NCBI GenBank assembly: GCA_018806915.1
Contig: JAGKQI010000060.1
Span: forward strand, 39,601-103,600
DNA length: 64,000 nucleotides
Source of the DNA: Phytophthora colocasiae
Lineage: Eukaryota; Oomycota; Peronosporomycetes; Peronosporales; Peronosporaceae
Direction: 5' to 3'
Each line of letters opens with the position of its first letter. Positions within the stretch are counted from its first letter, which is position 1. The notes under the pieces were generated by a model. That model saw nothing but the letters and a program-made list of their open reading frames with translations. It did no database searches and was not told the DNA's origin. A program made the position numbers and the translations under genes. Of the stretch, positions 1 to 64,000 are shown piece after piece.

Positions 1-2
1 CT

Positions 3-86
3 GTTGTGACGTCGGTCGATGGCAAGATTGCTGGTCTGGCTACGAGAATTGACCTGCTCAACTACATCACCAGTGCCAAGGAGTAA
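3..86 (+). CDS. C-terminal end of a CBS-domain protein, probably cystathionine beta-synthase (partial)
   Basis: The reading frame open from base 3 encodes 27 residues and ends in TAA at 84-86. It contains the stretch GKIAGLATRIDLLNYI, which has the form of the last strand and helix of a CBS domain (typically '..GivTriDLlnyi'). In fungi and oomycetes a CBS domain right at the C-terminus is usual for cystathionine beta-synthase, the PLP enzyme that condenses serine and homocysteine. Only the tail is in the window, so the enzyme name is an inference. Another CBS-domain protein is possible. Confidence 0.55.
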   Translation, partial: VVTSVDGKIAGLATRIDLLNYITSAKE

Positions 87-615
87 ATGCCACCAGAAGG
101 TTGAAGCCGGCAGGTTGATACATGCTTTCATTCGAAGGACTTCAGCACGATATTTCGACCTTGGTATCACGAGGCCATATTATCGGCTTCTTTTTCAGAG
201 AAATTCGTCTAGAGAGAGTTTGGTCTGCATGGGATTTCTTTTTCAAACAACAGATATGATTTTGTGTAGGGATTTTGTTTGGTGCAGTGTAGGTACAAAC
301 GTCATTAGCTGCAAGTTCTAAGTACCACGATAGAGAGCATTGGATTTTAGAGACCTCCCGTAGGTAAATTATATAAGCTCTTTTTACAAGAGTTATGGTC
401 ATGACCAACATCCACGAGAACAACAAAGGTCTCTTCTGTTGTAACGACGCGACTTGAGGTCTCCACTACTGAAGTTAAGAGATACTTCAGGTACACGCTT
501 TGTTGCAGACTGTAGACATGAAACTTGTCAATCTGAAGCCAAGAATTCCACTTCGTCTACAACCTGATAAGAGGCCATTTAGCATTTTGCAGACGATCAA
601 GCAGACCAGTTCAAA

Positions 616-2315
616 ATGAAGGCGGCTATCCTGAAGATTACAGTGTTCCTGAGCGCAATATTGCCTTGCATTGTCAGTGGTTTGAGTATTCCAGACCCGG
701 AAGACGGCCATCGAGCGTCCATCATTGAAGCCAAGTCCAAGTTAATCCAGAACGTCGAGCGATCCTACTCCGTCGGAGATCAAACGTTCCAGTTAAACCC
801 AGGGCCAGAGGTGTCTACAGCCTCAATGCTGTATTTCGAGCACTTGGTGGCACAAGCTACGGCACTCAGTGCAACTACCAACTTCAACGCGTCCAAGATC
901 GAAACGTTTATGAAGGAGAGACTTCCATTCATAACAGAGAGCGATCTCCAACAGGTTTATGAAGCTTTGGCATCCACTGGTATGATCACTGCACCTTTGG
1001 CATGTGACTCAAGTGACGAGAACTTCGGTGCTATGCGGCTAAGTATCCTTGGTAACAAACTCAAGTTGGTTCATAGTGGAGAATACGTTGAGTATTTGTG
1101 GGAAATCCCCTCGGGAGTTCTTGTGGACGTATGTGGAGAACTGTCACTCTCTTCAGTATTGAAGAACCGCAAACTGTTCGTCGTTGACTTGGCTGACTAC
1201 GGTGATCTCACCGATGAAGCTGCGAAGGAGTTCAAATACCTTCCCAACGTCATCGGATTCTTCTGTCATAACGTTGACAAACGACAGCTACTGCCATTGG
1301 CTATCACACTGGTAGACTCAGAGCTGACGTACAAAAGAAGACTCTCCAGGCGAGTGGCAACTGGCCAAGATGGCGCTGCATGCTACGGAGGTGAACTTCC
1401 AGCAGATGCGGCATTTCGTCGAGACTCATTTAATCTCCGTCCCGGTTCAGGTCGAGATGATCCGTAGTTTAGCAGCCGAACACCCTGTGTACGCCTTGCT
1501 GGACTACCATTTCTTCGCAGACTTTGGGATGGAGTATTTCGCTAGACGAGAGTTGCTGAGCCCCGGTACACCGTACGATCAAGTGACAGGATATGGAGCG
1601 ACCGGATCTCTAAGAGCGGTGATGCGTGAGTTTGAGATGACGTCAATTGCTCTTGACCTTCCAACAGACTTGGCTTCTCGTGAGGTCGAGTCTTTGACGG
1701 ACTACCGCCTCAATCGCTATGGACTCAAGTACTACTACATCATCAAGAGGTTCGTGCACAAGTACGTACACGCGTATTATCCGACCGAGAATGCGATCCG
1801 CAGTGATGCCGGAACTGCAGACGTGGGCTGAGCGAAGTTCCCGTCTTGAACATATTCACGGATTTCCGTCGGCATTCCAGGACTACAAAGATCTTGTGCG
1901 GGTATTAACGCATTTTATCTTTGAGAACGCCATCAAGCACCACTTCATGAATGGACAAGCGTCCTGGCACAGCATCGCACCTCCTTTCCACGCCCCGGCG
2001 CTTTACAACAAGCCACTGCCAAGTGTCAAAGGTGTTGATGTTAACCCTCTCGACTACGCTGCTCCAAGCGAACTTGTACCTACGATGGCTTACCTCTACT
2101 CGTGGTTCACAAGACAAGTGCCAATGAATGCTTCGGCCTTGAATTCCTATCAAACCGAGCCATTTACACGAGAAGCAGTGCTGAATGAGCCTATCCGGGA
2201 GTTCCAGCAGAGTATGCTCGATATGGAACACTTTGTGGACTTTGCCGAGAGTCAAGAAATGCATCCGATCGACATTTTCAAGCCATCTTCACTGCCATTT
2301 TACTCGTTCATTTGA
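616..2315 (+). pseudogene. Secreted lipoxygenase-like protein, broken by two frameshifts
   Basis: Three overlapping frames together make one lipoxygenase-like protein of about 560 residues. The start at 616 is followed by a hydrophobic signal peptide (MKAAILKITVFLSAILPCIV). Around 1350-1500 comes the family block W-x2-AK, then H-x4-H (HFVETHLISV) and HPVYALL. Around 1910-1960 is the second metal-ligand block (HHFMNGQ, with His and Asn). The protein ends in Ile (YSFI), as lipoxygenases do, because the terminal carboxylate binds iron. Such enzymes dioxygenate polyunsaturated fatty acids. The frame changes at about 1330-1345, beside a short A run, and again at about 1806-1812. No bases are missing between the pieces and no splice sites fit, so these look like one-base indels, either real or assembly error. 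The length is short compared with plant enzymes (about 850 aa), and no PLAT domain is visible. Confidence 0.75.
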
Positions 2316-2372
2316 GTAAAACTAAATTCCTAACTTCAACAACTTCAACTAGTGATCGTCTTCCTATCAACG

Positions 2373-3586
2373 TCAATAATACGCCGCACCTTGTTTGCCT
2401 GCATTTAGGATCTCTTCTCGCGCGATCCGCACGGCATCTGTCCGCACCACATCACTGATGCATTGCACGCAGAAGGCGCGCTTCTTCTCCAACACCGAAA
2501 TCCGGTTCGGAGCCAACATCGCCACTGTCTTCTCCACGGAACAGCGAACACAAATCTGCTCGTTGCAGATTTTACACGACTTGCGACTTGTACCAAGGAA
2601 GCCGAAGCTTTTAGTGCAAATTTTGCATAGTCCGGGGGTAGGAGGCGTCATATTGGGCTTGAATTTGCCTTCCTCACTCGTCAGCGACGCCATGATCGAT
2701 CTTCCTCTCGCGGTTGCTGCTCTTTTGTGCATGTAGTCCAGAGCAGCTTCTTTCACTTTGGAGGCGTAGTCAATTTTACGAGGAAATGACATCCAGTTAC
2801 GACAGCGATAGCATTGAGTCGCTGCAAAGTTGCTCACGATCTCATTCTTACCGGTGCGTGATTGAAGCTTCGAAGAAGCCACGCACGTACACTTCTGGAC
2901 GGTGGAAAGCCGTATTTTTGAACGTACAACGAGCACAACGGACATATTCCCACGAGTTACACCGTCACTGGCGAAGCTTGGGACCTGCTCGAAACCGATC
3001 GAATGCGACAAATGGTAGCCAATCCGCTCTCCGTTGGCGGGATAGCGGCGATCCCGGTCGAACTCAAGGCACCAACGTGATCCTTCGAAGCTCCGGGTCC
3101 GGAAGAACCAACGCCACCGTACACTAACGTGGTGAAACGGATCATCCACGACGGGAATCGCCACTTCATGGAGCCACTTTACAGTCTAATATTACGATCC
3201 CGTCCTGAATGAGGGCGGATTTAATCCCTCATTGCTTCCGGGTGGAAGGAGCTTCAGCAAACAGCGTACATGAAATCCTCCAAACTGCCCTGGCACTACT
3301 GTTCCTAACAACATGAAAGCTGAAGGCATCTTCCAACGGTTCACGCTTCGTAGCTCGTTCTCTGAAGAACTTTCGTGCCTCTTCCTTCTTGCGCACTTCC
3401 TTCCACCGGCTTCTTGTCGGCTGGAGCCCCGATTCTTCCCGGAAGTCTCCCAGAGTGTGGAACTGTTCGATGTTGTAAGTAAGTCACTAAAGTCTCCGCT
3501 AATTCGCGGAGGTTGGCGTCATCCTGTTGCGTGCACTTCGCAACGGCTTGAGCAAGTGCGAGAATCTCTGTGGCTGTGTGCGGCAT
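2373..3586 (-). pseudogene. START-like/FYVE zinc-finger protein, decayed copy
   Basis: The minus frame 3164-2373 (263 aa) matches the second half of the intact paralogue at 10310-11467. It has the DDPFHHVSVRWRW and ERIGYHLSHSIGF blocks, then a zinc finger with paired cysteines (CKICTKSFGF, CKICNEQICVRCS, CVQCI). The N-terminal part is at 3586-3341 (LRELAETLVTYLQ). Between them the paralogue's 'LLLLGTV' and 'QDGIVDxKVL' blocks survive in other frames with stops. At least three frameshifts separate the pieces. The family combines a START-like lipid-binding fold with a FYVE-type finger, which in other eukaryotes binds PI3P on endosomes. The gene is probably dead. Confidence 0.75.
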
Positions 3587-3589
3587 TGC

Positions 3590-4116
3590 GTCTTGTCTTT
3601 CTCTCTGGTCGAGTGCTGTTTGTGAAGCTTTAATTCCTGCTCCGTCGCTTGCGCTTAGCTGCTTCCAGGTTTACAGCCTGTGCCACCACGGTCGCAACTG
3701 CGTGCGTGACGCTGCTCCTCCGTCGGAGAGAAAGCCGAGCCAATCCGTCCAGCCGAGTTGTCACTCGCGTTGTGATAAGCAACCCAGAGCTGGAGCTTAG
3801 CTCGTCGGATTACACTCTCCGAGCGTTTTCGATGCAGTGCTACGCTAGTAGTCATGCTGGCGGTCCAGTATGTTCGCAGTGATATCGGTCAGTGCGATGC
3901 GGTGCTCCTGAACCCTCTGGCTGGCGGTAGAAGTCGTCTTCTCTTTACTGCCAGTATGAGAGGCGAAAGCCACCGAGATACCCAGCAGCAGCCTCATGCT
4001 GTGTCAGATGTGAAAATCAACAAGCGGCGTAGCAGAGGTATGAGGAAGGGGCGGTGGAGGCGCCAGCTTCGGTGGTGCAGTAGCGTGAACGTTAGTCACT
4101 TGGGTGACGAGAGATG
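3590..4116. other. No gene recognised (3590-4116)
   Basis: Several short open frames exist here, but none resembles a known family. They overlap on both strands without codon-like character. The stretch is the target into which the Copia element at 4122-9154 inserted: the target duplication ATCTA is at 4117-4121. Confidence 0.4.
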
Positions 4117-4121
4117 ATCTA

Positions 4122-5267
4122 TCTGGCGAGTAGCGTAATGGTAGTGTAGAAAGAAAGAGATGTTTGTTGTACTGCAGTGAAAGGCGAAGTGGTAGATTTA
4201 GCAGTTAGAGTCTCACTGCTGGTGAGTGCGCGCGCCAAATCGATAGGACTTGAAAATGCCCTATAACTCAGTCAGTTTTATCATTTTAAGTTGGCGGTTT
4301 TGACGGTAGATCCATAACACGGTAAGAAAGGACCTACGGGCGTTTTGTTTTAGCGTTTTTGCAATTCCTAAAGTATGGCTCCCCACATAAAGCAAAAACT
4401 GTTTTTGCCAAACGACACAGTTTAGGACCCCATGCTTCAATACAAATCTCCCTATACTTCAAATAAAACCCGCTCAAAATGATATGACTGGGGGATTTGT
4501 ATGCCCAGGACATGTTCTAAACCTCTGTAGAGTGAAAGGTGGAGTGCATGTACTTCATGACTCTGGAATTACACAGAACATTGATAATAGATAAGTGCAT
4601 ATTTGGTACAGAAGGCCATAAATTCATTGGCAGAGAGTTACAAAGTGCAATTGCTGGCACTTTAACAGTCAGTCATTTAGTGGCTGTTTTTAGCAAATCA
4701 TAGTCAAAATGCGTTCAAATGTTAGAGACAAAAACAACAATAATGTCGATTCCTTGCATAAGAACTCTCTAAAGCATATATGATCTCTACCAAATATGCA
4801 CTTCTATTTCTCATTATCAATGTTCTGTGTAATTCAGAGTCATGATACATGTGCACTCACCTTCACTCTAACAGAGGTTTAGAACATGTCCCCATACAAA
4901 TCCCCAGATACATATCATTTTGAGCGGGTTTTATTTAGTATAGGGATTCCAGTGATTGAAGCAATGGGGGTCCTAAATTGTGTCGTTTGGCAAAAACAGT
5001 TTTTTGTATGGGAGCCATACTTTAGGGTGCAAAAACGCTAAAACAAACGCCCGTAGGTCCTTTCTTACCGTGTTATGGATCTTACTGTCAAAACACAGCA
5101 ACTTTAAAATGATAAAAACTGACTGAGTTATGGGCATTTTTCAGGGGGTCCTATCGATTTGGCGCGCAAAACTGTAGTAGAATCCATAGTTATCTACTTA
5201 CAGAGGGTGGATCGTAATACATATTACATAGTAATATGTATTGTATGACAAAGAGCATACTTCAACA
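4122..5267 (-). repeat. 3' LTR of the gag-only Copia element, split by a foldback insertion
   Basis: Bases 4122-4229 and 5168-5267 match the intact 5' LTR at 8941-9154. The middle of the LTR is replaced by the inverted-repeat element at 4230-5167. A further 20-base addition at 5216-5242 forms a hairpin with 11-bp arms (AATACATATTA / TAATATGTATT) and is absent from the other LTR. Part of the LTR between the breakpoints seems to be missing, so the event was not a clean insertion. Confidence 0.75.
4230..5167. mobile_element. Foldback-type element with ~380-bp inverted arms
   Basis: The left arm (4230-4609) and right arm (4789-5167) are inverted copies of each other with scattered differences. 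They begin GCGCGCCAAATCGATAGGA on the left and end with its complement on the right. The spacer of about 180 bp is AT-rich and shows no coding frame. No transposase or terminal duplication is seen. The unit could be a MITE-like foldback element moved in trans. As RNA the whole unit would form one long hairpin. Confidence 0.75.
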
Positions 5268-5702
5268 GCCTCCCTGCATCTTTTCATATTATGTGATAAA
5301 TCACAACACAGAGGTATATCAAGACTGTACAGGTGACTGTTCACAAAAGTTTTGGAGTGAGGAAACGGAGGTTCGCTGATCGAACTTCGCCCCGACAGCT
5401 AGCTGTTCAGGGGAGACACCTTCGTACGCCATGCTCCGAAATTGCAAGACTGTCAAGGGCAGTGGAGGAGGCAAGCCGTCTCTCTCCGGGAAAAGGAAGC
5501 CTCCTTCCACTGCAGCCAAGGAGAGGACCAAGAAGGCAAGGAGGAAAGCGCGGGCAGCTCGGACGGCAGGAGCAACTGAGATCGACGCAGCAGCTGCGCT
5601 CCTTAGCGTCTCTGAAGGAGGTCGAGAGGCGTAGCCGGGGATCCGAGCGTCGAGAGGATGTTGCCGCCCATGGGCTGATCGAGAGCACGCACCGAGCCAG
5701 TA

Positions 5703-6182
5703 ATGAGTGATGTCACCAACTCGAGGGAATATAGTGACAATTCTTGTGCCACCAATGTTACTAGTGCTGTCACTGAAACCCAAGATTCCGCCACCAATCG
5801 CACACCTAATGTCACAGTGCAGTTTGTGACCGCCAGCCATGAGACTCCTGCAACCGACCAGGAGGCTGGTGCTACAGACCAAGACACTGCTGTGTTGTCT
5901 GAGCTAAACTACTGGTACATTTATGACCAGAATTATGGTCGCGAGCGGCTCACGGTCAAGTCTGACTATGTATCGACTAAGCAAACGTGGAATATTGCTC
6001 GGATTATCCAGCGAAAACCCTGTCGATCTGGCTTCATGTACCGAGTTCTGTGGTGTCGCAAGAAGAGCGTGGGTGGGCGATACTATCAACGGACATGGGA
6101 GCCAGGACGAGTGCTTTTAGAAGGAATTGGTAGGGATTTCCGCGGGTTTGCCTTATCAATAAAGAACATTCCCAGCAGTTAA
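5703..6182 (+). CDS. Small protein with a chromodomain-like C-terminus (possible retroelement relic)
   Basis: This 159-residue frame lies inside the Copia element but on the opposite strand. The first ~65 residues are rich in Thr, Asn and Ser (many NxT/NVT). The C-terminal half has WNIARIIQRK, then MYRVLWC and RTWEPGRVLLEGI, which fits the chromodomain pattern 'w.v.kIl..r....YlVkW......tWEp...L'. Chromodomains close the integrase of some Gypsy polyproteins, as at 46047-46448 here, so this may be a fragment of such an element. A frame upstream (5431-5634) encodes a Lys/Arg/Ala-rich peptide and could belong to the same relic. No integrase core is present nearby. Confidence 0.4.
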   Translation: MSDVTNSREYSDNSCATNVTSAVTETQDSATNRTPNVTVQFVTASHETPATDQEAGATDQDTAVLSELNYWYIYDQNYGRERLTVKSDYVSTKQTWNIARIIQRKPCRSGFMYRVLWCRKKSVGGRYYQRTWEPGRVLLEGIGRDFRGFALSIKNIPSS

Positions 6183-8026
6183 TTTCTTTGTGCATGGTTT
6201 CAATAACTTCATGTGCCTTTGTAATTCGGTTCGAGACCAGAGAAACCTCAACGAGGGAAACCTTTGCGAACAACAATAAAACCCAGTGGGGAAAAAATAA
6301 AGAACGCAGTCAAAAGTTAGGTACGCTTCATGCATTAGTGTTATACTCGTACACTTAAACGGTAAGACAGTTGAAGCCTCGAGATGGAAACTTCAACAGC
6401 CTCCCGCATCGAGGAGCGCGACGTCTGGCGCATTGAGGTGCCGATAAATTCACTGTCGTGACGGGAATATTCGTCGTCACTATAGTACAGATCTTCATGG
6501 ATAGTTCATCATGATTTAGGCGATTCAAGAGTACTATTACTACTACTGAGTAGTATTTTGTGGCGTTGGTTAGTCAGGAAAACCTTCGAAAAGGGAAAAT
6601 CTGTTCACCAGGCCAGCAGCAGTGATCAACTTTATAATATTGTCTTCGCAGGAATGCACTCTGCGGATTCATTGTGGCCAATCAGGAAAACCATAATGGA
6701 GAAAACCTGTTCACCGATCAATTCCTCGCAGTCAATTATGCGGCTTTAGATATTAGATGCAATTGTTTCATTGCATGGTTGGCTATTCAGGAAAAACCAT
6801 ATTATGAAGGAAAAATCCTGTTCACCAATTTGTGAATCGTCTCAAAATTAAAGTCTCCGTAAGAGCACTGTTCTTCGTCATGAGCGCTAAAGAGGTTAAA
6901 GCTTCTATTTGTGAGGACATTCTTCTTCTCACCGACACAGCATCAGACATCTCGTGTAGAGGGAACTGTGTTGCCTGTAACTAAAAGTCACTTCATATCT
7001 CTATTAATGTACTTCATGTAGTTAGCTTTAATGATTTCTTCCATATTGCCGCGGATCAGCGGGCTTAACAGCAATTACTGAGGCAGATAAATATCATTGC
7101 TACTAGTAATGCTGAAGTTTTTAGATGTAGTACTAGAAGATTGTCACATGTTCATTGCCATAAACGGCAGATAAGTACTTGGCATTTATGCTCATGGGAT
7201 AAACTAGGTGAAATGAAAGAAAGAAGCGATAAAGTCATGCTATCTATCCTAATGATGGGATATTCATCATAGAACACAGAGGAGATGTATTCGTACATGT
7301 TGTTCATGGGTAGGAGACATAAGAGGTTCATTTCGAAGACAGAGGCATAGCGTTTGCTTGTCAATTTGGCCAATATGCGTTTAATTGTCGTGCATTTCAA
7401 TGACAATGTGTAAACCTTACATGTCAAACTGTTATTGTTGTGCATTAGCGAAACTCGTGCTTGCATTATTATTTTATGGCGTTTGTATTTTACGTGCCAT
7501 GCATTTCCATAAGCGATCATATTCGTGCTTGTAAGAGTGCTAAACAGAGGCGTAGTTCGTGCATGTTGCTTGTAATGACAGATGCGTAAATCGTGCATGT
7601 CAATAGGCCAGTACATAACGAAACTTGTTCAAGGAAAACTCGCTTAGGAGAAAAACCTGAGTTACGTTCTTTATGTTTGTTCATGGTTACCAGTTTCTGG
7701 TAGTGTATTGTTGACTCAACTTGCATACCCTACGGGGCAGTCTTACAGTGTGTTGTACATGTACACATGCGAGCATCCAGGGCTTTGCTTCCTGAGATCA
7801 ACTGCATCGTCTCGCAGGTGCCGACAATATGTCATGGCATTTAGTAGAGCTCCTAGCACGGGGTAGCATCCGGCTTTGTGAGGGAGTAGCTAAGGATTTC
7901 ATCTAGCGTTGTCATTGTCACAGGACGGCATTCCAGCTGAAGCGTAGCTTTGGCTAAGGCAACTTGTTCCGATTGTCCGCGCAGGCATCATGGCCTCTAG
8001 ATGCGTTCAACGTGCAGTCCAGACCT
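6183..8026. other. Non-coding interior of the Copia region
   Basis: I see no gene in this AT-rich stretch. It holds a second copy of the LTR-start/purine-tract junction (CTTCAACAGCCTCC at about 6388, compare about 5260) and three spaced repeats at 6566-6830. At 7380-7640 short degenerate words such as CGTGCATGT and CGTGCTTG recur. The sequence resembles LTR or leader DNA of one or more decayed retroelements. Confidence 0.4.
6566..6830. repeat. Three degenerate repeats, ~105-bp period
   Basis: The word pair 'TCAGGAAAACC' and, about 20 bases later, 'CTGTTCACC' occurs at about 6573-6611, 6682-6715 and 6786-6825. The sequence between copies is unrelated or strongly diverged. This looks like an old minisatellite or an LTR with internal repeats. 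Confidence 0.5.
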
Positions 8027-8936
8027 TCATGCAAATTTGGACTCGTTACCTATGGTTGTAGAGGTCTCAGGCGTGCCTTTGGCCAAGGTGTAGCGCTCTT
8101 GAGCTTGGAGATCGCGAACCTTGCCTTCAATGCTCTGTTTAAGGTCTTCATACGGGATGTACTTCCGCTGACCCTTCCAAATGCGGAGGTCATCCTTCCA
8201 CGACTTGGGCATCGAGTGAAACAGGTAGATAGACTTCTGTCCCTCGGTCATCACCGATTCGGTGGCTTCTGATGCGGCTTTCATCGCATTCTCAAGTTTT
8301 AGAAAAAATTCGGTCAAGTCTGAGCCTTCCTCATACTTGATCTCCATGAAGTAGTGTTGGATGAAGTACGGGTCACCATGAAAGGCCGCTCCCTCGTACT
8401 TCTGGCAGATGTAGTTGAATATCTCGTAGGAAGTCGTGAGATTCTTGACCAGACGCACGTGCATGTAGTCCATCGTTTTCATCAAGAAAGCCTTGGTATT
8501 GGCTTCTTGGCGACGGCGCTCACGCTGGCTAAGAGGCTGAGGCTTCTCTTTCTTCAGGTGCTTACGTGCTCGGGTGCGTGAACGGTCGGACGACTGGAAG
8601 ATCCTTGCGCTTGATCGATCCATTTGAGCTGGCTCCCGAGTCATCATCAGCGTCCGAGGGCGGCTTTAGCTCGTCATCGCTCTCCTCGTAGTCCACAGCG
8701 TCAGAGTCGACTTCAGCATCCTTGGTGGCCTTGGCAGGAGGATCATCATCGTCGGACATGTCACTAGCGCTCTCTTCACTCTCTTCTTCTGACACACCAT
8801 CGTAGTCGAGCTGCTTCACGTAGCCGAGCAGGTGCTTGCCATCGAGTGCTGCGCACACGCGCGTCTTCCACACGTCAAAGTTTTCGGCGCCGATAAGTCG
8901 TGGGAAGTCGTCGCTTGAGGCTTGTCTTGGGCTCAT
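8027..8936 (-). pseudogene. gag: Copia gag (UBN2-like), one frameshift
   Basis: The natural start is the ATG at 8936 (MSPRQASSDDFPRLIGAENF), directly after the LTR. The longer open frame up to 9095 only runs through LTR sequence. The first part has FDVWKTRVCAAL, the usual N-terminal gag block, followed by an acidic stretch of Asp/Glu/Ser. The second part, in another frame from about 8600, has YEIFNYICQKYEG and LTEFFLKLENAM, typical of the UBN2/gag region of Copia-like elements. The frames switch at about 8590-8640. No CCHC knuckle follows; the frame ends at 8027. The product would form the particle that packages element RNA. Confidence 0.7.
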
Positions 8937-8940
8937 AACC
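8929..8940 (-). promoter_or_regulatory. Primer-binding site overlapping the gag start codon
   Basis: On the minus strand GGTTATGAGCCC follows the 5' LTR after no gap. It is the complement of GGGCTCATAACC, the anticodon stem-loop sequence of initiator tRNA-Met (CAU anticodon). The ATG inside it is the gag start codon. The same arrangement occurs in the unrelated-looking Copia element at 53543-53554. Confidence 0.65.
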
Positions 8941-9154
8941 TCTGGCGAGTAGCGTAAGTAGTGTAGAAAGAAGAGATGTTTGTTGTACTCAGTGAAAGGC
9001 GAAGTGGTAGATTTAGCAGTTAGAGTTCCTGCTGGCAGAACTGTTGGTTCTGGCATATCTGTACTAGTAGATACTATAACTATAGTAGAATCCATAGTTA
9101 TCTACTTACAGAGGGTGGATCGTAATATTGTATGACAAAGAGCATACTTCAACA
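8941..9154 (-). repeat. 5' LTR of the gag-only Copia element
   Basis: This 214-bp LTR reads TGTTGAAG...CGCCAGA on the minus strand. It matches the split copy at 4122-5267 and is flanked at 9155-9159 by the target duplication ATCTA. Confidence 0.75.
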
Positions 9155-9666
9155 ATCTACACGAGGAGATTAACGCGCAACTACACGACAGCCGTACACA
9201 TGTATGATTCAGACACCTCGCAGCTTGATCGTCAACACAGAGCACTGTTACGCTTGACGTGAGAGTTGTGATGAGCAACACGGCACGCTGAATGCCAAAG
9301 GAGTTTGTTTCAGTGGTGACGTCGAAATATGTCTGTGAGTGTTAGTTTTTCTTCGAGGCTATGCTGGTCGGTCAGTGTACACAGGGTAAGTGCGGTACGT
9401 CCAAGCCAGGCACCGATGAATTTGCATGAGGCAATTTCGAGATACACGTACAGCAATGTGGGAACAAACACCAAGATAAACGGAGCGCGGTTGCGTTTGG
9501 AGAGGGGGGTAGCGATTCCAACATAAAGCTTCCGTCACGCAACTAGCATTGCTCGTCAGTGTACAGGGCTCCAGACATCATGCTTCCGGTTGCAAGGGTA
9601 CTCTAAGCCTCCTTTGAACAGCATGCACATGTGGAAGTGATCGTTAGATAGAACGTGGAAGTAGCA

Positions 9667-9725
9667 CTCCACAATCACTTTGGCAAATAGTACTTTAAGT
9701 ACTATTTGCCAAAGTGATTGTGGAG
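9667..9725. repeat. Perfect palindrome with 29-bp arms and 1-nt centre
   Basis: Bases 9667-9695 (CTCCACAATCACTTTGGCAA onward) are exactly complementary to 9697-9725, with a single T at 9696. A similar word, CTTCCACATG on the other strand, lies nearby. Such a structure could be a terminator-like hairpin, a recombination scar or the fused ends of a small inverted-repeat element. Confidence 0.85.
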
Positions 9726-10042
9726 CATCCGATATGTACCAGCAAGAAAAATAGAGTGGGTGGCTTCCTCGCACGCGATTCCCGCTAGAACAACAGAACC
9801 TATTGGTTGGAATACCCCGAAGGCCGGTCCTGGAGAGAGAGATCTTTGCCTACACTCACTCAGTGTGCTACCAGCCCTCTTATCATACTTAGTTAGTAAA
9901 AGTCCTGACAGAACGGAACCAGATCTGCACTAGCGGTTTTATCTGCTTTTCATTTCATGCACACCGAAAAAGCGAAGGTGGCGACAAAAAAATGCTTCGA
10001 AATCGAACCATTTTTATCCACTATTTCAGTACTCTCTTAAGG

Positions 10043-10127
10043 AATCTATCGTTATTACAGTAGATGAAGTATAAATTTATCTTTTTCCATTAGATACAGC
10101 ACTAATCTATCGTTATTACAATAGATT
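10043..10127. repeat. Two copies of a short near-palindromic word
   Basis: AATCTATCGTTATTACAGTA at 10043 and AATCTATCGTTATTACAATA at 10104 are direct repeats. Each is flanked by ATCTAT/ATAGAT half-sites, so each is also an interrupted palindrome. They lie 180-270 bp before the START-FYVE start codon and could be regulatory sites or MITE ends. Confidence 0.55.
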
Positions 10128-10284
10128 CGTGCCACTTGAAGTTTGTATGAATCATGGGGATTGCCTGACTTCATGAAGATGGGCGGGCACAGGAAGTGCG
10201 TGGCAATCGAATGGTATCCGCTATCATTTCGCATTGTGATCGCTGGACGTCAAGGCTCTGCGAGAACTCTTCACCTCCTTCGCT

Positions 10285-10296
10285 TTCATTTATTTA
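10285..10296 (+). promoter_or_regulatory. Candidate initiator (Inr-like) element
   Basis: TTCATTTATTTA lies 14 bases before the ATG at 10310 and resembles the oomycete initiator core TCAYTTYY. It is followed by TTACAG, so it could instead be the tail of an intron. Confidence 0.3.
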
Positions 10297-10309
10297 CAGG
10301 ATCTACCCA

Positions 10310-11467
10310 ATGAGACCTCAAGATTTGGCTCAGTACATGCCTCAACTCGACCTGGTTGAGTCGGACAGGACATCACTACGTGAATTAGCGGATACACTGA
10401 CCACGCACAACCTCGAGAGCTACAACGCTCTGTTAATATCCAGCGATGGCCACGCCGACACTAGACAATGGAAAGAGCTCCGCCGTAAGGACGGGATCCG
10501 TGTCTACAAGGAACGCGCGGCCACGTCGTCGCTCCCGTGCATCCCGTCACTGCTGTTGTTAGGCACAGTAGTCGGGAAACTCGAGGACGTCATGTTAGTG
10601 GCCGCTGCAGACACGGACGAGCGCATGAAACTCACGTCCAAATGTCTGCAGGACGGCGTGGTGGACAGCAAAGTGCTGCAGTCGGTGGTGGCCCCGACGG
10701 TGGACCAGCCGTTCCGCCACGTCGGCGTCAAGTGGCGGTTGCACGACGCACGGGACTACGTCTGTGTGGACGCGTCCGGTATGACTACAAACTGCAAAGG
10801 GGAACGTGTAGGCTATAGCATCTCGCACTCAGTGGCGTTTGCGCAGCTCCCGAGCTTCGACAAGTTCAGCGTCGAGCGCGCCAACATGTCGGTGTGCTGT
10901 CTGTTCCGGCAGAAGACGGCGGACACGGTCGAGTGCTACGCGCGAGGCTTCTTCGACTTCCGTAGCGGTAGTAATGAGTTGCTTAACACGTTGTCGATGA
11001 ACGCGGTAGCTACTCAATGGCTCTGCTTCTCCAAATATGTGGACTGCGCCGAGATGAAGAAGATCGTGTGGCGCATGCGCAAGAACTCTGGACTACCGGT
11101 GAACGGACCGCTGACCATTGAGCCGTCGGATGAACAAGTGGCTAAGCCCGGCAAGAGCTGGAGTGGATGCAGCGTCTGCAAGCGTAGCTACGGTCTTTCG
11201 TTGCGACGGACGTGCAAGATCTGCGATCGTGGCGTGTGCTCCAATTGCTGCGTCAAGAAACTCGTGTGCGTCTTGGCACCGGACCGCCGAACGGTGTTGG
11301 ATAAGAAGCGCACGTTCTGCACTGCGTGCATGTGCCAAGTGACCCGCAGCGATGCGCTGGCCATCGCACAGGATGAGATCCTCGAGTTGCAGCCGCAGGA
11401 GGATTCAGAAACTATGACAGACGAGCAGGTCAATGTCTGTACGCTTTCGGGTCACTCTGCTCATTGA
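10310..11467 (+). CDS. START-like/FYVE zinc-finger protein
   Basis: This intact 385-residue frame uses the ATG at 10310. The frame is open to 10196, but that extension is not shared by the paralogues, whose N-termini align from here. Residues ~1-260 form a START-like domain with family blocks WKELRRKDGIRVYKER, SLLLLGTVVG, LQDGVVDSKVL and GERVGYSISHSVAF. The last ~100 residues hold a FYVE-type finger with cysteine pairs CSVCKRSYG, CKICDRGVCSNC and CTACMCQV. The usual RR/KHHCR core of FYVE domains is reduced to LRRTCKIC, so PI3P binding is uncertain. The protein is probably a soluble lipid-binding or endosomal adaptor. It lies 286 bp upstream of, and in tandem with, the paralogue at 11754, with a third copy facing it at 13377-14525. 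This points to local duplication. Confidence 0.8.
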   Translation: MRPQDLAQYMPQLDLVESDRTSLRELADTLTTHNLESYNALLISSDGHADTRQWKELRRKDGIRVYKERAATSSLPCIPSLLLLGTVVGKLEDVMLVAAADTDERMKLTSKCLQDGVVDSKVLQSVVAPTVDQPFRHVGVKWRLHDARDYVCVDASGMTTNCKGERVGYSISHSVAFAQLPSFDKFSVERANMSVCCLFRQKTADTVECYARGFFDFRSGSNELLNTLSMNAVATQWLCFSKYVDCAEMKKIVWRMRKNSGLPVNGPLTIEPSDEQVAKPGKSWSGCSVCKRSYGLSLRRTCKICDRGVCSNCCVKKLVCVLAPDRRTVLDKKRTFCTACMCQVTRSDALAIAQDEILELQPQEDSETMTDEQVNVCTLSGHSAH

Positions 11468-11717
11468 CGAGACCCCACTGACCACGAGGACACCACTTAC
11501 ATCGTATCATAAGCTTAAAAGTAACAGGAATGCACGTGACCCCCAAGTGTCAATCGATGGTGGCGAGCTTGCAGGTGCACACCTCGCAGTTCATTGGCCG
11601 GAGCCATCACGCCTTCCGGACTTTGCAGTCACCAGCACGCTACTGCTCAGAGACTTTCGTTGCTGGACCTAAAATTCCCACCGGAAGGACAGCCTCGACG
11701 AACGCCAATTGTCCCGG

Positions 11718-11730
11718 TCATTCCTGATTT
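11718..11730 (+). promoter_or_regulatory. Inr/FPR-like core promoter
   Basis: TCATTCCTGATTT, 24 bases before the ATG at 11754, resembles the combined oomycete initiator (TCATTYY) and flanking promoter region (AWTTT). It implies a 5' leader of about 35 bases and supports 11754 as the start. Confidence 0.45.
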
Positions 11731-11753
11731 CATCGAGTAGAGTTGAAGGCGTG

Positions 11754-12920
11754 ATGAAATCTGTGCGCTCGCTGGTCGACGCTTTGCCACCGTTAAAGCT
11801 CAACGATGCCGAGGAGAAGGAGCTGCAGAACTTGTCCGAGAATTTTGTACTCGCTAACATCGATGAGTACCTCGAAATGTCGGAAGACGTCCGGAAAACC
11901 GGCAAAAGACCCAAAGAATGGCGGGAATTGAGGCGCAAGGACAACATCCGAGTGTACACGCAACGCAGCACCAAGAACGGAACCCCGGACGCTGAATCGA
12001 CGGTGCCGTCCTTACTGTTGTTCGGGACGATCCAAGGCACTTTGAACGACGTCATGTACGCCGTCTCTGGCTCCAACGACGAAGATATCAAAGTCCGATC
12101 CAAGTTCGTGCAGGACGGGATCGTTGACGCCAAAGTACTGCATGAAGTCGTACAACCCACAGTCGAAGACCCGTACCAGCACATCAACGTCACATGGAGA
12201 CTGTACGCCGTACCGGAGAACCGAGACTACATCTGCGTCGAGGCTTCCGGTATTGCTGTGACGACTGAAGGAGAATCTATCGGGTATCATGTGGCTCACT
12301 CTGTGGGGTTCCCTCAGTTGCCTCCGTTTCAAAAGGCAGACGTCGAGCGTGGCAATCTCTCGGTCTGTGCGCTCTACCGACAACGTGCACCGAACAGCGT
12401 CGAGTGTTACGTACACGGTTTCTTCGATTTCCAGGAAGACGACACGGTGCTCTCGGCCATCTCCATGAACTCGATGGCCAACCAGTGGCTGTCGTTCTCC
12501 CAGTTGATCGAATGTGCCGAGATGAAGAAACTTGTGTGGAATTTGCGGAAGAAATCGGCTCGGATTAGTAGCACCAGCACAGCTACTAACAGTAGCTTGG
12601 GGTCACCAATTGACCCTCGAAGGAAGAGTTCAACAACTGTCTCGAGTCATTGTCGAGTGTGTACCAAGAGCTTTGGATTGCTTGGCTCTAAGAAAATGTG
12701 TCGAGTTTGTGGCCAAATGGTATGCTCCAAATGCCACGTCAAGAGGACGGTGTGTACGGTGAACCATTGGGAGAACCGAGCCATTCTCGAGAAGAAGCTA
12801 CCGGTTTGTGGTCCCTGTATCCACGAGATCCTCACTGGAAATGCGCTGGAAGTTGCACGGGATGAAGTGCATCTCCGAGTCTACACACGTGACTCAGACT
12901 GGTGGTCCATGTCCGAATGA
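11754..12920 (+). CDS. START-like/FYVE zinc-finger protein
   Basis: This intact protein of 388 residues starts at MKSVRSLVDALPPLKL. The frame is open for 15 codons further upstream, but an Inr-like element falls in that stretch and the paralogues begin here. The START-like part shows WRELRRKDNIRVYTQR, PSLLLFGTIQG, QDGIVDAKVLHEVV and GESIGYHVAHSVGF. A serine/threonine-rich linker (about residues 275-300) leads to the FYVE-type finger with CRVCTKSFG, CRVCGQMVCSKC and CGPCI. The protein is closely related to 10310-11467 and differs mainly in the linker and the C-terminal tail. It is probably a cytosolic lipid-sensing or membrane-targeted adaptor. The exact ligand cannot be read from the sequence. 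Confidence 0.8.
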   Translation: MKSVRSLVDALPPLKLNDAEEKELQNLSENFVLANIDEYLEMSEDVRKTGKRPKEWRELRRKDNIRVYTQRSTKNGTPDAESTVPSLLLFGTIQGTLNDVMYAVSGSNDEDIKVRSKFVQDGIVDAKVLHEVVQPTVEDPYQHINVTWRLYAVPENRDYICVEASGIAVTTEGESIGYHVAHSVGFPQLPPFQKADVERGNLSVCALYRQRAPNSVECYVHGFFDFQEDDTVLSAISMNSMANQWLSFSQLIECAEMKKLVWNLRKKSARISSTSTATNSSLGSPIDPRRKSSTTVSSHCRVCTKSFGLLGSKKMCRVCGQMVCSKCHVKRTVCTVNHWENRAILEKKLPVCGPCIHEILTGNALEVARDEVHLRVYTRDSDWWSMSE

Positions 12921-13376
12921 ATGGACGGAGGAAGCATTTTTTGATTGTATTTAACAGCATGCGGGTGGCGTAAGAAGTAGGAACACAACTTTATGATAAA
13001 TAACAAAGACTGGTAATTAATCTTTCGGGATCTTAGTCAGCAAACCTTGCGAGTCACGAAGCTTATTCAGCCATCATTTGAGTGCTGTGCTGATCTCGTG
13101 GCGTTCAGATCATGATTCAGAATTGCAACATGTAATTGGCCCAAGGCATGACGCATTTCGGCCTCAGCACGTGTCAATTACTAGTACGCAGTTAAAGAAG
13201 AACACATTGATAAGACAAAATGCTTTATGGATGTCTGTAAAATGATGCCCAATTGTCCCAAACAATCGTGAATATTTCTTTCGTTCGTGCCGAATACTAC
13301 AAACAAAGCGGTTATTAAGTTCATTCAGATACTTCTTAGGTTAACTAGTACAGGTAGCAACAGCTACACAAGCATT
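12921..13376. other. Intergenic, no feature seen
   Basis: This AT-rich spacer lies between the convergent START-FYVE genes. I find no frame resembling a protein and no obvious repeat. Confidence 0.4.
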
Positions 13377-14525
13377 CTACGAGTCCACGGCATCTTGGTT
13401 AACTGCCAGTTCTTCTCGAGCGATGGCCACGTGTCACTTTCCCGCATCGTTTTCAATACATCGATGGCAGAACGAACTCTTCTTCTCGTCCACAGTTCGT
13501 CCATCGACGGCCATAAAGTACAATGATTTTCTTGACAGTACAACGAGGACAAACGATTCGGCCGCAACTTGTACAGGTTTCACGACTTGTACCGAGGAAT
13601 CCGAAGCTGTTAGAGCATAAACTGCAAGCTCCTGGACGCATCGCCGGCTCTAATAAAGCTCTGGAAAACCCTCCGCCTGAATTTGAAGACGTACTGGAGC
13701 TGGAACTTGTGTCAGAAGTGCGACTATCAAGACTGTTCCTCCGTAGTCCCCACATCAACTTCTTCATGCGTCCATACTCCACTTTCCGCCCGAACGAAAG
13801 CCACTGAGACGCCAGAGCTTGCAACGCCACATTATTCAGCATTTTATTTGTCGTAGGAAGTCAAAGAAACCTCGTACATAAATTTCAACACTTGTTGGAG
13901 TCTTCTGGCGATACAGTGAACACACCGACATGTTGCTTCGCAGCACACCATAGCTCTGGAAGTCCGGCAGATCCGGGAAAGCAACGGAGTGAGCCAAATT
14001 GTATCCAATACGCTCATTCTTCGAGTGTAAAACACCCGTCGCATCTAACGACACGTAGTCACGGCCATTGTAGAGTTTCCACTTGATCCCTACGTGACGG
14101 AAAGGCTCTTCCGTCGACGGCTTCACCAATTCACACAACATTTTTGTATCCACCATCCCGTCATTGACAATAGAGGATTTGATCTTGAGCGCAGCGTCCG
14201 TCGTCGCTACTACCCCATACATCACGTCTTCCACTGTGCCTTCTACTGTTCCTAATAGCAATAAGGACGGGGTGAATGGTGTTCTACGTCTGGAGGAACT
14301 ATTAGGACGTTCCCGATAGATTCTTAAACCACTTTTACGTCGCATCTCCTTCCACTGCCCCGCGTTCAAGTCCGCGTAGCCATTTTTGGTCACGAGCAGC
14401 GTATTACTCTGTTGAACATTGTGCAATACTAAAGTGCCAGCTAAATTTCGCAGTAAGTCTCGATCTGCATTGGACACTGCAAGTTGTGGTACAAGATGTA
14501 CGAAATCCGACGTTTTCTTGGTCAT
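13377..14525 (-). pseudogene. START-like/FYVE zinc-finger protein, frameshifted
   Basis: Starting at 14525 (MTKKTSDFVHLVPQL), the first 220 residues have all START-like blocks: WKEMRRKSGLRIYRER, PSLLLLGTVEG, NDGMVDTKMLCELV and ERIGYNLAHSVAF. At about 13845-13850 the frame shifts by one base into a frame (from 13842) with ALASQWLSFGRKVEY, a Ser/Asp-rich linker and the FYVE-type finger (CSLCSNSFG, CTSCGRIVCPRC). Two further shifts near 13505 and 13450 are needed to reach the family's usual end (AIAREEL...) at 13377-13379. Three one-base breaks in an otherwise well-kept gene could be recent decay or assembly error. The gene faces the two intact copies. Confidence 0.75.
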
Positions 14526-14735
14526 TTCGACCGAGACTTTCGCGTCGTCCGGTTAAATTTTAAGTGAGTGATGCCCACGACACCGACAGGCCTTTCGAAG
14601 CGGAAAGGGAGAGCCATAAGCGTTCCATGGCTGCCCATTAAGTGCCCAGAGAGCTGACCTGTGCGTCAGTGACGCTGCAGTCCATTAGGCATCATCATGG
14701 CAGACTTTCCACCAATCATGTTCTTTAAACTATTA

Positions 14736-16638
14736 CCGTATTTGTCGGATCGAGTGGGACACTCGGATCAAGTGGGAAAGCCACTATGTAGGGGTGACAC
14801 CCCCTCTCTATACCATAGAACCTATCAAAATGAAACATGCATTTATTGAGGTTTATGAAGTTACTCCTCATCAGGAAGAACAGCATTCTCTGGTGAAGCT
14901 TACATGCGTTCGGAATCTACCAGAAGCATCTGAGGTCCAATAGGAATATGTCCTGCCTTTTGAAAGCCTCTAATTATCGTTTCAGCGGAGATCATCTCCC
15001 ACGCCTCCCCAATCATCTTCGACAGTAGAAGGCGACGCTCACTAGCATTTGACGCAAAGGGGTTGTCGATGTGCCAGCGTCGATAAAGATCCCTGCGTAG
15101 TGTACATTGTTAGAAACAACGATGAAGTTAAAAAAGCTTTTTAAAAAAGCACGTACTGAATGATGCTTTTAAATGAATGCATTAACGCTTCGACATCCAT
15201 CGGCTGACTGAAGGCCAGGTAATCCCTCGGAGGAATGTATTCTGGACCTCAGTACAGCACTCCTCAAGAGAGGTTTTTACGCTGTCCATCTTGTGGACCT
15301 TTAAGCTGTCCAGCAGCAGCATGCGGCTTGTGCCTTGTGCTGAAGGGGCGTCCAAACTCTAGTCACACACACACACCAATTTTAGTTTTAAAGGTACTAA
15401 ATAAAAGAGATTAAATTACAAACCTCGTCAGATCCACTTTTAGCACTTCGTGGCATGGTCACAAAAGGCCTTTTTTGCTTGGGTCAGTATGGATTTGACA
15501 CCAGGATGGCCCCAGCCTGGAGCTCGGAAACTCTCTTGATATACTGCGGCCCTCCAGGCTCACGCCCCGCAAACACAATAAAGGGCTGGGAGCTTCATCC
15601 CGTGTGGCTGACGTGCGGCACAGGAAGACGGGGCTACAGCGAGATCCATTTTCCCCTCATCCCCTTGCGGGCCTACGCCCACCGTCTACTGTCTTTGCTC
15701 CTTTAAAATCGATTGTTAAACGGCCCGGGTTATCAATCCCCAAGCCCGTTTGATCCATGTTGAAGAAGGTTGCCATACCGGTCTTGCGTTCTGTAAGACA
15801 GTGGAAAGATTCCATCTTCTTCTAACAGCAAAGATTGATCGACCTAGAAAATGAGTCTGCAATTTCCTAAAACAAGTTTTAGTTGATAATTACTTACTGA
15901 CTCAATAAATGTAATTTAAGTACACTCGCATTGTTCTCCCGCAGTTTTCTACTCTTTTGTGAGTGATGCGCCTAACAGAAAATCTGTTACGCTTCAAACA
16001 GCGTGTGCAACCAAGATAGTAGTGCAACATTCGTTCTGGCTGCTGAGGAAGGGCAGCGTCGAACTTGCCAATCAATATCAGCACAATGCACTTCTGTAGT
16101 GACACACAGTCCTCGTGTCTTTCTCATCCAGCGTTATCCATTTTATTAACCTGTGAGAAGAAAATAGCATTAGTACAATTGAGCAGCATTAAAACAATAA
16201 GAAGTCCAACACGTACTCGGCTTCAAGCTCAGGAAAAAGGACGTATTGCCTTCAATGGGCGATGAGGACGAGCAAACACTTGATTCGGAGGCGGAGGCAG
16301 CCACAGAGCAGAGCTGTGCCTTTGACTACGCCAGCGGATAGATGGTCGAGCGATGGCTGACTCCTCAGCCGACCGAAGCTGCATCAACGGCCCGCTTCTC
16401 CCTCTACCGCACAAGCACCTCAAGTGCGTATTAAAGTAGAAAGCATAATAAACGGAGGATTTACAGTATTTTTGCGCATTACCTTGTACTTGATTTTATT
16501 CTTGTTCTTCGGCCTGCGCGGCATTACGAGAAATGGGATGGATGGCAGTCGACGCATGCAAAAAAAAAAAACTTTGAGGTTTTTTTATGACTTGAAAATG
16601 GCCATTAAAAGTTGTCTCACTCGATCCGACAAATACGG
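14736..16638 (-). mobile_element. pogo/Tigger-type DNA transposon with TIRs and TA duplication
   Basis: The left end CCGTATTTGTCGGATCGAGT at 14736 and its complement ending at 16638 form inverted termini of about 20-25 bp. Each end is flanked by TA (14734-14735 and 16639-16640), the target site of the Tc1/mariner/pogo superfamily. The 1.9-kb interior carries a decayed DDE_1-type transposase on the minus strand. The paired ends and TA sites define the insertion well. Confidence 0.75.
14900..16105 (-). pseudogene. pogo/Tigger-like (DDE_1) transposase, decayed
   Basis: Reading the minus strand, 16105-15902 carries a CENP-B-like helix-turn-helix part (CLKRNRFSVRRITHKRVE). About 15760-15690 shows NMDQTGLGI, the 'N.DqT' start of the DDE core. 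About 15330-15290 has LLLDSLKVHKMDSV, where the usual 'llvDn...H' aspartate block lies. About 15215-15180 has QPMDVEALMHSFK, matching the QPlDvgv...fK block. The last frame ends at 14900-14902 after FQKAGHIPIGPQ. The pieces lie in different frames with stops, so the enzyme is not functional. Confidence 0.7.
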
Positions 16639-16798
16639 TACTCTTTGGTTTGTACTACTAGTACCTCACAAGCTGCTTCTTTTTAACCAATCCCGATATG
16701 TTATATTTTACCGTGAGATGCGGCGCAGTGAGACGGAGCATAAACCACTCGTAAGAGATTGGATAAAAAAGCCCAAGGCATATGATTGGATTACTTGA

Positions 16799-17424
16799 AA
16801 TGGCTACATTGAAGTGCCTGCATTTAAGCCAAGCCCCCCACCAAGCGACACCCCTGGCACCAAAGTTCAAACACGACCTAAGCATCCCTTTCGGCGCTGC
16901 CGGCCTACGCTGCGGTCACCAAGGCGGCGTTTTCGGACCCACGTCTCCAGAGGCGACACGATGTCGCCCCTCCGGCATGCGCCAGACTGGTCAAAGCATG
17001 CTGTCGGCCCACTACAACACCGTGCTTCTGCTGCCAATTCAGATCGATTTGGCGGACACGTAGTGGATGTGTGTAGCATCCGACTTGCTACCTCGAGCCC
17101 CCTACTCCGGATTGAAGCACCAAGTCCCGTCCAAGAAGAGGAAGACTCGCAGCCGAGACGTGAACGCTGCCAACGAAAAAACTCATTTACCGGCGAAGCC
17201 TTCTGTCGCGGAGACCTGGTCCACCTTCTGGTGATGATGTTAAAAAGGCACCAAGAGTACCTTTCTAGCTATAGCTATAGCTGTAGTTGTAAGACAGGTA
17301 GACTCCTAAGGCGTGAGAGAACGACAACCACCGAGTAGCATATCTATTTGAAGCGTTAAAATGGCGTGGCCATGCGTTCCGGACGATAAATCAGAAGAAC
17401 CCGCGTGTGTAGCAATCCACCCCG
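16799..17424. other. No gene recognised; short TAGCTA microsatellite
   Basis: Open frames on the plus strand here show no family resemblance. A short run of TAGCTATAGCTATAGCTG lies near 17267-17285. The stretch separates the pogo element from the START-FYVE relic. Confidence 0.35.
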
Positions 17425-17990
17425 TCAGCTGTTAGTCTTTGCCGTGGTACAGTGAGCACACTCGACATGTTTCCCTCGCGAGCGATCTCCTGAGGTCTGT
17501 GAATGCTGGTAATTGAGGTAAACCCCACCGGGAATGCGATACGTTGTTTCGTCTCTGTGGGGTCTGCATGGATACCGGTCGTGTCGAGGTGTCACGTAGT
17601 CACGATCTTCATATGAAGTCGCCACTTTGAAGACGCTGGATGTAGTGGAGCGGGTCGTTTACAGTAGGGCCTACTGAGCTCCTCCAGCACTTTACTATCG
17701 ACTACACCGTCGCGGATTACACGTGGACTTGAAACCTTCAAAGACCTCGTCCGTGGGGGTTACAACACCCGTACATGATGTCTTTCGAGCTTCCTACTAC
17801 TAGCAGGATCCCAGTAGTAATAGGGATGGGATAGCTGGTGGAGACGCACCGATAGAGCGTGGTCGTTCTCGGTAGATGCCTGAATCCCTTCTACTTTACG
17901 TGTGGGGACCCATAGTCGACTATCTGGGTGACCATCCTTGGTAACGCTTACAGGTTGTTCAGCTACTGCTCGAGGTTGGTGAGAAACTAG
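17425..17990 (-). pseudogene. Relic of a START-like/FYVE family gene
   Basis: On the minus strand the order of family blocks is kept in changing frames: VSVTKDGHPDSRLW (compare VTKNGYADLNAGQW), IPSLLLLGS, IRDGVVDSKVLEEL, DRDYV, and then the region equal to the VERxNMSVC block. The zinc finger is missing, cut off by or lost near 17425. Its upstream end abuts transposon termini at 18010. It is clearly dead. Confidence 0.6.
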
Positions 17991-18009
17991 AGTCGTTACT
18001 ACACGCTTT

Positions 18010-18056
18010 GCCGGGCCAAAGTGGGCTAATCGAGCATCCAATGTGGGGCAGGATTA
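18010..18056. repeat. Orphan transposon terminus abutting the mariner-like element
   Basis: The sequence GGCCAAAGTGGGCTAATC...GCAGGATTAA matches, in inverted orientation, bases 32105-32149. It ends exactly where the mariner-like element at 18057 begins. It seems to be the end of a second, related element. Confidence 0.55.
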
Positions 18057-19581
18057 ATTTTAGGCGGCTGACAGAAAACCCAAAACAGCCCCAAAACTGT
18101 TTTTTCACACAATCAAAGTGGGCTAACTCAATCACTGTCAAAAGCGAGCAAACTACTGGCCATAGGGACATATCTTTCCTTACGAATTAAGCTGCATGCA
18201 ACAAACTTCGAAGCGTGCAGCTCTACGTTGCCCTGCAATCCATGCGCTGAGTGATCTCGCAGGCATGCAAGAGTGTTGGTAGCTTCCGCTCGAGGAAGCC
18301 CATGCGAGCTTCTGTCTTCGAAATTGGTGGACCAGTAATACTCTCCGGTCAGTGGGTCGTTCATCTCTTCCCTCGCTGTAGCTAGGTAGGTTTTGATGTG
18401 CGCTTTAAGCAGCGCTAAAGCGAAGTTTTCAATCTGGCAGTTACACATGGGGCTGTATGGACCAAGTCGAAGTGCAAGACATGAGATCGCAGCGGGGCTG
18501 TTACGAGCTCCTCTGGTACGAGGAAGTGTGCTGGTGCATTGTCAAACACGATGACGATCTTTCTTGTCCCTATACCGCTCGTGTGATAGATGTTGCTCTC
18601 CTTGATGACCTCATACAGCTCCTCTACGAAGTCGGCGTTGGTTTGCATTTTTTAATGCTGCCTCTTTGCGTCCGGTACGCAACGACACCGTACGCAGAGG
18701 AGACCGGGCGCACTGGATTTGGAGGTTGGCGCCTCTTGACGGCGGTGCATCTTCTCCACGGGCACGCTTTCCCTTCTTTGCACGACCTTTTCGTGCGCTT
18801 GGTGTAACAAGCTAAAATTCGTCTCGTCAAAATACGACGACGAGATCATCACCACGTGCTTGGTGTCTGATCAGCGCTTCCAGCAAACACCTTCCCTCTT
18901 CTCCTTATTTTCACCTCATCTGTGTGTACATGTCGTAGGCTCGAGCGCGCGTCTATTAATCGAATTAGCCAAAGAATATTGAATGTTAATTCAGTCTCAG
19001 CACATGTACATGTTCATAGTAAAGCACACCTGTTTGATTTGGTAAAGAGCATGCCTTTCAGGATGGCGAGAAATGGTAGACTCTGCGATGTCCACACACG
19101 AAATTCATCAAGGACCATGCGTTTCAATGTGGCAAGTGGGAGAAGAACAACACTTCGATCCAGCCACAGCCTCTTAATGTCATGCGCCTTGATCTCGGGG
19201 TCACTTTGGTAGCAGGCGGCCCCCTCGATAGTGGTGAAGCTTTCAACAGCACTGGTCGAGGCTAACAAGTCGCTCCGCTGTGCTCTGTGCAGGAACTCCA
19301 TTATAATGGGCAACAGCACGCCAGTTAAGCCACCGGCGTGGTATGCTTTGAGTGACGCGACGGCGTTCTTCAGGTGTGTGTGGGTCTTGAGGTGGCGGGG
19401 TTTGGGAAGGCATCTGGGTTGTGTAATGTCAGTTGCAGATTGACTTTGTGGTCTCCATTTCGGGCGCATGCGAAGTACTGTACATGTACATGTACGAATG
19501 ATTTGAATGATGATTAGCCCACTTTGATTGTGTGAAAAAACAGTTTTGGGCTGTTTTGGGTTTCTGTCAGCCGCCTAAAAT
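18057..19581 (-). mobile_element. Tc1/mariner-like transposon with ~70-bp TIRs
   Basis: The inverted ends start ATTTTAGGCGGCTGACAGAA (18057) and close with its complement at 19581. They match over about 70 bp, through CTGTTTTTTCACACAATCAA and AGTGGGCTAA. TA flanks both ends (18055-18056 and 19582-19583). The 1.5-kb body encodes a broken transposase on the minus strand. Confidence 0.75.
18128..19469 (-). pseudogene. Tc1/mariner-like DDE transposase, frameshifted
   Basis: The minus-strand pieces run in order. The segment 19469-19014 is the N-terminal DNA-binding part. The segment 18855-18652 has SSYFDETNFSL, the 'iDEtnFn' block with the first catalytic acid region. The segment 18648-18415 has IVFDNAPAH, the second catalytic Asp. 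The segment 18448-18128 has MCNCQIENFALALLKAHIK, corresponding to 'SPMCNPIE.FsvlKa.iK' with the third acid. The frames change at least three times. The transposase would have catalysed cut-and-paste at TA sites and is now inactive. Confidence 0.7.
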
Positions 19582-19583
19582 TA

Positions 19584-22500
19584 ACCCTATCGTCACCCAG
19601 AGCCATTTCTATATTAAGCAATCCATACTTTATTCAAGTGAAAATAGTTAAACCGTACTTGAAGTAAGGTTTGATATATTAAGTTTCATCAGGTTATTAT
19701 CGTACTTAGCGATTATTTAATTGGTTTTCAGGTTGAAACCTACTTCATGTATGCTTTTGAATGCTGCGTTATGATTCGACAAAAAATAACGAGGCTAGAG
19801 CCACGCTCAACCGCAACATTGGCGCTATAACGACAACATTCTAACACTCAATAGCAGTACCGTGGAAGACGTGGAGGAACCTGGCGACGCCTTCAGATGG
19901 ACACTCGTGGTAGGCAATTGGTCAGGAGACGTTGTTCTCCTTCTGGAAATATGAGCTCTACATGATGCCGCGAGATCTACCGCCGCAAGAAAGCATCCGC
20001 GCGTAGTCCATGCCCATCGACATTGCAGCGCCCCTAAACCGCAGTCCTCCACCATCCGCAACTTGCACCACTTTGTCAATCCTGCCCACCACAATCAAGG
20101 TCTTCTAGCGTATGGATTCATGCACAATTGGATAATAGACTCGATCGTGTAGCTTCCCGAAGTTACACTGTTGCTGAGTTCTCTGCGCCACTTCTCCAAG
20201 CTCAAGAGCTATAATCTCCACCTCAGTTCGTACGCGACTCCAGAGTCTCTGGTGTATGCACTTAATGATAAATTGCTGTTGTGGTGCTGCAGGGCAAGAA
20301 GGAGCGTGATATGTCACACCTAGGATCAAGGAGCTGCATCGTGTGCTGGAGAGTTCCCTGATGGCCTGCGGTAATGATAAAGGTGTGTTCTCTGTAACCT
20401 TGAGGGGCTGCTTTTACGTTTCTTGTAGATACTCACACTTAATCGTTTGATCTTGCCCCACAGAATGTTGGGGCAGTGTCGTGACCTGCTGCCTTATTGT
20501 CAGTAGCGCCAAATGCTTGATCGATACATTGCTGCGTCTAAACGGTTGGAAACCCAGCGGCTATTGGATTAGGTGTGGTATTAGGCGGTGGAGGTGTCGA
20601 AGACGAGCTTTACGGAAGCAGTCCGAGGTGGAGCTTAAGAATTTGCCGAACTATTGGGACCTCCGATCTATTCGATGAGGGAAAGTGCGATCACTGTGTT
20701 GTAGGATGATGAACGTCCGATGAACAGTCAATGGTGTTTATCGAGCTCTTTAGTAAGCTCTCTACAACTCTGATTACACCTTGCTCTCCCTACTACTGTG
20801 CATCTGCCACAAATGCGGTTGTAAAGCGATGCTGGAATGTTTCCAGTGGACCAGTTCATCCAAAAGATTGGAGCTAGAGGGATATATCCTTTTGAATATT
20901 GCAACTACTTTATCGCAACCTACTCGTTTGTTGGTTTCTCACCCTGGCTGGTCAATCCGGCTTTACGGTAAGATGGACATACAAAAATACGATATTTGGT
21001 CCACAAAACGGTGCACTACGCAACGTAATGACACATACAAAAAATACCATATTTGGTCCCACAACCGTATCTAATTATGTAATAGTCAGTGGGTTCACTT
21101 CTGAAGTCGCAGAGCCCGGAGCACGACGGCGATCAGGATCGAAGGAGTTCCAGGATACAGCAAACTGACGGAAAAAGAGTCATCAAGCGCCCGCGTAGAA
21201 CGCTTGATCATCAAGACAACAGTGCAGTAGCCTTGCCCAGCGGTAACGTATTCATTCCTGAATCTGACCGCCGTAATAGCTGAACCAATGTGATCACATA
21301 TATAGCAACATCTCACCACGTCTGTGAGTTTCAAGGAAGCCTGGAAAACGTTACGGCGTGCTGGTTGGACATCTAAAACCACCCTCTAGGGCGCAGTTTG
21401 GATATACACTATCGCTACGTGTCCATCCAGGAGGCAATCCAAATGGGAAACAAGGAGAAGACTTATTTGTTAAGGTAGAAAACGCTGTTGTGGAGCATTT
21501 TAACGATTTGCCTAGTGGAGATGACGGATTGGATATTGTGAGAACAGCCTCTTGAGGCCCGAGTTGTACAGACGTTCAAGGAACATTGATGCACATGGAA
21601 GTTTAGGCCTTTGCTTGCGTCACTCCCTCCGGCTACAGTTACCGAAGAGAGCGTAGTGCTCCGATGTCTTTCTCAAACAACGCGTGGTGGAAAGATGAGC
21701 GTACGGTTTTGTCCTCCCAAAAAAGCTGTCAGTCATCGAGGACATTGTTATTCAAAGTGACAGAGGGATGTCGAGGATGGGTGAAAATCCACTCCAGCAT
21801 CAGTTCCCGACGCAACATGCTGATCCACAACAGAAATACTGAGAGCGCCATTCTCAGCCCTCTATGCGCGGTGGTGCGCATCCGCCTGTTCAAACCAATG
21901 ATCATGTACGGCTTGTGGATCATTTTTACATCACTTTTGTTCCCATGACATTTGCAAGACTCTCCGATTGCTGGACTCCAGATGGACAGCCAATGCTGGA
22001 TTTTGGAGATGTAACTTCCTATTGCAGCAAGAAATGCCCTACGAAATGAAGTCAGCGAAAGCAGTGAATATTCGCCTCGCATTGCTGCTTTTAAGTATAC
22101 CTTCTGCTTCAACGCTTCGAGTATCGAAACGATCCCCAAGGACGCTCGGGCATCCAAGCCCGCCACACGCTCACTGCATGAAAGCCGAAACAGCTAGCAG
22201 TTCCCAAACCACCAGGAAAACACTCTCAGAACGTGACAATGGCAGCAAACAAAATTCAACGCTTCAACATACAACATCTCGCTCCAGCGGAACTTCAAAA
22301 CCACGGGCAAGATCATTTGAAGGCCAAAACTGCTTGAAGGAAATGCCCCCAAAAGAAAAGAAGCACAACTGCAGTAAACATATCCGAAAGGAATTGTTGT
22401 ATCGGACACAAGAAGTAGCAGCGCAAAGTTTGTTGGCGCAAACGTGGCTTTCACACCTGCGGAGGAGAGGCTGGATGAATCCTCAGCATTATCAGGAGAT

Positions 22501-22679
22501 GTTGGCGCAAGTTTTCTGATTGGGATTGTTGCTAAGTACTCGGTGCTCAACAAGTCAAATGTAGGGGTGTCGCCCTACCAACGGCTTTGTTTCAGATCCG
22601 ATGGACAAAGCACCGTTTGTTTTTCAAGGCAAAGTTCATGTTCACAACATCGAAAGAAAGTGATGTTTATCGTGGGATA
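19584..22679. other. Long stretch without a recognised gene
   Basis: I recognise no protein in this 3.1-kb stretch. Two direct copies of a roughly 30-base word ending ATATTTGGTCC(C)ACAA lie at about 20970-21005 and 21030-21065. The word recurs at the inner ends of the large inverted arms. The plus frames at 21968-22519 may include the unrecognisable N-terminus of the PiggyBac relic that follows. Confidence 0.35.
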
Positions 22680-24870
22680 AAAACTATGTGGATATCAAGA
22701 AGAAGAATTTCGGAGTTTGGTGAATCTTGGAGTGCGCTTTGCACTCATGGTCCCGACGTATACAAATATTCCAACGTTGACAAGATGCATTCGATGAGGG
22801 TGGAGGGGAAGAATTTGACTACCGCGAATGGTCTGTGTTTCCGAAACAGAACGAGCTGCATATCGATCTGTGGTCACTGCAGAGGTAGAGAGCGATTTCA
22901 GGGGATGGCATTTTCGCATGAACGGCTACACTTAGGCGAAGTAGGAGGCACCCGGGAATTCTATTTTCACACGCCGATGGATCTACAACGACCAAGCGCT
23001 CTGCGACGCGAGCAAAACACCTTTTTCGGTCAAACCGCAAGCTCAAGCTTTTGCTTTTACCTTTATCACTGTGGAAGGCAAGTTGTCATTTTTTCAAATG
23101 ACTATGCTTCAAAAGCGCCAACCCACCAGCGGCGCGCTATAACACTCGAAGAGGTGATGAAATTCACTTGGTATTCAGTGGTATGACGCGGCTTGTAGAC
23201 AAGGGAGAGATCCGAAATTACTTGGTTTTGCATAGCGAAGATGACAATATATTTCCTGGAAGTTCGGAAATCCGACAGGAGTCTGGGAACGAGTGATGAC
23301 ATGGAAGAGATACCTGCATATTCGCAGCAATTTGGCGATTTCGTGGAGATAGTAACAGCAGCCGAATTAAAAACAGAGACCCCGCCGCCAAAATCCGCTC
23401 CCCTCTAATCGCAATGCTGAAGAATCGGAATTGTAGTCGCCACGTTATTCCAGGCAGAAACCAATGTTGCGCTGTTGATGAAGCGAAGTAGCGTTGCGTG
23501 CGAATCGAAATACGCGGAGGCACATGATCGTCTTTAACCGCAAGCAAACCGACCGGGAAGTACCACTTCAGAAAAGCTATACGCTTGCTGTTGTTCTACG
23601 TCGTGGATAGTTCTGGAACTTCTTAAACTCCACTGCGCTAGCGAACTACGCGCCTCGTCCGCTAAGCAACGTTGTTTCCGATGGCGAGATCGATGACTTC
23701 TAGCAGCACTGGGACGGCTAGAGTCTTCGAGACATTAGGACTCACGTTCTTGAAGTCACCAACTCGCTGAAAAGGATCAAGAAGGGTGGTAAATACCGAT
23801 AACTTTATACCTCAAATTGTTTACTTCTCGAGGAGTCTACGAACGATTGGTCTTTACGGCCGAGGCACCGTGCGCGCTTCAAGTAAACACTTCCCAAAGT
23901 TTACTATGATTCTAAGCCAGAGGATGAAAAAGGGGGAAACCACATGAAGCAAGAGTGTGTTTGGAGGAAGCATACTAGTCGCGGCAAGCTGGGTCCGATG
24001 ATGATCTATCGTTAATGTTATTTCAAATGCTGATGACTCTGGAACGACGACAGTGTACCGCCGCATTCGGTAGAGCAAGATCGAGAAGGGCCTTTACAGC
24101 TCAACATGCATCAAAGAGTACAACTCGGCGATGCAGGGGTGTGTGGATCGTCATGACCAAATGCGAGGCCGGTTTCCGTTGCAAACGGTCACACACGTTT
24201 AAAAAGTGGCACAAAAAGCTCGCAAATGGCGATGATAAGATATTGCGCGGTGCAACGCGCCCTACATATGTCATCGGGAAGCCATGGCGTTGGGGAGAAT
24301 CAATCCTGTGGACGATGAAGAAGCTGATGACAACCCTATACCTGGCTGTCGTGACGAACACCAGGTGCGCTTTGTGGCGTAACCTGGTTCGGCGAGATGT
24401 TTAACGGGACCTGGAAAGACGATCCTTAGCGAATGACATGGATGGACTGTTGTTTGCGAATAACCACGACGGAACATCCTCTATTCTAACCGAGACACCC
24501 GCAATGGCTATTCGCAAACTCTGGTTGAAAGAACCTTTGCATTGCCAGAGAGTCCTGGATAGTACTAAAAGATCGCAGCCGAGCCATGCGGGAATGTACC
24601 ATTTGTCGGTTTGAATGCAGGACACCAACCCAAAAAACCGATTATTGCGAAAAGCACAAAGTTGCGTTGTGCAAACGGACATATCCTGTAGACACAACAA
24701 AACCATATCTGTGTCAAGTAGCGTCGTGGTCGTGCTGGCAGAAATTCCATGGATATTACTTCCCGAAACAAGTCTTTAATATTGATGGGCGATTGATGCG
24801 CAGCTCATCGATTTATAAAGCCCAAGCACCGTTCCTCAAAGAAGCGAAGTCTACAAAGAAAACGACGTAA
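22680..24870 (+). pseudogene. PiggyBac-like transposase, decayed
   Basis: Pieces of one PiggyBac-type transposase appear in order in shifting plus-strand frames. About 23800-23935 has NTDNFIPQIVYFSRSLRTIG followed by LYGRGTVRASSKHFP, the 'DNFyTS..L...L...g....GTvR' block with a catalytic Asp. About 24110-24180 has EYNSAMQGCVDRHDQMR, the 'YN..MgGVDr.D' block with another catalytic Asp. About 24586-24790 has the C-terminal cysteine-rich region (MRECTICRFECR, DYCEKHKVALC). Many frameshifts and stops lie between. The 5' limit is uncertain, because no family block is visible before about 22700. TTAA-flanked ends were not found. Confidence 0.65.
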
Positions 24871-25349
24871 AGATCTTCCAGTAATTACTACCGAATGAAT
24901 CACCTGTTCTTTGATACTGCTGCCATGGATTGCTTTACGGGGATCATCTTAGCCCAGAAAGGATCAAATATATTGAAAATTGTATGAAGGATAACTGTAT
25001 AAAATGAAATGAGTATTTCATGAATAGTTGTTTTCAAAAGCTTGATTCTCATGAAATCAGTATTTTCAGGAGGATATACAAGCGCAAACAAAGCAATCGT
25101 CTGAATATTGTTTATTATTTGTACTTGTACTACATGAACGGCAGAGGAATAGAACTCGTGATGTCCCACCGTAGTATGTAGACGACTCAACGCAAGAGGC
25201 AAGCATTGTAACAAGATATGACTTGGCCAACCTTGACGTCACCTTCAACAGACCCATTAGGCCTCTTTATATCCGGCAAAGGTGTTGAGTGATATCGGTC
25301 TGATGGTGATGTGGCCCAATAGCCAGAACAGTAGGCAGAATTGAATTTC
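24871..25349. other. Intergenic, no feature seen
   Basis: This AT-rich spacer lies between the PiggyBac relic and the left inverted arm. Short frames on the minus strand show no family resemblance. Confidence 0.4.
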
Positions 25350-26314
25350 TCTGCTAACGAGCTGTGTGTACCGAACGCCATGTTTGACACGCTGGTGCAG
25401 TTCCCCAGGATCAAACAACTAAGCGCACCCATCCATCTCGCTGAGTATCATCAAGCAAGCAGTGGAGAGATGGCTTCGCCCCAAATCGCGACCTTGCTGT
25501 GAATTTTCGCGTGTTCACCAGAGCTCGGATCCTCGAGCCAGCCAATAGTAAACGCCGCCACCAATAAATACTGAACTTCTTGAACGGACATTCCACTGAT
25601 AATGTGGACGTCATGAATCGCTGGACGGTGCCAATGAAGCGTGCGCTCGCCAATATTCATCGAATCATCGAAGGAGCATGGTGGCAGTGCGACCACGGTG
25701 GTGGCGCCATGGGAGAGCAACGATGAAGCTCATCCAACTTCGCTACTGGGTAATCAGCACGATGACGGATAGTGGTGTGGCGAGTAGCGTCTCCGACAGC
25801 GAGCAGTATCATAGATCAGCACACGGGGCAGAGCAATACTGTGTAGTGTGGCGAGTAGCGTCTCCGACAGCGAGTAGTATCATGGATTTCGGAGAGAAGC
25901 TAGGCAAGTAACGATGTAGCCACTCTCGTGTGAGGATTGTCTGGGTCCGGGAAAAATGGGAAATGAGCTGCGTTTGGATTTTGGCGCGTGCTGGGACAGT
26001 GCAGTGTGTTTGAAGTTTTCAGCCAATCAAATGCCAAAATACCGGAACACAACCTGATTGGCTGCCAGACGCAAAGCGAAGACATTGGCGAAAAGTTTGG
26101 ATGTTGAAGTTTGCGTTTGCGCGCTAAAATCTTTCTACGTTGAAGTCCAAGTTTTCTCCGATGTCTTCGCTTTTGTTTGACAGCCAATAAAAATGCGTCC
26201 CGAGATCCTGACACTCTGATTGTGTCTTCGAGTGACCCTTAGTGTCGACAGTGCTTCTAAGGTTAACCCTTCCAACGATCTTGGGACCAAATATCTTTTC
26301 TTTGTGTATGCCAG
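25350..26314 (+). repeat. Left arm of the large inverted repeat
   Basis: The arm is the inverted copy of 29362-30328. Both carry the same 80- and 89-residue open frames without amino-acid change, so the arms are recent or kept alike by gene conversion. Inside is a direct repeat of about 41 bp (GTGTGGCGAGTAGCGTCTCC...) at about 25774 and 25846. Three CCAAT/ATTGG-type words occur in the inner 300 bp, suggesting a promoter. The arm ends about 30 bp before the DOT1-like start codon. Confidence 0.85.
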
Positions 26315-26345
26315 TTTCACTTTTCAGTCGAAGACGCGGTGTACG

Positions 26346-27402
26346 ATGGCCGATTTCTCTGATAAAGAAGACCTGCAACTGTATCGACTAGCGAAGACTC
26401 AAGTGGACGCAGGAAAAAAATATGCTGGCGAAAAGTGTGGTTAGAATGCCATTTTGTGGTAAAAGCCAACACCAACTCCAAATCAGGCTAAAGACACTAA
26501 AGAAAACGTACGGCATCGACTTAAATGGTTTTCCGAGGCGCTTCACAGGTGTCCAAGACAGAGGAAAGAAAGCTCCAGGAACCCGAAAAGCCAATGCTGA
26601 TGCGCCCATGGACATTCACCTTGTCATTTCGACGCTTTTTGCGACTGTCCCGCGGCAAACGATTCCTTTTCCAGATCACCACACTGGCGAAGTGACTCCA
26701 CCCGGTGTTTCCGACATCCTTGACGTTCTCCCGGACCTTCAAGCGAAGGATGTTTTTCTTGATGTTGGCTCAGGAGTTGGAAACATCGTGGCTCAAGTGG
26801 CACTCCAAACGCGGGTCGGGATGTGCATCGGTATTGAACTTCAGCAACAATTGGCTCATATGTCTGGGTCGTTGTTTTCTAGTAGCGCTTTACAGCATCC
26901 AAGACTGAAGATCGTTACTGTCTATCACGGCGACATAAGATATATGGACAAGACAGTCAACACTGTGGCAAAGCGTGCTACCGTTGTGTACGCGAATAAT
27001 CTTGTTTTCGAACCTACCAGCAATGTGGCACTAGAAGAACTGTTCACATCATCAAGACGATTGGAGCATGTTATTGTCACTGAGAGAGTCTGTGCTCGCC
27101 ATCGAACTGGGTGTAAACGAAACTTTTGCTCCACCTGGAAGCTTTGTCAACCTATTGGCATTTCCGTGTCTTGGTCTTCAAAACGGCGTTATGCGTACTG
27201 GTACACGAAAGCGTACACCCCAGTGACGCTAATACTAATAACAACGTTCGCTTCTTCTTTTTTTTTTGAGCACTCGTATTTTGAATCTGGGCAGGTACCG
27301 CAAGCTAATCGATCGCTTTGTGCGAAGACACTGTTTCAGCCTTCTGCACGAGTACAAGACGCGCGCGCATCGAATGCAACCGGCTGGATTCAGGAGCAGT
27401 AG
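26346..27402 (+). pseudogene. DOT1-like histone H3K79 methyltransferase with SANT-like N-terminus (two close frameshifts)
   Basis: The gene begins MADFSDKEDLQLYRLAKTQV at 26346. A run of seven A's near 26411 shifts the frame, and a second shift about 30 bases later restores another. Together they interrupt a SANT/Myb-like segment (WRKVWLE..., GKSQHQLQIRLKTLKKTYG). From 26422 one frame of 326 residues carries the DOT1 methyltransferase core. It has DVFLDVGSGVGN at residues 110-121 (the SAM-binding motif I of DOT1), IGIEL about 20 residues later, and VYANNLVFEP, the asparagine motif typical of DOT1. A Cys-rich tail (CARHRTGCKRNFCSTW) follows. DOT1 enzymes methylate H3 Lys79 on nucleosomes and influence silencing. 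Whether this copy works depends on the two indels, because the catalytic core itself is open. It lies directly inside the left inverted arm. Confidence 0.8.
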
Positions 27403-27450
27403 AAACGTAAACTACACGTGCGCGTCGTCAATATCGTGCGCTGTCGGGAG

Positions 27451-27987
27451 ATGCCGATGGAAGTGCGTTTGAGGCTGCAGAGCGACGTCCCTACTTCTGC
27501 TACTCTGTCGCGTGAAGAGCTGGAGATGGATATATCGGAGCGTCGGGAAGTGAATCGGAATGATGTTCAGGTCCATAATGACATTCAGATTCACAATGAG
27601 GACGTGGGGGAGGAACAACAGGAAGTGGAGACGCCACCGGAGCGTCGTCCAGTGTTAGGCAAACGACCGAGAGCTTCGACCCCTCCTACTGGTCTTCAGG
27701 AGCCTTTAGAGCGTGTGTTGACGTCCATTCGAGATGTCATGACGCAGACGTTGGAACTCAAACAGCAGGAGTTACAGTTGAGACGAGAGGAGCTACAGTT
27801 CCAGAAGGAGGCACTGGCTACGAAGATGGAGGACAGACGCCAAGCCAGGGAGGAGGAAAGGAGAGACAGGAAGGAGCAACGAGAAGCTGATCGGAAGGAG
27901 AGGCTAGAGCTTGCCAAGATCGAGAACGAAAAGAATCTGGCTTTCCTCAAGGCGGTGATGGAGTCATCGGCGCAACAACGGCGCTGA
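27451..27987 (+). CDS. Coiled-coil, charged protein downstream of the DOT1-like gene
   Basis: This intact frame of 178 residues starts at MPMEVRLRLQSD. ATG-like starts exist further 5', up to 27418. Residues ~1-80 are acidic and polar and include a basic cluster (GKRPRAS) that may be a nuclear localisation signal. Residues ~90-175 are a long Glu/Arg/Lys/Gln helix with heptad character (ELKQQELQLRREELQFQKEA). It starts about 50 bp after the DOT1-like stop, on the same strand. Similar helix-rich proteins occur as accessory ORFs of DNA transposons and as DNA-binding co-factors. The function is unknown. It may be a partner of the methyltransferase or a second protein of the element. Confidence 0.6.
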   Translation: MPMEVRLRLQSDVPTSATLSREELEMDISERREVNRNDVQVHNDIQIHNEDVGEEQQEVETPPERRPVLGKRPRASTPPTGLQEPLERVLTSIRDVMTQTLELKQQELQLRREELQFQKEALATKMEDRRQAREEERRDRKEQREADRKERLELAKIENEKNLAFLKAVMESSAQQRR

Positions 27988-28069
27988 ACAAAAGGAACAA
28001 GGGGAAGGAGAAGCATGTTGCTAGTTCTGGTTATATATATCGTAGTTTTACAAAAGCAATGGGGGTAGG

Positions 28070-28944
28070 CTAAAGAGCTCCTAGCGCTCGTACTTCTCTC
28101 CACAGATGCTGGAAGTGTTCATCAAACGGCCTAAAAAACAGTTTTGCCAAGAAAAATGTTTGAGCTCTTGGGAAGTCAAGATTGACGCCAACGTACGGCC
28201 GTCCTTGTGGATAACAAGGTTTTCCAGCGTTGCCTACGACAGCCTGGCGGCTCCAGTTGAAAGAACCTGCAGTACAACATCCTGTAAGAACAAGAAGATG
28301 GGTATCTCTAGTGTGTGAAAACCAACATACCATTCAGCAAAACCTTCTTGTCGATGATGCAGAAACTGTCAGTGGACAAATACAATATTGCATCAGTCAA
28401 ACAGCACCCTATACTTTTCATGCTGTCTCAACGTTACCTTGTGGTGCATGTAGGTGTAAGAGTGGTCGTCTCGAACGGGGATTCCCTGTTCACCAGCACA
28501 TGTCAGTAGCTGTGGTCATAAGTCTTAGATCTAGCAACGTACAGCGTCGATGAACTTCTGAATGTCGGAGCCTTTGCCTTTCGCCTGACCGTCGTCCGTG
28601 ATGACGCGGATCTTGACGCCGCGTTCATGGGCTTCCAGCACGACGTCTGCAATCTGAAGACCAAGGGTTTATATTGCATCAAAGACTCAGACCATTGCAC
28701 CTCGTACCTCATCACAGGTGATCGTAAAGACGCAAATGTCCATCGTCTTCTTGGCTGCCTTGAGACACCCGAGCATGGTCAATAATGAGCTGTTCTGGTC
28801 GTGGATCTTCTTGCAGTTTTTGCGCGTGCAACCCTCGCTCGAGTGGAAGTTCTTGCACGGCATGGCCGTGTCTGGGAAGAACAACACGTCCACGAACGAG
28901 TCGCCCGTGATAGCCGTCGTATCCGTTCCTAGACAATTGCCCAT
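28070..28944 (-). CDS. PLD6/Zucchini-like phospholipase-D-fold protein with CCCH finger, five predicted exons
   Basis: Exons read on the minus strand at 28944-28708, 28653-28543, 28485-28438, 28365-28331 and 28266-28070, all with GT-AG introns (54-64 bp, exon 5 acceptor CTGCAG). Exon 1 has a CCCH-like finger (CKNFHSSEGCTRKNCKKIH) and then LLTMLGCLKAAKKTMDICVF. Exon 2 has AHERGVKIRVITDD. Exon 3 ends YMHHK, the His and Lys of a single HKD motif. Exons 4 and 5 join to give VLLNGSFNWSRQAVVGN. A finger plus one HKD is the layout of PLD6/Zucchini, which acts as cardiolipin hydrolase or piRNA-processing RNase in animals. It would act as a dimer. One surplus base at the exon 3/4 junction breaks phase, and part of exon 5 reads better in another frame, so this may be a damaged copy or contain assembly errors. 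Confidence 0.7.
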
Positions 28945-29361
28945 GTTGATACTACAGGACTGGAACTAGCTCTGCTGTAAACCTGGCAAATGAGAAAGTG
29001 AACCTGCTGGCCTGTGGGTAATGCTCGAAAGCACTACGTCGCAGTAAATGCGATCGTAGCTTGGATCCGGAGCCTCGAGGGTTCCACCTTAGAAATATCC
29101 ACGTCGAACGGAAGAAGAAGAATGAGTTGATTAACTAGTTTCCGCGTCGAACGGAAGAGTTCGCTAGGCCGTTTGAACGCTACTTACACAAATATATCGA
29201 GTGAGCCCATGGTCATTGTGCAAAAAGCACCAAATAATACGAGATGACTCATTACAGTCTGTGATGATCATCACGATAAGGTAGTACCATAATACGTTTA
29301 GAAATATGTCACACTAATTGAAAAGTGTGTGTTTTTTTAGTCGTGATGAATTCCCAAAACG

Positions 29362-30328
29362 CTGGCATACACAAAGAAAGATATTTGGTCCCAAGATCGT
29401 TGGAAGGGTTAACCTTAGAAGCACTGTCGACACTAAGGGTCACTCGAAGACACCCAATCAGAGTGTCAGGATCTCGGACGCATTTTTATTGGCTGTCAAA
29501 CAAAAGCGAAGACATCGGAGAAAAACTTGGACTTCAACGTAGAAAGATTTTAGCGCGCAAACGCAAACTTCAACATCCAAACTTTTCGCCAATGTCTTCG
29601 CTTTGCGTCTGGCAGCCAATCAGGTTGTGTTCCGGTATTTTGGCATTTTGATTGGCTGAAAACTTCAAACACACTGCACTGTCCCAGCACGCGCCAAAAA
29701 TCCAAACGCAGCTCATTTCCCATTTTTCCCGGACCCAGACAATCCTCACACGAGAGTGGCTACATCGTTACTTGCCTAGCTTCTCTCGAAATCCATGATA
29801 CTACTCGCTGTCGGAGACGCTACTCGCCACACTACACAGTATTGCTCTGCCCCGTGTGCTGATCTATGATACTGCTCGGCTGTCGGAGACGCTACTCGCC
29901 ACACCACTATCCGTCATCGTGCTGATTACCCAGTAGCGAAGTTGGATGAGCTTCATCGTTGCTCTCCCATGGCGCCACCACCGTGGTCGCACTGCCACCA
30001 TGCTCCTTCGATGATTCGATGAATATTGGCGAGCGCACGCTTCATTGGCACCGTCCAGCGATTCATGACGTCCACATTATCAGTGGAATGTCCGTTCAAG
30101 AAGTTCAGTATTTATTGGTGGCGGCGTTTACTATTGGCTGGCTCGAGGATCCGAGCTCTGGTGAACACGCGAAAATTCACAGCAAGGTCGCGATTTGGGG
30201 CGAAGCCATCTCTCCACTGCTTGCTTGATGATACTCAGCGAGATGGATGGGTGCGCTTAGTTGTTTGATCCTGGGAACTGCACCAGCGTGTCAAACATGG
30301 CGTTCGGTACACACAGATCGTTAGCAGG
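29362..30328 (-). repeat. Right arm of the large inverted repeat
   Basis: This is the mirror copy of 25350-26314. It points inward towards the PLD-like gene, whose start codon lies about 420 bp from the arm. The inner end reads CTGGCATACACAAAGAAAGA followed by TATTTGGTCCCAAG. Small differences from the left arm exist (for example around 29450-29460). Confidence 0.85.
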
Positions 30329-32104
30329 GAAGTCCAACATCCGCCTCCCTTTCTGTTCGCATGTGGAATTAGTATGAGTTGTTTCCGAAGCATGGTAAAT
30401 TCGGAGCTTCCCAGCGAACATGGCGCTGTACTGGAAGGGGGTTGCACTTGATGGATTGTCCTTTGTAGCTATCCCTGTACCGATAGACGGAGCTCCGCTA
30501 TTTAAATCTTTGAATTAATAACACGCCAATATACGATCAGACATTTGATGTAGTATCCAGGATTTCGCCGTTGTAGTCTTGCTGAGACTATAATTGCCTC
30601 ACATGATTTCGCTAATTGCTGCACTTGCTGTCTGGCATGACTTTAGCCAATCATTACTATTGAGAAAGGTGTCAGATGCAATCCGTAGTCTGAATGATAT
30701 GTGGTGATACACAATAGCAGGTTGGAAGGCAATCGTATGATCATACAATTCGCGAGATATTTGGTCCTGTAGCTAAAGGATATCTTTGGCATACTATTTG
30801 CAAGATATTTGATCCAACCGATTTGCAGAATTGAGCGAGTCCACGTCAAGGCACACTTCTCATTCTTGTCTGGAACAACGAGATGGTGGATAACCGACAC
30901 GACGCCGAAATAATAGAGGTAGAACTCCACATTGTTTGATTGAGATCGGCATTAATGCACTCATTTGTATTGTTGCAGCTTTGGAGCCACATCAAGACAC
31001 ATGCCAGCAAGGGCGCCGCCTGTATTCTGACAATTGTACCAAGAAGTACGTTCAAAGCTGCCTTATTATTTGCGGTTATAAATGACTTCGATTGTGTTCG
31101 TATTCGTGGGCCATCTTTAGTGCTGGTACGAAGGTCGCATTTGATGAAATTTATACGATCTCCTTGACTTCACATGATCGGGTACAAGTACATATATAAA
31201 ACGACTACACATTACGCTTCCTAAACTAACTTCGTGATTTTGATTAGTAGTTCGACCCTGAATTCGGCTCATCGCCAGACGTGAATGACTTTATTGCGGC
31301 GTTGCTGCGGTAGAAGGCAAGATGACCTTGCCAGGGCCTCGATACGATCGATATAACGTATGGACGAGCACGAAATTCGCTTTCCCGCTAGAGCTGGCTG
31401 GATTTTGAAGGGCTCCTGAACTGGAAGATATAGGTCTTAGGGGTGTTTTCAGCATAACAGTCTATAACTGTGAGCATACTCACTTCCTGGAATCGCAATG
31501 CTCTCTCGTCCGATCCAATTTGCTGTTTCACACTCCGGTTCAAATCTATAAGCACGAGGACGATTCAATTCTGCCGTTCCCACTCTCTAATTCATGTCCA
31601 TGCGCAAGCGACCCCACCAACCCACAATCTCCAGACTGCTTCTGTGCCACAGTCTCCAAGACCTCATTTATGGGCTCAGCTCACGATCCAAAGCATCTTG
31701 TTGCTGTCGAAGAAGTAATAGTGAATAAGGGTCGTTCTCCTTGTCCTCCAGCTTTTCGATGTACACCATGTTTACTCACCACCAGCGTTGTGAGGGACTT
31801 GAGTACGCAGGATTGTCATTGGAGCCTTCAAGTCACTCAATAACAATATGACATGGATTGAGACCGTGTAGCGTAGAAGACACAATAGCACTACAGCTAT
31901 ATTTGTGAATCCTTTCGGTCATGATTGGTAGATAATGATACTTGTGAACCGTCGCCAGCTAATTATTACGTTAGCAAAACACGGAGCATATTTTCATTTG
32001 TATAGTGAATTTAGTATACGATTTCACAAAAGAAGTGACAAAGTTTTTTTTCACATCCTTATTTGCTAAACCGTACATAATGTATTTTTTTGTAAACAAT
32101 CGGG
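30329..32104. other. No gene recognised (30.3-32.1 kb)
   Basis: I see no recognisable protein here. The word AGATATTTGGTCC recurs at about 30755. Plus frames near 31470-31843 have no family resemblance. The stretch is AT-rich towards 32.0 kb. Confidence 0.35.
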
Positions 32105-32401
32105 TTAATCCTGCCCACATTGGATGCTGATTAGCCCACTTTGGCCGGCAAAAGGTGTAGTTCTTGTAGAAGCGTCTTGTCCGACTCCGGAATCAATAAA
32201 GCTGGCAGGAACTTGGACATTGCCACGGGTTTCGGCATGGTTTCGATCGCACAAGGCAAGTCTAGCAATGAATTCCTCGGTCCAGATACCAAAGACTATC
32301 CAAAATTTCCACGGAGAGGACAAGCGTGGCAGATCCAGCGACGCCCTGAACAGATCTGCTGAAGACAAGTCATCTCGGTGAGTTCTAGCCACACATCCCA
32401 A
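32105..32401 (-). mobile_element. Terminal fragment of a pogo/mariner-type element
   Basis: Bases 32105-32149 (TTAATCCTGCCCACATTGGA...) are the inverted counterpart of 18010-18056. The adjoining minus-strand frame of 98 residues has a shape weakly like the N-terminal helix-turn-helix of Tigger-type transposases (IWTEEFIARLALC). The other end of the element was not found. The link to a transposase is tentative. Confidence 0.35.
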
Positions 32402-32580
32402 AAGCTACACAAAAGTTTTTAACGGCATTCATATTGACCTGCTAAACGCACGGGCGTTCAACTCATAAGATGCTAAAGAGTGAAAAAATGCAAAACGAGA
32501 ACGAACTACAGTCACAATGACCAGCTCGAAGTCTCTAAAACAAAAGAAAATATGAAAAAAAGATGCAGAAAACCCACCGC

Positions 32581-34065
32581 TTAGCTGGTGCGTACACGTG
32601 CGGCATCGGCCATTCCTTTCCAGTCCGTCTCGCAGATCTTGACAAACGACATGATAACGCCGAAAAAGATGCCCACAGTAAGGCCAAGCCACATTCCTTC
32701 GACGCCCAAGTCCATCCAGAAGGCCAGGTACACGCCGATAGGAAGTCCAAGCACGAAGTATGCGAACAGATTGATGTACGCACCCAATGCCAGTCGTCCA
32801 GTGCCTCGGAATACACCCTGCATGACGGCGTTGATAGCGTCGCACATTTGATACGGCATGAGGAACAGCAACGCGTGAGCTGCGAGTCCAATGGACACAG
32901 CATCGTTGATGAAGATCGCTGGGATGAAGTAACGCGTAGCGATGATAACGACAGCGAGAACAGTCGACAACGAGACGGACAGGATCATCCCCAGAGTTGA
33001 AGCCATCTTGGCGTGATGAGGCTTGTTACTTCCCAAGTAATTACCCACAAGAATCGTAGACGCCACGGAAATGCCCAAGAAGAAGTTAAACGCGAACGTA
33101 GACACGTTCACCAGCACGGAATGCACACTAATGGCCACGACACTGTTCGGTAGCCAGCCGACGATGGCCGCCATGATCTCGAACGAGACCCATTCCAACT
33201 CGAGCATCAAACAGGCAGGGATTCCCAGCTGTAAGAAGGTGCCAAGGTGGTTCACGGCCTCCTTCGGCTGCCAGCCAGACCACCATTCAGCTGGGATGTG
33301 CGGGTAGCGCAAGTAGTACGGGATAAGGCACAACGGTAGTACCAACTCCGACAACAACCGCGCGATCGCTGCACCATCAAAGCCCAGCGACGTGTAGAAT
33401 GTCAGGTACACACCCAATCCGAGATTCACCAGGTTACTGAGCACCGCAATGTACACCATCGGAAGCACCACATTTTGGGCTTGCATCACCTTCTTTAACA
33501 GCTCGTAGATGTACATGGCTGGAATTCCAGGGAGAAGGATCTGACTGAAGCGTCCAGCGAAAGCTGCCACCTGTTCAGGCTGACCAAGCATCAATAGGAA
33601 CGATTCCGTGTACCAGTTGATGAGAAACACTGGAATCAGAGCGAGACCCAATACGATCAATCCACTCTGGAGGTAGATCCCCAGCTTCTTGGGCTTCCCA
33701 GCACCGTACGCTTGTGTACACAGAGTATCCATAGCAGTAGCCAGACCGAAGCCGATACCGATAGCAGTCAGATTCACAACCATCGTCGATAGAGCCACAC
33801 CATCAAGGTACTGCTTGGTCAGAGGGGAGTCCAAGTGACCCACCAGCGTCATACTCACCAATTCCGGGAAGAATTCCAGTACATACGTGAAAATAACAGG
33901 ATACGCCAACGTAAACAGCTTACGCACTTCTGTCTTGATCTCCGGATGAACATCACTTTCCTCTACTTCCAAGAGAATACCAGACTCAATATCTGTTTCC
34001 GATTCACGTGACGAGTGTAGTAGCGGGAGAGCTTCAACCTTGCGTAGTTTACGAGTTGATTCCAT
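32581..34065 (-). CDS. MATE-family multidrug/toxin efflux transporter
   Basis: This intact 494-residue frame starts at 34065 (MESTRKLRKVEALPLLHSSR). The soluble N-terminus of about 45 residues is followed by roughly twelve hydrophobic segments in two homologous halves, the MATE fold. Family signatures include EFFPELVSMTLVGHLDS near the first helix, CTQAYGAGKPKKLGIYLQ after helix 2, VNLGLGVYLTFYTSLGFDGA in the first half, and AINAVMQGVFRGTGRLALGA in the second. MATE proteins export cationic drugs, metabolites or organic acids against a H+ or Na+ gradient at the plasma membrane or vacuole. The length fits the family. A serine-rich frame overlaps its 5' end on the same strand and could be an upstream exon or an alternative N-terminus. 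Confidence 0.92.
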   Translation of the reverse strand: MESTRKLRKVEALPLLHSSRESETDIESGILLEVEESDVHPEIKTEVRKLFTLAYPVIFTYVLEFFPELVSMTLVGHLDSPLTKQYLDGVALSTMVVNLTAIGIGFGLATAMDTLCTQAYGAGKPKKLGIYLQSGLIVLGLALIPVFLINWYTESFLLMLGQPEQVAAFAGRFSQILLPGIPAMYIYELLKKVMQAQNVVLPMVYIAVLSNLVNLGLGVYLTFYTSLGFDGAAIARLLSELVLPLCLIPYYLRYPHIPAEWWSGWQPKEAVNHLGTFLQLGIPACLMLELEWVSFEIMAAIVGWLPNSVVAISVHSVLVNVSTFAFNFFLGISVASTILVGNYLGSNKPHHAKMASTLGMILSVSLSTVLAVVIIATRYFIPAIFINDAVSIGLAAHALLFLMPYQMCDAINAVMQGVFRGTGRLALGAYINLFAYFVLGLPIGVYLAFWMDLGVEGMWLGLTVGIFFGVIMSFVKICETDWKGMADAARVRTS

Positions 34066-34652
34066 CGATCAGCAGCAGAAAACGATGACGATCGAATTGG
34101 GATCGCCACAGTATTTGTAGGGCTATCGGAGCTGTTGGATGAGCTGTACGAGCTATTGGACGTCTCTGAGTCATCCCCAGATTCTTCCGAGCCAAACCGG
34201 TAGTTCATCTTCGACCGAGTATGACGGTTAGGACCGTTAAACTGTTTGTTGATTCTCGTCCCTGCCCGCGGACTAAGCAATTGGTGCGCTTCTAGACTCC
34301 ATTTCTCCACATTGGACTTCCACGTAGTAGCACTGGCGTCGTCACTTGGTGGCTCTGATTTCGTGGACTTGAGAGTCCCGTAACCGGAAAACTGCCGCGT
34401 CATGGTGGACTTGTTCCTGGGTTTGAGCTCCAGCGGCTGAAGTTTGACCTTCTTGCCGGTTTTTGGTTCTGCTCGAGATTTGGGCTTGGTTTTGGCTTGG
34501 TCTTTGGTTCGGGCCGCAGCGGACGGAGTGCGGCCATGGTTTCGTATTAACCCGCTATTGCCACTACTACTGCCACTACTGGGACTGTCGCCACCACTTT
34601 CCCCGGAGCTAGACCCATCGTCCTCGCCCACATTGGCTATGATCATCCCCAT
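33963..34652 (-). CDS. Serine-rich low-complexity ORF overlapping the MATE 5' end
   Basis: This frame of 229 residues, MGMIIANVGEDDGSSSGESG onward, is rich in Ser, Gly, Lys and Asn. It has basic stretches (AKTKPKSRAEPKTGKKVKL) and a SSYSSSNSSDSP tract. It overlaps the first 103 bases of the MATE gene in another frame. It could be the true N-terminus of the transporter, joined by a short intron or a one-base indel near 34070, or a separate unstructured protein. No domain is recognised. The compositional bias makes the open frame less significant. Confidence 0.35.
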   Translation of the reverse strand: MGMIIANVGEDDGSSSGESGGDSPSSGSSSGNSGLIRNHGRTPSAAARTKDQAKTKPKSRAEPKTGKKVKLQPLELKPRNKSTMTRQFSGYGTLKSTKSEPPSDDASATTWKSNVEKWSLEAHQLLSPRAGTRINKQFNGPNRHTRSKMNYRFGSEESGDDSETSNSSYSSSNSSDSPTNTVAIPIRSSSFSAADRWNQLVNYARLKLSRYYTRHVNRKQILSLVFSWK

Positions 34653-34699
34653 CGTCCTCGCTTTGGCTGGTCTTCAGTTGGCGAGTATTGGGGCTGCTT

Positions 34700-36010
34700 C
34701 GTGGAGCCGTTAAAGAGTTAAAGCAGGCGCCTCGCGATCTGATGAGATAAAGAGCTTGAAACGCCTAAGAGAGGTATGAATTGATTCTTGGATAAGCTGT
34801 TCGATATACAGGATAAGGTTAGTATTGCCTTGGCTAGTACTAAAAAGAGAATGGAGCAAAACCCCGTAAGAGTCGCCTCTGCATCGCTAAAAAAATAGCA
34901 ACGGTCTCCGATATGGTCCAATCACAAACCAAGGGTATATATATACACACAGGATAAGTACGTACACGACGTCGAGAGTAGTCCAGGTAATGCAGTCAGC
35001 AAATTTCGCCATGCAGCGGGGGTGACGAGGCTCCCTCTTTTCTAGTTTCGAGCTCGCGTTGCGTGGGGACCCAAGCAAGGCGAGACAAATAGTTCAGTGG
35101 TTGCAAAAGTCCTGCAACGGGGAGTCACTCCAAGGCGTTGGGTGGGTAGCTGTAGGCTTTATGAATGCCGCTTGGGGCAGTTTATGCGAACTTGTGCGAG
35201 AAGTCTTTGAGGAGACTTGAGTGCGAGAGCGGCAGTTTGGAAATGGGACAGACAAGTCGCGATTGGCGGCGGGTAAAAACTGTGTTTTTTCCTTAGTGAA
35301 GATGAAGGCGATCATTCTAGAGAATCCTGATTTGACAGGGAATCGATTTGAACAGTTGCATTTCATAGTTTCTGACTTCAAATATGAATCGTTGTATCAT
35401 TCCAATTAATCGCTATATGCGGATTGTAAAGATGTCGAATTATTGACGAATGCAGGTTAATGTGGAGGGAGGAGATGTATGAGCTTGCATTTCAAACGCC
35501 GATGTCACCTGAACGTGGTCTTCATTAAAGGTCTCTGCTCCAAGGAGTGCACACCTTAATACAAATATAGTACTGAGCGCTTGCGTTACGATGTTAGAGA
35601 CCTTGTCTCGCGTGGCACAAGCTCAGCATTTTTCTTGCCGCTGTCGGCGCGCGACCACGCGACCATTGTCGAGCGGATTCCGTCGAGGCATCGAGCTGAC
35701 TTCCTCTTGAGAACAAGTCACGGTAACAAATGCGACACGATGAGAGACGCTGCAAATCTAATACCTCATGCTGATTTTCATTTCTTGCACGCGCTGCATC
35801 TTCGCGGAGCTGGCGAAGAGCGACGGAAACAAGACAAAATACCAAAAACACTTTAAAAATGCGCTGTCAACACCACAAAAGGACAATGAGCACCGGAACA
35901 TATTAATAGTGCGAGCAGGTACTCGTAATCTGCTGCACACGTGACACGTGGATGATGGATGGAGCACGAGCTGTGTGTTCACGCCACAGCTTTGGTATCA
36001 TCAATTCAGT
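34700..36010. other. Intergenic, no gene recognised
   Basis: Short frames on both strands (35581-35856 and its complement) overlap each other and show no family resemblance. There is a TATATATACACACA tract near 34935. Confidence 0.35.
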
Positions 36011-36019
36011 ACAGAGGTA

Positions 36020-36400
36020 TCCCAGCAGCAGACAAGAAACGGAGGGCTGCCACCACGAAGAGAAGACTGCAATCATGAGAGCGTCACCGCGAGGAGAAGA
36101 TCGCCACAGATGAAAGAAGGATGTCGCCGGCAGGTCTGGCGTCTCGAGGGGAAGCAGCCGCGAGGGGCTGCCGTAACAAGAGAGCAGCCGCGACGGGAAG
36201 ACTGCTGCGAGGACCAAGTCACCAATGACCGGACCGTCGCCTTGGGGGGAGCTGCCAGTAGGGGCCGCCGTGAGGAGAGGCTGCTGAGGGGACGACTCCC
36301 GTGAGAAGAGGCTGCTGAGAGGACGGCTGCCGTGAGGAAGGAGCTGCTGCTGTGAGGAGAAGTCCGCCAAGACCATGATTGTCTCTTCGAGGAGGCCTAC
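36020..36400. repeat. Degenerate tandem repeat (GCTGCCGTGAGGAGA-like unit)
   Basis: A purine-rich unit of about 20-30 bases, roughly 'GAGGAGAGGCTGCTGAG' alternating with 'GGCTGCCGTGAG', is repeated with drift for some 380 bp. It lies downstream of the MULE transposase relic and produces an artificial long open frame on the minus strand. Confidence 0.6.
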
Positions 36401-36586
36401 CGTGAAGCAGTGCGCTGCTTGATAAGGACTAGGTACTCGGTTGTGAATTAGTTGGAGAACGAGATATATGCTGACGCTGTGGCATCGTTTAATGGTAAGC
36501 AGACTCATAGTAGCACACAATATATGTGATCTAACTCGTGTGCAGCTATGTCAATCTACACTACTCCCGATTTAGGGCGAACGTGT

Positions 36587-38436
36587 TTAGCGGCGGACGC
36601 CCAGCGCTTTGTGCTCCTTCCAGCGTCGTGCCTTGTTGGAGCCGCGATACACAAGATTTGCTCGAGTACCGACGTCGTTCAGCCCACGGCTGGAAATGGC
36701 AAGAAGAAGGTGTACACAAGTGGCGTTTTTGGCGAACGTGCGGCACGGACATTCACGCCGTTGGATGTCAACTCTCCATCCTTCGTCTGGCATGCCGACC
36801 CACTCCATACGTGCACTGCTGGCACTAATCTGCGCTGTCACAAGGAGCACCTCTCTCTTCCGTCCAGTGTTTTCGTCAAGTACGCGCCGGCATGGTCGTG
36901 ATACAACTTGGACGAAGCGATCCAGCTTCGTCATCGTCTACTCTATCCAGGACAAATGCCAGACTTGAGCGCGGTGGCGTCCATTCTAACAGACTACTCT
37001 CGCCCGCCGTAGCTCTCTCATGCGGCGCCACAGAGAAGCCGAAGCAGTAGGAACATCAACGAATGGCTTCAATGAGAGACTCTCCGAGCGGCAACACGAT
37101 CGCAGCTGCGTTAGGAGTGCGCCCATCTTGAGACGAGCGTGCAGCGTGTATGTACGTTTGATAGTGCGGTTAAACTGCTCCACGGGGTTATTCGTCGTTG
37201 GCATATCCCCGTGGAGTGTGGAACGCTTGCCAACGGGCAAACCGTCCAGAGAGCCACTCGTCTTTAAAGTACGCGCTGAAAGTGAGAAGCTCGGGTCGCG
37301 TGGCCCATTCTGCTAGTACACAGGTCTTCAAGTCCTCGTACTCGGCGCTGCTGTATGCGAAGTGCAAGTCCGTCACTCCCTTAAAAGCTTCAGCGGCCAG
37401 TGTTGGATGCAGCCCTCGCGTTTTCTCATAGAACCTTCGCAGTGACGTGGTAATAGCACATCAGACTTCTGAAGCTACAGTTTGTGCCAAATGCAGCCTG
37501 AGCAGCGCGCCACTGAGCATCATCTGCATCTGCCATGGCGTATTGCACCGAGAATTCTTTGCCAGTTGCACGATAGTACACGTTCTTCAGCGCACAAAAC
37601 ATTTTGAAATAGTCGGGCTCTCGGCGCTGAGAGGTGACAAACACAGCCAACAAGTGAAAGGACCTCGCCATATCGGAGATTCCGACCACGAAGACGGAAT
37701 AGCCAATCTGGTTGAGCTTGAACGTCGCATCAGCGTGCATAACGAACGAGCCCGAGTCACGGTCAGCCGATCTTAGCAGTCTCTCAGTCGTGATGCCCAC
37801 AATAAACGGATCTTGATCCGACCCAATTCCAACATGGGGAGATCCGTCAGCCTCGCACTCCTAAGTGAACGTGAATGGATCCGAGCTGAGCTGCCCTAGC
37901 GAAAACGCCATTTCGACCACCTGGTCTCGGACATCTAGAAAATCGTCACTTCCGCCAAGCTTAACTCGGGTGTAGTGCTGAGTAAAACGCTGCACGTTTC
38001 GTAGGGGTGGTAGGCTGGACTCATCCAAATTAAATCGATTGAGAAACGCATTCCGAATCCGAGCTGGCTTCAAGCCCTCCGCTGCAAGTGAGCGCGCCAC
38101 GTCCTTCATCTGCTCCGTCAAGCGAGGCTTCCTAGGCGACTCCAGCGGTGAAATGTGACTTTTTATCTCGAAAATACTAACCAAATTCATCACTTGACAC
38201 GTCAGCGTCTTGCAGCGCCACCTACAATGGGCAAGAGGCTCGACGTCTTTGCAAGGTTTGGAGTTGCACACCAGCATGCGGCGACGCATGTTGTGCGGGG
38301 AGGAGAGCGCGCAAACCTTACATGGGACGAGCTCGCTCTTAGCGATCTTGAACGTCTTGAACGTCTCAAGCAGCATTGAGGCGTCTTCCTTAGTGATGCC
38401 GTTGGAAATCGTGGTCCAAGCTAAAAGAGCAGGCAT
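36587..38436 (-). pseudogene. MULE (Mutator-like) transposase with SWIM finger, broken
   Basis: The start at 38436 (MPALLAWTTISNGITKEDAS) is chosen because the family-like zinc-binding N-terminus (CKVCALS...C...H...C) follows it. An in-frame TAG at 37861-37863 interrupts the protein. Reading on, the frame enters the MULE domain: FVMHADATFKLNQIGYSVFV with the first catalytic Asp, then YAMADADDAQWRAAQAAF. Frameshifts follow near 37435 and 37215. The segment 37240-36986 has NNPVEQFNRTIKRTYT, corresponding to the third acid region. The segment 36934-36587 has the SWIM finger CPCRTFAKNATCVHLL (CxC...CxH). Transposase of this type cuts long-TIR elements. It is the only MULE enzyme in the window and is inactive as read. 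Its own TIRs were not identified. Confidence 0.75.
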
Positions 38437-38851
38437 GGTGGTAGTTCTGGAAAGTGGTGTAGAGTAGTAGGTCGTGCTAGGGAGATTTCTGAGTGAGAGA
38501 GAGAGAGAGATCTTGCCGATGCAACGTTGGTGTTGTGTTATAGTGAAGCAGCTTTGATTGCTTTTGTGGTGTGCCTGTCTACGTTTGCAGTGCTGACCAA
38601 ACGATTGGTGGTGAAGCATGGCTGCTTGTCGTCATCGCATCAAAGTTTATGGTGCCAAAGTTGTTTTATGGGTGCTGACAAGCTTTTTGGATGTTTATTT
38701 TGATTTTGAGGTGTTTTTGTATGTTTGTCCGGAAACAAGGCCATTAAAGTCATTGACGAATCTCGACCAGGATGTTTGGTGTGAAAGAAATGTCCGAGGT
38801 TTTGCTTTTTTGCGTAACATAATCGAAAAAAAAAAACAGCACAGTGTTTTC
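38437..38851. other. Intergenic; GA microsatellite
   Basis: The stretch has a GAGAGAGAGAGAGAGA run near 38492-38510 and an A10 run near 38826. No gene is recognised. Confidence 0.4.
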
Positions 38852-41061
38852 CTAACTGATGTTGACCCGCACATGCATCTCAAGGTGGCCTCCTTCAGTT
38901 GATCGCGGTATCCACAGTAACAGTGAACCACCACCAGAACCAGGTAATCCGAATACTCCCGGACGCCAGCGATCGAGGTACAAGCTTTTGTCCTGCAACT
39001 CTGGGATTGTAGAGTCCCAAATGACAGTGGCGCCGGCTGCAACGTCCACATTGGCGTATTCATCTCCACCCGAGTGAATGACCACAGTGACGTCTTCTTT
39101 ATCAATGCTTTCAAACACCAGATGAACGACGCCATCTCCTTTCCTCGCCCAAGTACCGTAGCTGCCAACAAATGCTTCATCCACTGTTGTGAGACCAAGC
39201 GCGTCGTGCAAAGTCCCATCATCAATATCGCCCAGATAAGCTGTTGGGCCACAAATGGGCTGAACAAACTGCGAGGCCATGTACGCGATACCCGTTGGGT
39301 CGACTGTAGACAACACGACGAGCCCCATATTGGCCACCTTAAGCATATATTCGTCTTGAGCCACGTTCTTCCCCATGTCCGTCGTGCCCGTGTCAATCAG
39401 TTGGTCAACGATCACTCCAAACGTTTTCTGTAGCATATCTCGGGTCTCATACGCCGCGGTCAAAGTCTTAGATCCAAGAAGTTCTCCCATGCAGTGGTTC
39501 GTGACGGCGGGGATATCATTCGTCACGATTGAAGACTTGTAAACTTGAACTCGCACATCAGCAGCCGACGCACCCGAACTGCGGATATCGTTGACCGACC
39601 GTACGACATGATCAGTCAGACGCTTCAGCTCATAGCCACAACTAGAATTCCTGGTAATCAAGTCTTGGAGTTCATCCGTTGTTGACGAGTCAACTGTCCC
39701 ATTGAGCGCTCCAGTGCCTGTGAGTAGGTTGAGTACGTTTTCTCCAGTTGCAATGATCTCATCACCATTGGTAATTGCCTGCTTTACAATCCCTTCGACA
39801 ATCACTAGCACTGTAGCCGCGAATTTAGCGTTCTGTGGCACAGGTAAACCCAAGCAGACACAAACGGCTACAGGAAGGTCGTACAGCACAACATCGGTCT
39901 GGTAGGCTACAGTCAGGAGCTCTGCAGCTTTCCCTTGCGGTGCTGTGGTTTGTCGATAACGGAGGTAGTAGATCAACCCTCGCACCACGGAGACAATATT
40001 AGCCGCACAAGTGACAGCCCACTTGGCAGTCTTGTAAGCTGCGAGAATGTCTCCAAAAACACCTCCAGACGCCAAGTTTAACGCCACAGCAACGACAGAG
40101 CCGATCTTGGTAAGTGTTGTCAGTGCACAGTCATCATTTTGAGGAATACACTCCAAAGAGCACTCAACAGGGTACGAAAGGGGGCACATGGCCAAACAAT
40201 CATCTCCATCATTGCTATATCCCAGCGGACACACGTTCTTGCTGCCAAAGGCAACTGATTTCTGATAACACGCTGTGTCACTGGACTGTCCGATTGTAGG
40301 CCCCACCCAGTTACGAATTGTAGTCGCATACATCCCAGAGCTTTCCATTTCATCTGTCAGGGATAAATCTGTAGCGGATCTTCTCGTCCAAATGGCACCA
40401 AGTTGATCAATGGTACTTCCAGCACGACCGAAGAAACCGGAGAGTTGGAACCCCTTGGGTGCGGTTGCTACAGCGGTGTCGCTAGTCGTAGTTCCTCCAG
40501 AAACGGAATTCCCCGCACTGGTGACGAACTTGAGGTAGAACACTCGTGTGTGGTCGTTTGTACGTCTGCTCTTCCCCCAATGGGCCTCCAATGATGTAAT
40601 GTACTCTCCTTCTCCGAGTACCAGTGTGTTTCCTTGTGCACAGGAATAACCATGGGAGAACGTTTGATCTCCACTCTGCAGTAGTATTCCATCTACGTGA
40701 GCTCCAGCGCAGATAGTGATGGTGCTTACTGGTCGCGAGAGCTTGATAGACGCAATATCCGAGAACGCTGTACCGTGAGGTCCTCCATAGATTGGACTTA
40801 GCTGAATATCCCCACTTCTTGCTGTACCCTCATCTGTACTCGGTAATTCTGCGGCGATACGAGTCCATACAGCACCCAACAGGACTATTTCACGATCACC
40901 ACGGCCAAAAAAGCCCCCCAGTTGGTAGCCCTCGGGAGCTGTAGCGACTGCCGATGAATCGGTTTGTGTACCGGCAGATACAGATCGGCCAGCATTGGTG
41001 GTAAACTTGAGATAAAAAACGCGAGTATGGTCATTCGTATGACTGTTTTTGGCTGAGTGAA
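38852..41061 (-). pseudogene. Secreted jacalin-lectin protein, 3' part (gene split by Gypsy)
   Basis: This is the downstream two thirds of a gene whose 5' part lies at 46794-47767. It begins in the middle of the second jacalin domain (TRVFYLKFTTNAGRSVSAG, GFFGRGDREIVLLGAVW). It continues with a full third domain (IYGGPHGTAFSDIASIKL, YITSLEAH, GFFGRAGSTIDQLGAIW). It ends in a 450-residue region with a Cys-rich segment (CPLGYSNDGDDCLAMCP) and a helical, extracellular-looking C-terminus of unknown function. Jacalin domains bind mannose or galactose sugars, so the protein may bind host or own cell-wall glycans. The open frame runs on into the Gypsy LTR up to an ATG at 41242, giving a 796-residue chimeric frame. 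Confidence 0.75.
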
Positions 41062-41326
41062 TGTTGTCGCCGTGGCAACACTGTGAGGTTGTAGATGGGA
41101 TCAAGCCCAGCAACAACATCACTGCAGAAGAATCGAGAAACAAGTACAGACGGTTAGACCGCAGACGGTTGCTGCAAACACAGACGGTTGTAGCAAAGCA
41201 CGGAAGTGCACTAACCGTCCATAAAGCCTCCAGGACATGCATATCAAAGAAGAGCAGCTAGTGCAGGAGGTAAGGAACTGCTCAATACATTATCACTTCT
41301 ACATTTTCCATTTGGGAGCCATAACA
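41062..41326 (+). repeat. 5' LTR of the Gypsy element
   Basis: TGTTGTCGCC...GCCATAACA, 265 bp. On its minus strand it supplies an ATG (41242) and a 60-codon open frame that continues in frame into the lectin gene. Confidence 0.9.
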
Positions 41327-41355
41327 AAGAATTCTTTAGCTGGATAGCTACCAGC

Positions 41356-42870
41356 ATGGAAGATCCTGACGACGCGATGGCAGCAGTCCCAGCCGGGGGA
41401 ATGCCTGTCGCTGTCTACCCTCCACTACCACCGGGATCGGAACGTGAATTGCGAATGATGCAAGAAACAACAACTCGGACGGCAGTCATCCAAGGAGTCG
41501 AGACAAATCGTCAAGTGGAAGCCCTGGCCCAACACTCTGCTGCAGCGCATCAACGGAATGCGGAACAAATTGGCCAGGTCCGGCTTCAGCAAGACCGACT
41601 TGCTGCTCAAACTTCAGAATATCTTCAAGCACAACATGACCGTCAGGCCGCACTGATGGAGCAGCAAAACGAGATGCGGCGTCAAATGGACGAGCACCGC
41701 AGATATCTGGAAGAGCAATACAAGATTCTGAAGGAGGCTGAACAAGCTGTTGGCCTTCAAGGACAGAGGCTGGAAAGATTAGCTTATGCTGTTCTGCCGA
41801 ACTTACAAACCGGGTGGGGTGGTTTTGCTCATGGAGCTGAGCAGGCAGCTGTTGTATGATTGTCCGATGCTGCTGATGTCACGTGGGCTGAAGTAACAAA
41901 TGTCCGGGTGCCTCCTATTTATCGGGGAGCTCTAAAAGGAAAAAGAGAGTTCATGGACAGCTATGCGATCTACACAAGACGCATAAAGGCGCTAAATCAA
42001 GGAACTCAGGCTAAGTTTTTCGTGATGCCAATTAGCGCGTGTATCGAGCAAGGCACATTGGTTAGGATCTGTGATTTTGAGGCTTTTCAAGGCGGAGACC
42101 GGACATCACAGAGGACGAGTGGAAAAATTACTTTCTGTCGGCTCGTAACCCAGATAACACTGCCTATAAGACGCTGGAAAAGAAGTAAAGGCACTGCATG
42201 GACACCGAGTTACAGGATGCTGAATCACGGTTGTCTCGGCTTATGGCGGAGTTTTACGAGATACTGGATTGCCTTTAACATGGAGGATGTCGTGCATACT
42301 GAGCCTAAGAAGGTGGTTGGATATCTCGTCGACGCTTTGAGACCGCTATCATTTAAAGCAGCGGTGAAAGACCAACTGAGCAGACAGTGTCACAAAACAA
42401 CCAAATCAAACCTGGCATTGTTTTTGAAGTGGCTTCGTGGCGAATTGACGACTTCATGAGATTCGAAGCTCACATTTCAGCACACCCGCATGGCAAGGGT
42501 GCTGGTAAACCTGCGGCAGCATCTAAAGAAAGGGTTTGGTGGTGCACCTAGTACGACTAAGCCGCGACCAATATCCGATGATCATTCAGACAAGACCACT
42601 AAAAAGCCAAAGTTAAAACCAACGGGTGATCGACCGCCAAAAAAGTGTTTCAAGTGCGGTGATCCAACACACGGTGTATTTCAGTGCCCCAATGTTGCAA
42701 GTCCCACAGAAGCCAAGGAGATTTATGGAGTCCACTACGGGGAAAAAGTGATGAAACCTGTGTTAGCAGTGGCGCCAGTCGACTCGACGAGAGTGGAGTC
42801 GTCATCATCTATTCCCCTGCACGGTTATGGATATGGTGGAGACCGAGATTACTCCGGACAGTGCAGCTGA
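41356..42870 (+). pseudogene. gag: Gypsy gag with CCHC knuckle, interrupted
   Basis: The start MEDPDDAMAAVPAGG at 41356 lies 29 bases after the LTR. A Gln-rich coiled-coil region (LQQDRLAAQ, EEQYKILKEAEQAV) follows. An in-frame TGA at 41857-41859 interrupts the frame, which is otherwise open on both sides. Between about 42085 and 42280 the frame shifts and returns. The segment 42490-42870 carries a basic stretch and one zinc knuckle CFKCGDPTHGVFQC (C-x2-C-x4-H-x4-C) that binds genomic RNA. The TGA could be a natural readthrough stop, but the shifts further on argue for decay or error. Confidence 0.75.
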
Positions 42871-45800
42871 AGTATCGCTGGTGACAACAAAATTGTTGAA
42901 GCAATTATCTGCAAAAGGAGTGTGGGTTAACCAGCAGGAAACTAGTGAAGGGTCGGCTATTGAGGAGTTGGAAACAGTCCTGTACCAGTGAAGAGCAAAG
43001 TTAAGCTCGATCTGCGTTTCTCGACTCCTGGAGGGCCACTAGTACTCCGAAATGCTGATCTGTTGGGTGACGGAAGGCCATCTACCGATCGGTGTGGAGA
43101 CCTACTACTGTCAAGGTGGATCATGGATCGGTTGGGGTATAGTCCTAAGAAATTACTGGCAGCGGCGCAACAAGTAAGTGTTGAGTGGGATATGGGTGAC
43201 GTGGATGACAGCCCAAACCAAGGCGTTGCAAGTGTTTTAGCTTTTTCTGATGAACGACCACTCCAAACCGACGAAGAAGTTGCTTTGCGGGAAGACGAAG
43301 AGCGAGCGTGCTTTCCTGTTTTTGATGTGGACCAAGACAAGGAACGGGAGGAAATTAAAGCGATTCTTCTCGAAAAAGTTGACGAAGCACGAAAACTTGG
43401 TGCTACTCCTGAGTTTGTGAAGGGAGCTGAGAAGCATTTTAATGCAGTTCATTGATGTTTTTCGGATTGTTATTGGTCGTGATCCACCGGTGGATATGCC
43501 TCAATGGAAGTAACCCTGAAACCCGGAACAACACCAGTGAAGTGCAAAGCGCGCAGATATTCTCCGGTGCACCGATGCATTTTGAAGAAGCATGTCGACG
43601 CTCTTATCGCAGCTGGTCTGTGCTACAGAAATCCGAAGAGTCGATGGAGTTCACCCCCTCATGTCGTAAACAAGCAAGAGGCAGGAGATCATCGCATGAC
43701 GGTAGATGTTAGAGGGGCTAATGCTTGCGTCGAGCAAATTGTTTGGCCAATGCCAATTCTGGAAGTTGCTTTTGAGCAATTACGTGGATCGTCGCGATAT
43801 TTCTCCTTGGATTTCTTTAAAGGTTTTTGGCAGTTTGCGATGGCGATTGCGTGTCAGGAAATCTACTCGATCTTAACGGAGGAAGGTGTCATTACACCAA
43901 CTCGTGTGCTCATGGGAGGCACGAATAGCGTCGCATACGTACAGTCCACGGTCCAGAAAATGCTTGATGAGCTCTTTAACAACGGACTAATGATTTGGAT
44001 TGACGACTTACTTGGGTATAAGGACAGTGATGAAGGATTGCTCATTTTACTGAAAAAGGTTCTCAGTATCTGTTTGGACAAAGGACTGAAACTTAACCCA
44101 AAGAAATGCAGCTTTTACTTGCGAGAAGCTCTTTGGTGCGGACGCGTTGTATCCGGCAAAGGTGTGAAGCACGATCCAGCGAGAATTGATGCACTGGTGA
44201 ATCTCCTGCACCAACAACGGGTCAGGAATTACAGCAATTTGTATGTGCGCTAAACTGGATGCGTGCTTCTCTACCAGCATTTAACAAGCTGATTGAGCCG
44301 CTAGTGAAAGTCATGGAGAGAGTCTATGAGCTAGCTGGAAGTCGTAAGAAAACTCGTGTGAGAGCAGTAAAACTATCCGATGTGGGGTGGGGTGACGATG
44401 AAATCGCCGGTTTGAATCGATGCAAGCAAGCACTTCAAAGTGCGTTACTGTTGGCTCACCCAGACCCGAATAAACGTGTTTCGGTGTACACAGATGCTAG
44501 TGATGAGCACTGGGGTGCAGTGATCACACAAATTCCTCGGGATCAAGCACATCGGCCACTAAGTGAACAAGAACACGAGCCCCTGATGATGTTGAGTGGA
44601 TCTTTTTCGGGTGCAGCTCAGCGCTGGGCCATCGTGGAAAAAGAGGCCTATGCAATTGTGGAGACCTACAGGCGAGCTGATTACCTGCTTCATCGACAAG
44701 AATGTTTTTGATCTCTTTACAGACCATCGCAACTTACGCTACATTTTCGACCCACAGAGTGTAGTAAGTACAGTGCCCAAGTATACAGCCGACAAACTGC
44801 ATCGGTGGGCTATCATTCTGATGGCGTACAACTACAACATTCATGATATAACAGGGGAAGAGAATGTATGGGCGGATCTTTTGTCAAGGTGGGGATCAAC
44901 TCTGAAGACTATCTGTGTGATTCGACTGGTTTCACTACCTCTATCGCCACAACTAGATGAACAATTTGAATGGCCTACGGTGGCGGAGATTGTGGCAGTG
45001 CAGAATTCGGCAGATCCGCCTGCAGGATTCGACCGATCGGAGTCGGATTCGCTGTGGAGGAGCCCGGAAGGTAAAATCTGGATTCCCGATGCTGCTGTTG
45101 ACTTGCAAATCCGTACATGCGTCGTGGGGCATTTCGGCGTGGCGGGACATCGCGGCAGTGAGGTTACCATGAAACAGATCAGTGAAAATTTTGTGTGGAA
45201 AGATATGAAGAAAGACATCGAGCATTTCGTACAGCGGTGCCTTCATTGTGCCAGTACGTTGGGAGGCCCACCTCAGCAGCGTTTGCTAGGTGAGGCAATG
45301 CACGCCGAACGCCCAAACGAACTTATTCACTGGGACTTTTTGTACATGGGGGAAAGCGACACGGGTGACACTTACGTTTTAGTCGTCAAGGATGACGCAT
45401 CGAAATTCGTGTGGCTTGTTCCGTGCAAGGTGGCAGACGCTGACACTACTCATGGACTGGTTTGCATCGTTTGGAGTTTGCCGAACCTGGGTTTCAGATC
45501 AAGGTTCGCATTTTAAAAACAAGACGATTGAAGCTTTACAGCATGCTCTAGGGGCTCACTACCATTTCACTACCGCCAGGTGCCCATGGGCAAATGGTAC
45601 GGTGGAGGTGGTAATGCGCGAAATATTGCGCTGTTGTCGAGCACTCCTTTCGGAATGGAGATTACAGACAAAAGAATGGCCGCGGATCATAAAAATCGTG
45701 CAAATGGTATTGAACAACACTCCTTCACCAGCTCTAGGCGGCGTGGCACCGATAACAGCAATGACAGGCCTCAAAGCAATGGGCCTGGCTGATCATCTGG

Positions 45801-46448
45801 CTGTTCAGGACTCGTTAAAACCACAACCTTGAGCGAACTCCAGTCAGCACAACGAGTGCACGTCCAGCGACTACAGAAAGCATTAGCAGAGATGCACAAG
45901 AATACTGGCAAGGCCAACGCAGCCACCAGAGCTGCTGGCCGCAGAGCACACAACAAGAAGAAAAGTGTAGCCATGACTCAATGTGAGGTTGGAGATTTCG
46001 TCCTCTACGCGGATGTTTGGCATAGCACACACGCAGTAAACTTCGTGTGAAGTGGTGTGGACCTGCTCAGGTAGTGACAACCGTGTCAAATTGGATTTTT
46101 GAAATCCAAAACCTTATTACGGGGCAACGGAAAGAAGTACACGCAAGTCGACTAAAATTCTATGCAGACTCCACTTTGAACGTGACAGAAGACCTTTTGC
46201 TGCATATTGCCCACAACAGCGAAGGACACGTGGTAGATTCGTTGCACGAGGTACGATACAACAACAAGGAAAAACGCCACGAAATCAAGGTGCATTGGCG
46301 CGGCCTCGACAGCATTGAGGATTCGTGGGAGCCCGCAGATGTACTATTGGAAGATGTTCCAACTGCAGTGAAAGCTTTCGTTCGGGATCACAGCAGTCAG
46401 AATGCCGTCAAGGCGATGTGCCAGGCATTGAATATCCCGATGGTCTAG
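42830..46448 (+). pseudogene. pol: Gypsy pol: protease, RT, RNase H, integrase, chromodomain (frameshifted)
   Basis: About 42860 encodes a retropepsin-like site reading DSAAEVSLVTTKLL, where DSGA or DTGA is expected. The reverse transcriptase is at 43504-44253 (FSLDFFKGFWQFA; active site WIDDLLGY in place of YxDD). RNase H is at 44259-44711 (YTDASDEHWGAV, then EKEAYAIVET) and continues in another frame from about 44690 (LFTDHRNLRYIF, HRWAIILMAYNY). The integrase has an H2C2 finger (GHFGVAGHRGS...CLHCAS), then the core with HWDFLYMGE, DQGSHF and ANGTVEVVMRE. The chromodomain at 46200-46350 has VHWRGLDSIEDSWEP. Frame breaks lie near 44250, 44690, 45505, 45830 and 46045. As read it cannot make one polyprotein. 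Confidence 0.8.
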
Positions 46449-46528
46449 CAGACCAGCATCCGGGAACCAGCGGCGCACCGGGACGCTGCATGCATATCAA
46501 ACGCGAGAAAGGTCTTTGGAGGGGGAAG

Positions 46529-46793
46529 TGTTGTCGCCGTGGCAACACTGTGAGGTTGTAGATGGGATCAAGCCCAGCAACAACATCACTGCAGAAGAAT
46601 CGAGAAACAAGTACAGACGGTTAGACCGCAGACGGTTGCTGCAAACACAGACGGTTGTAGCAAAGCACGGAAGTGCACTAACCGTCCATAAAGCCTCCAG
46701 GACATGCATATCAAAGAAGAGCAGCTAGTGCAGGAGGTAAGGAACTGCTCAATACATTATCACTTCTACATTTTCCATTTGGGAGCCATAACA
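46529..46793 (+). repeat. 3' LTR of the Gypsy element
   Basis: A 265-bp copy of 41062-41326, followed by the duplication GTGAA at 46794-46798. Confidence 0.9.
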
Positions 46794-47767
46794 GTGAACT
46801 TCCATGGAGGTTATATAATCTCCAACACCGAGAGATAACGCGTTGTTCGTGTTGCTAACGCCGTCATATCCATGTATGAAGCTCAGTGCAGTGGGAGCTG
46901 CGACCGTGAGAGTGATACCGTCGATACGAGCTCCAGCTCGAATAGCAATGGAATTGATGGTTTGTCCAGCCATAGCTAGAGCGACATCCGAAAACTGCGA
47001 GCCATGAGGACCACCATACGCCTCGCTAAGTTGAGTCGCTGGCCCGGAAGGTGTTGGTGCTGTTGTGGTAGCAGGCAAGATGATTCTCGTTGATTCTGGG
47101 AAGACAATTGTATCGTCAGAAGCTGCAGAGCTCGAACCCATAGAATCCGAATGATCAAAGACAGCCACCACAGACGAAGTTGGTGTTTCTGGTTCTGGGA
47201 TATTGGCCGGAGCAACAGTCCCAGGACCAACTTCAGTAGGAAGTGGCGCCCAAATCGCACCCAAGAGATCGATCTGACCACCGTCGCGTCCGTAAAACCC
47301 TGCTAGTTTGTACCCCGTCGGTGCGGTAGCGGAGCCGATGGAGCCGGCTTGGGAACCGCCAGATACCGAGTTGCCTGCGTTCGTGACAAACTTGAGATAG
47401 AAGACGCGTGTGTGATCTTTTGTCTGTTTGTTCTTGCTCGAGTGGACCTCCATGGACGTGATATACTCCCCAGGACCCAATTGAAGCGTGTTCATACTGT
47501 TGCTTACTCCACCATAGCCATGAGTGTAGGTCTGAGGTGTGGGCCTTGAGACTTCCAGTGTAATACCGTCAACGCGAGCACCAGCGCTGTGATCGAAGAC
47601 ACCGTTTGACCCGCTACGACTAAAGGCTGGTCCGAAAAATGCTCTCCGTGTGGGCCACCGAATAGCTCGCTGAGGTGGATTGCATCGTCGGAAGCAAAGA
47701 GTTTAAAGACGAGAAAGCTCACACAACTTATTCTCCAGAGAACCTGAACGATTGTCCGAAATGCCAT
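46794..47767 (-). pseudogene. Secreted jacalin-lectin protein, 5' part (gene split by Gypsy)
   Basis: The start at 47767 (MAFRTIVQVLWRISCVSFLV) is a signal peptide. The first jacalin domain follows (LSELFGGPHGEHFSDQPLVV) but loses frame by one base near 47590. It continues in the frame ending at 46749 (YITSMEVHSSKNKQ, GFYGRDGGQIDLLGAIW). A Pro/Ser/Thr-rich linker leads to the second domain (LSEAYGGPHGSQFSDVALAM), cut at EVH by the Gypsy insertion. The rest is at 38852-41061. The gene thus has a frameshift and a 5.7-kb insertion and is probably non-functional. Confidence 0.8.
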
Positions 47768-48671
47768 GAAGGCAAGCTTGAAAAAAAAAACTCACTTGGT
47801 TCGCAGGAATGAGAGTTTACAGTGTGGTAGCAGAGCTCAGGCTGCAGATTTATATCGACATTGCCCGTGTCACTTTGACGTGACTGCTTTTCACCAGCAT
47901 TAAGTTATATCACCGAGAAAAACATATGGCTAACGTGAAGCTTCTTGCCTACTGCACCGCAAGTTGCACAACAGTACCAGCCACTGACGTTGGAGTACAT
48001 GTATGCATCGCTATTAAAGTTGGGAGCTCTGCATGCAGAAAATGCAAAGCTATTACTTCGAAGTACAAGTATTAACTGGAATTCGAGCTGGTACTGTACG
48101 TGTATGTTTTTTATTTTTCGGCTCTCTTTGCCAATGGCAAGCCACTCACGCCATCAACCGCTACTTGTAGTTCTTCGACGATCCACTCACGCCATCAACG
48201 CCAACATTCGACTCAAAACATATGAAGACCTCGCTAAACCCCACAATTTACAGCCAATTGCCTCTAAAACAGTACGTGCGCACCAGTTTTTAGAGCCATT
48301 TTGAGGGGAAACAGTGATCTTGCAGTCGGCGCGTGAAGACACTTCCGGATCTTGTTAATGATCTTGCTGTTCGCAAAGCTATGGGATAAGATGTAGTGAG
48401 TTGTTATCACCGGTCGTGACTAATGTAAGGCTCCCTCACTCAACGTTATGCAGATCCTCACTAGTTTTCTGGAGGCGAACCCAAAAAGGCAATAGCCTGG
48501 AAGTTGCTTAACGGTTCAGTACATACATATACGTGTACAATTGGTCGATTCTCTATAGCTATTGATTTACTAAGTGATGTGATCGGCAAGTGACCGCCGC
48601 TCCTGCCAACAACCCTTCATTCCACAATTTCCTTTGCAGTCCAAAAGTCGATAGGCTTTTCGTATACTGGT
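47768..48671. other. Intergenic between the lectin and NLP genes
   Basis: This is the divergent upstream region of two secreted-protein genes. Short frames show no family resemblance. Confidence 0.4.
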
Positions 48672-48787
48672 ATGAGACTCACCGCCATTCTCTGGGTCAG
48701 TCTTACGGTACTTGCCACCATCCGAGCGGAAGACGGTTTCTCACGCCCAAAATGAAGTCCAAGTCGGCTCCGAAACGCAGAGTCAAG

Positions 48788-48945
48788 TATTGAATCGGCT
48801 AGAGAGGACTTGAGTAGTTGATAGTAAATGTAGAGACTGGTTTTATTGCTTCGGCCTTATCGACTAGCGTCCGTTACCTACGACTTCTACTCGCAATCTC
48901 CGCGGGGGTTGCTAACCGGCCGAAACCACTCGGTGGTTTCCAACA
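48788..48945 (-). repeat. 3' LTR of the NLP-disrupting Copia element
   Basis: 158 bp, matching 53555-53710 with a few differences (for example around 48825-48845). Confidence 0.85.
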
Positions 48946-48970
48946 CTCCTTCTCGACACGCACGGAGTTG

Positions 48971-51900
48971 CTAATCACCCGCTGTAGCCTCTTCTTGCAA
49001 ACCGACCAGCATCCTTAACTCCTTTAAACGTGGCGCCGCGAGCGCCTTCGTCAGTAAGTCGGCAATCATCTCCTTTGACTCACAGTACTCGACCTCGATC
49101 ACACCTTTCTTGCACAAATCTTTAGTGAACTTGTGACGCACATCGATGTGCTTCGCTCTTCCAGAGGTATCCTCTCCTTCAATTTGCTTAATCGCGGCTT
49201 GATTGTCGACACGTAACTCCATCGGTTCTTCAACAGCCACACCAATCTCTGTCAGCAGCTCCCTTAACCCGAGCATTTCGGTGGTCGCGTGTGAAGCAGC
49301 CACAAACTCGGCTTCCATCGTGGACAGTGCTACCCCAGTCTGTTTCTTGCACAACCATCCCACGATAGCACCACCAAGCACCAGAACCACCCCGCTCACG
49401 GACTTACGATCACTGACGTCGGCTGCAAATCCGCGTCACTGTAAGCTTTGATCTTCATGCCTCTTTGCCGGCACTGCCATCATCTCCGAACTTAACATCG
49501 ATAGTTCCTTAAGATATCGTGCTATCCGCTTGGCCAAGCGCCAGTCCGACTCAGTCGGCGCATGGGCACGTCGAGTAACACGATGAACCGCGAAAGAAAT
49601 ATCGGGTCGAGTGCATCTTGCCACCCACAGCAAACTACCCACGAGTGACTGAAACCTGCGTACGGTCGGTCGTTCACGCGTGCCTTCTCCGCCGTCAGGT
49701 AATAACACATCGTCGTCCCCTCTCCATCTTGCCCGATTGGGGCTCTCACCGGTTTTGCCTCTGCTAGTTCAAATCTCGTAAGCATTTCGCTGATAGTTTG
49801 CGCTTGATCAAGTATCCAGCCGTCACCATTCTGCTTGAAATGAACACCAAGAAACTTGGTCACCACCCCTAAGTCTTTCAGGGCCAGGCACTGCATATCC
49901 GAAAAGAACTGGTCAACTCTGGCATTGCTAGTACCGGTGACGAGTAGATCATCGACATACACACCAACGAGTGTCGTCCCGTCAGCATCTTGTTTGTGAT
50001 ACAAACAACTGTCTGCATAGCACTGGACGAATGCCAACTTGAGTAGTGTTTTTGTGAAGCAACTGATTCCACATTCTTCCCGCCTGCTTAAGCCCATACA
50101 AGCTCTTGAGCAGCCTCAGCACTATTTCTCGTTTGCTCTGCACCCCAAAGCGTCGTAAAGTATCTTCGTCAATCTCCATTCCATCAGGCACGGCTATGTA
50201 GATCTCGATCCCTTCTTCTTTACCCGCTTTGACGTACGCGTTGGGCACGTCGCCGTGCCGCGCGGGTACACCCCAAATTTGAGCCATTACGAGCAGCACT
50301 TTGCCCGTTGACATATCGAGCACCGCGGAGAACGTCAACGTGTAATTCACTCCAAGCTCTTGCTCGTTCCCACAAACAACCATACGGCCCTTGCGACGTT
50401 CAATTGCCCCAAATCAGCGTGCGTCTTCGTCTTGAATACCCACTTGGTGTGTAGGACTCGCGCACCCGTTGGCCATGGAACTAATTCCCAGGTTCCATTC
50501 CTTTCTAGCGCCGACAGCTCTTCTACCACTGCCTCCTTCCATTTGTCAGCTTCCTCGGATTTCATGGCCTCGCGATAGTTTCTGGGATCAGGTGTAGCTG
50601 CAAGATTAACTTCCGCGACCGGTACATGTTTCGAACCCATGTACCTCGTTCGCGGACGAGTTTTTCCTTCGCTCTCGGGGTGATCTTCCACCTTCCCTCC
50701 TGATAGTGTATTGGGTGAGGAGACACCTTCCGACATCGAACCTCCTTCTGATCGAGAATCCGAACGCTTCGACATTCTAGCGCGTCGTGTCTTGCGCTTG
50801 TTACCCTTGGTCTTCCCCGAGCTTGTTGTGACGGCCTCTTTTGCTAACGCTGGGTCTTCAGTCTGCAACTGTTGTTGAAGCTGTTTGTTCTGTTCATCAT
50901 TGAGAGTCTCCACGTTCTGCACGTGCTGCGAGGTCACGACAAGCTTATCCGCAGGCAGGTAAAGCCGGTATCCTTTGGTTTCATCATTTTTTCCCACAAT
51001 GATACCAACTTGTGCCCGAGGCTTCAGCGCTGCTTTCCCGACGTCTCTCCTAACAGTACATTTGCTGCCGAACGTCACGATGTCCGCAAGGCTTGGCTTT
51101 ACGCCCGTCAGAACCTCCAATGGCGACATTCGCTTGGCGTTGGCTCTCGTCGACACTCTGTTGAGTATGTAGGCGGCATACTCGACCGCATCTCCCAGAA
51201 GCTGAGTGGCAGTCCTGACACAAAAATCATCGACCGTGCCATATTCAAGATGGTCCTGTGCATCCTCTCCGCTTTCCCGTTTGATGCTTGATTATTAGCC
51301 TCGCTAATTTGCCGTGCCACCCCCGACGACTTACAGAAGAGGTCGACATTTCGATATTCACCGCCTCCATCGGTGCGCAGCACGTGGACTCGACAATTAA
51401 ACCTTTTTCTCGAAGTAGGTCAGAAAATGCTCGAACATTTTAGCCGCCGCGTCCTTCGTCCTCGCAACGAACACTCTGCAGTAGTTCGACTTATGATCCA
51501 CGAAGTTGACGAGATACCTGTTTCCGCGTCGGTCGGCTGGCGTCATCGGTCCCTTTAGGTCACTGCAAATAACACCACCGATACGATCCAACTGGTGCGT
51601 GTTCTCCACTGTCTCGTTTAGACTGCGGGGACTTCGTTTGCTTGCTTCGAGCACATGTCAGGCAGTTTTGCCGTGTCCGATCGGTAAGTTTGATACCGGA
51701 TCCCGGTTCTGCTGCCATTCTCTCGATTGTGTCGTAGCTCACGTGCGCCAAACGCTCGTGAAATTTCATAAGCGAGCCACTAACGATGTCCGGCGCTGTC
51801 TCTGCGTCACTTTCCTGAAGAGCAGCGAATATCACGTCTTGCACGCATTCCCGACTTTGAGTGTGAGCTGACGTTGTGTCTACCACAAGTACACCATTTC

Positions 51901-52312
51901 GGCGTTCCACTTCAAACAGCCAGACTCCTTTGCCGGGACGTCCGATGTATCGCTTTTCTCCTTGGTACTGCAGCACGTAGCCTTGACGCTCGAGCTTTAC
52001 GTAAGAGATTATGTTTCGCGCGAGGTTTTCGGAGAAGTAGACGTCTGTCAGCGTGATGAGGTGAATCCTTCCGTTTGTGGTGACTTCAAAAGTGACTTTT
52101 CCCTTGAGCTTGACCGGAAGCGTGGCTCCGTCTGCCACGATGCACTTTTCGTCTACCTCAACAGCATCTTGAAGCATGTCAGCGCTTCGCACAAGGTGTC
52201 GGCTTGCTCCGCTGTCCAAGACCACGTGTTGTCCACACCACCTTCGACATTGTTCACGGCAAGCACAAAGCTGACTACCTCGTCGGGCTTGCGGTGAGTT
52301 CTTTTCGGGCAA
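48971..52312 (-). pseudogene. pol: Copia pol: protease, integrase, RT, RNase H (frameshifted)
   Basis: In order on the minus strand: retropepsin VVLDSGASRHLV near 52230; a GAG-pre-integrase finger (FHERLAHVSYDTIERM, CLTCARSKQTK); and the integrase core with CSDLKGPMTP, RTDGGGEYRNVD and NGKAERMHRTIL. Next is the reverse transcriptase beginning WKEAVVEELSALERNGTWEL (about 50560), with active site VYVDDLLVTG near 49950. RNase H ends near 48971 (GWLCKKQTGVALSTMEAEF). Integrase before RT is the Copia order. Frame changes near 52200, 51650, 51390, 51120, 50390, 50080, 49540 and 49410 split it into about eight pieces. No functional polyprotein can be read. Confidence 0.8.
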
Positions 52313-53550
52313 TTACGTTTGAGGTGGCCTGTTTCACCGCACCTAAAGCAGGATTTTATGTCGCTTGGGTCACCAACGTGGTTGATAGTTCCTGGGTTTG
52401 AACGTCTTGTTCCACCAAGGTCGCGTTCGTGGCGTTGGGCGAAATGGGCTAGCTCTTCTGCTTGTTTCACGTAGTCTGCTCTCTGGTCGTTCAACCTTGA
52501 CGTCAGTATGCCCTTCATTTCTGCTGGTGCAGACTTGATGATGTATTCTAGCACGGTGCTTTCTGGTGTTCCTGCAGCCTGCTGAATGGCTACAAGATAC
52601 ATGTAGTGCTCTGTCCAGGTTCGGTCGTCACGTTTCTTGGCCGACATCATCCGCACTGCTTGATCACTCGTGACAGGAGTATGAAATGCTTGCAGCATCC
52701 GGTTCATAACGTGTTCAAGCGTTTGCTGTTCGGAACACCACCGATCGAGTTGTCCCACATAATACGAGTGAGCGGATCCCGTGAGGTAGTTGCCGAGTAA
52801 GTTTATCTTTATGTCTTCAGGCCAGTCGAAACGGCACGCCTGTTGCGCAATTATTAATTGACGTACGAACCGGTGCCCCCACTGGAAGAAACCGCTACCG
52901 AGGCCCTTGTAGGTTTCTTTGCCGCTGAAGGGTTGAATTGCCAGTTTCATCTCACGAGTGGTCGGCACTCGGACGCCTGCTGCAGGCCAATATCCAGCCG
53001 GTTGCGGCGGTTGGGCCGCCGCTTGTTCAGCATGGTGGGGTTGGTGGGTGCCTTGTACTGGCTGGTGGGTGTTTGGGAGTGGCGGTACAGATGGTGCTTG
53101 CCAGAGGGCAAGCGGTGGTGAGCCGTGCCGCAACCTAGCCGCATTTGGGCCTACCCCCATTGCTTCTTCAAGAGAGTCGGCTCGCAGCCGGCGTTCGAGC
53201 TCGTTGCGTACTATACGCCCAAACACGCTTTGCTCCATGTCGACATCCGTTGAGATGCTGGAGCCAGGGTGACGTTGAGAATTCTCCATGCGCACGACTC
53301 GTTCGCTCAGGCCAACGAGGAGTTCAAACATTTGGTCTAGCCGGTCAGCAACCGCAGGTGTACGACCTCCACTTGCGTGGGTAGGTGGAATGCTGGTGTC
53401 TTCGCTTTCGCCATGGGCAGGAGCTCCTTGCTCGACAGTTGTAGGGCCAGAGGCTTGACCGTCGGCTACAACGGCGACTGGGGCAGGGGCTGCGACTTGC
53501 TCATGCGGCTCGCGAGGCATGACTTCCTTCGTAGTGCGACTTGGGCTCAT
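52153..53550 (-). CDS. gag: Copia gag, intact frame
   Basis: A 465-residue frame from the ATG at 53550, inside the primer-binding site (MSPSRTTKEVMPREPH). A Pro/Ala-rich N-terminus is followed by a helical region. The capsid-like part (FSGKETYKGLGSGFFQWGHR) precedes LNDQRADYVKQAEELAHFAQ and the zinc knuckle CFRCGETGHLKRNC (C-x2-C-x4-H-x4-C). It ends about 90 bases into the protease coding region in another frame, so gag and pol would need a frameshift or a repair of one base near 52200. Confidence 0.8.
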   Translation of the reverse strand: MSPSRTTKEVMPREPHEQVAAPAPVAVVADGQASGPTTVEQGAPAHGESEDTSIPPTHASGGRTPAVADRLDQMFELLVGLSERVVRMENSQRHPGSSISTDVDMEQSVFGRIVRNELERRLRADSLEEAMGVGPNAARLRHGSPPLALWQAPSVPPLPNTHQPVQGTHQPHHAEQAAAQPPQPAGYWPAAGVRVPTTREMKLAIQPFSGKETYKGLGSGFFQWGHRFVRQLIIAQQACRFDWPEDIKINLLGNYLTGSAHSYYVGQLDRWCSEQQTLEHVMNRMLQAFHTPVTSDQAVRMMSAKKRDDRTWTEHYMYLVAIQQAAGTPESTVLEYIIKSAPAEMKGILTSRLNDQRADYVKQAEELAHFAQRHERDLGGTRRSNPGTINHVGDPSDIKSCFRCGETGHLKRNCPKRTHRKPDEVVSFVLAVNNVEGGVDNTWSWTAEQADTLCEALTCFKMLLR

Positions 53551-53554
53551 AACC
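53543..53554 (-). promoter_or_regulatory. Primer-binding site overlapping the gag start codon
   Basis: GGTTATGAGCCC directly follows the 5' LTR and pairs with the anticodon loop sequence of initiator tRNA-Met. Its internal ATG at 53550 is the gag start. It is the same 12 bases as in the Copia element at 8929-8940. Confidence 0.7.
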
Positions 53555-53710
53555 TATTGAATCGGCTAGAGAGGACTTGAGTAGTTGATGGTAAATGTAG
53601 AACTGGTTTATTGCTTCGGCCTTATCGACTAGCGTCCGTTACCTACGACTTCTACTCGCAATCTCCGCGGGGGTTGCTAACCGGCCGAAACCACTCGGTG
53701 GTTTCCAACA
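53555..53710 (-). repeat. 5' LTR of the NLP-disrupting Copia element
   Basis: 156 bp, next to the TCAAG duplication at 53711-53715. Confidence 0.85.
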
Positions 53711-54592
53711 TCAAGACTCCACTGAGACACCCAAGCCTGCCACCAAGTACATTGACTTCGGCGAGTTGACGCTCTCTCCGTCAGCAGCTACTCGGAACGT
53801 AACTCTCCCCCCGGATACAACAATGAGACCGGACCCCCGTCAAACGGAAGCACCGACTCCAGCTCCCACACTGCCACCAACTGAAGCCCCAACACCCGCC
53901 CCGACACCCGCCCCAACACCGGACCCTGGTCCATGGGTCGATAAGTGGATTGGCCACGATCAAGTAAAACCATTCCCTCAGCCTGAACCGGTCACGATCT
54001 CTGAAAAGGCTGGTGTGAAATTTAAACCTCAGATCCAAATTCGAACCGGGTGTGAGCCTTACCCTGCCGTAAATGAGTACGGGGAGACTGGCGGTGGTTT
54101 AAAGACTACTGGTAAGTCCAGAGGCAAGTGTGGAGGCTCTGGCTATGGTTCCCAAGTGTACGGGCGTTCGACGTGGATCCGAGGTGTCTGGGCTATCATG
54201 TACTCGTGGTACTTCCCGAAAGACTCGCCGTCGCCCAAAATGGGCCACCGCCACGACTGGGAGCACGCTATTGTATTCATTAACAACCTAGAGGTACCGG
54301 AGCCGAAGATTTTGGCCTGTTCCGTGTCCTCCCATGATGGCTACAAGAAGTACAACCCGTGTCCACCTTGAGTGATCGATGGCACCAGTCTCGTTCGATA
54401 CAAGCACGCCTGGCCTTTAACCACGACCTGGATGCTACAGGCGATGGTGGTAAATTCCAAGACCTGATCATGTGGAATCAGATGACGGAAGACGCTCGTA
54501 GAGCTCTCAACTCGGTCAGTTTCGGCAAGGCCAACACGCCGTTCAATGACTGGAAATTCAAACCGAAACTTGAAAACGCCTGGCCGTTTTGA

Positions 54593-55476
54593 TGTTATTG
54601 GTAGGAAATGAAGGGTGCTACAGCGCATCAACTAAGGCCGACTTGGGGACGTTTTTAGATGAAAACAATGAAGGACTTTATCTGCAATTGCAGTAGGACT
54701 ACATAGCGAAACCGAATGACGTCTTCTTGGGGAAGCTCGACACATCAACGCCATTAAGTGATAATGAAAACTACTTCCACATACCTGCAGCAGTTCGTCC
54801 TGTTCTATAGCATCGAGTCTGTGTCTCCCATATCGCTGCACACGCTCAGCATGGAGACGACTAAAGCCCACACTTCTCTCTGTCAAGATCAGCAAATACG
54901 AGAACGACGCATGACACTTCGCCAGAACCACCGCAGAGAGAGCCACCGCGTGCGTGTTATGCGGTCCGACGAGGTGAAGACCTCAACGGAGGAGCTACGA
55001 CGACTGAGTGTAATCATGAGGCTGCGTCTAAGTGCAATCGTCACAACCGGTAACAACCGGGACATTGCTCTGCCAGCCATTGAGCCGGGCACCGTTGTCA
55101 GCTGGCCTCGTCTCAACCGGTTTTTATACGGGGTCCACACCCTGATTTACAGTCTAATTTACGCTTAATTAAGTGTGAAAAGTGCTCCCTGTCTCAACCA
55201 AAAAGTAAATACTGGGTCCAGACTATTTTGTTGAGACGGGCGAATACCGATACAGAACCCTTTAGGCGAAAATTTGCACTGCAATGACCAATCAGTGCGC
55301 CCGAACACTATTGTGATTTGTTTAAAACAGTTTAAACCCATTTGTTTAAACTGTTTTAAACATGTCTGTTATCCCTTATACTTATTCCTGTTATCTCTTA
55401 TACCCAGTTATCCCTTATATCCTTTAACTCCAGTACAGTAGTCCACGTGTCGTGCCATTTCACGACCATCGCCATC
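54593..55476. other. Intergenic with stem-loop and short repeats
   Basis: There is no family-like protein; the 137-residue plus frame at 54758-55168 is unremarkable. The perfect stem-loop at 55320-55361 and three copies of GTTATCYCTTATA at about 55368-55420 lie here. The sequence CCATTTCACG near 55457 could be the flanking promoter element of the PLA2 gene. Confidence 0.4.
55320..55361. repeat. Perfect stem-loop, 18-bp arms, 6-nt loop
   Basis: GTTTAAAACAGTTTAAAC (55320-55337), loop CCATTT, and the exact complement 55344-55361. The arms are themselves made of PmeI-like GTTTAAAC words. Directly after it, GTTATCCCTTATA is repeated three times with small changes. Confidence 0.85.
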
Positions 55477-56464
55477 ATGGTGCTCTCTTCACGCTCGCTC
55501 CTGCTCTGCTGCGCGTTGTTCATTAATAGCGTGGCTGCATCCATTGACTTCCCTGACTTAAGTAGCTACAGTCAGCCATGTGAGCCGTTCACGTGCCGTC
55601 CCAAGCGCTCACCGGCCCCAGTCAAGTAAAAACAACATGGCTACATTCCTCCAAGTTGGATACTGTCGCTCTAACTGCTCGTTTCGTTCATATATAGGGA
55701 CTTTGAGTTCACGGCCAATGGCTGTGGTACATCTGGTATGCCGATCACCACTAGTACGGACTTCCAGGAGTGCTGTAACTGGCATGATGCTGTACGACTA
55801 CAAATGGCTACATCATGTAGAGATAAAAACGAATCATAAACTGATCTTCTTGTGTGTGTGTGTGTGTTTGTTACAGTGCTACAGTACATGTGGCATGCCC
55901 AAGGCTAATTGCGAGAAACGTCTGCAGAAATGCATGAAAGCCAAGTGTAAAGCTATCCAGAACCCACAGAAGAGGGATGAGTGCTTTTCGACTGCCAAGA
56001 TTTTCTACATCGGTGCCAATGTACGTGTAGTTAGTTACCTACAGCGTACACTGTTGGCACTGGAAGTAGCTGACTTTTATCTATTGATGTGGTGTGCATT
56101 TAGATGATCGCGTGTCCAGCGTACCAGGATGCTCAGAAGGAGGCCTGCGAGTGCGTTCCTACTGAAGATACTGCCAGTGCTACTCAAATGAACGTGTGGA
56201 GTATTTCCTGGAACAGAACGGAGCTCCGGAGAAAGAGTTGGAGGATGAAGCTATTGACACGTTGCTGAAGAAGTACAAGGGTCAAGAACCTACCATGTTC
56301 CTGCGGCTGTTGAAGAAGTGCACACTAAAGCTTTGAGGATTGACCCAAACAAGTCCAACTTTATGGACGAGATCGTCAAAGACGCTGATAAGGACATCAA
56401 GAAGAAGAACAAAAACAAACGGAAGGAGAAGGAAGTGCCAGTCGACGAGCACGAAGAGCTGTAA
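55477..56464 (+). CDS. Secreted phospholipase A2, group XII-like, four exons (C-terminus frameshifted)
   Basis: The start at 55477 is followed by a signal peptide (MVLSSRSLLLCCALFINSVA). Predicted exons are 55477-55625, 55698-55791, 55877-56020 and 56104-56464, with GT-AG introns of 72, 85 and 83 bp. The second intron holds a GT microsatellite. Exon 2 encodes the Ca2+-binding loop (NGCG) and the catalytic CCNWHDA with the His-Asp pair. Exon 3 continues CYSTCG and many cysteines, the spacing seen in group XII enzymes. The C-terminus is acidic then Lys-rich and ends DEHEEL, which recalls an ER-retention-like tail. Reading through exon 4 needs two one-base shifts (about 56180 and 56295). The enzyme would hydrolyse phospholipids at sn-2, outside the cell or in the secretory pathway. 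Confidence 0.75.
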
Positions 56465-56529
56465 GCTCTTCACAACAGCAAGAACAGCTCCAAATTGGTC
56501 AATAGCACCAGTTTCTTAGAACTTGTTCC

Positions 56530-57000
56530 TTAGTTCTCGACTGTAGGGTCTTCTGCAATGTCACTGACATACTCAGGTCTGCAGATATTGATGCCGTACT
56601 CCTTCAAACTGGCAGCTAGGTCCTCCATAGTCAACACAGAGCGAGAAGGAGTGGGGGCAGCCCCGTCGGACGTCGCCAGAGCAGCCGACGCCGCTCCAGC
56701 AGTTGTAGAAGACGTGGCTTGCGATCGAATGCGTTGGTACTGCAAGGAGTCTTGTGTCACGTCCAGTAGAAGCTTGTGGGCAGCCAGAGATCAACCTTGT
56801 GCTAAAGTATCGTGGAATTAAATGTCAGTTTTTAAAGCGCATTTTCACGACGAAAATGATATAATTTCGCGTACATCCGCACGTCGTTAGTGGCAAACCC
56901 TGCCTGCTGCAGATAGGAACTCCACCAGTTCGTCAGGAATCGTGGGCGAGTACTGTGTCATCGCCAACAGGAAAGCATCGAGCTGTGCCGCCTCCGCCAT
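56530..57000 (-). CDS. TAF10: TAF10-like subunit of TFIID/SAGA
   Basis: The start at 57000 gives MAEAAQLDAFLLAMTQYSPT followed by IPDELVEFL, the diagnostic start of TAF10 (L..FL..L..YsPtIPDel). The frame is lost at about 56895, where GGCAGG looks like a 4-base duplication, and then reads GFATNDVRM. After a probable short intron around 56800-56870 comes LAAHKLLLDVTQDSLQYQ, the rest of the histone fold, and a Ser/Ala/Thr-rich tail to 56530. TAF10 has a histone fold and joins TFIID and SAGA. The family is short (about 150-200 aa), which fits. One small indel near 56790 is also needed. An essential gene is unlikely to be dead, so assembly error is plausible here. Confidence 0.65.
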
Positions 57001-57154
57001 ATTGACTCAATATGGTATTTTATTATATTCAATTAAATATTATGTGGTACACAATTAATGGGTTAAATCGTCCAGGAACAGCTCCCCATTTTTCCTTACA
57101 TGTATTGATAAAAAGTTTATAAAGGGGAACCGAACGAGACGGTTTCTTATGTGT

Positions 57155-57505
57155 TCAAGTGGAGAATATTTTTTTTAGAGACCGTAGCGAAGGAATTTGC
57201 ATTTTTTGTATGAACATTGGAGAAAAGGCTATTGGTTTCTCTCGCCTCTGATATTCTTGCCAGATAACCACTTCAGAAGAAGTGAAACGAGTGAGACCAG
57301 GACAGACAGCAACGTCATGGTGCGGCTTGAATGTACAAGATTTGTGGAGACAAGAAAGTGGAGACAGAGTTTCTTTGGATCCGTGAACTGTCGTTCCTGA
57401 AAGAGGATGTAACTGCGAGTCTGACAAATTTTGTGAAATCTCCATGGTCGCTGGTAAATCTAGTGGATGATAACACGTAGGAGACATATTGTCGGTCTCG
57501 TCCAC
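57155..57505 (-). CDS. Hypothetical small protein
   Basis: The open frame of 116 residues (MDETDNMSPTCYHPLDLPAT...) has no signal peptide, membrane segment or recognised motif. It lies between TAF10 and the membrane-protein gene. It may be the 3' part of a decayed gene or a chance frame. Confidence 0.2.
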   Translation of the reverse strand: MDETDNMSPTCYHPLDLPATMEISQNLSDSQLHPLSGTTVHGSKETLSPLSCLHKSCTFKPHHDVAVCPGLTRFTSSEVVIWQEYQRREKPIAFSPMFIQKMQIPSLRSLKKIFST

Positions 57506-57895
57506 TGCTTTAGCATTTCACTCTTTGGCATTGCCCTCATTCAGGGGCTTCCACTCTCCAGCTCCTGCTTCCGCTCCAAATGAGTGGGATGTGGCTTTGC
57601 TCCTTTTTCGGCTACTAAAGGCGTTATGGCTCTTGTTACTTGTACTTCGGTTGTCTTAATTAACGTAATTCAGGTGACGGCCACACCATGGGCCAATAGT
57701 TGGGAGTGAGCGAAAGCATCAAACTGTGTCCGGTGTACGCACAGACGTTGAACTGCCAATTGACACGATTTTGTGGCCAATTCAAAACGTCACGAAGGAG
57801 AATGTCGCTCCTCCACTGTGCCATGATAAATGTCTGGGGCTTGCTGGACTTGACGAAAAGACTCATTTCAGGACCCACACTCTCACAAACCCACA

Positions 57896-58885
57896 TCAGT
57901 CTCTTTGAGAGATCCTTGCTGAGGTGACTGCCACTTTTGCAGCGTCTGAGAACGGCATGTATGCTCTACCTGTGCTTGCCTTGGACCCCAACGTCGTAAT
58001 AAATGTTGCCTTGGCTCGAGTTGTTGATTCCGGTGGCTGGTTTGCTGACTCCCTTTTACTCTTCATCACGGCGCTGCTGCGGTTCCCCTTGCGAGTTTTG
58101 TTGCGAATATTGAGAACAATGCAGGTTATCATCAGCACGCGGTGGCAGATCGCTTGTGGGAATTCCCAGGAGATTCCAGTTTCGTGTTCTATCATCGCAA
58201 AAGGGAACTCGTGAAATACCAGCAACACAAACACGAGAAACTCCGTCTTCCGTTCAGCTACCAAAACACGGAACCCAATGGACATGGAGAGGTAGAAGAA
58301 GCGGAAGACCAGCACGAAGACGAGCGAGACTGACTCCAGTACGTTCCCAAATATGTGAAAAGCCTCGCCTCGGAGCAGGTCAGCGACATCCAGGATGCAA
58401 AGAACCATATTGAGCCAATTAGCGATGATGAACCCCTCGGCGACGTAGGTGAACCAGACAATGGACCGGACTTTGACCTTGACACTCACTGCACGTCCAA
58501 TTAACGTGATCTGGATGATGAACGTTAGCTGCAAACTCGTCTCGGAAATGTCGTTCAATGCTACTAGCAGGTTCATATCATCAGGGAGGTATAACTGCAC
58601 GGCGAAGACAAGAAATGACGCAAGTATCAGTGTACAGACGCGAAATTCTCGCCTTCGGTCAAAGTACACGGACAACAGGTACTGGAAGACCCACGCGTCC
58701 ATGACAAGGATCACGGGTAGAAAGCTTGTGCGTGACAAAGTGTCCATTTTCTCCTGCGTTAGTGTCATGGTTATCACTTCGTCTTGTGTCAGTCTGTGAA
58801 GAAGTGATAGAATACGTATAAGGTTGCAGGTCAGAACGCTGTCATCTCCATGAATAGAAGACAACAATGTCAAAAGAGACATCAC
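57896..58885 (-). CDS. Multi-spanning membrane protein of unknown function
   Basis: This intact 329-residue frame starts at 58885 (MMSLLTLLSSIHGDD). An ATG at 58882 is an alternative. About seven hydrophobic segments can be seen, among them LPVILVMDAWVFQYLL, VCTLILASFLVFAVQLYL, LTFIIQITLIGRAVSV, SLVFVLVFRFFYLSMSI and FLVFVLLVFHEFPFAMI. The C-terminal ~75 residues are soluble, basic and Ser/Thr-rich (NKTRKGNRSSAVMKSKRESA) and probably cytosolic. Short charged loops connect the helices. I do not recognise the family. A seven-helix layout could suit a receptor or transporter, but no signature supports either. Confidence 0.65.
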   Translation of the reverse strand: MMSLLTLLSSIHGDDSVLTCNLIRILSLLHRLTQDEVITMTLTQEKMDTLSRTSFLPVILVMDAWVFQYLLSVYFDRRREFRVCTLILASFLVFAVQLYLPDDMNLLVALNDISETSLQLTFIIQITLIGRAVSVKVKVRSIVWFTYVAEGFIIANWLNMVLCILDVADLLRGEAFHIFGNVLESVSLVFVLVFRFFYLSMSIGFRVLVAERKTEFLVFVLLVFHEFPFAMIEHETGISWEFPQAICHRVLMITCIVLNIRNKTRKGNRSSAVMKSKRESANQPPESTTRAKATFITTLGSKASTGRAYMPFSDAAKVAVTSARISQRD

Positions 58886-59490
58886 CAGAGATTCTCAAAA
58901 TAACATTCTCTTTCAACAAATTCGATGTCAGGAGAACAACGTTGGTCTCGTTACATCTTCAAGCGCAACACCAGTAAAGCATAGGGACACCAAGACGAGA
59001 ATAAAACTCCTGCCTTTTATCAGCAGTAATTTACTGTTTGCTAATGGCAATCTCACGGCACGCCCGCCGACTGTCCCACCTTGTTAAGCAAATCTCTCCT
59101 TTCACGTCAACAAACACCGTTCTTTCCTGGTTGCACGGGCACCAAGAGTGTGGAGGGATGGTTGTAAAAGCGGTTCTCAAACTGATCTCCCTAAAAAAAA
59201 AAGCTGCAAAAGTTTTGAAGTGACTCGATATGTGCTTCAAAAGTGCCCCGGTGAGTTGAAGGACCCCCATCGAAATGGCTTTCCCATTCAACGTCGAGTT
59301 GTGGTCCGACGATCGACTAGAGCATGAATCGCCCCGTACGTTGAAGCCGGAAAGCCAGTGACAACGACCCCATCTCGAGATACTCCAGCGGATTGGACCC
59401 CATCGTTCCTCGAACTCGTCGCTTTGCGACTGTAAGCTCTCAATACGTTAGCTACTGTAGCGCCAGGTGGGAGTGTGTGCAGCGTTACCG

Positions 59491-59508
59491 CCCCCCCCCC
59501 CCCCCCCC
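59491..59508. repeat. Homopolymer of 18 C
   Basis: Eighteen consecutive C residues lie upstream of the FYVE-GAF gene. The length is likely to vary or be misread. Confidence 0.9.
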
Positions 59509-59717
59509 GGGTTTCTGCTCCAAAAGCTGGAGCTTTTTGTGATGAAGATGGTGTCCGTGCAAAGATCGACAAGGCAAACTCGGTGCGGATTGCCACAGAA
59601 ACGATACTACAGTAGACAGAGCCTGGGGAATGCCCATTCTGGCTCTGTTGTCCGACTCGACAGTTTAGCTTTCTCTCGGTGTCACGCAGAAGGAATTCTT
59701 TTGCTGTTCGGGCCGAG

Positions 59718-62560
59718 ATGTGGGCGACCAGCAGCATGATCAGCGAAAGCGGCTGCAGCGAGAGTTCACGAGGTGTTCGACTCGAATGCGACCCCAATCA
59801 ACGACGACTTACGATCACTCGAGGCACAAAGGATACCGATTCTTCAGGCTTAAACGTGCAGCTCTCGGACCAGGAGATCGTCACGGATTTATTAGCAACT
59901 TTACCGAAGCTCAGAGCAGCAGTGGACGATCATGAAAACAGGGCACCTAATTGGCTTCGGAAGTCCAAAAGTGGTGATGCAGTCGAAATTTACGAGCTGT
60001 TGCCTACCCGAGACGGCAAAGGAGATGACATGGATATTGTACACTCCGTCGTAGCGACTATCGAGATCGAATGCCATTTGAACGAGGTTCTTAATGTACT
60101 TACGAGTCACAAGACGAACCACGACTTGGAGGCATCCATGCGAGCTATTATCCCCTAAGAAAAAGGTTCGACAAGGAGAAGTTTTACTACAACCACACGC
60201 TACAACTCTAGATGGAGCTCCGATCCGACGTACACGACTGACGGAGAAGTCTTCACGAGGAGGGAAAAGCGTCCGGTTCGACAACTCGAGCATCCCGGAG
60301 GACGAGGAGGAGGACATCGACACGGAACGCAAAGTGCTGGTCAGTGTCAGTATGACGCGCTTCAAGTCCAAGAGGCGACTGGATCTCCAAGGCCGTCTTC
60401 GCAATCGCCACCAGCGTCTTCAGAAACTTTTGTCTGGCCACGTTAACGCACCAGTTTATAGGTCAGCAACGAGCAGTGCATGTGATCAAGACACTTCCCC
60501 GTTCAGTACACGACCAACTGGCACCGATCGAAGAGAAGATGCAAAGCCGTTCGGTACTAGGAAGCGGTTTGCGTGGACTTGACCACATTGCAGTGGGCTT
60601 TGATATCCAGACGAGGAACGTTCACTGCATTGGAGCGCGTGGAGCAGCACAGTCCACGCGTATTATTGCTCATGGCTACGCGTCTGTCACTCCTCCGGAA
60701 CAGTTCGGCCAGCAGCAGCAGAGGACGATGACAAACTACAGTCCGTCGGAACTGGCCAACTACCGATCGGCGCATGTGAACGCTGAAGCGAAACACGTGA
60801 TTGAGCTGTTAACGACGTCGTTGATTCAGTTCGAGCGAGTGATTCGTCGTCGACGCCTTGGCCTGCAGACGTTCATGAAGATTAAACGAGGAGACAGAGG
60901 AAGCGATCGCCAGAATTTCCAGACGTGCGAAGTCTGCAATAACCGCTTCTCTTTACTGCGGCGTGAATTCTACTGTCAACTGTGCGGTCACGTGTGCTGC
61001 AGTGACTGTTCCAAGCTGTACGAAGTGGAGGAGACAATCGGACAGGTATCCAAGAAGAGACTCTGTGTACGGTGTATCACCAACGTCGACTCGTGCATCT
61101 TCGAGGACGAGGACTTCATGGCTGCACTGGGACCGGCAGTAATCGACGACTACTACGAGGAGGATTTCGACGAGGACTACGAGAGTGAATGTGAATATGA
61201 TCGGAGAGACGAGAACGACACGTACGCAAGTGGATCTACATTAGCGTGCTCTGAATTCGAGAGTGGAGGGAGTCCGGATGACGTGTCGGAGCTGTATCCG
61301 GAGAATGTGCTGGATCGTTCGAGAGCACTGCAAACGCTGGATAAACTCGTCAATTCGCAGGTTAATGGACTCAAGAGGTCCACGCTGTTCGAGCGTTCTC
61401 GACTCACTCAGTCGCAGCTCAGCCAGTCGCAATCGCAGGTGAATTTCAAGCATCCGTTGGCTCAGAGTCAGCTCAGTATGTCTCAATTCCAGCAGTCTCA
61501 GTCTCAATTCAAGAACACTAGAGACACTCAATTGACTCAGAGTCAACTCAGTCTGTCCCAGTCTCAATTCAAGAATACTAGGGATACTCAGCTAACTCAG
61601 AGCCAACTGAGCTGTTCCCAGCCTGGAACTTCGAGGGAAAACGTGCTGACTCAAAGTCAACTGAGTGAATCGCATGGTTCAGCTCAATTCAACGACACTC
61701 AACTGACTCAAAGCCAATTGAAGAATACGGTGCAGTTCCAGGAATCGCAGGTCACTCAAAGTCAACTGAGTCAGTCACAGAGTCAATTCAAGCAGTCGCG
61801 ATTCAACCAAGCTCAATTCGACGAAACCCTCGTTGCTCAACTGCGAGCCGATGTGGAAGACCATTTAAAACGGACACTAAGAGCGACACTGCGAGAGACA
61901 AGAAGGAGGTTTTCCGGTGCTGACGAGTCCCAATTCTCCATCGCTCCTTTGGAACGAGACTACCAACTCGAGTTCGATGGTAGTCAGACGATGTCTCCTA
62001 GTCATCCATTGCCCCCAAAGCCTTTACCAGCTCAAGAACGACGACGACTGCAGTACGTTGTCAGTTCCGGTGCATTGAGCCCTACGTACGACCGCAGTGC
62101 TTTGAATATGCTGTCTCAGATCGCTGCATCCCATTTGGACTGCCCCATCGGATACGTGACGATGATCGATCAATCAACTCAGTACGTGGTGGGCCTTCAC
62201 CCTCGTGGAGCCATTGGGATGTCCATTCCTCGAGAGGAATCCATGTGCTCGTACACCATCTACCACGAACGGCCTCTGGTCGTCAAGAACGCATTGAACG
62301 ATATCCGCTTCAGTCACATGGGCTTCGTCAGCCAAACAGGTCTCCGGTTCTACGCTGGTTTCCCGATCCGAGCGCCGGACAGCGCTGTGGTTGCTATCAT
62401 TTGTGCAGCCGACTATAAGCCTCACAAGTACATCTCTGCCAAGCAGTACGCCGAAATGGAGGCGTTGGCTGACCTGGCGAGCACACTCATTATCACTCCT
62501 GACATCGAGATCAAGACGGCCAAGCACAACGCTAACGCGAATGCGTTCCCCCGTTTTTGA
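59718..62560 (+). pseudogene. START-like/FYVE/GAF protein with TQSQLS repeats (two frameshifts)
   Basis: The first ATG of the frame is 59718 (MWATSSMISESGCSESS). Frame shifts at about 60155 and about 60385 separate three pieces that read as one protein of ~945 residues. Residues ~60-370 are START-like (VEIYELLPT, VLVSVSMTRFKSKRRLDLQ, DHIAVGFD). A FYVE-type finger lies at about 60925-61090 (CEVCNNRFSLL, FYCQLCGHVCCSDC, CVRCI). An acidic stretch (DDYYEEDFDEDYESE) follows. At about 61395-61800 there are some ten copies of TQSQLS/SQSQ. A GAF domain ends the protein (about 62050-62500: LNMLSQIAASHLDCPIGYV, ESMCSYTIYHERPLVVKNAL, RFYAGFPIRAP, MEALADLASTL). FYVE plus GAF suggests a membrane-associated sensor or adaptor. 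Its paralogue lies tail-to-tail 62 bp away. Confidence 0.75.
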
Positions 62561-62622
62561 AGAAGAATCGATTGTTGTAGGCAGTATCAAACTACTTAAG
62601 TATCTAAACTGAGAGAAGTTTT

Positions 62623-64000
62623 TCAGCAAATTGCAGGGTTCTTGGGCGTCACCAGGTCCGACGCGAGCTTGGCCAATGCCTCCATTGTAGTCCTTGGTCG
62701 AGATGTTGTTGTGTGGCACAGCATCAGCAGCACATAAGGAAGCCACCACTTCTCCATTCGGACCGTGAACAGGGAAACCAGCATAGAACTTGACGCCTAA
62801 GTCTTTCACACACGGCATCTGGTTGAATCGCATATCTCGCATGGGATTCTTCAGGATCAACGGTTTCTCGGCGTACACTGCGTGGATACACACATTGTTG
62901 GTACGTGGTAAGGTGAAGGCTTTTTCCGGCAGGTTGTACGTGCCGATAGCGTGGAAATTGTCGTCGTCCACTACAGAGACGAAGCCGATGGGACAGTTCA
63001 ATCTCTTAGCTGCTACTTGAGCTACCAGGTCCAGTGCAGCGTGGTCGTATTCTGGTTGCAGCACTCCCATCTGCTCAATAGCTTTGAGTCGATTTGCCTC
63101 TTTCTTCGGAGCTGGCATGGGGGGGCATCGGTGTGAGTCTTCCCTGCCTTGGTTTTACTAATGCGTCAGAACTCGAATGTAGTCGCGTTCTTCTAGATCG
63201 CCGCCACTTTGCACTGCTCCAAATTGCTGTAGCGGTCTTCTTCATCACGCTGTAAGCTCTTGACTCAAAGTAGTTTTCCACGTCTTGAGCCACTTTTTCC
63301 ACTTTGGTACGCTTAAATTTACGAGATTTCACGCGTTTTGCTTGGGGCTGACGAATTCAGTACTCGTATGAAGCAACAGGGGTTCACCAATGTGCCCCAG
63401 GAAGTCCAGAAAGCATGGAGGAATGTTGACTCAGATCGTCCGGAGTACAGTTGGTCTGTGAGTTCCTCCACTCGGAATCTGGAGTCGGACGCTCATTGAG
63501 GCAGTGTCTCCATCCACATCCACGTGGAACTAGGTTATCGTCGTTGTACCTCCACAGCGCGTCGTCCACCGCCACTACTGCAGGCCCCAAAGCCTCCACC
63601 AAAATCTTCATCATCAACACACCACACGAGTCCACTCTTCGGTGCACACACTGCAGACAGCATCGATTGCGTCGGAGCTCACCCACTGAGCTTCCACCTC
63701 GTACAACTGGGGAGCACTCGCCACACACCATGTGACCACACAAATGACAGAAGAAGTCGCGGCGGGAAGAAGTGGAAGCATGTTTGGAACAGAATCGATT
63801 GCACGCCTTCTCTAACGCCGGATCGTCATAACCCAGTAGGGAAGTGTAGATGGTGAACGTCTGGAAACCAAAGCGACGACGACGCACCACCCGTCTTCGG
63901 AATTTGACGGAGAGGACTTAGTCAACACATTCAGTACGTGTTTAGCTTCGGGATTCGCATGATACTTTCACGTCGACGAGCTGATTTCCCAATGGGTTTA
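62623..64000 (-). pseudogene. FYVE/GAF protein, paralogue of 59718-62560 (frameshifted, 5' end outside window)
   Basis: Reading from the window edge, HANPEAKHVLNVLTKS corresponds to NAEAKHVIELLTTS in the neighbour. VVRRRRFGFQTF and the FYVE-type finger (RRDFFCHLCGHMVCGECS, CLQCV) follow in a frame ending at 63384. A basic linker (KSRKFKRTKVEKVAQDVENY) is in another frame. The GAF domain starts near 63118 (LDLVAQVAAKRLNCPIGFV, NNVCIHAVYAEKPLILKNPM, KFYAGFPVHGPNG). A shift near 62685 restores the family end (MEALAKLASDLV...) with the stop at 62623-62625. The TQSQLS repeat of the neighbour is absent. At least four shifts lie in 1.4 kb. Confidence 0.7.

Follow-up and report, generated by a model that had tools for sequence, protein, structure and literature searches.

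Organization of the locus

The window analysed here, i.e., the whole stretch of 64,000 nucleotides of Phytophthora colocasiae DNA, contains two inverted arms between which a DOT1-like gene, a coiled-coil ORF, and a PLD6/Zucchini-like gene are found, as the initial annotation had described for positions 25350-30328 (Table 1). The arms are slightly longer than described there and are 98.0% identical over 998 columns, with long blocks of 100% identity. The identical frames that they were said to encode could also be recovered, since an 89-codon frame is the same in both arms (25451-25720, minus strand; 29959-30228, plus strand); this frame reaches no Pfam cut-off and need not be a gene. The PLD6-like gene is present on the minus strand and has introns, but its frame is broken in the window copy.

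The same annotation held that no transposase was visible. A decayed piggyBac transposase is in fact located at ~21.9-24.9 kb, where tblastn places the transposase frame of the sister copy C36 at 22679-24867 and the transposase of the C3 family from 21875 onward. In C36 the transposase frame is open and matches PF13843 (E 4.2e-49), so that the DDE_Tnp_1_7 transposase of piggyBac elements is found there, the window copy being a decayed homologue only. Among the matches listed, PF13843 lies within at least five copies. The transposase occupies the left half of the element, and the Myb/SANT-like + DOT1 gene lies to its right.

Table 1. Features of the element and its surroundings (positions in the window)
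Feature	Position	Strand	Basis or remark
Whole piggyBac element	19585..32104	+	12,520 bp; homology beyond the arms to ends common to the copies
Left TTAA target-site duplication	19581..19584		Window and 8/10 other left junctions
Right TTAA target-site duplication	32105..32108		Window and 10/10 other right junctions
Empty-site equivalent (uninterrupted terminus of the repeat hit by the element)	17998..18126		Flank matches
Decayed piggyBac transposase	21875..24867	+	Matches scattered over three frames
Left arm of inverted repeat	25324..26314	+	Inner end 32 nt from the DOT1 ATG; may be a duplicated upstream/promoter region
Myb/SANT-like + DOT1 gene	26346..27402	+	Pfam, fold model, PDB search
Coiled-coil ORF	27418..27987	+	3' part of a donor-like 233-codon frame, N-terminus missing
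Captured host segment	27438..29032		Donor-like locus C34:808586-810198; 96% with gaps
PLD6/Zucchini-like gene	28075..28944	-	Six exons modelled on the C34 locus; lower limit approximate
Spacer, captured segment to right arm	29033..29361		Among the loci compared, confined to family-1 copies
Right arm of inverted repeat	29362..30355	-	Arm alignment

Ends and target site of the element

Because homology passes the arms and reaches TTAA ends common to the copies, the limits of the element were set at 19585 and 32104. Its left terminus reads CCCTATCGTC... and its right terminus ...ACAATCGGG, with the form CCC...GGG. The terminal inverted repeats beginning with CCC that are expected of piggyBac are thus present, being short and imperfect (CCCTATCGTC versus CCCGATTGTT). 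The TTAA target-site duplication, also expected of this superfamily, is found in the window and at the junctions of other copies; at the remaining two of the ten other left junctions, the left end differs. The empty-site equivalent holds a single TTAA (18054-18057) and matches the flanks of the element at 96.1% (19588-19514) and 91.7% (32161-32105). Copies occur at ten other loci with differing flanks, giving eleven loci with the window, and arm pairs are present at nine of the ten. The ends of independently inserted family-1 copies coincide. As read from these junctions, the family-1 element has inserted at TTAA with duplication of the target.

With regard to mobility, the proposal that the genes belong to a mobile unit carrying DOT1-type and PLD6-type functions was therefore correct in substance, although the unit is the 12.5 kb element and not the arm-bounded segment. 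A one-off local inverted duplication is rejected by the copies at ten other loci. The suggested link to long-TIR or MULE machinery did not hold, since the transposase is of the piggyBac type and the inverted repeat is not a terminal repeat: between the arms and the element ends there are a further 5.7 kb (left) and 1.7 kb (right). A MULE or fold-back element with the arms as its limits was likewise rejected, as the shared ends lie outside them.

A DOT1 gene associated with a piggyBac clade

In the window, the DOT1 gene carries two frameshifts, one following the N-terminus and one close to the C-terminus, leaving an open DOT1 frame at 26422-27402. This frame matches PF08123 (E 2e-21; 76.9 bits versus a cut-off of 23), and the assignment is also backed by a search of solved structures and by a fold search, in which all 50 Foldseek matches listed are DOT1 enzymes (TM-score 0.44-0.52 when normalized by query length, with the tails left unmodelled). 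Family 1 has GSGVGN and NNLVF, which we take to be the SAM-binding GxGxG and the NN-x-[LF] motif of DOT1, respectively; both are conserved, with variation, in 17 proteins. The dN/dS of DOT1 is 0.11-0.31, and purifying selection is therefore indicated.

Regarding its association with the transposase, a DOT1-like gene is found within 12 kb at 55 of the 69 transposase-clade loci among those listed, while random placement (1000 trials) gives a mean of 2.96 loci with DOT1 nearby and a maximum of 9. These 69 loci are not independent, since seven of them are family-1 copies. Fourteen have no listed DOT1. The transposase and DOT1 trees agree to a large extent (17 pairs, Mantel r 0.73), with one clear conflict (C80/C11). 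In the compact relatives C83 and C100, matching TTAACCCTTTCGCG ends, whose terminal repeat is a 10-nt match, enclose the transposase together with DOT1. This pairing is also hinted at by record names from two further Phytophthora species; no DOT1-piggyBac fusion protein occurs among the 116 and 30 relatives listed. DOT1 is not random cargo, given its frequency against the random maximum and the agreement of the trees. Statistically, these sequence comparisons identify it as a regular second gene of the piggyBac clade that has largely co-diversified with the transposase. Overall, with a probability of roughly 0.85, a 12.5 kb oomycete DNA transposon of the piggyBac superfamily is present, the feature under study is its cargo half, and DOT1 is a gene of its clade; this figure does not extend to any anti-silencing role.

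Captured host DNA and the inverted arms

The captured segment is 1.6 kb long and differs from its likely donor at C34 by ~2% substitutions. The start of the coiled-coil ORF, which had been noted before, falls in element sequence. The host gene at C34 encodes a PLD-type nuclease domain (PLDc_2) with one HKD motif, is closest to PLD6 (phmmer E 1.1e-31 against mouse chain 4ggj), and its protein starts with MGNCLG and has no evident membrane anchor. In the element, 7 of 10 copies have a broken PLD frame. Of 30 PLDc_2 rows listed, 8 are in family-1 copies and 1 is at the C34 locus, and the view that the clade maintains PLD6 was accordingly rejected. By sequence, a segment of family 1 nearly identical to a host locus adjoins DOT1 and has been amplified with the element; in this segment, the PLD6-like gene travels as a passenger recently acquired from the host. 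The idea that DOT1 and Zucchini form a joint silencing device was abandoned, as the two genes differ in standing: DOT1 has long belonged to the clade, and PLD is a recent, mostly broken capture.

For the C36 copy, the alignment breaks off precisely at position 27437, the boundary of the capture, beyond which ~210 bp matched only at C36 are followed by a high-copy repeat; this copy may be pre-capture or merely rearranged. The inner segment of family 2 forms a longer palindrome, for which C55 and C34 give matches of 75-79%. The captured gene of the C3 family contains stops and its single frames have no Pfam match; one frame, with X at the stops, gives a Rhodanese match.

Divergence is 1.35% between the arms of one copy, 0.78% between copies for arms of the same side, and 1.54% for different sides, and strong concerted evolution of the arms was rejected on these values. 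One copy has a flipped interior, which arm-arm recombination would explain. The arms may be upstream regions duplicated when the gap repair that followed excision was interrupted and switched templates, a process that would also explain the capture of host segments.

Alternative explanations

The reading initially proposed, in which the transposon is the long-inverted-repeat unit 25350-30328, altering silencing through DOT1 and Zucchini, draws on the inverted arms around the genes and their recurrence as pairs at other loci. Homology nevertheless runs beyond the arms to the TTAA ends, none of the 11 loci showed a copy that stops at the arm ends and has a target duplication there, and PLD is neither intact in most copies nor a clade gene; the probability of this reading is practically negligible. 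The presence of DOT1 beside piggyBac could instead result from repeated independent pick-up or from a shared insertion preference, DOT1 then being a host family or that of another transposon. Once family-1 copies are set aside, 42 of 107 listed DOT1 loci have no listed piggyBac nearby, and at one locus sampled from these 42 (L081), no match to the transposase is found up to 4.5 kb away and the neighbouring frames are unrelated. Set against the excess over random placement, the agreement of the trees, and the location of DOT1 inside TTAA ends in C83, C100, and the window family, such an origin is very unlikely.

As for the arms, they could be pure by-products of repair, i.e., duplications in inverted or direct orientation that do not act as promoters, the captured genes being silent filler. 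The C3-family arms, whose sequence differs from that of families 1 and 2, the broken captured PLD, and the stops in the captured gene of the C3 copy all speak for this. On the other side, the duplicated block of three families comes to a halt at distances of 28, 32, and 137 nt upstream of the DOT1 ATG, and families 1 and 2 share a conserved portion of the arm (66-83%). The by-product explanation is given slightly less than an even chance.

Putative function and relation to known systems

The best reading is that this piggyBac lineage encodes a predicted chromatin writer of its own, probably for managing its silencing. That the predicted DOT1 protein, guided by the Myb/SANT-like domain, would methylate H3K79 or a related site around insertions and keep the element genes transcribable, i.e., act as anti-silencing, is a tentative proposal with just under half of the probability. 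In Ectocarpus, a stramenopile, H3K79me2 is associated with intact TEs, and TE expression is lower where coverage is high (PMC12477816); the mark thus accompanies repression, which counts against simple anti-silencing. These data would fit a self-limiting DOT1 whose predicted H3K79 methylation represses the element, lowers the cost to the host, and controls copy number, as would the proposal in PMC13076208 that the expanded DOT1s of brown algae form a repressive pathway. However, Ectocarpus and the brown algae are distant relatives, and transposon-encoded TET/JBP enzymes are read as aiding escape from silencing (PMC12730594); self-limitation is considered unlikely.

The element shares its TTAA target, CCC...GGG ends, and DDE_Tnp_1_7 transposase with the piggyBac superfamily, including annotated Phytophthora relatives, and differs by its regular Myb/SANT-like + DOT1 gene, duplicated arms, and captured host DNA. 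To our knowledge, the transposase is the sole gene encoded by typical piggyBac elements, and no published description of a DOT1-carrying piggyBac lineage was found in a literature search. With mitochondrial cardiolipin hydrolase PLD6/Zucchini, the passenger shares the PLDc_2 domain and single HKD motif, but here it is a host gene copied into an element. Histone methyltransferases are already known from Phytophthora DNA transposons, namely SET enzymes on HarbingerS and MuDR (Kojima and Jurka, 2014, as cited in PMC12730594); compared through that citing paper, the present case involves another fold (DOT1, not SET) and another superfamily. Fungal DNA transposons carry TET/JBP dioxygenases proposed to counter silencing, and thus also have an epigenetic enzyme as a transposon gene, but these are DNA-modifying oxygenases, unlike the predicted DOT1-type protein methyltransferase, and the carriers that the abstract of PMC12730594 names do not include piggyBac. 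Numerous DOT1-type genes are likewise found in brown algae, with no tie to transposons in the part of PMC13076208 considered here, whereas most DOT1 loci examined in the present genome lie near piggyBac transposases.

Transposons with a chromatin enzyme of their own provide natural experiments on the arms race between silencing and mobile DNA. Co-diversification of a DOT1-type enzyme with a piggyBac transposase would add both an enzyme class and a superfamily to the known cases. Family 1 displays host-gene capture, likely donor, junctions, and later decay within one genome. Many DOT1 genes of the genome would be explained by the DOT1-piggyBac pairing, which also provides a concrete way to test the role of H3K79 methylation in oomycetes. 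In its widest form, the proposal would be that most DOT1-type genes of Phytophthora are transposon genes, that a piggyBac lineage long ago took up a Myb/SANT-like + DOT1 writer which sets H3K79 methylation at insertions, and that the duplicated arms are expression cassettes repeatedly capturing host genes (PLD6-like, rhodanese-like). Taken jointly, these statements are distinctly unlikely all to hold; if they did, part of the H3K79 landscape of Phytophthora would be written by selfish DNA.

Limits, ends and transposase of the element

The inverted-repeat arms reported in the initial annotation are real (98.0% identity over 998 columns). The DOT1 frame placed between them scores 76.9 bits in Pfam (cut-off 23, E 2e-21), and a coiled-coil ORF and a PLD-like gene are present there as well. 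Searching the genome for the arm revealed facing pairs at nine further loci and a lone arm at a tenth, on contig C36. One of the ten two-armed copies of this family (family 1), L017 at C50:876 kb, is a flip isomer, in which the stretch between the arms runs in the opposite orientation with respect to the element ends.

The arms, taken as the limits of the unit in the initial annotation, are not its limits, since homology runs beyond them on either side. With flanks searched in the whole genome, the left limit (window 19580) is common to eight of the ten other copies and the right limit (32108-32111) to all ten. Shared outer ends with TTAA, and flanks unlike between copies, were seen at the copy junctions, 20 of which were retrieved: the right end is ACAATCGGG-TTAA in the window and in 10/10 other copies, the left end TTAA-CCCTATCGTC in the window and in 8/10. 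The remaining two (C50:241 kb and C35) have another sequence, common to both, outside position 129 at the left end. These loci (L037 and L038) share this altered left end with its foreign sequence and have unlike right flanks, so the variant itself appears to have transposed.

The window element interrupts one terminus of another repeat. The opposite terminus is uninterrupted, contains a single TTAA and matches the two element flanks at 96.1% over 77 columns and 91.7% over 60; judged by this similarity, it is the empty-site equivalent of the insertion.

The element is a piggyBac transposon. PF13843 matches lie inside the copies on C36, C29 and C62 and both copies on C50, the C36 copy having an open transposase frame of 687 codons (E 4.2e-49). 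The unit had been described as lacking a visible transposase; the window holds a decayed homologue of the C36 frame, matched from 21875 on when a longer relative is used as query.

Features of the window
Feature	Coordinates	Remarks
piggyBac element	19585-32104	12,520 bp
Decayed transposase	22679-24867	over three frames
Left arm	25324-26314	
Right arm	29362-30355	
Captured segment	27438-29032	matches C34:808586-810198
Target repeat	17998-19588, resuming at 32105	inverted termini; many genomic places; distinct from the piggyBac element
Uninterrupted terminus	17998-18126	TTAA at 18054-18057
Direct repeat	41062-41326, 46529-46793	265 bp, 100% identical, 5.2 kb apart
Imperfect palindrome	4230-5167	large; matches own reverse complement, 79% over 991 columns

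The direct repeats, which have matches of 265 bp and longer elsewhere in the genome, are probably the LTRs of a recently inserted retrotransposon.

Captured DNA and duplicated arms

The captured host segment matches its donor-like locus on C34 at 96% with gaps, with 1.6-2.5% substitutions across copies. At this locus, where further long frames (313 and 409 codons) are present, the coiled-coil frame spans 233 codons, including a cysteine/histidine stretch missing in the element, and the PLD gene is modeled with six exons, its 185-residue product matching mouse PLD6 (E 1.1e-31). The ten copies of the segment differ from one another by 0.87% on average, which fits a single capture event with later amplification. 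Three of them (C19, C50:876 kb and C35) keep a PLD frame without frameshifts or stops; in the other seven, the window among them, it is broken. The C36 copy diverges exactly at the capture boundary, as expected of a pre-capture copy; it was not relied on as such because its right end lies 32 kb off in inverted orientation.

A duplicated block of 1-1.6 kb upstream of DOT1 is found in three families. It is an inverted pair in family 1 and in the C3 family (1592 bp, 99.7%, possibly longer since the retrieved sequence starts within the block), and two direct copies and one inverted in family 2. The block ends 32, 28, and 137 nt ahead of the DOT1 ATG in family 1, the C3 family, and family 2, respectively. 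The inner part of the block shows conservation between families 1 and 2 (66-83% over 81-243 bp), which the C3 family does not detectably share. Family 2 (L022-L026, L056) is a larger piggyBac-DOT1 family, with further palindromic arms of 584-589 bp in an inner segment that is almost complete at 14 loci. The C3 arms enclose a gene fragment reading, with X at stops, as a rhodanese domain (E 5.3e-9); four full copies contain it, and it also occurs, at 90%, at C10:1234382, a locus without a DOT1 match. It can be hypothesized that interrupted gap repair would have produced the arms and captures, and that the arms would carry promoters.

Association of DOT1 with a piggyBac clade

DOT1 belongs to the piggyBac clade. 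Scoring 123 of 215 DOT1 candidates gave 107 merged loci, and two transposase searches (58 scored of 789 candidates, 52 of 1085) yielded 69 clade loci after merging, seven of which are family-1 copies. Among the loci listed, a DOT1 match lies within 6 kb of 53/69 clade loci and within 12 kb of 55/69. Random placement of the 107 DOT1 loci, with contig sizes approximated as the largest coordinate seen, linked 2.96 clade loci on average and 9 at most in 1000 trials; DOT1 is near 6/63 of the non-clade piggyBac loci listed. In the 55 linked loci DOT1 is downstream on the opposite strand (30), downstream on the same strand (17) or upstream (8). Seen from DOT1, 61/107 loci have a listed piggyBac no more than 12 kb away, four more are family-1 copies and 42 are unlinked. 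L081 1779-2765 (C57:2610978-2611964) carries the DOT1 of a multi-copy family with a MADFSDEED N-terminus, shared by similar 329-codon loci on C32, C36, C52 and C105; no transposase match occurs in the 4.5 kb retrieved around this copy.

Compact relatives on C83 and C100 are 99.3% identical over 4.7 kb, with unlike flanks and TTAACCCTTTCGCG at either end; their long sense frames are the transposase (958 / 856 codons) and DOT1 (320 / 416 codons), all stop to stop. Transposase and DOT1 tree distances correlate over 17 pairs (Mantel r 0.73, p 0.0001); in one case (C80/C11) the trees clearly disagree. Rough dN/dS values, given several dS > 1 and overlapping pairs, are 0.11-0.31 for DOT1 in 7/10 comparisons (three saturated) and 0.06-0.39 for the transposase in six (four saturated). 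In P. fragariae, DOT1 PF005_g20579 and a piggyBac relative without precomputed domain, PF005_g20578, are consecutively named, and in P. palmivora the contig size is the same (10,703) for both genes, which is only suggestive of pairing in other species. Among the matches listed, no single protein has both DOT1 and transposase domains.

The C36 DOT1 frame, 319 codons from stop to stop, has sequence matches among H3K79 methyltransferases of solved structure (best E 1.4e-5). A structure model of the window frame, which is shifted after the N-terminus, was built on a 17-sequence alignment (mean pLDDT 73.2; block means 84-95 for residues 91-260); all 50 Foldseek matches listed are DOT1 enzymes, with 808 matches at E <= 0.001. 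The DOT1 N-terminus resembles a Myb/SANT domain, below the Pfam cut-off at loci L053 and L054 and missing from the Pfam result for L056; P0020, a P. fragariaefolia relative, has both Myb/SANT and DOT1 domains in its precomputed annotation.

Possible role of DOT1

Tentatively, the DOT1 of the element would counteract silencing (probability about 0.45), by analogy with transposon-borne TET/JBP as described in PMC12730594. Less likely, the element would use DOT1 to repress itself, a reading favored by H3K79me2 on repressed TEs in Ectocarpus (PMC12477816) and by the suggestion that DOT1s of brown algae act in repression (PMC13076208). In open-access PMC literature, with wider searches by listed titles, no paper was found on DOT1 with piggyBac or with transposons in oomycetes or Phytophthora. 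SET genes are stated to occur in Phytophthora transposons of the HarbingerS and MuDR families (PMC12730594, citing Repbase Reports 2014), and these Reports may include piggyBac entries with DOT1.

Among the matches listed, 26/116 relatives of the clade transposase (e.g., P0053, P0054, and P0058), all from sources without species name, have a chromodomain (PF00385) beside DDE_Tnp_1_7. Such proteins represent a further link to chromatin in this transposase group.
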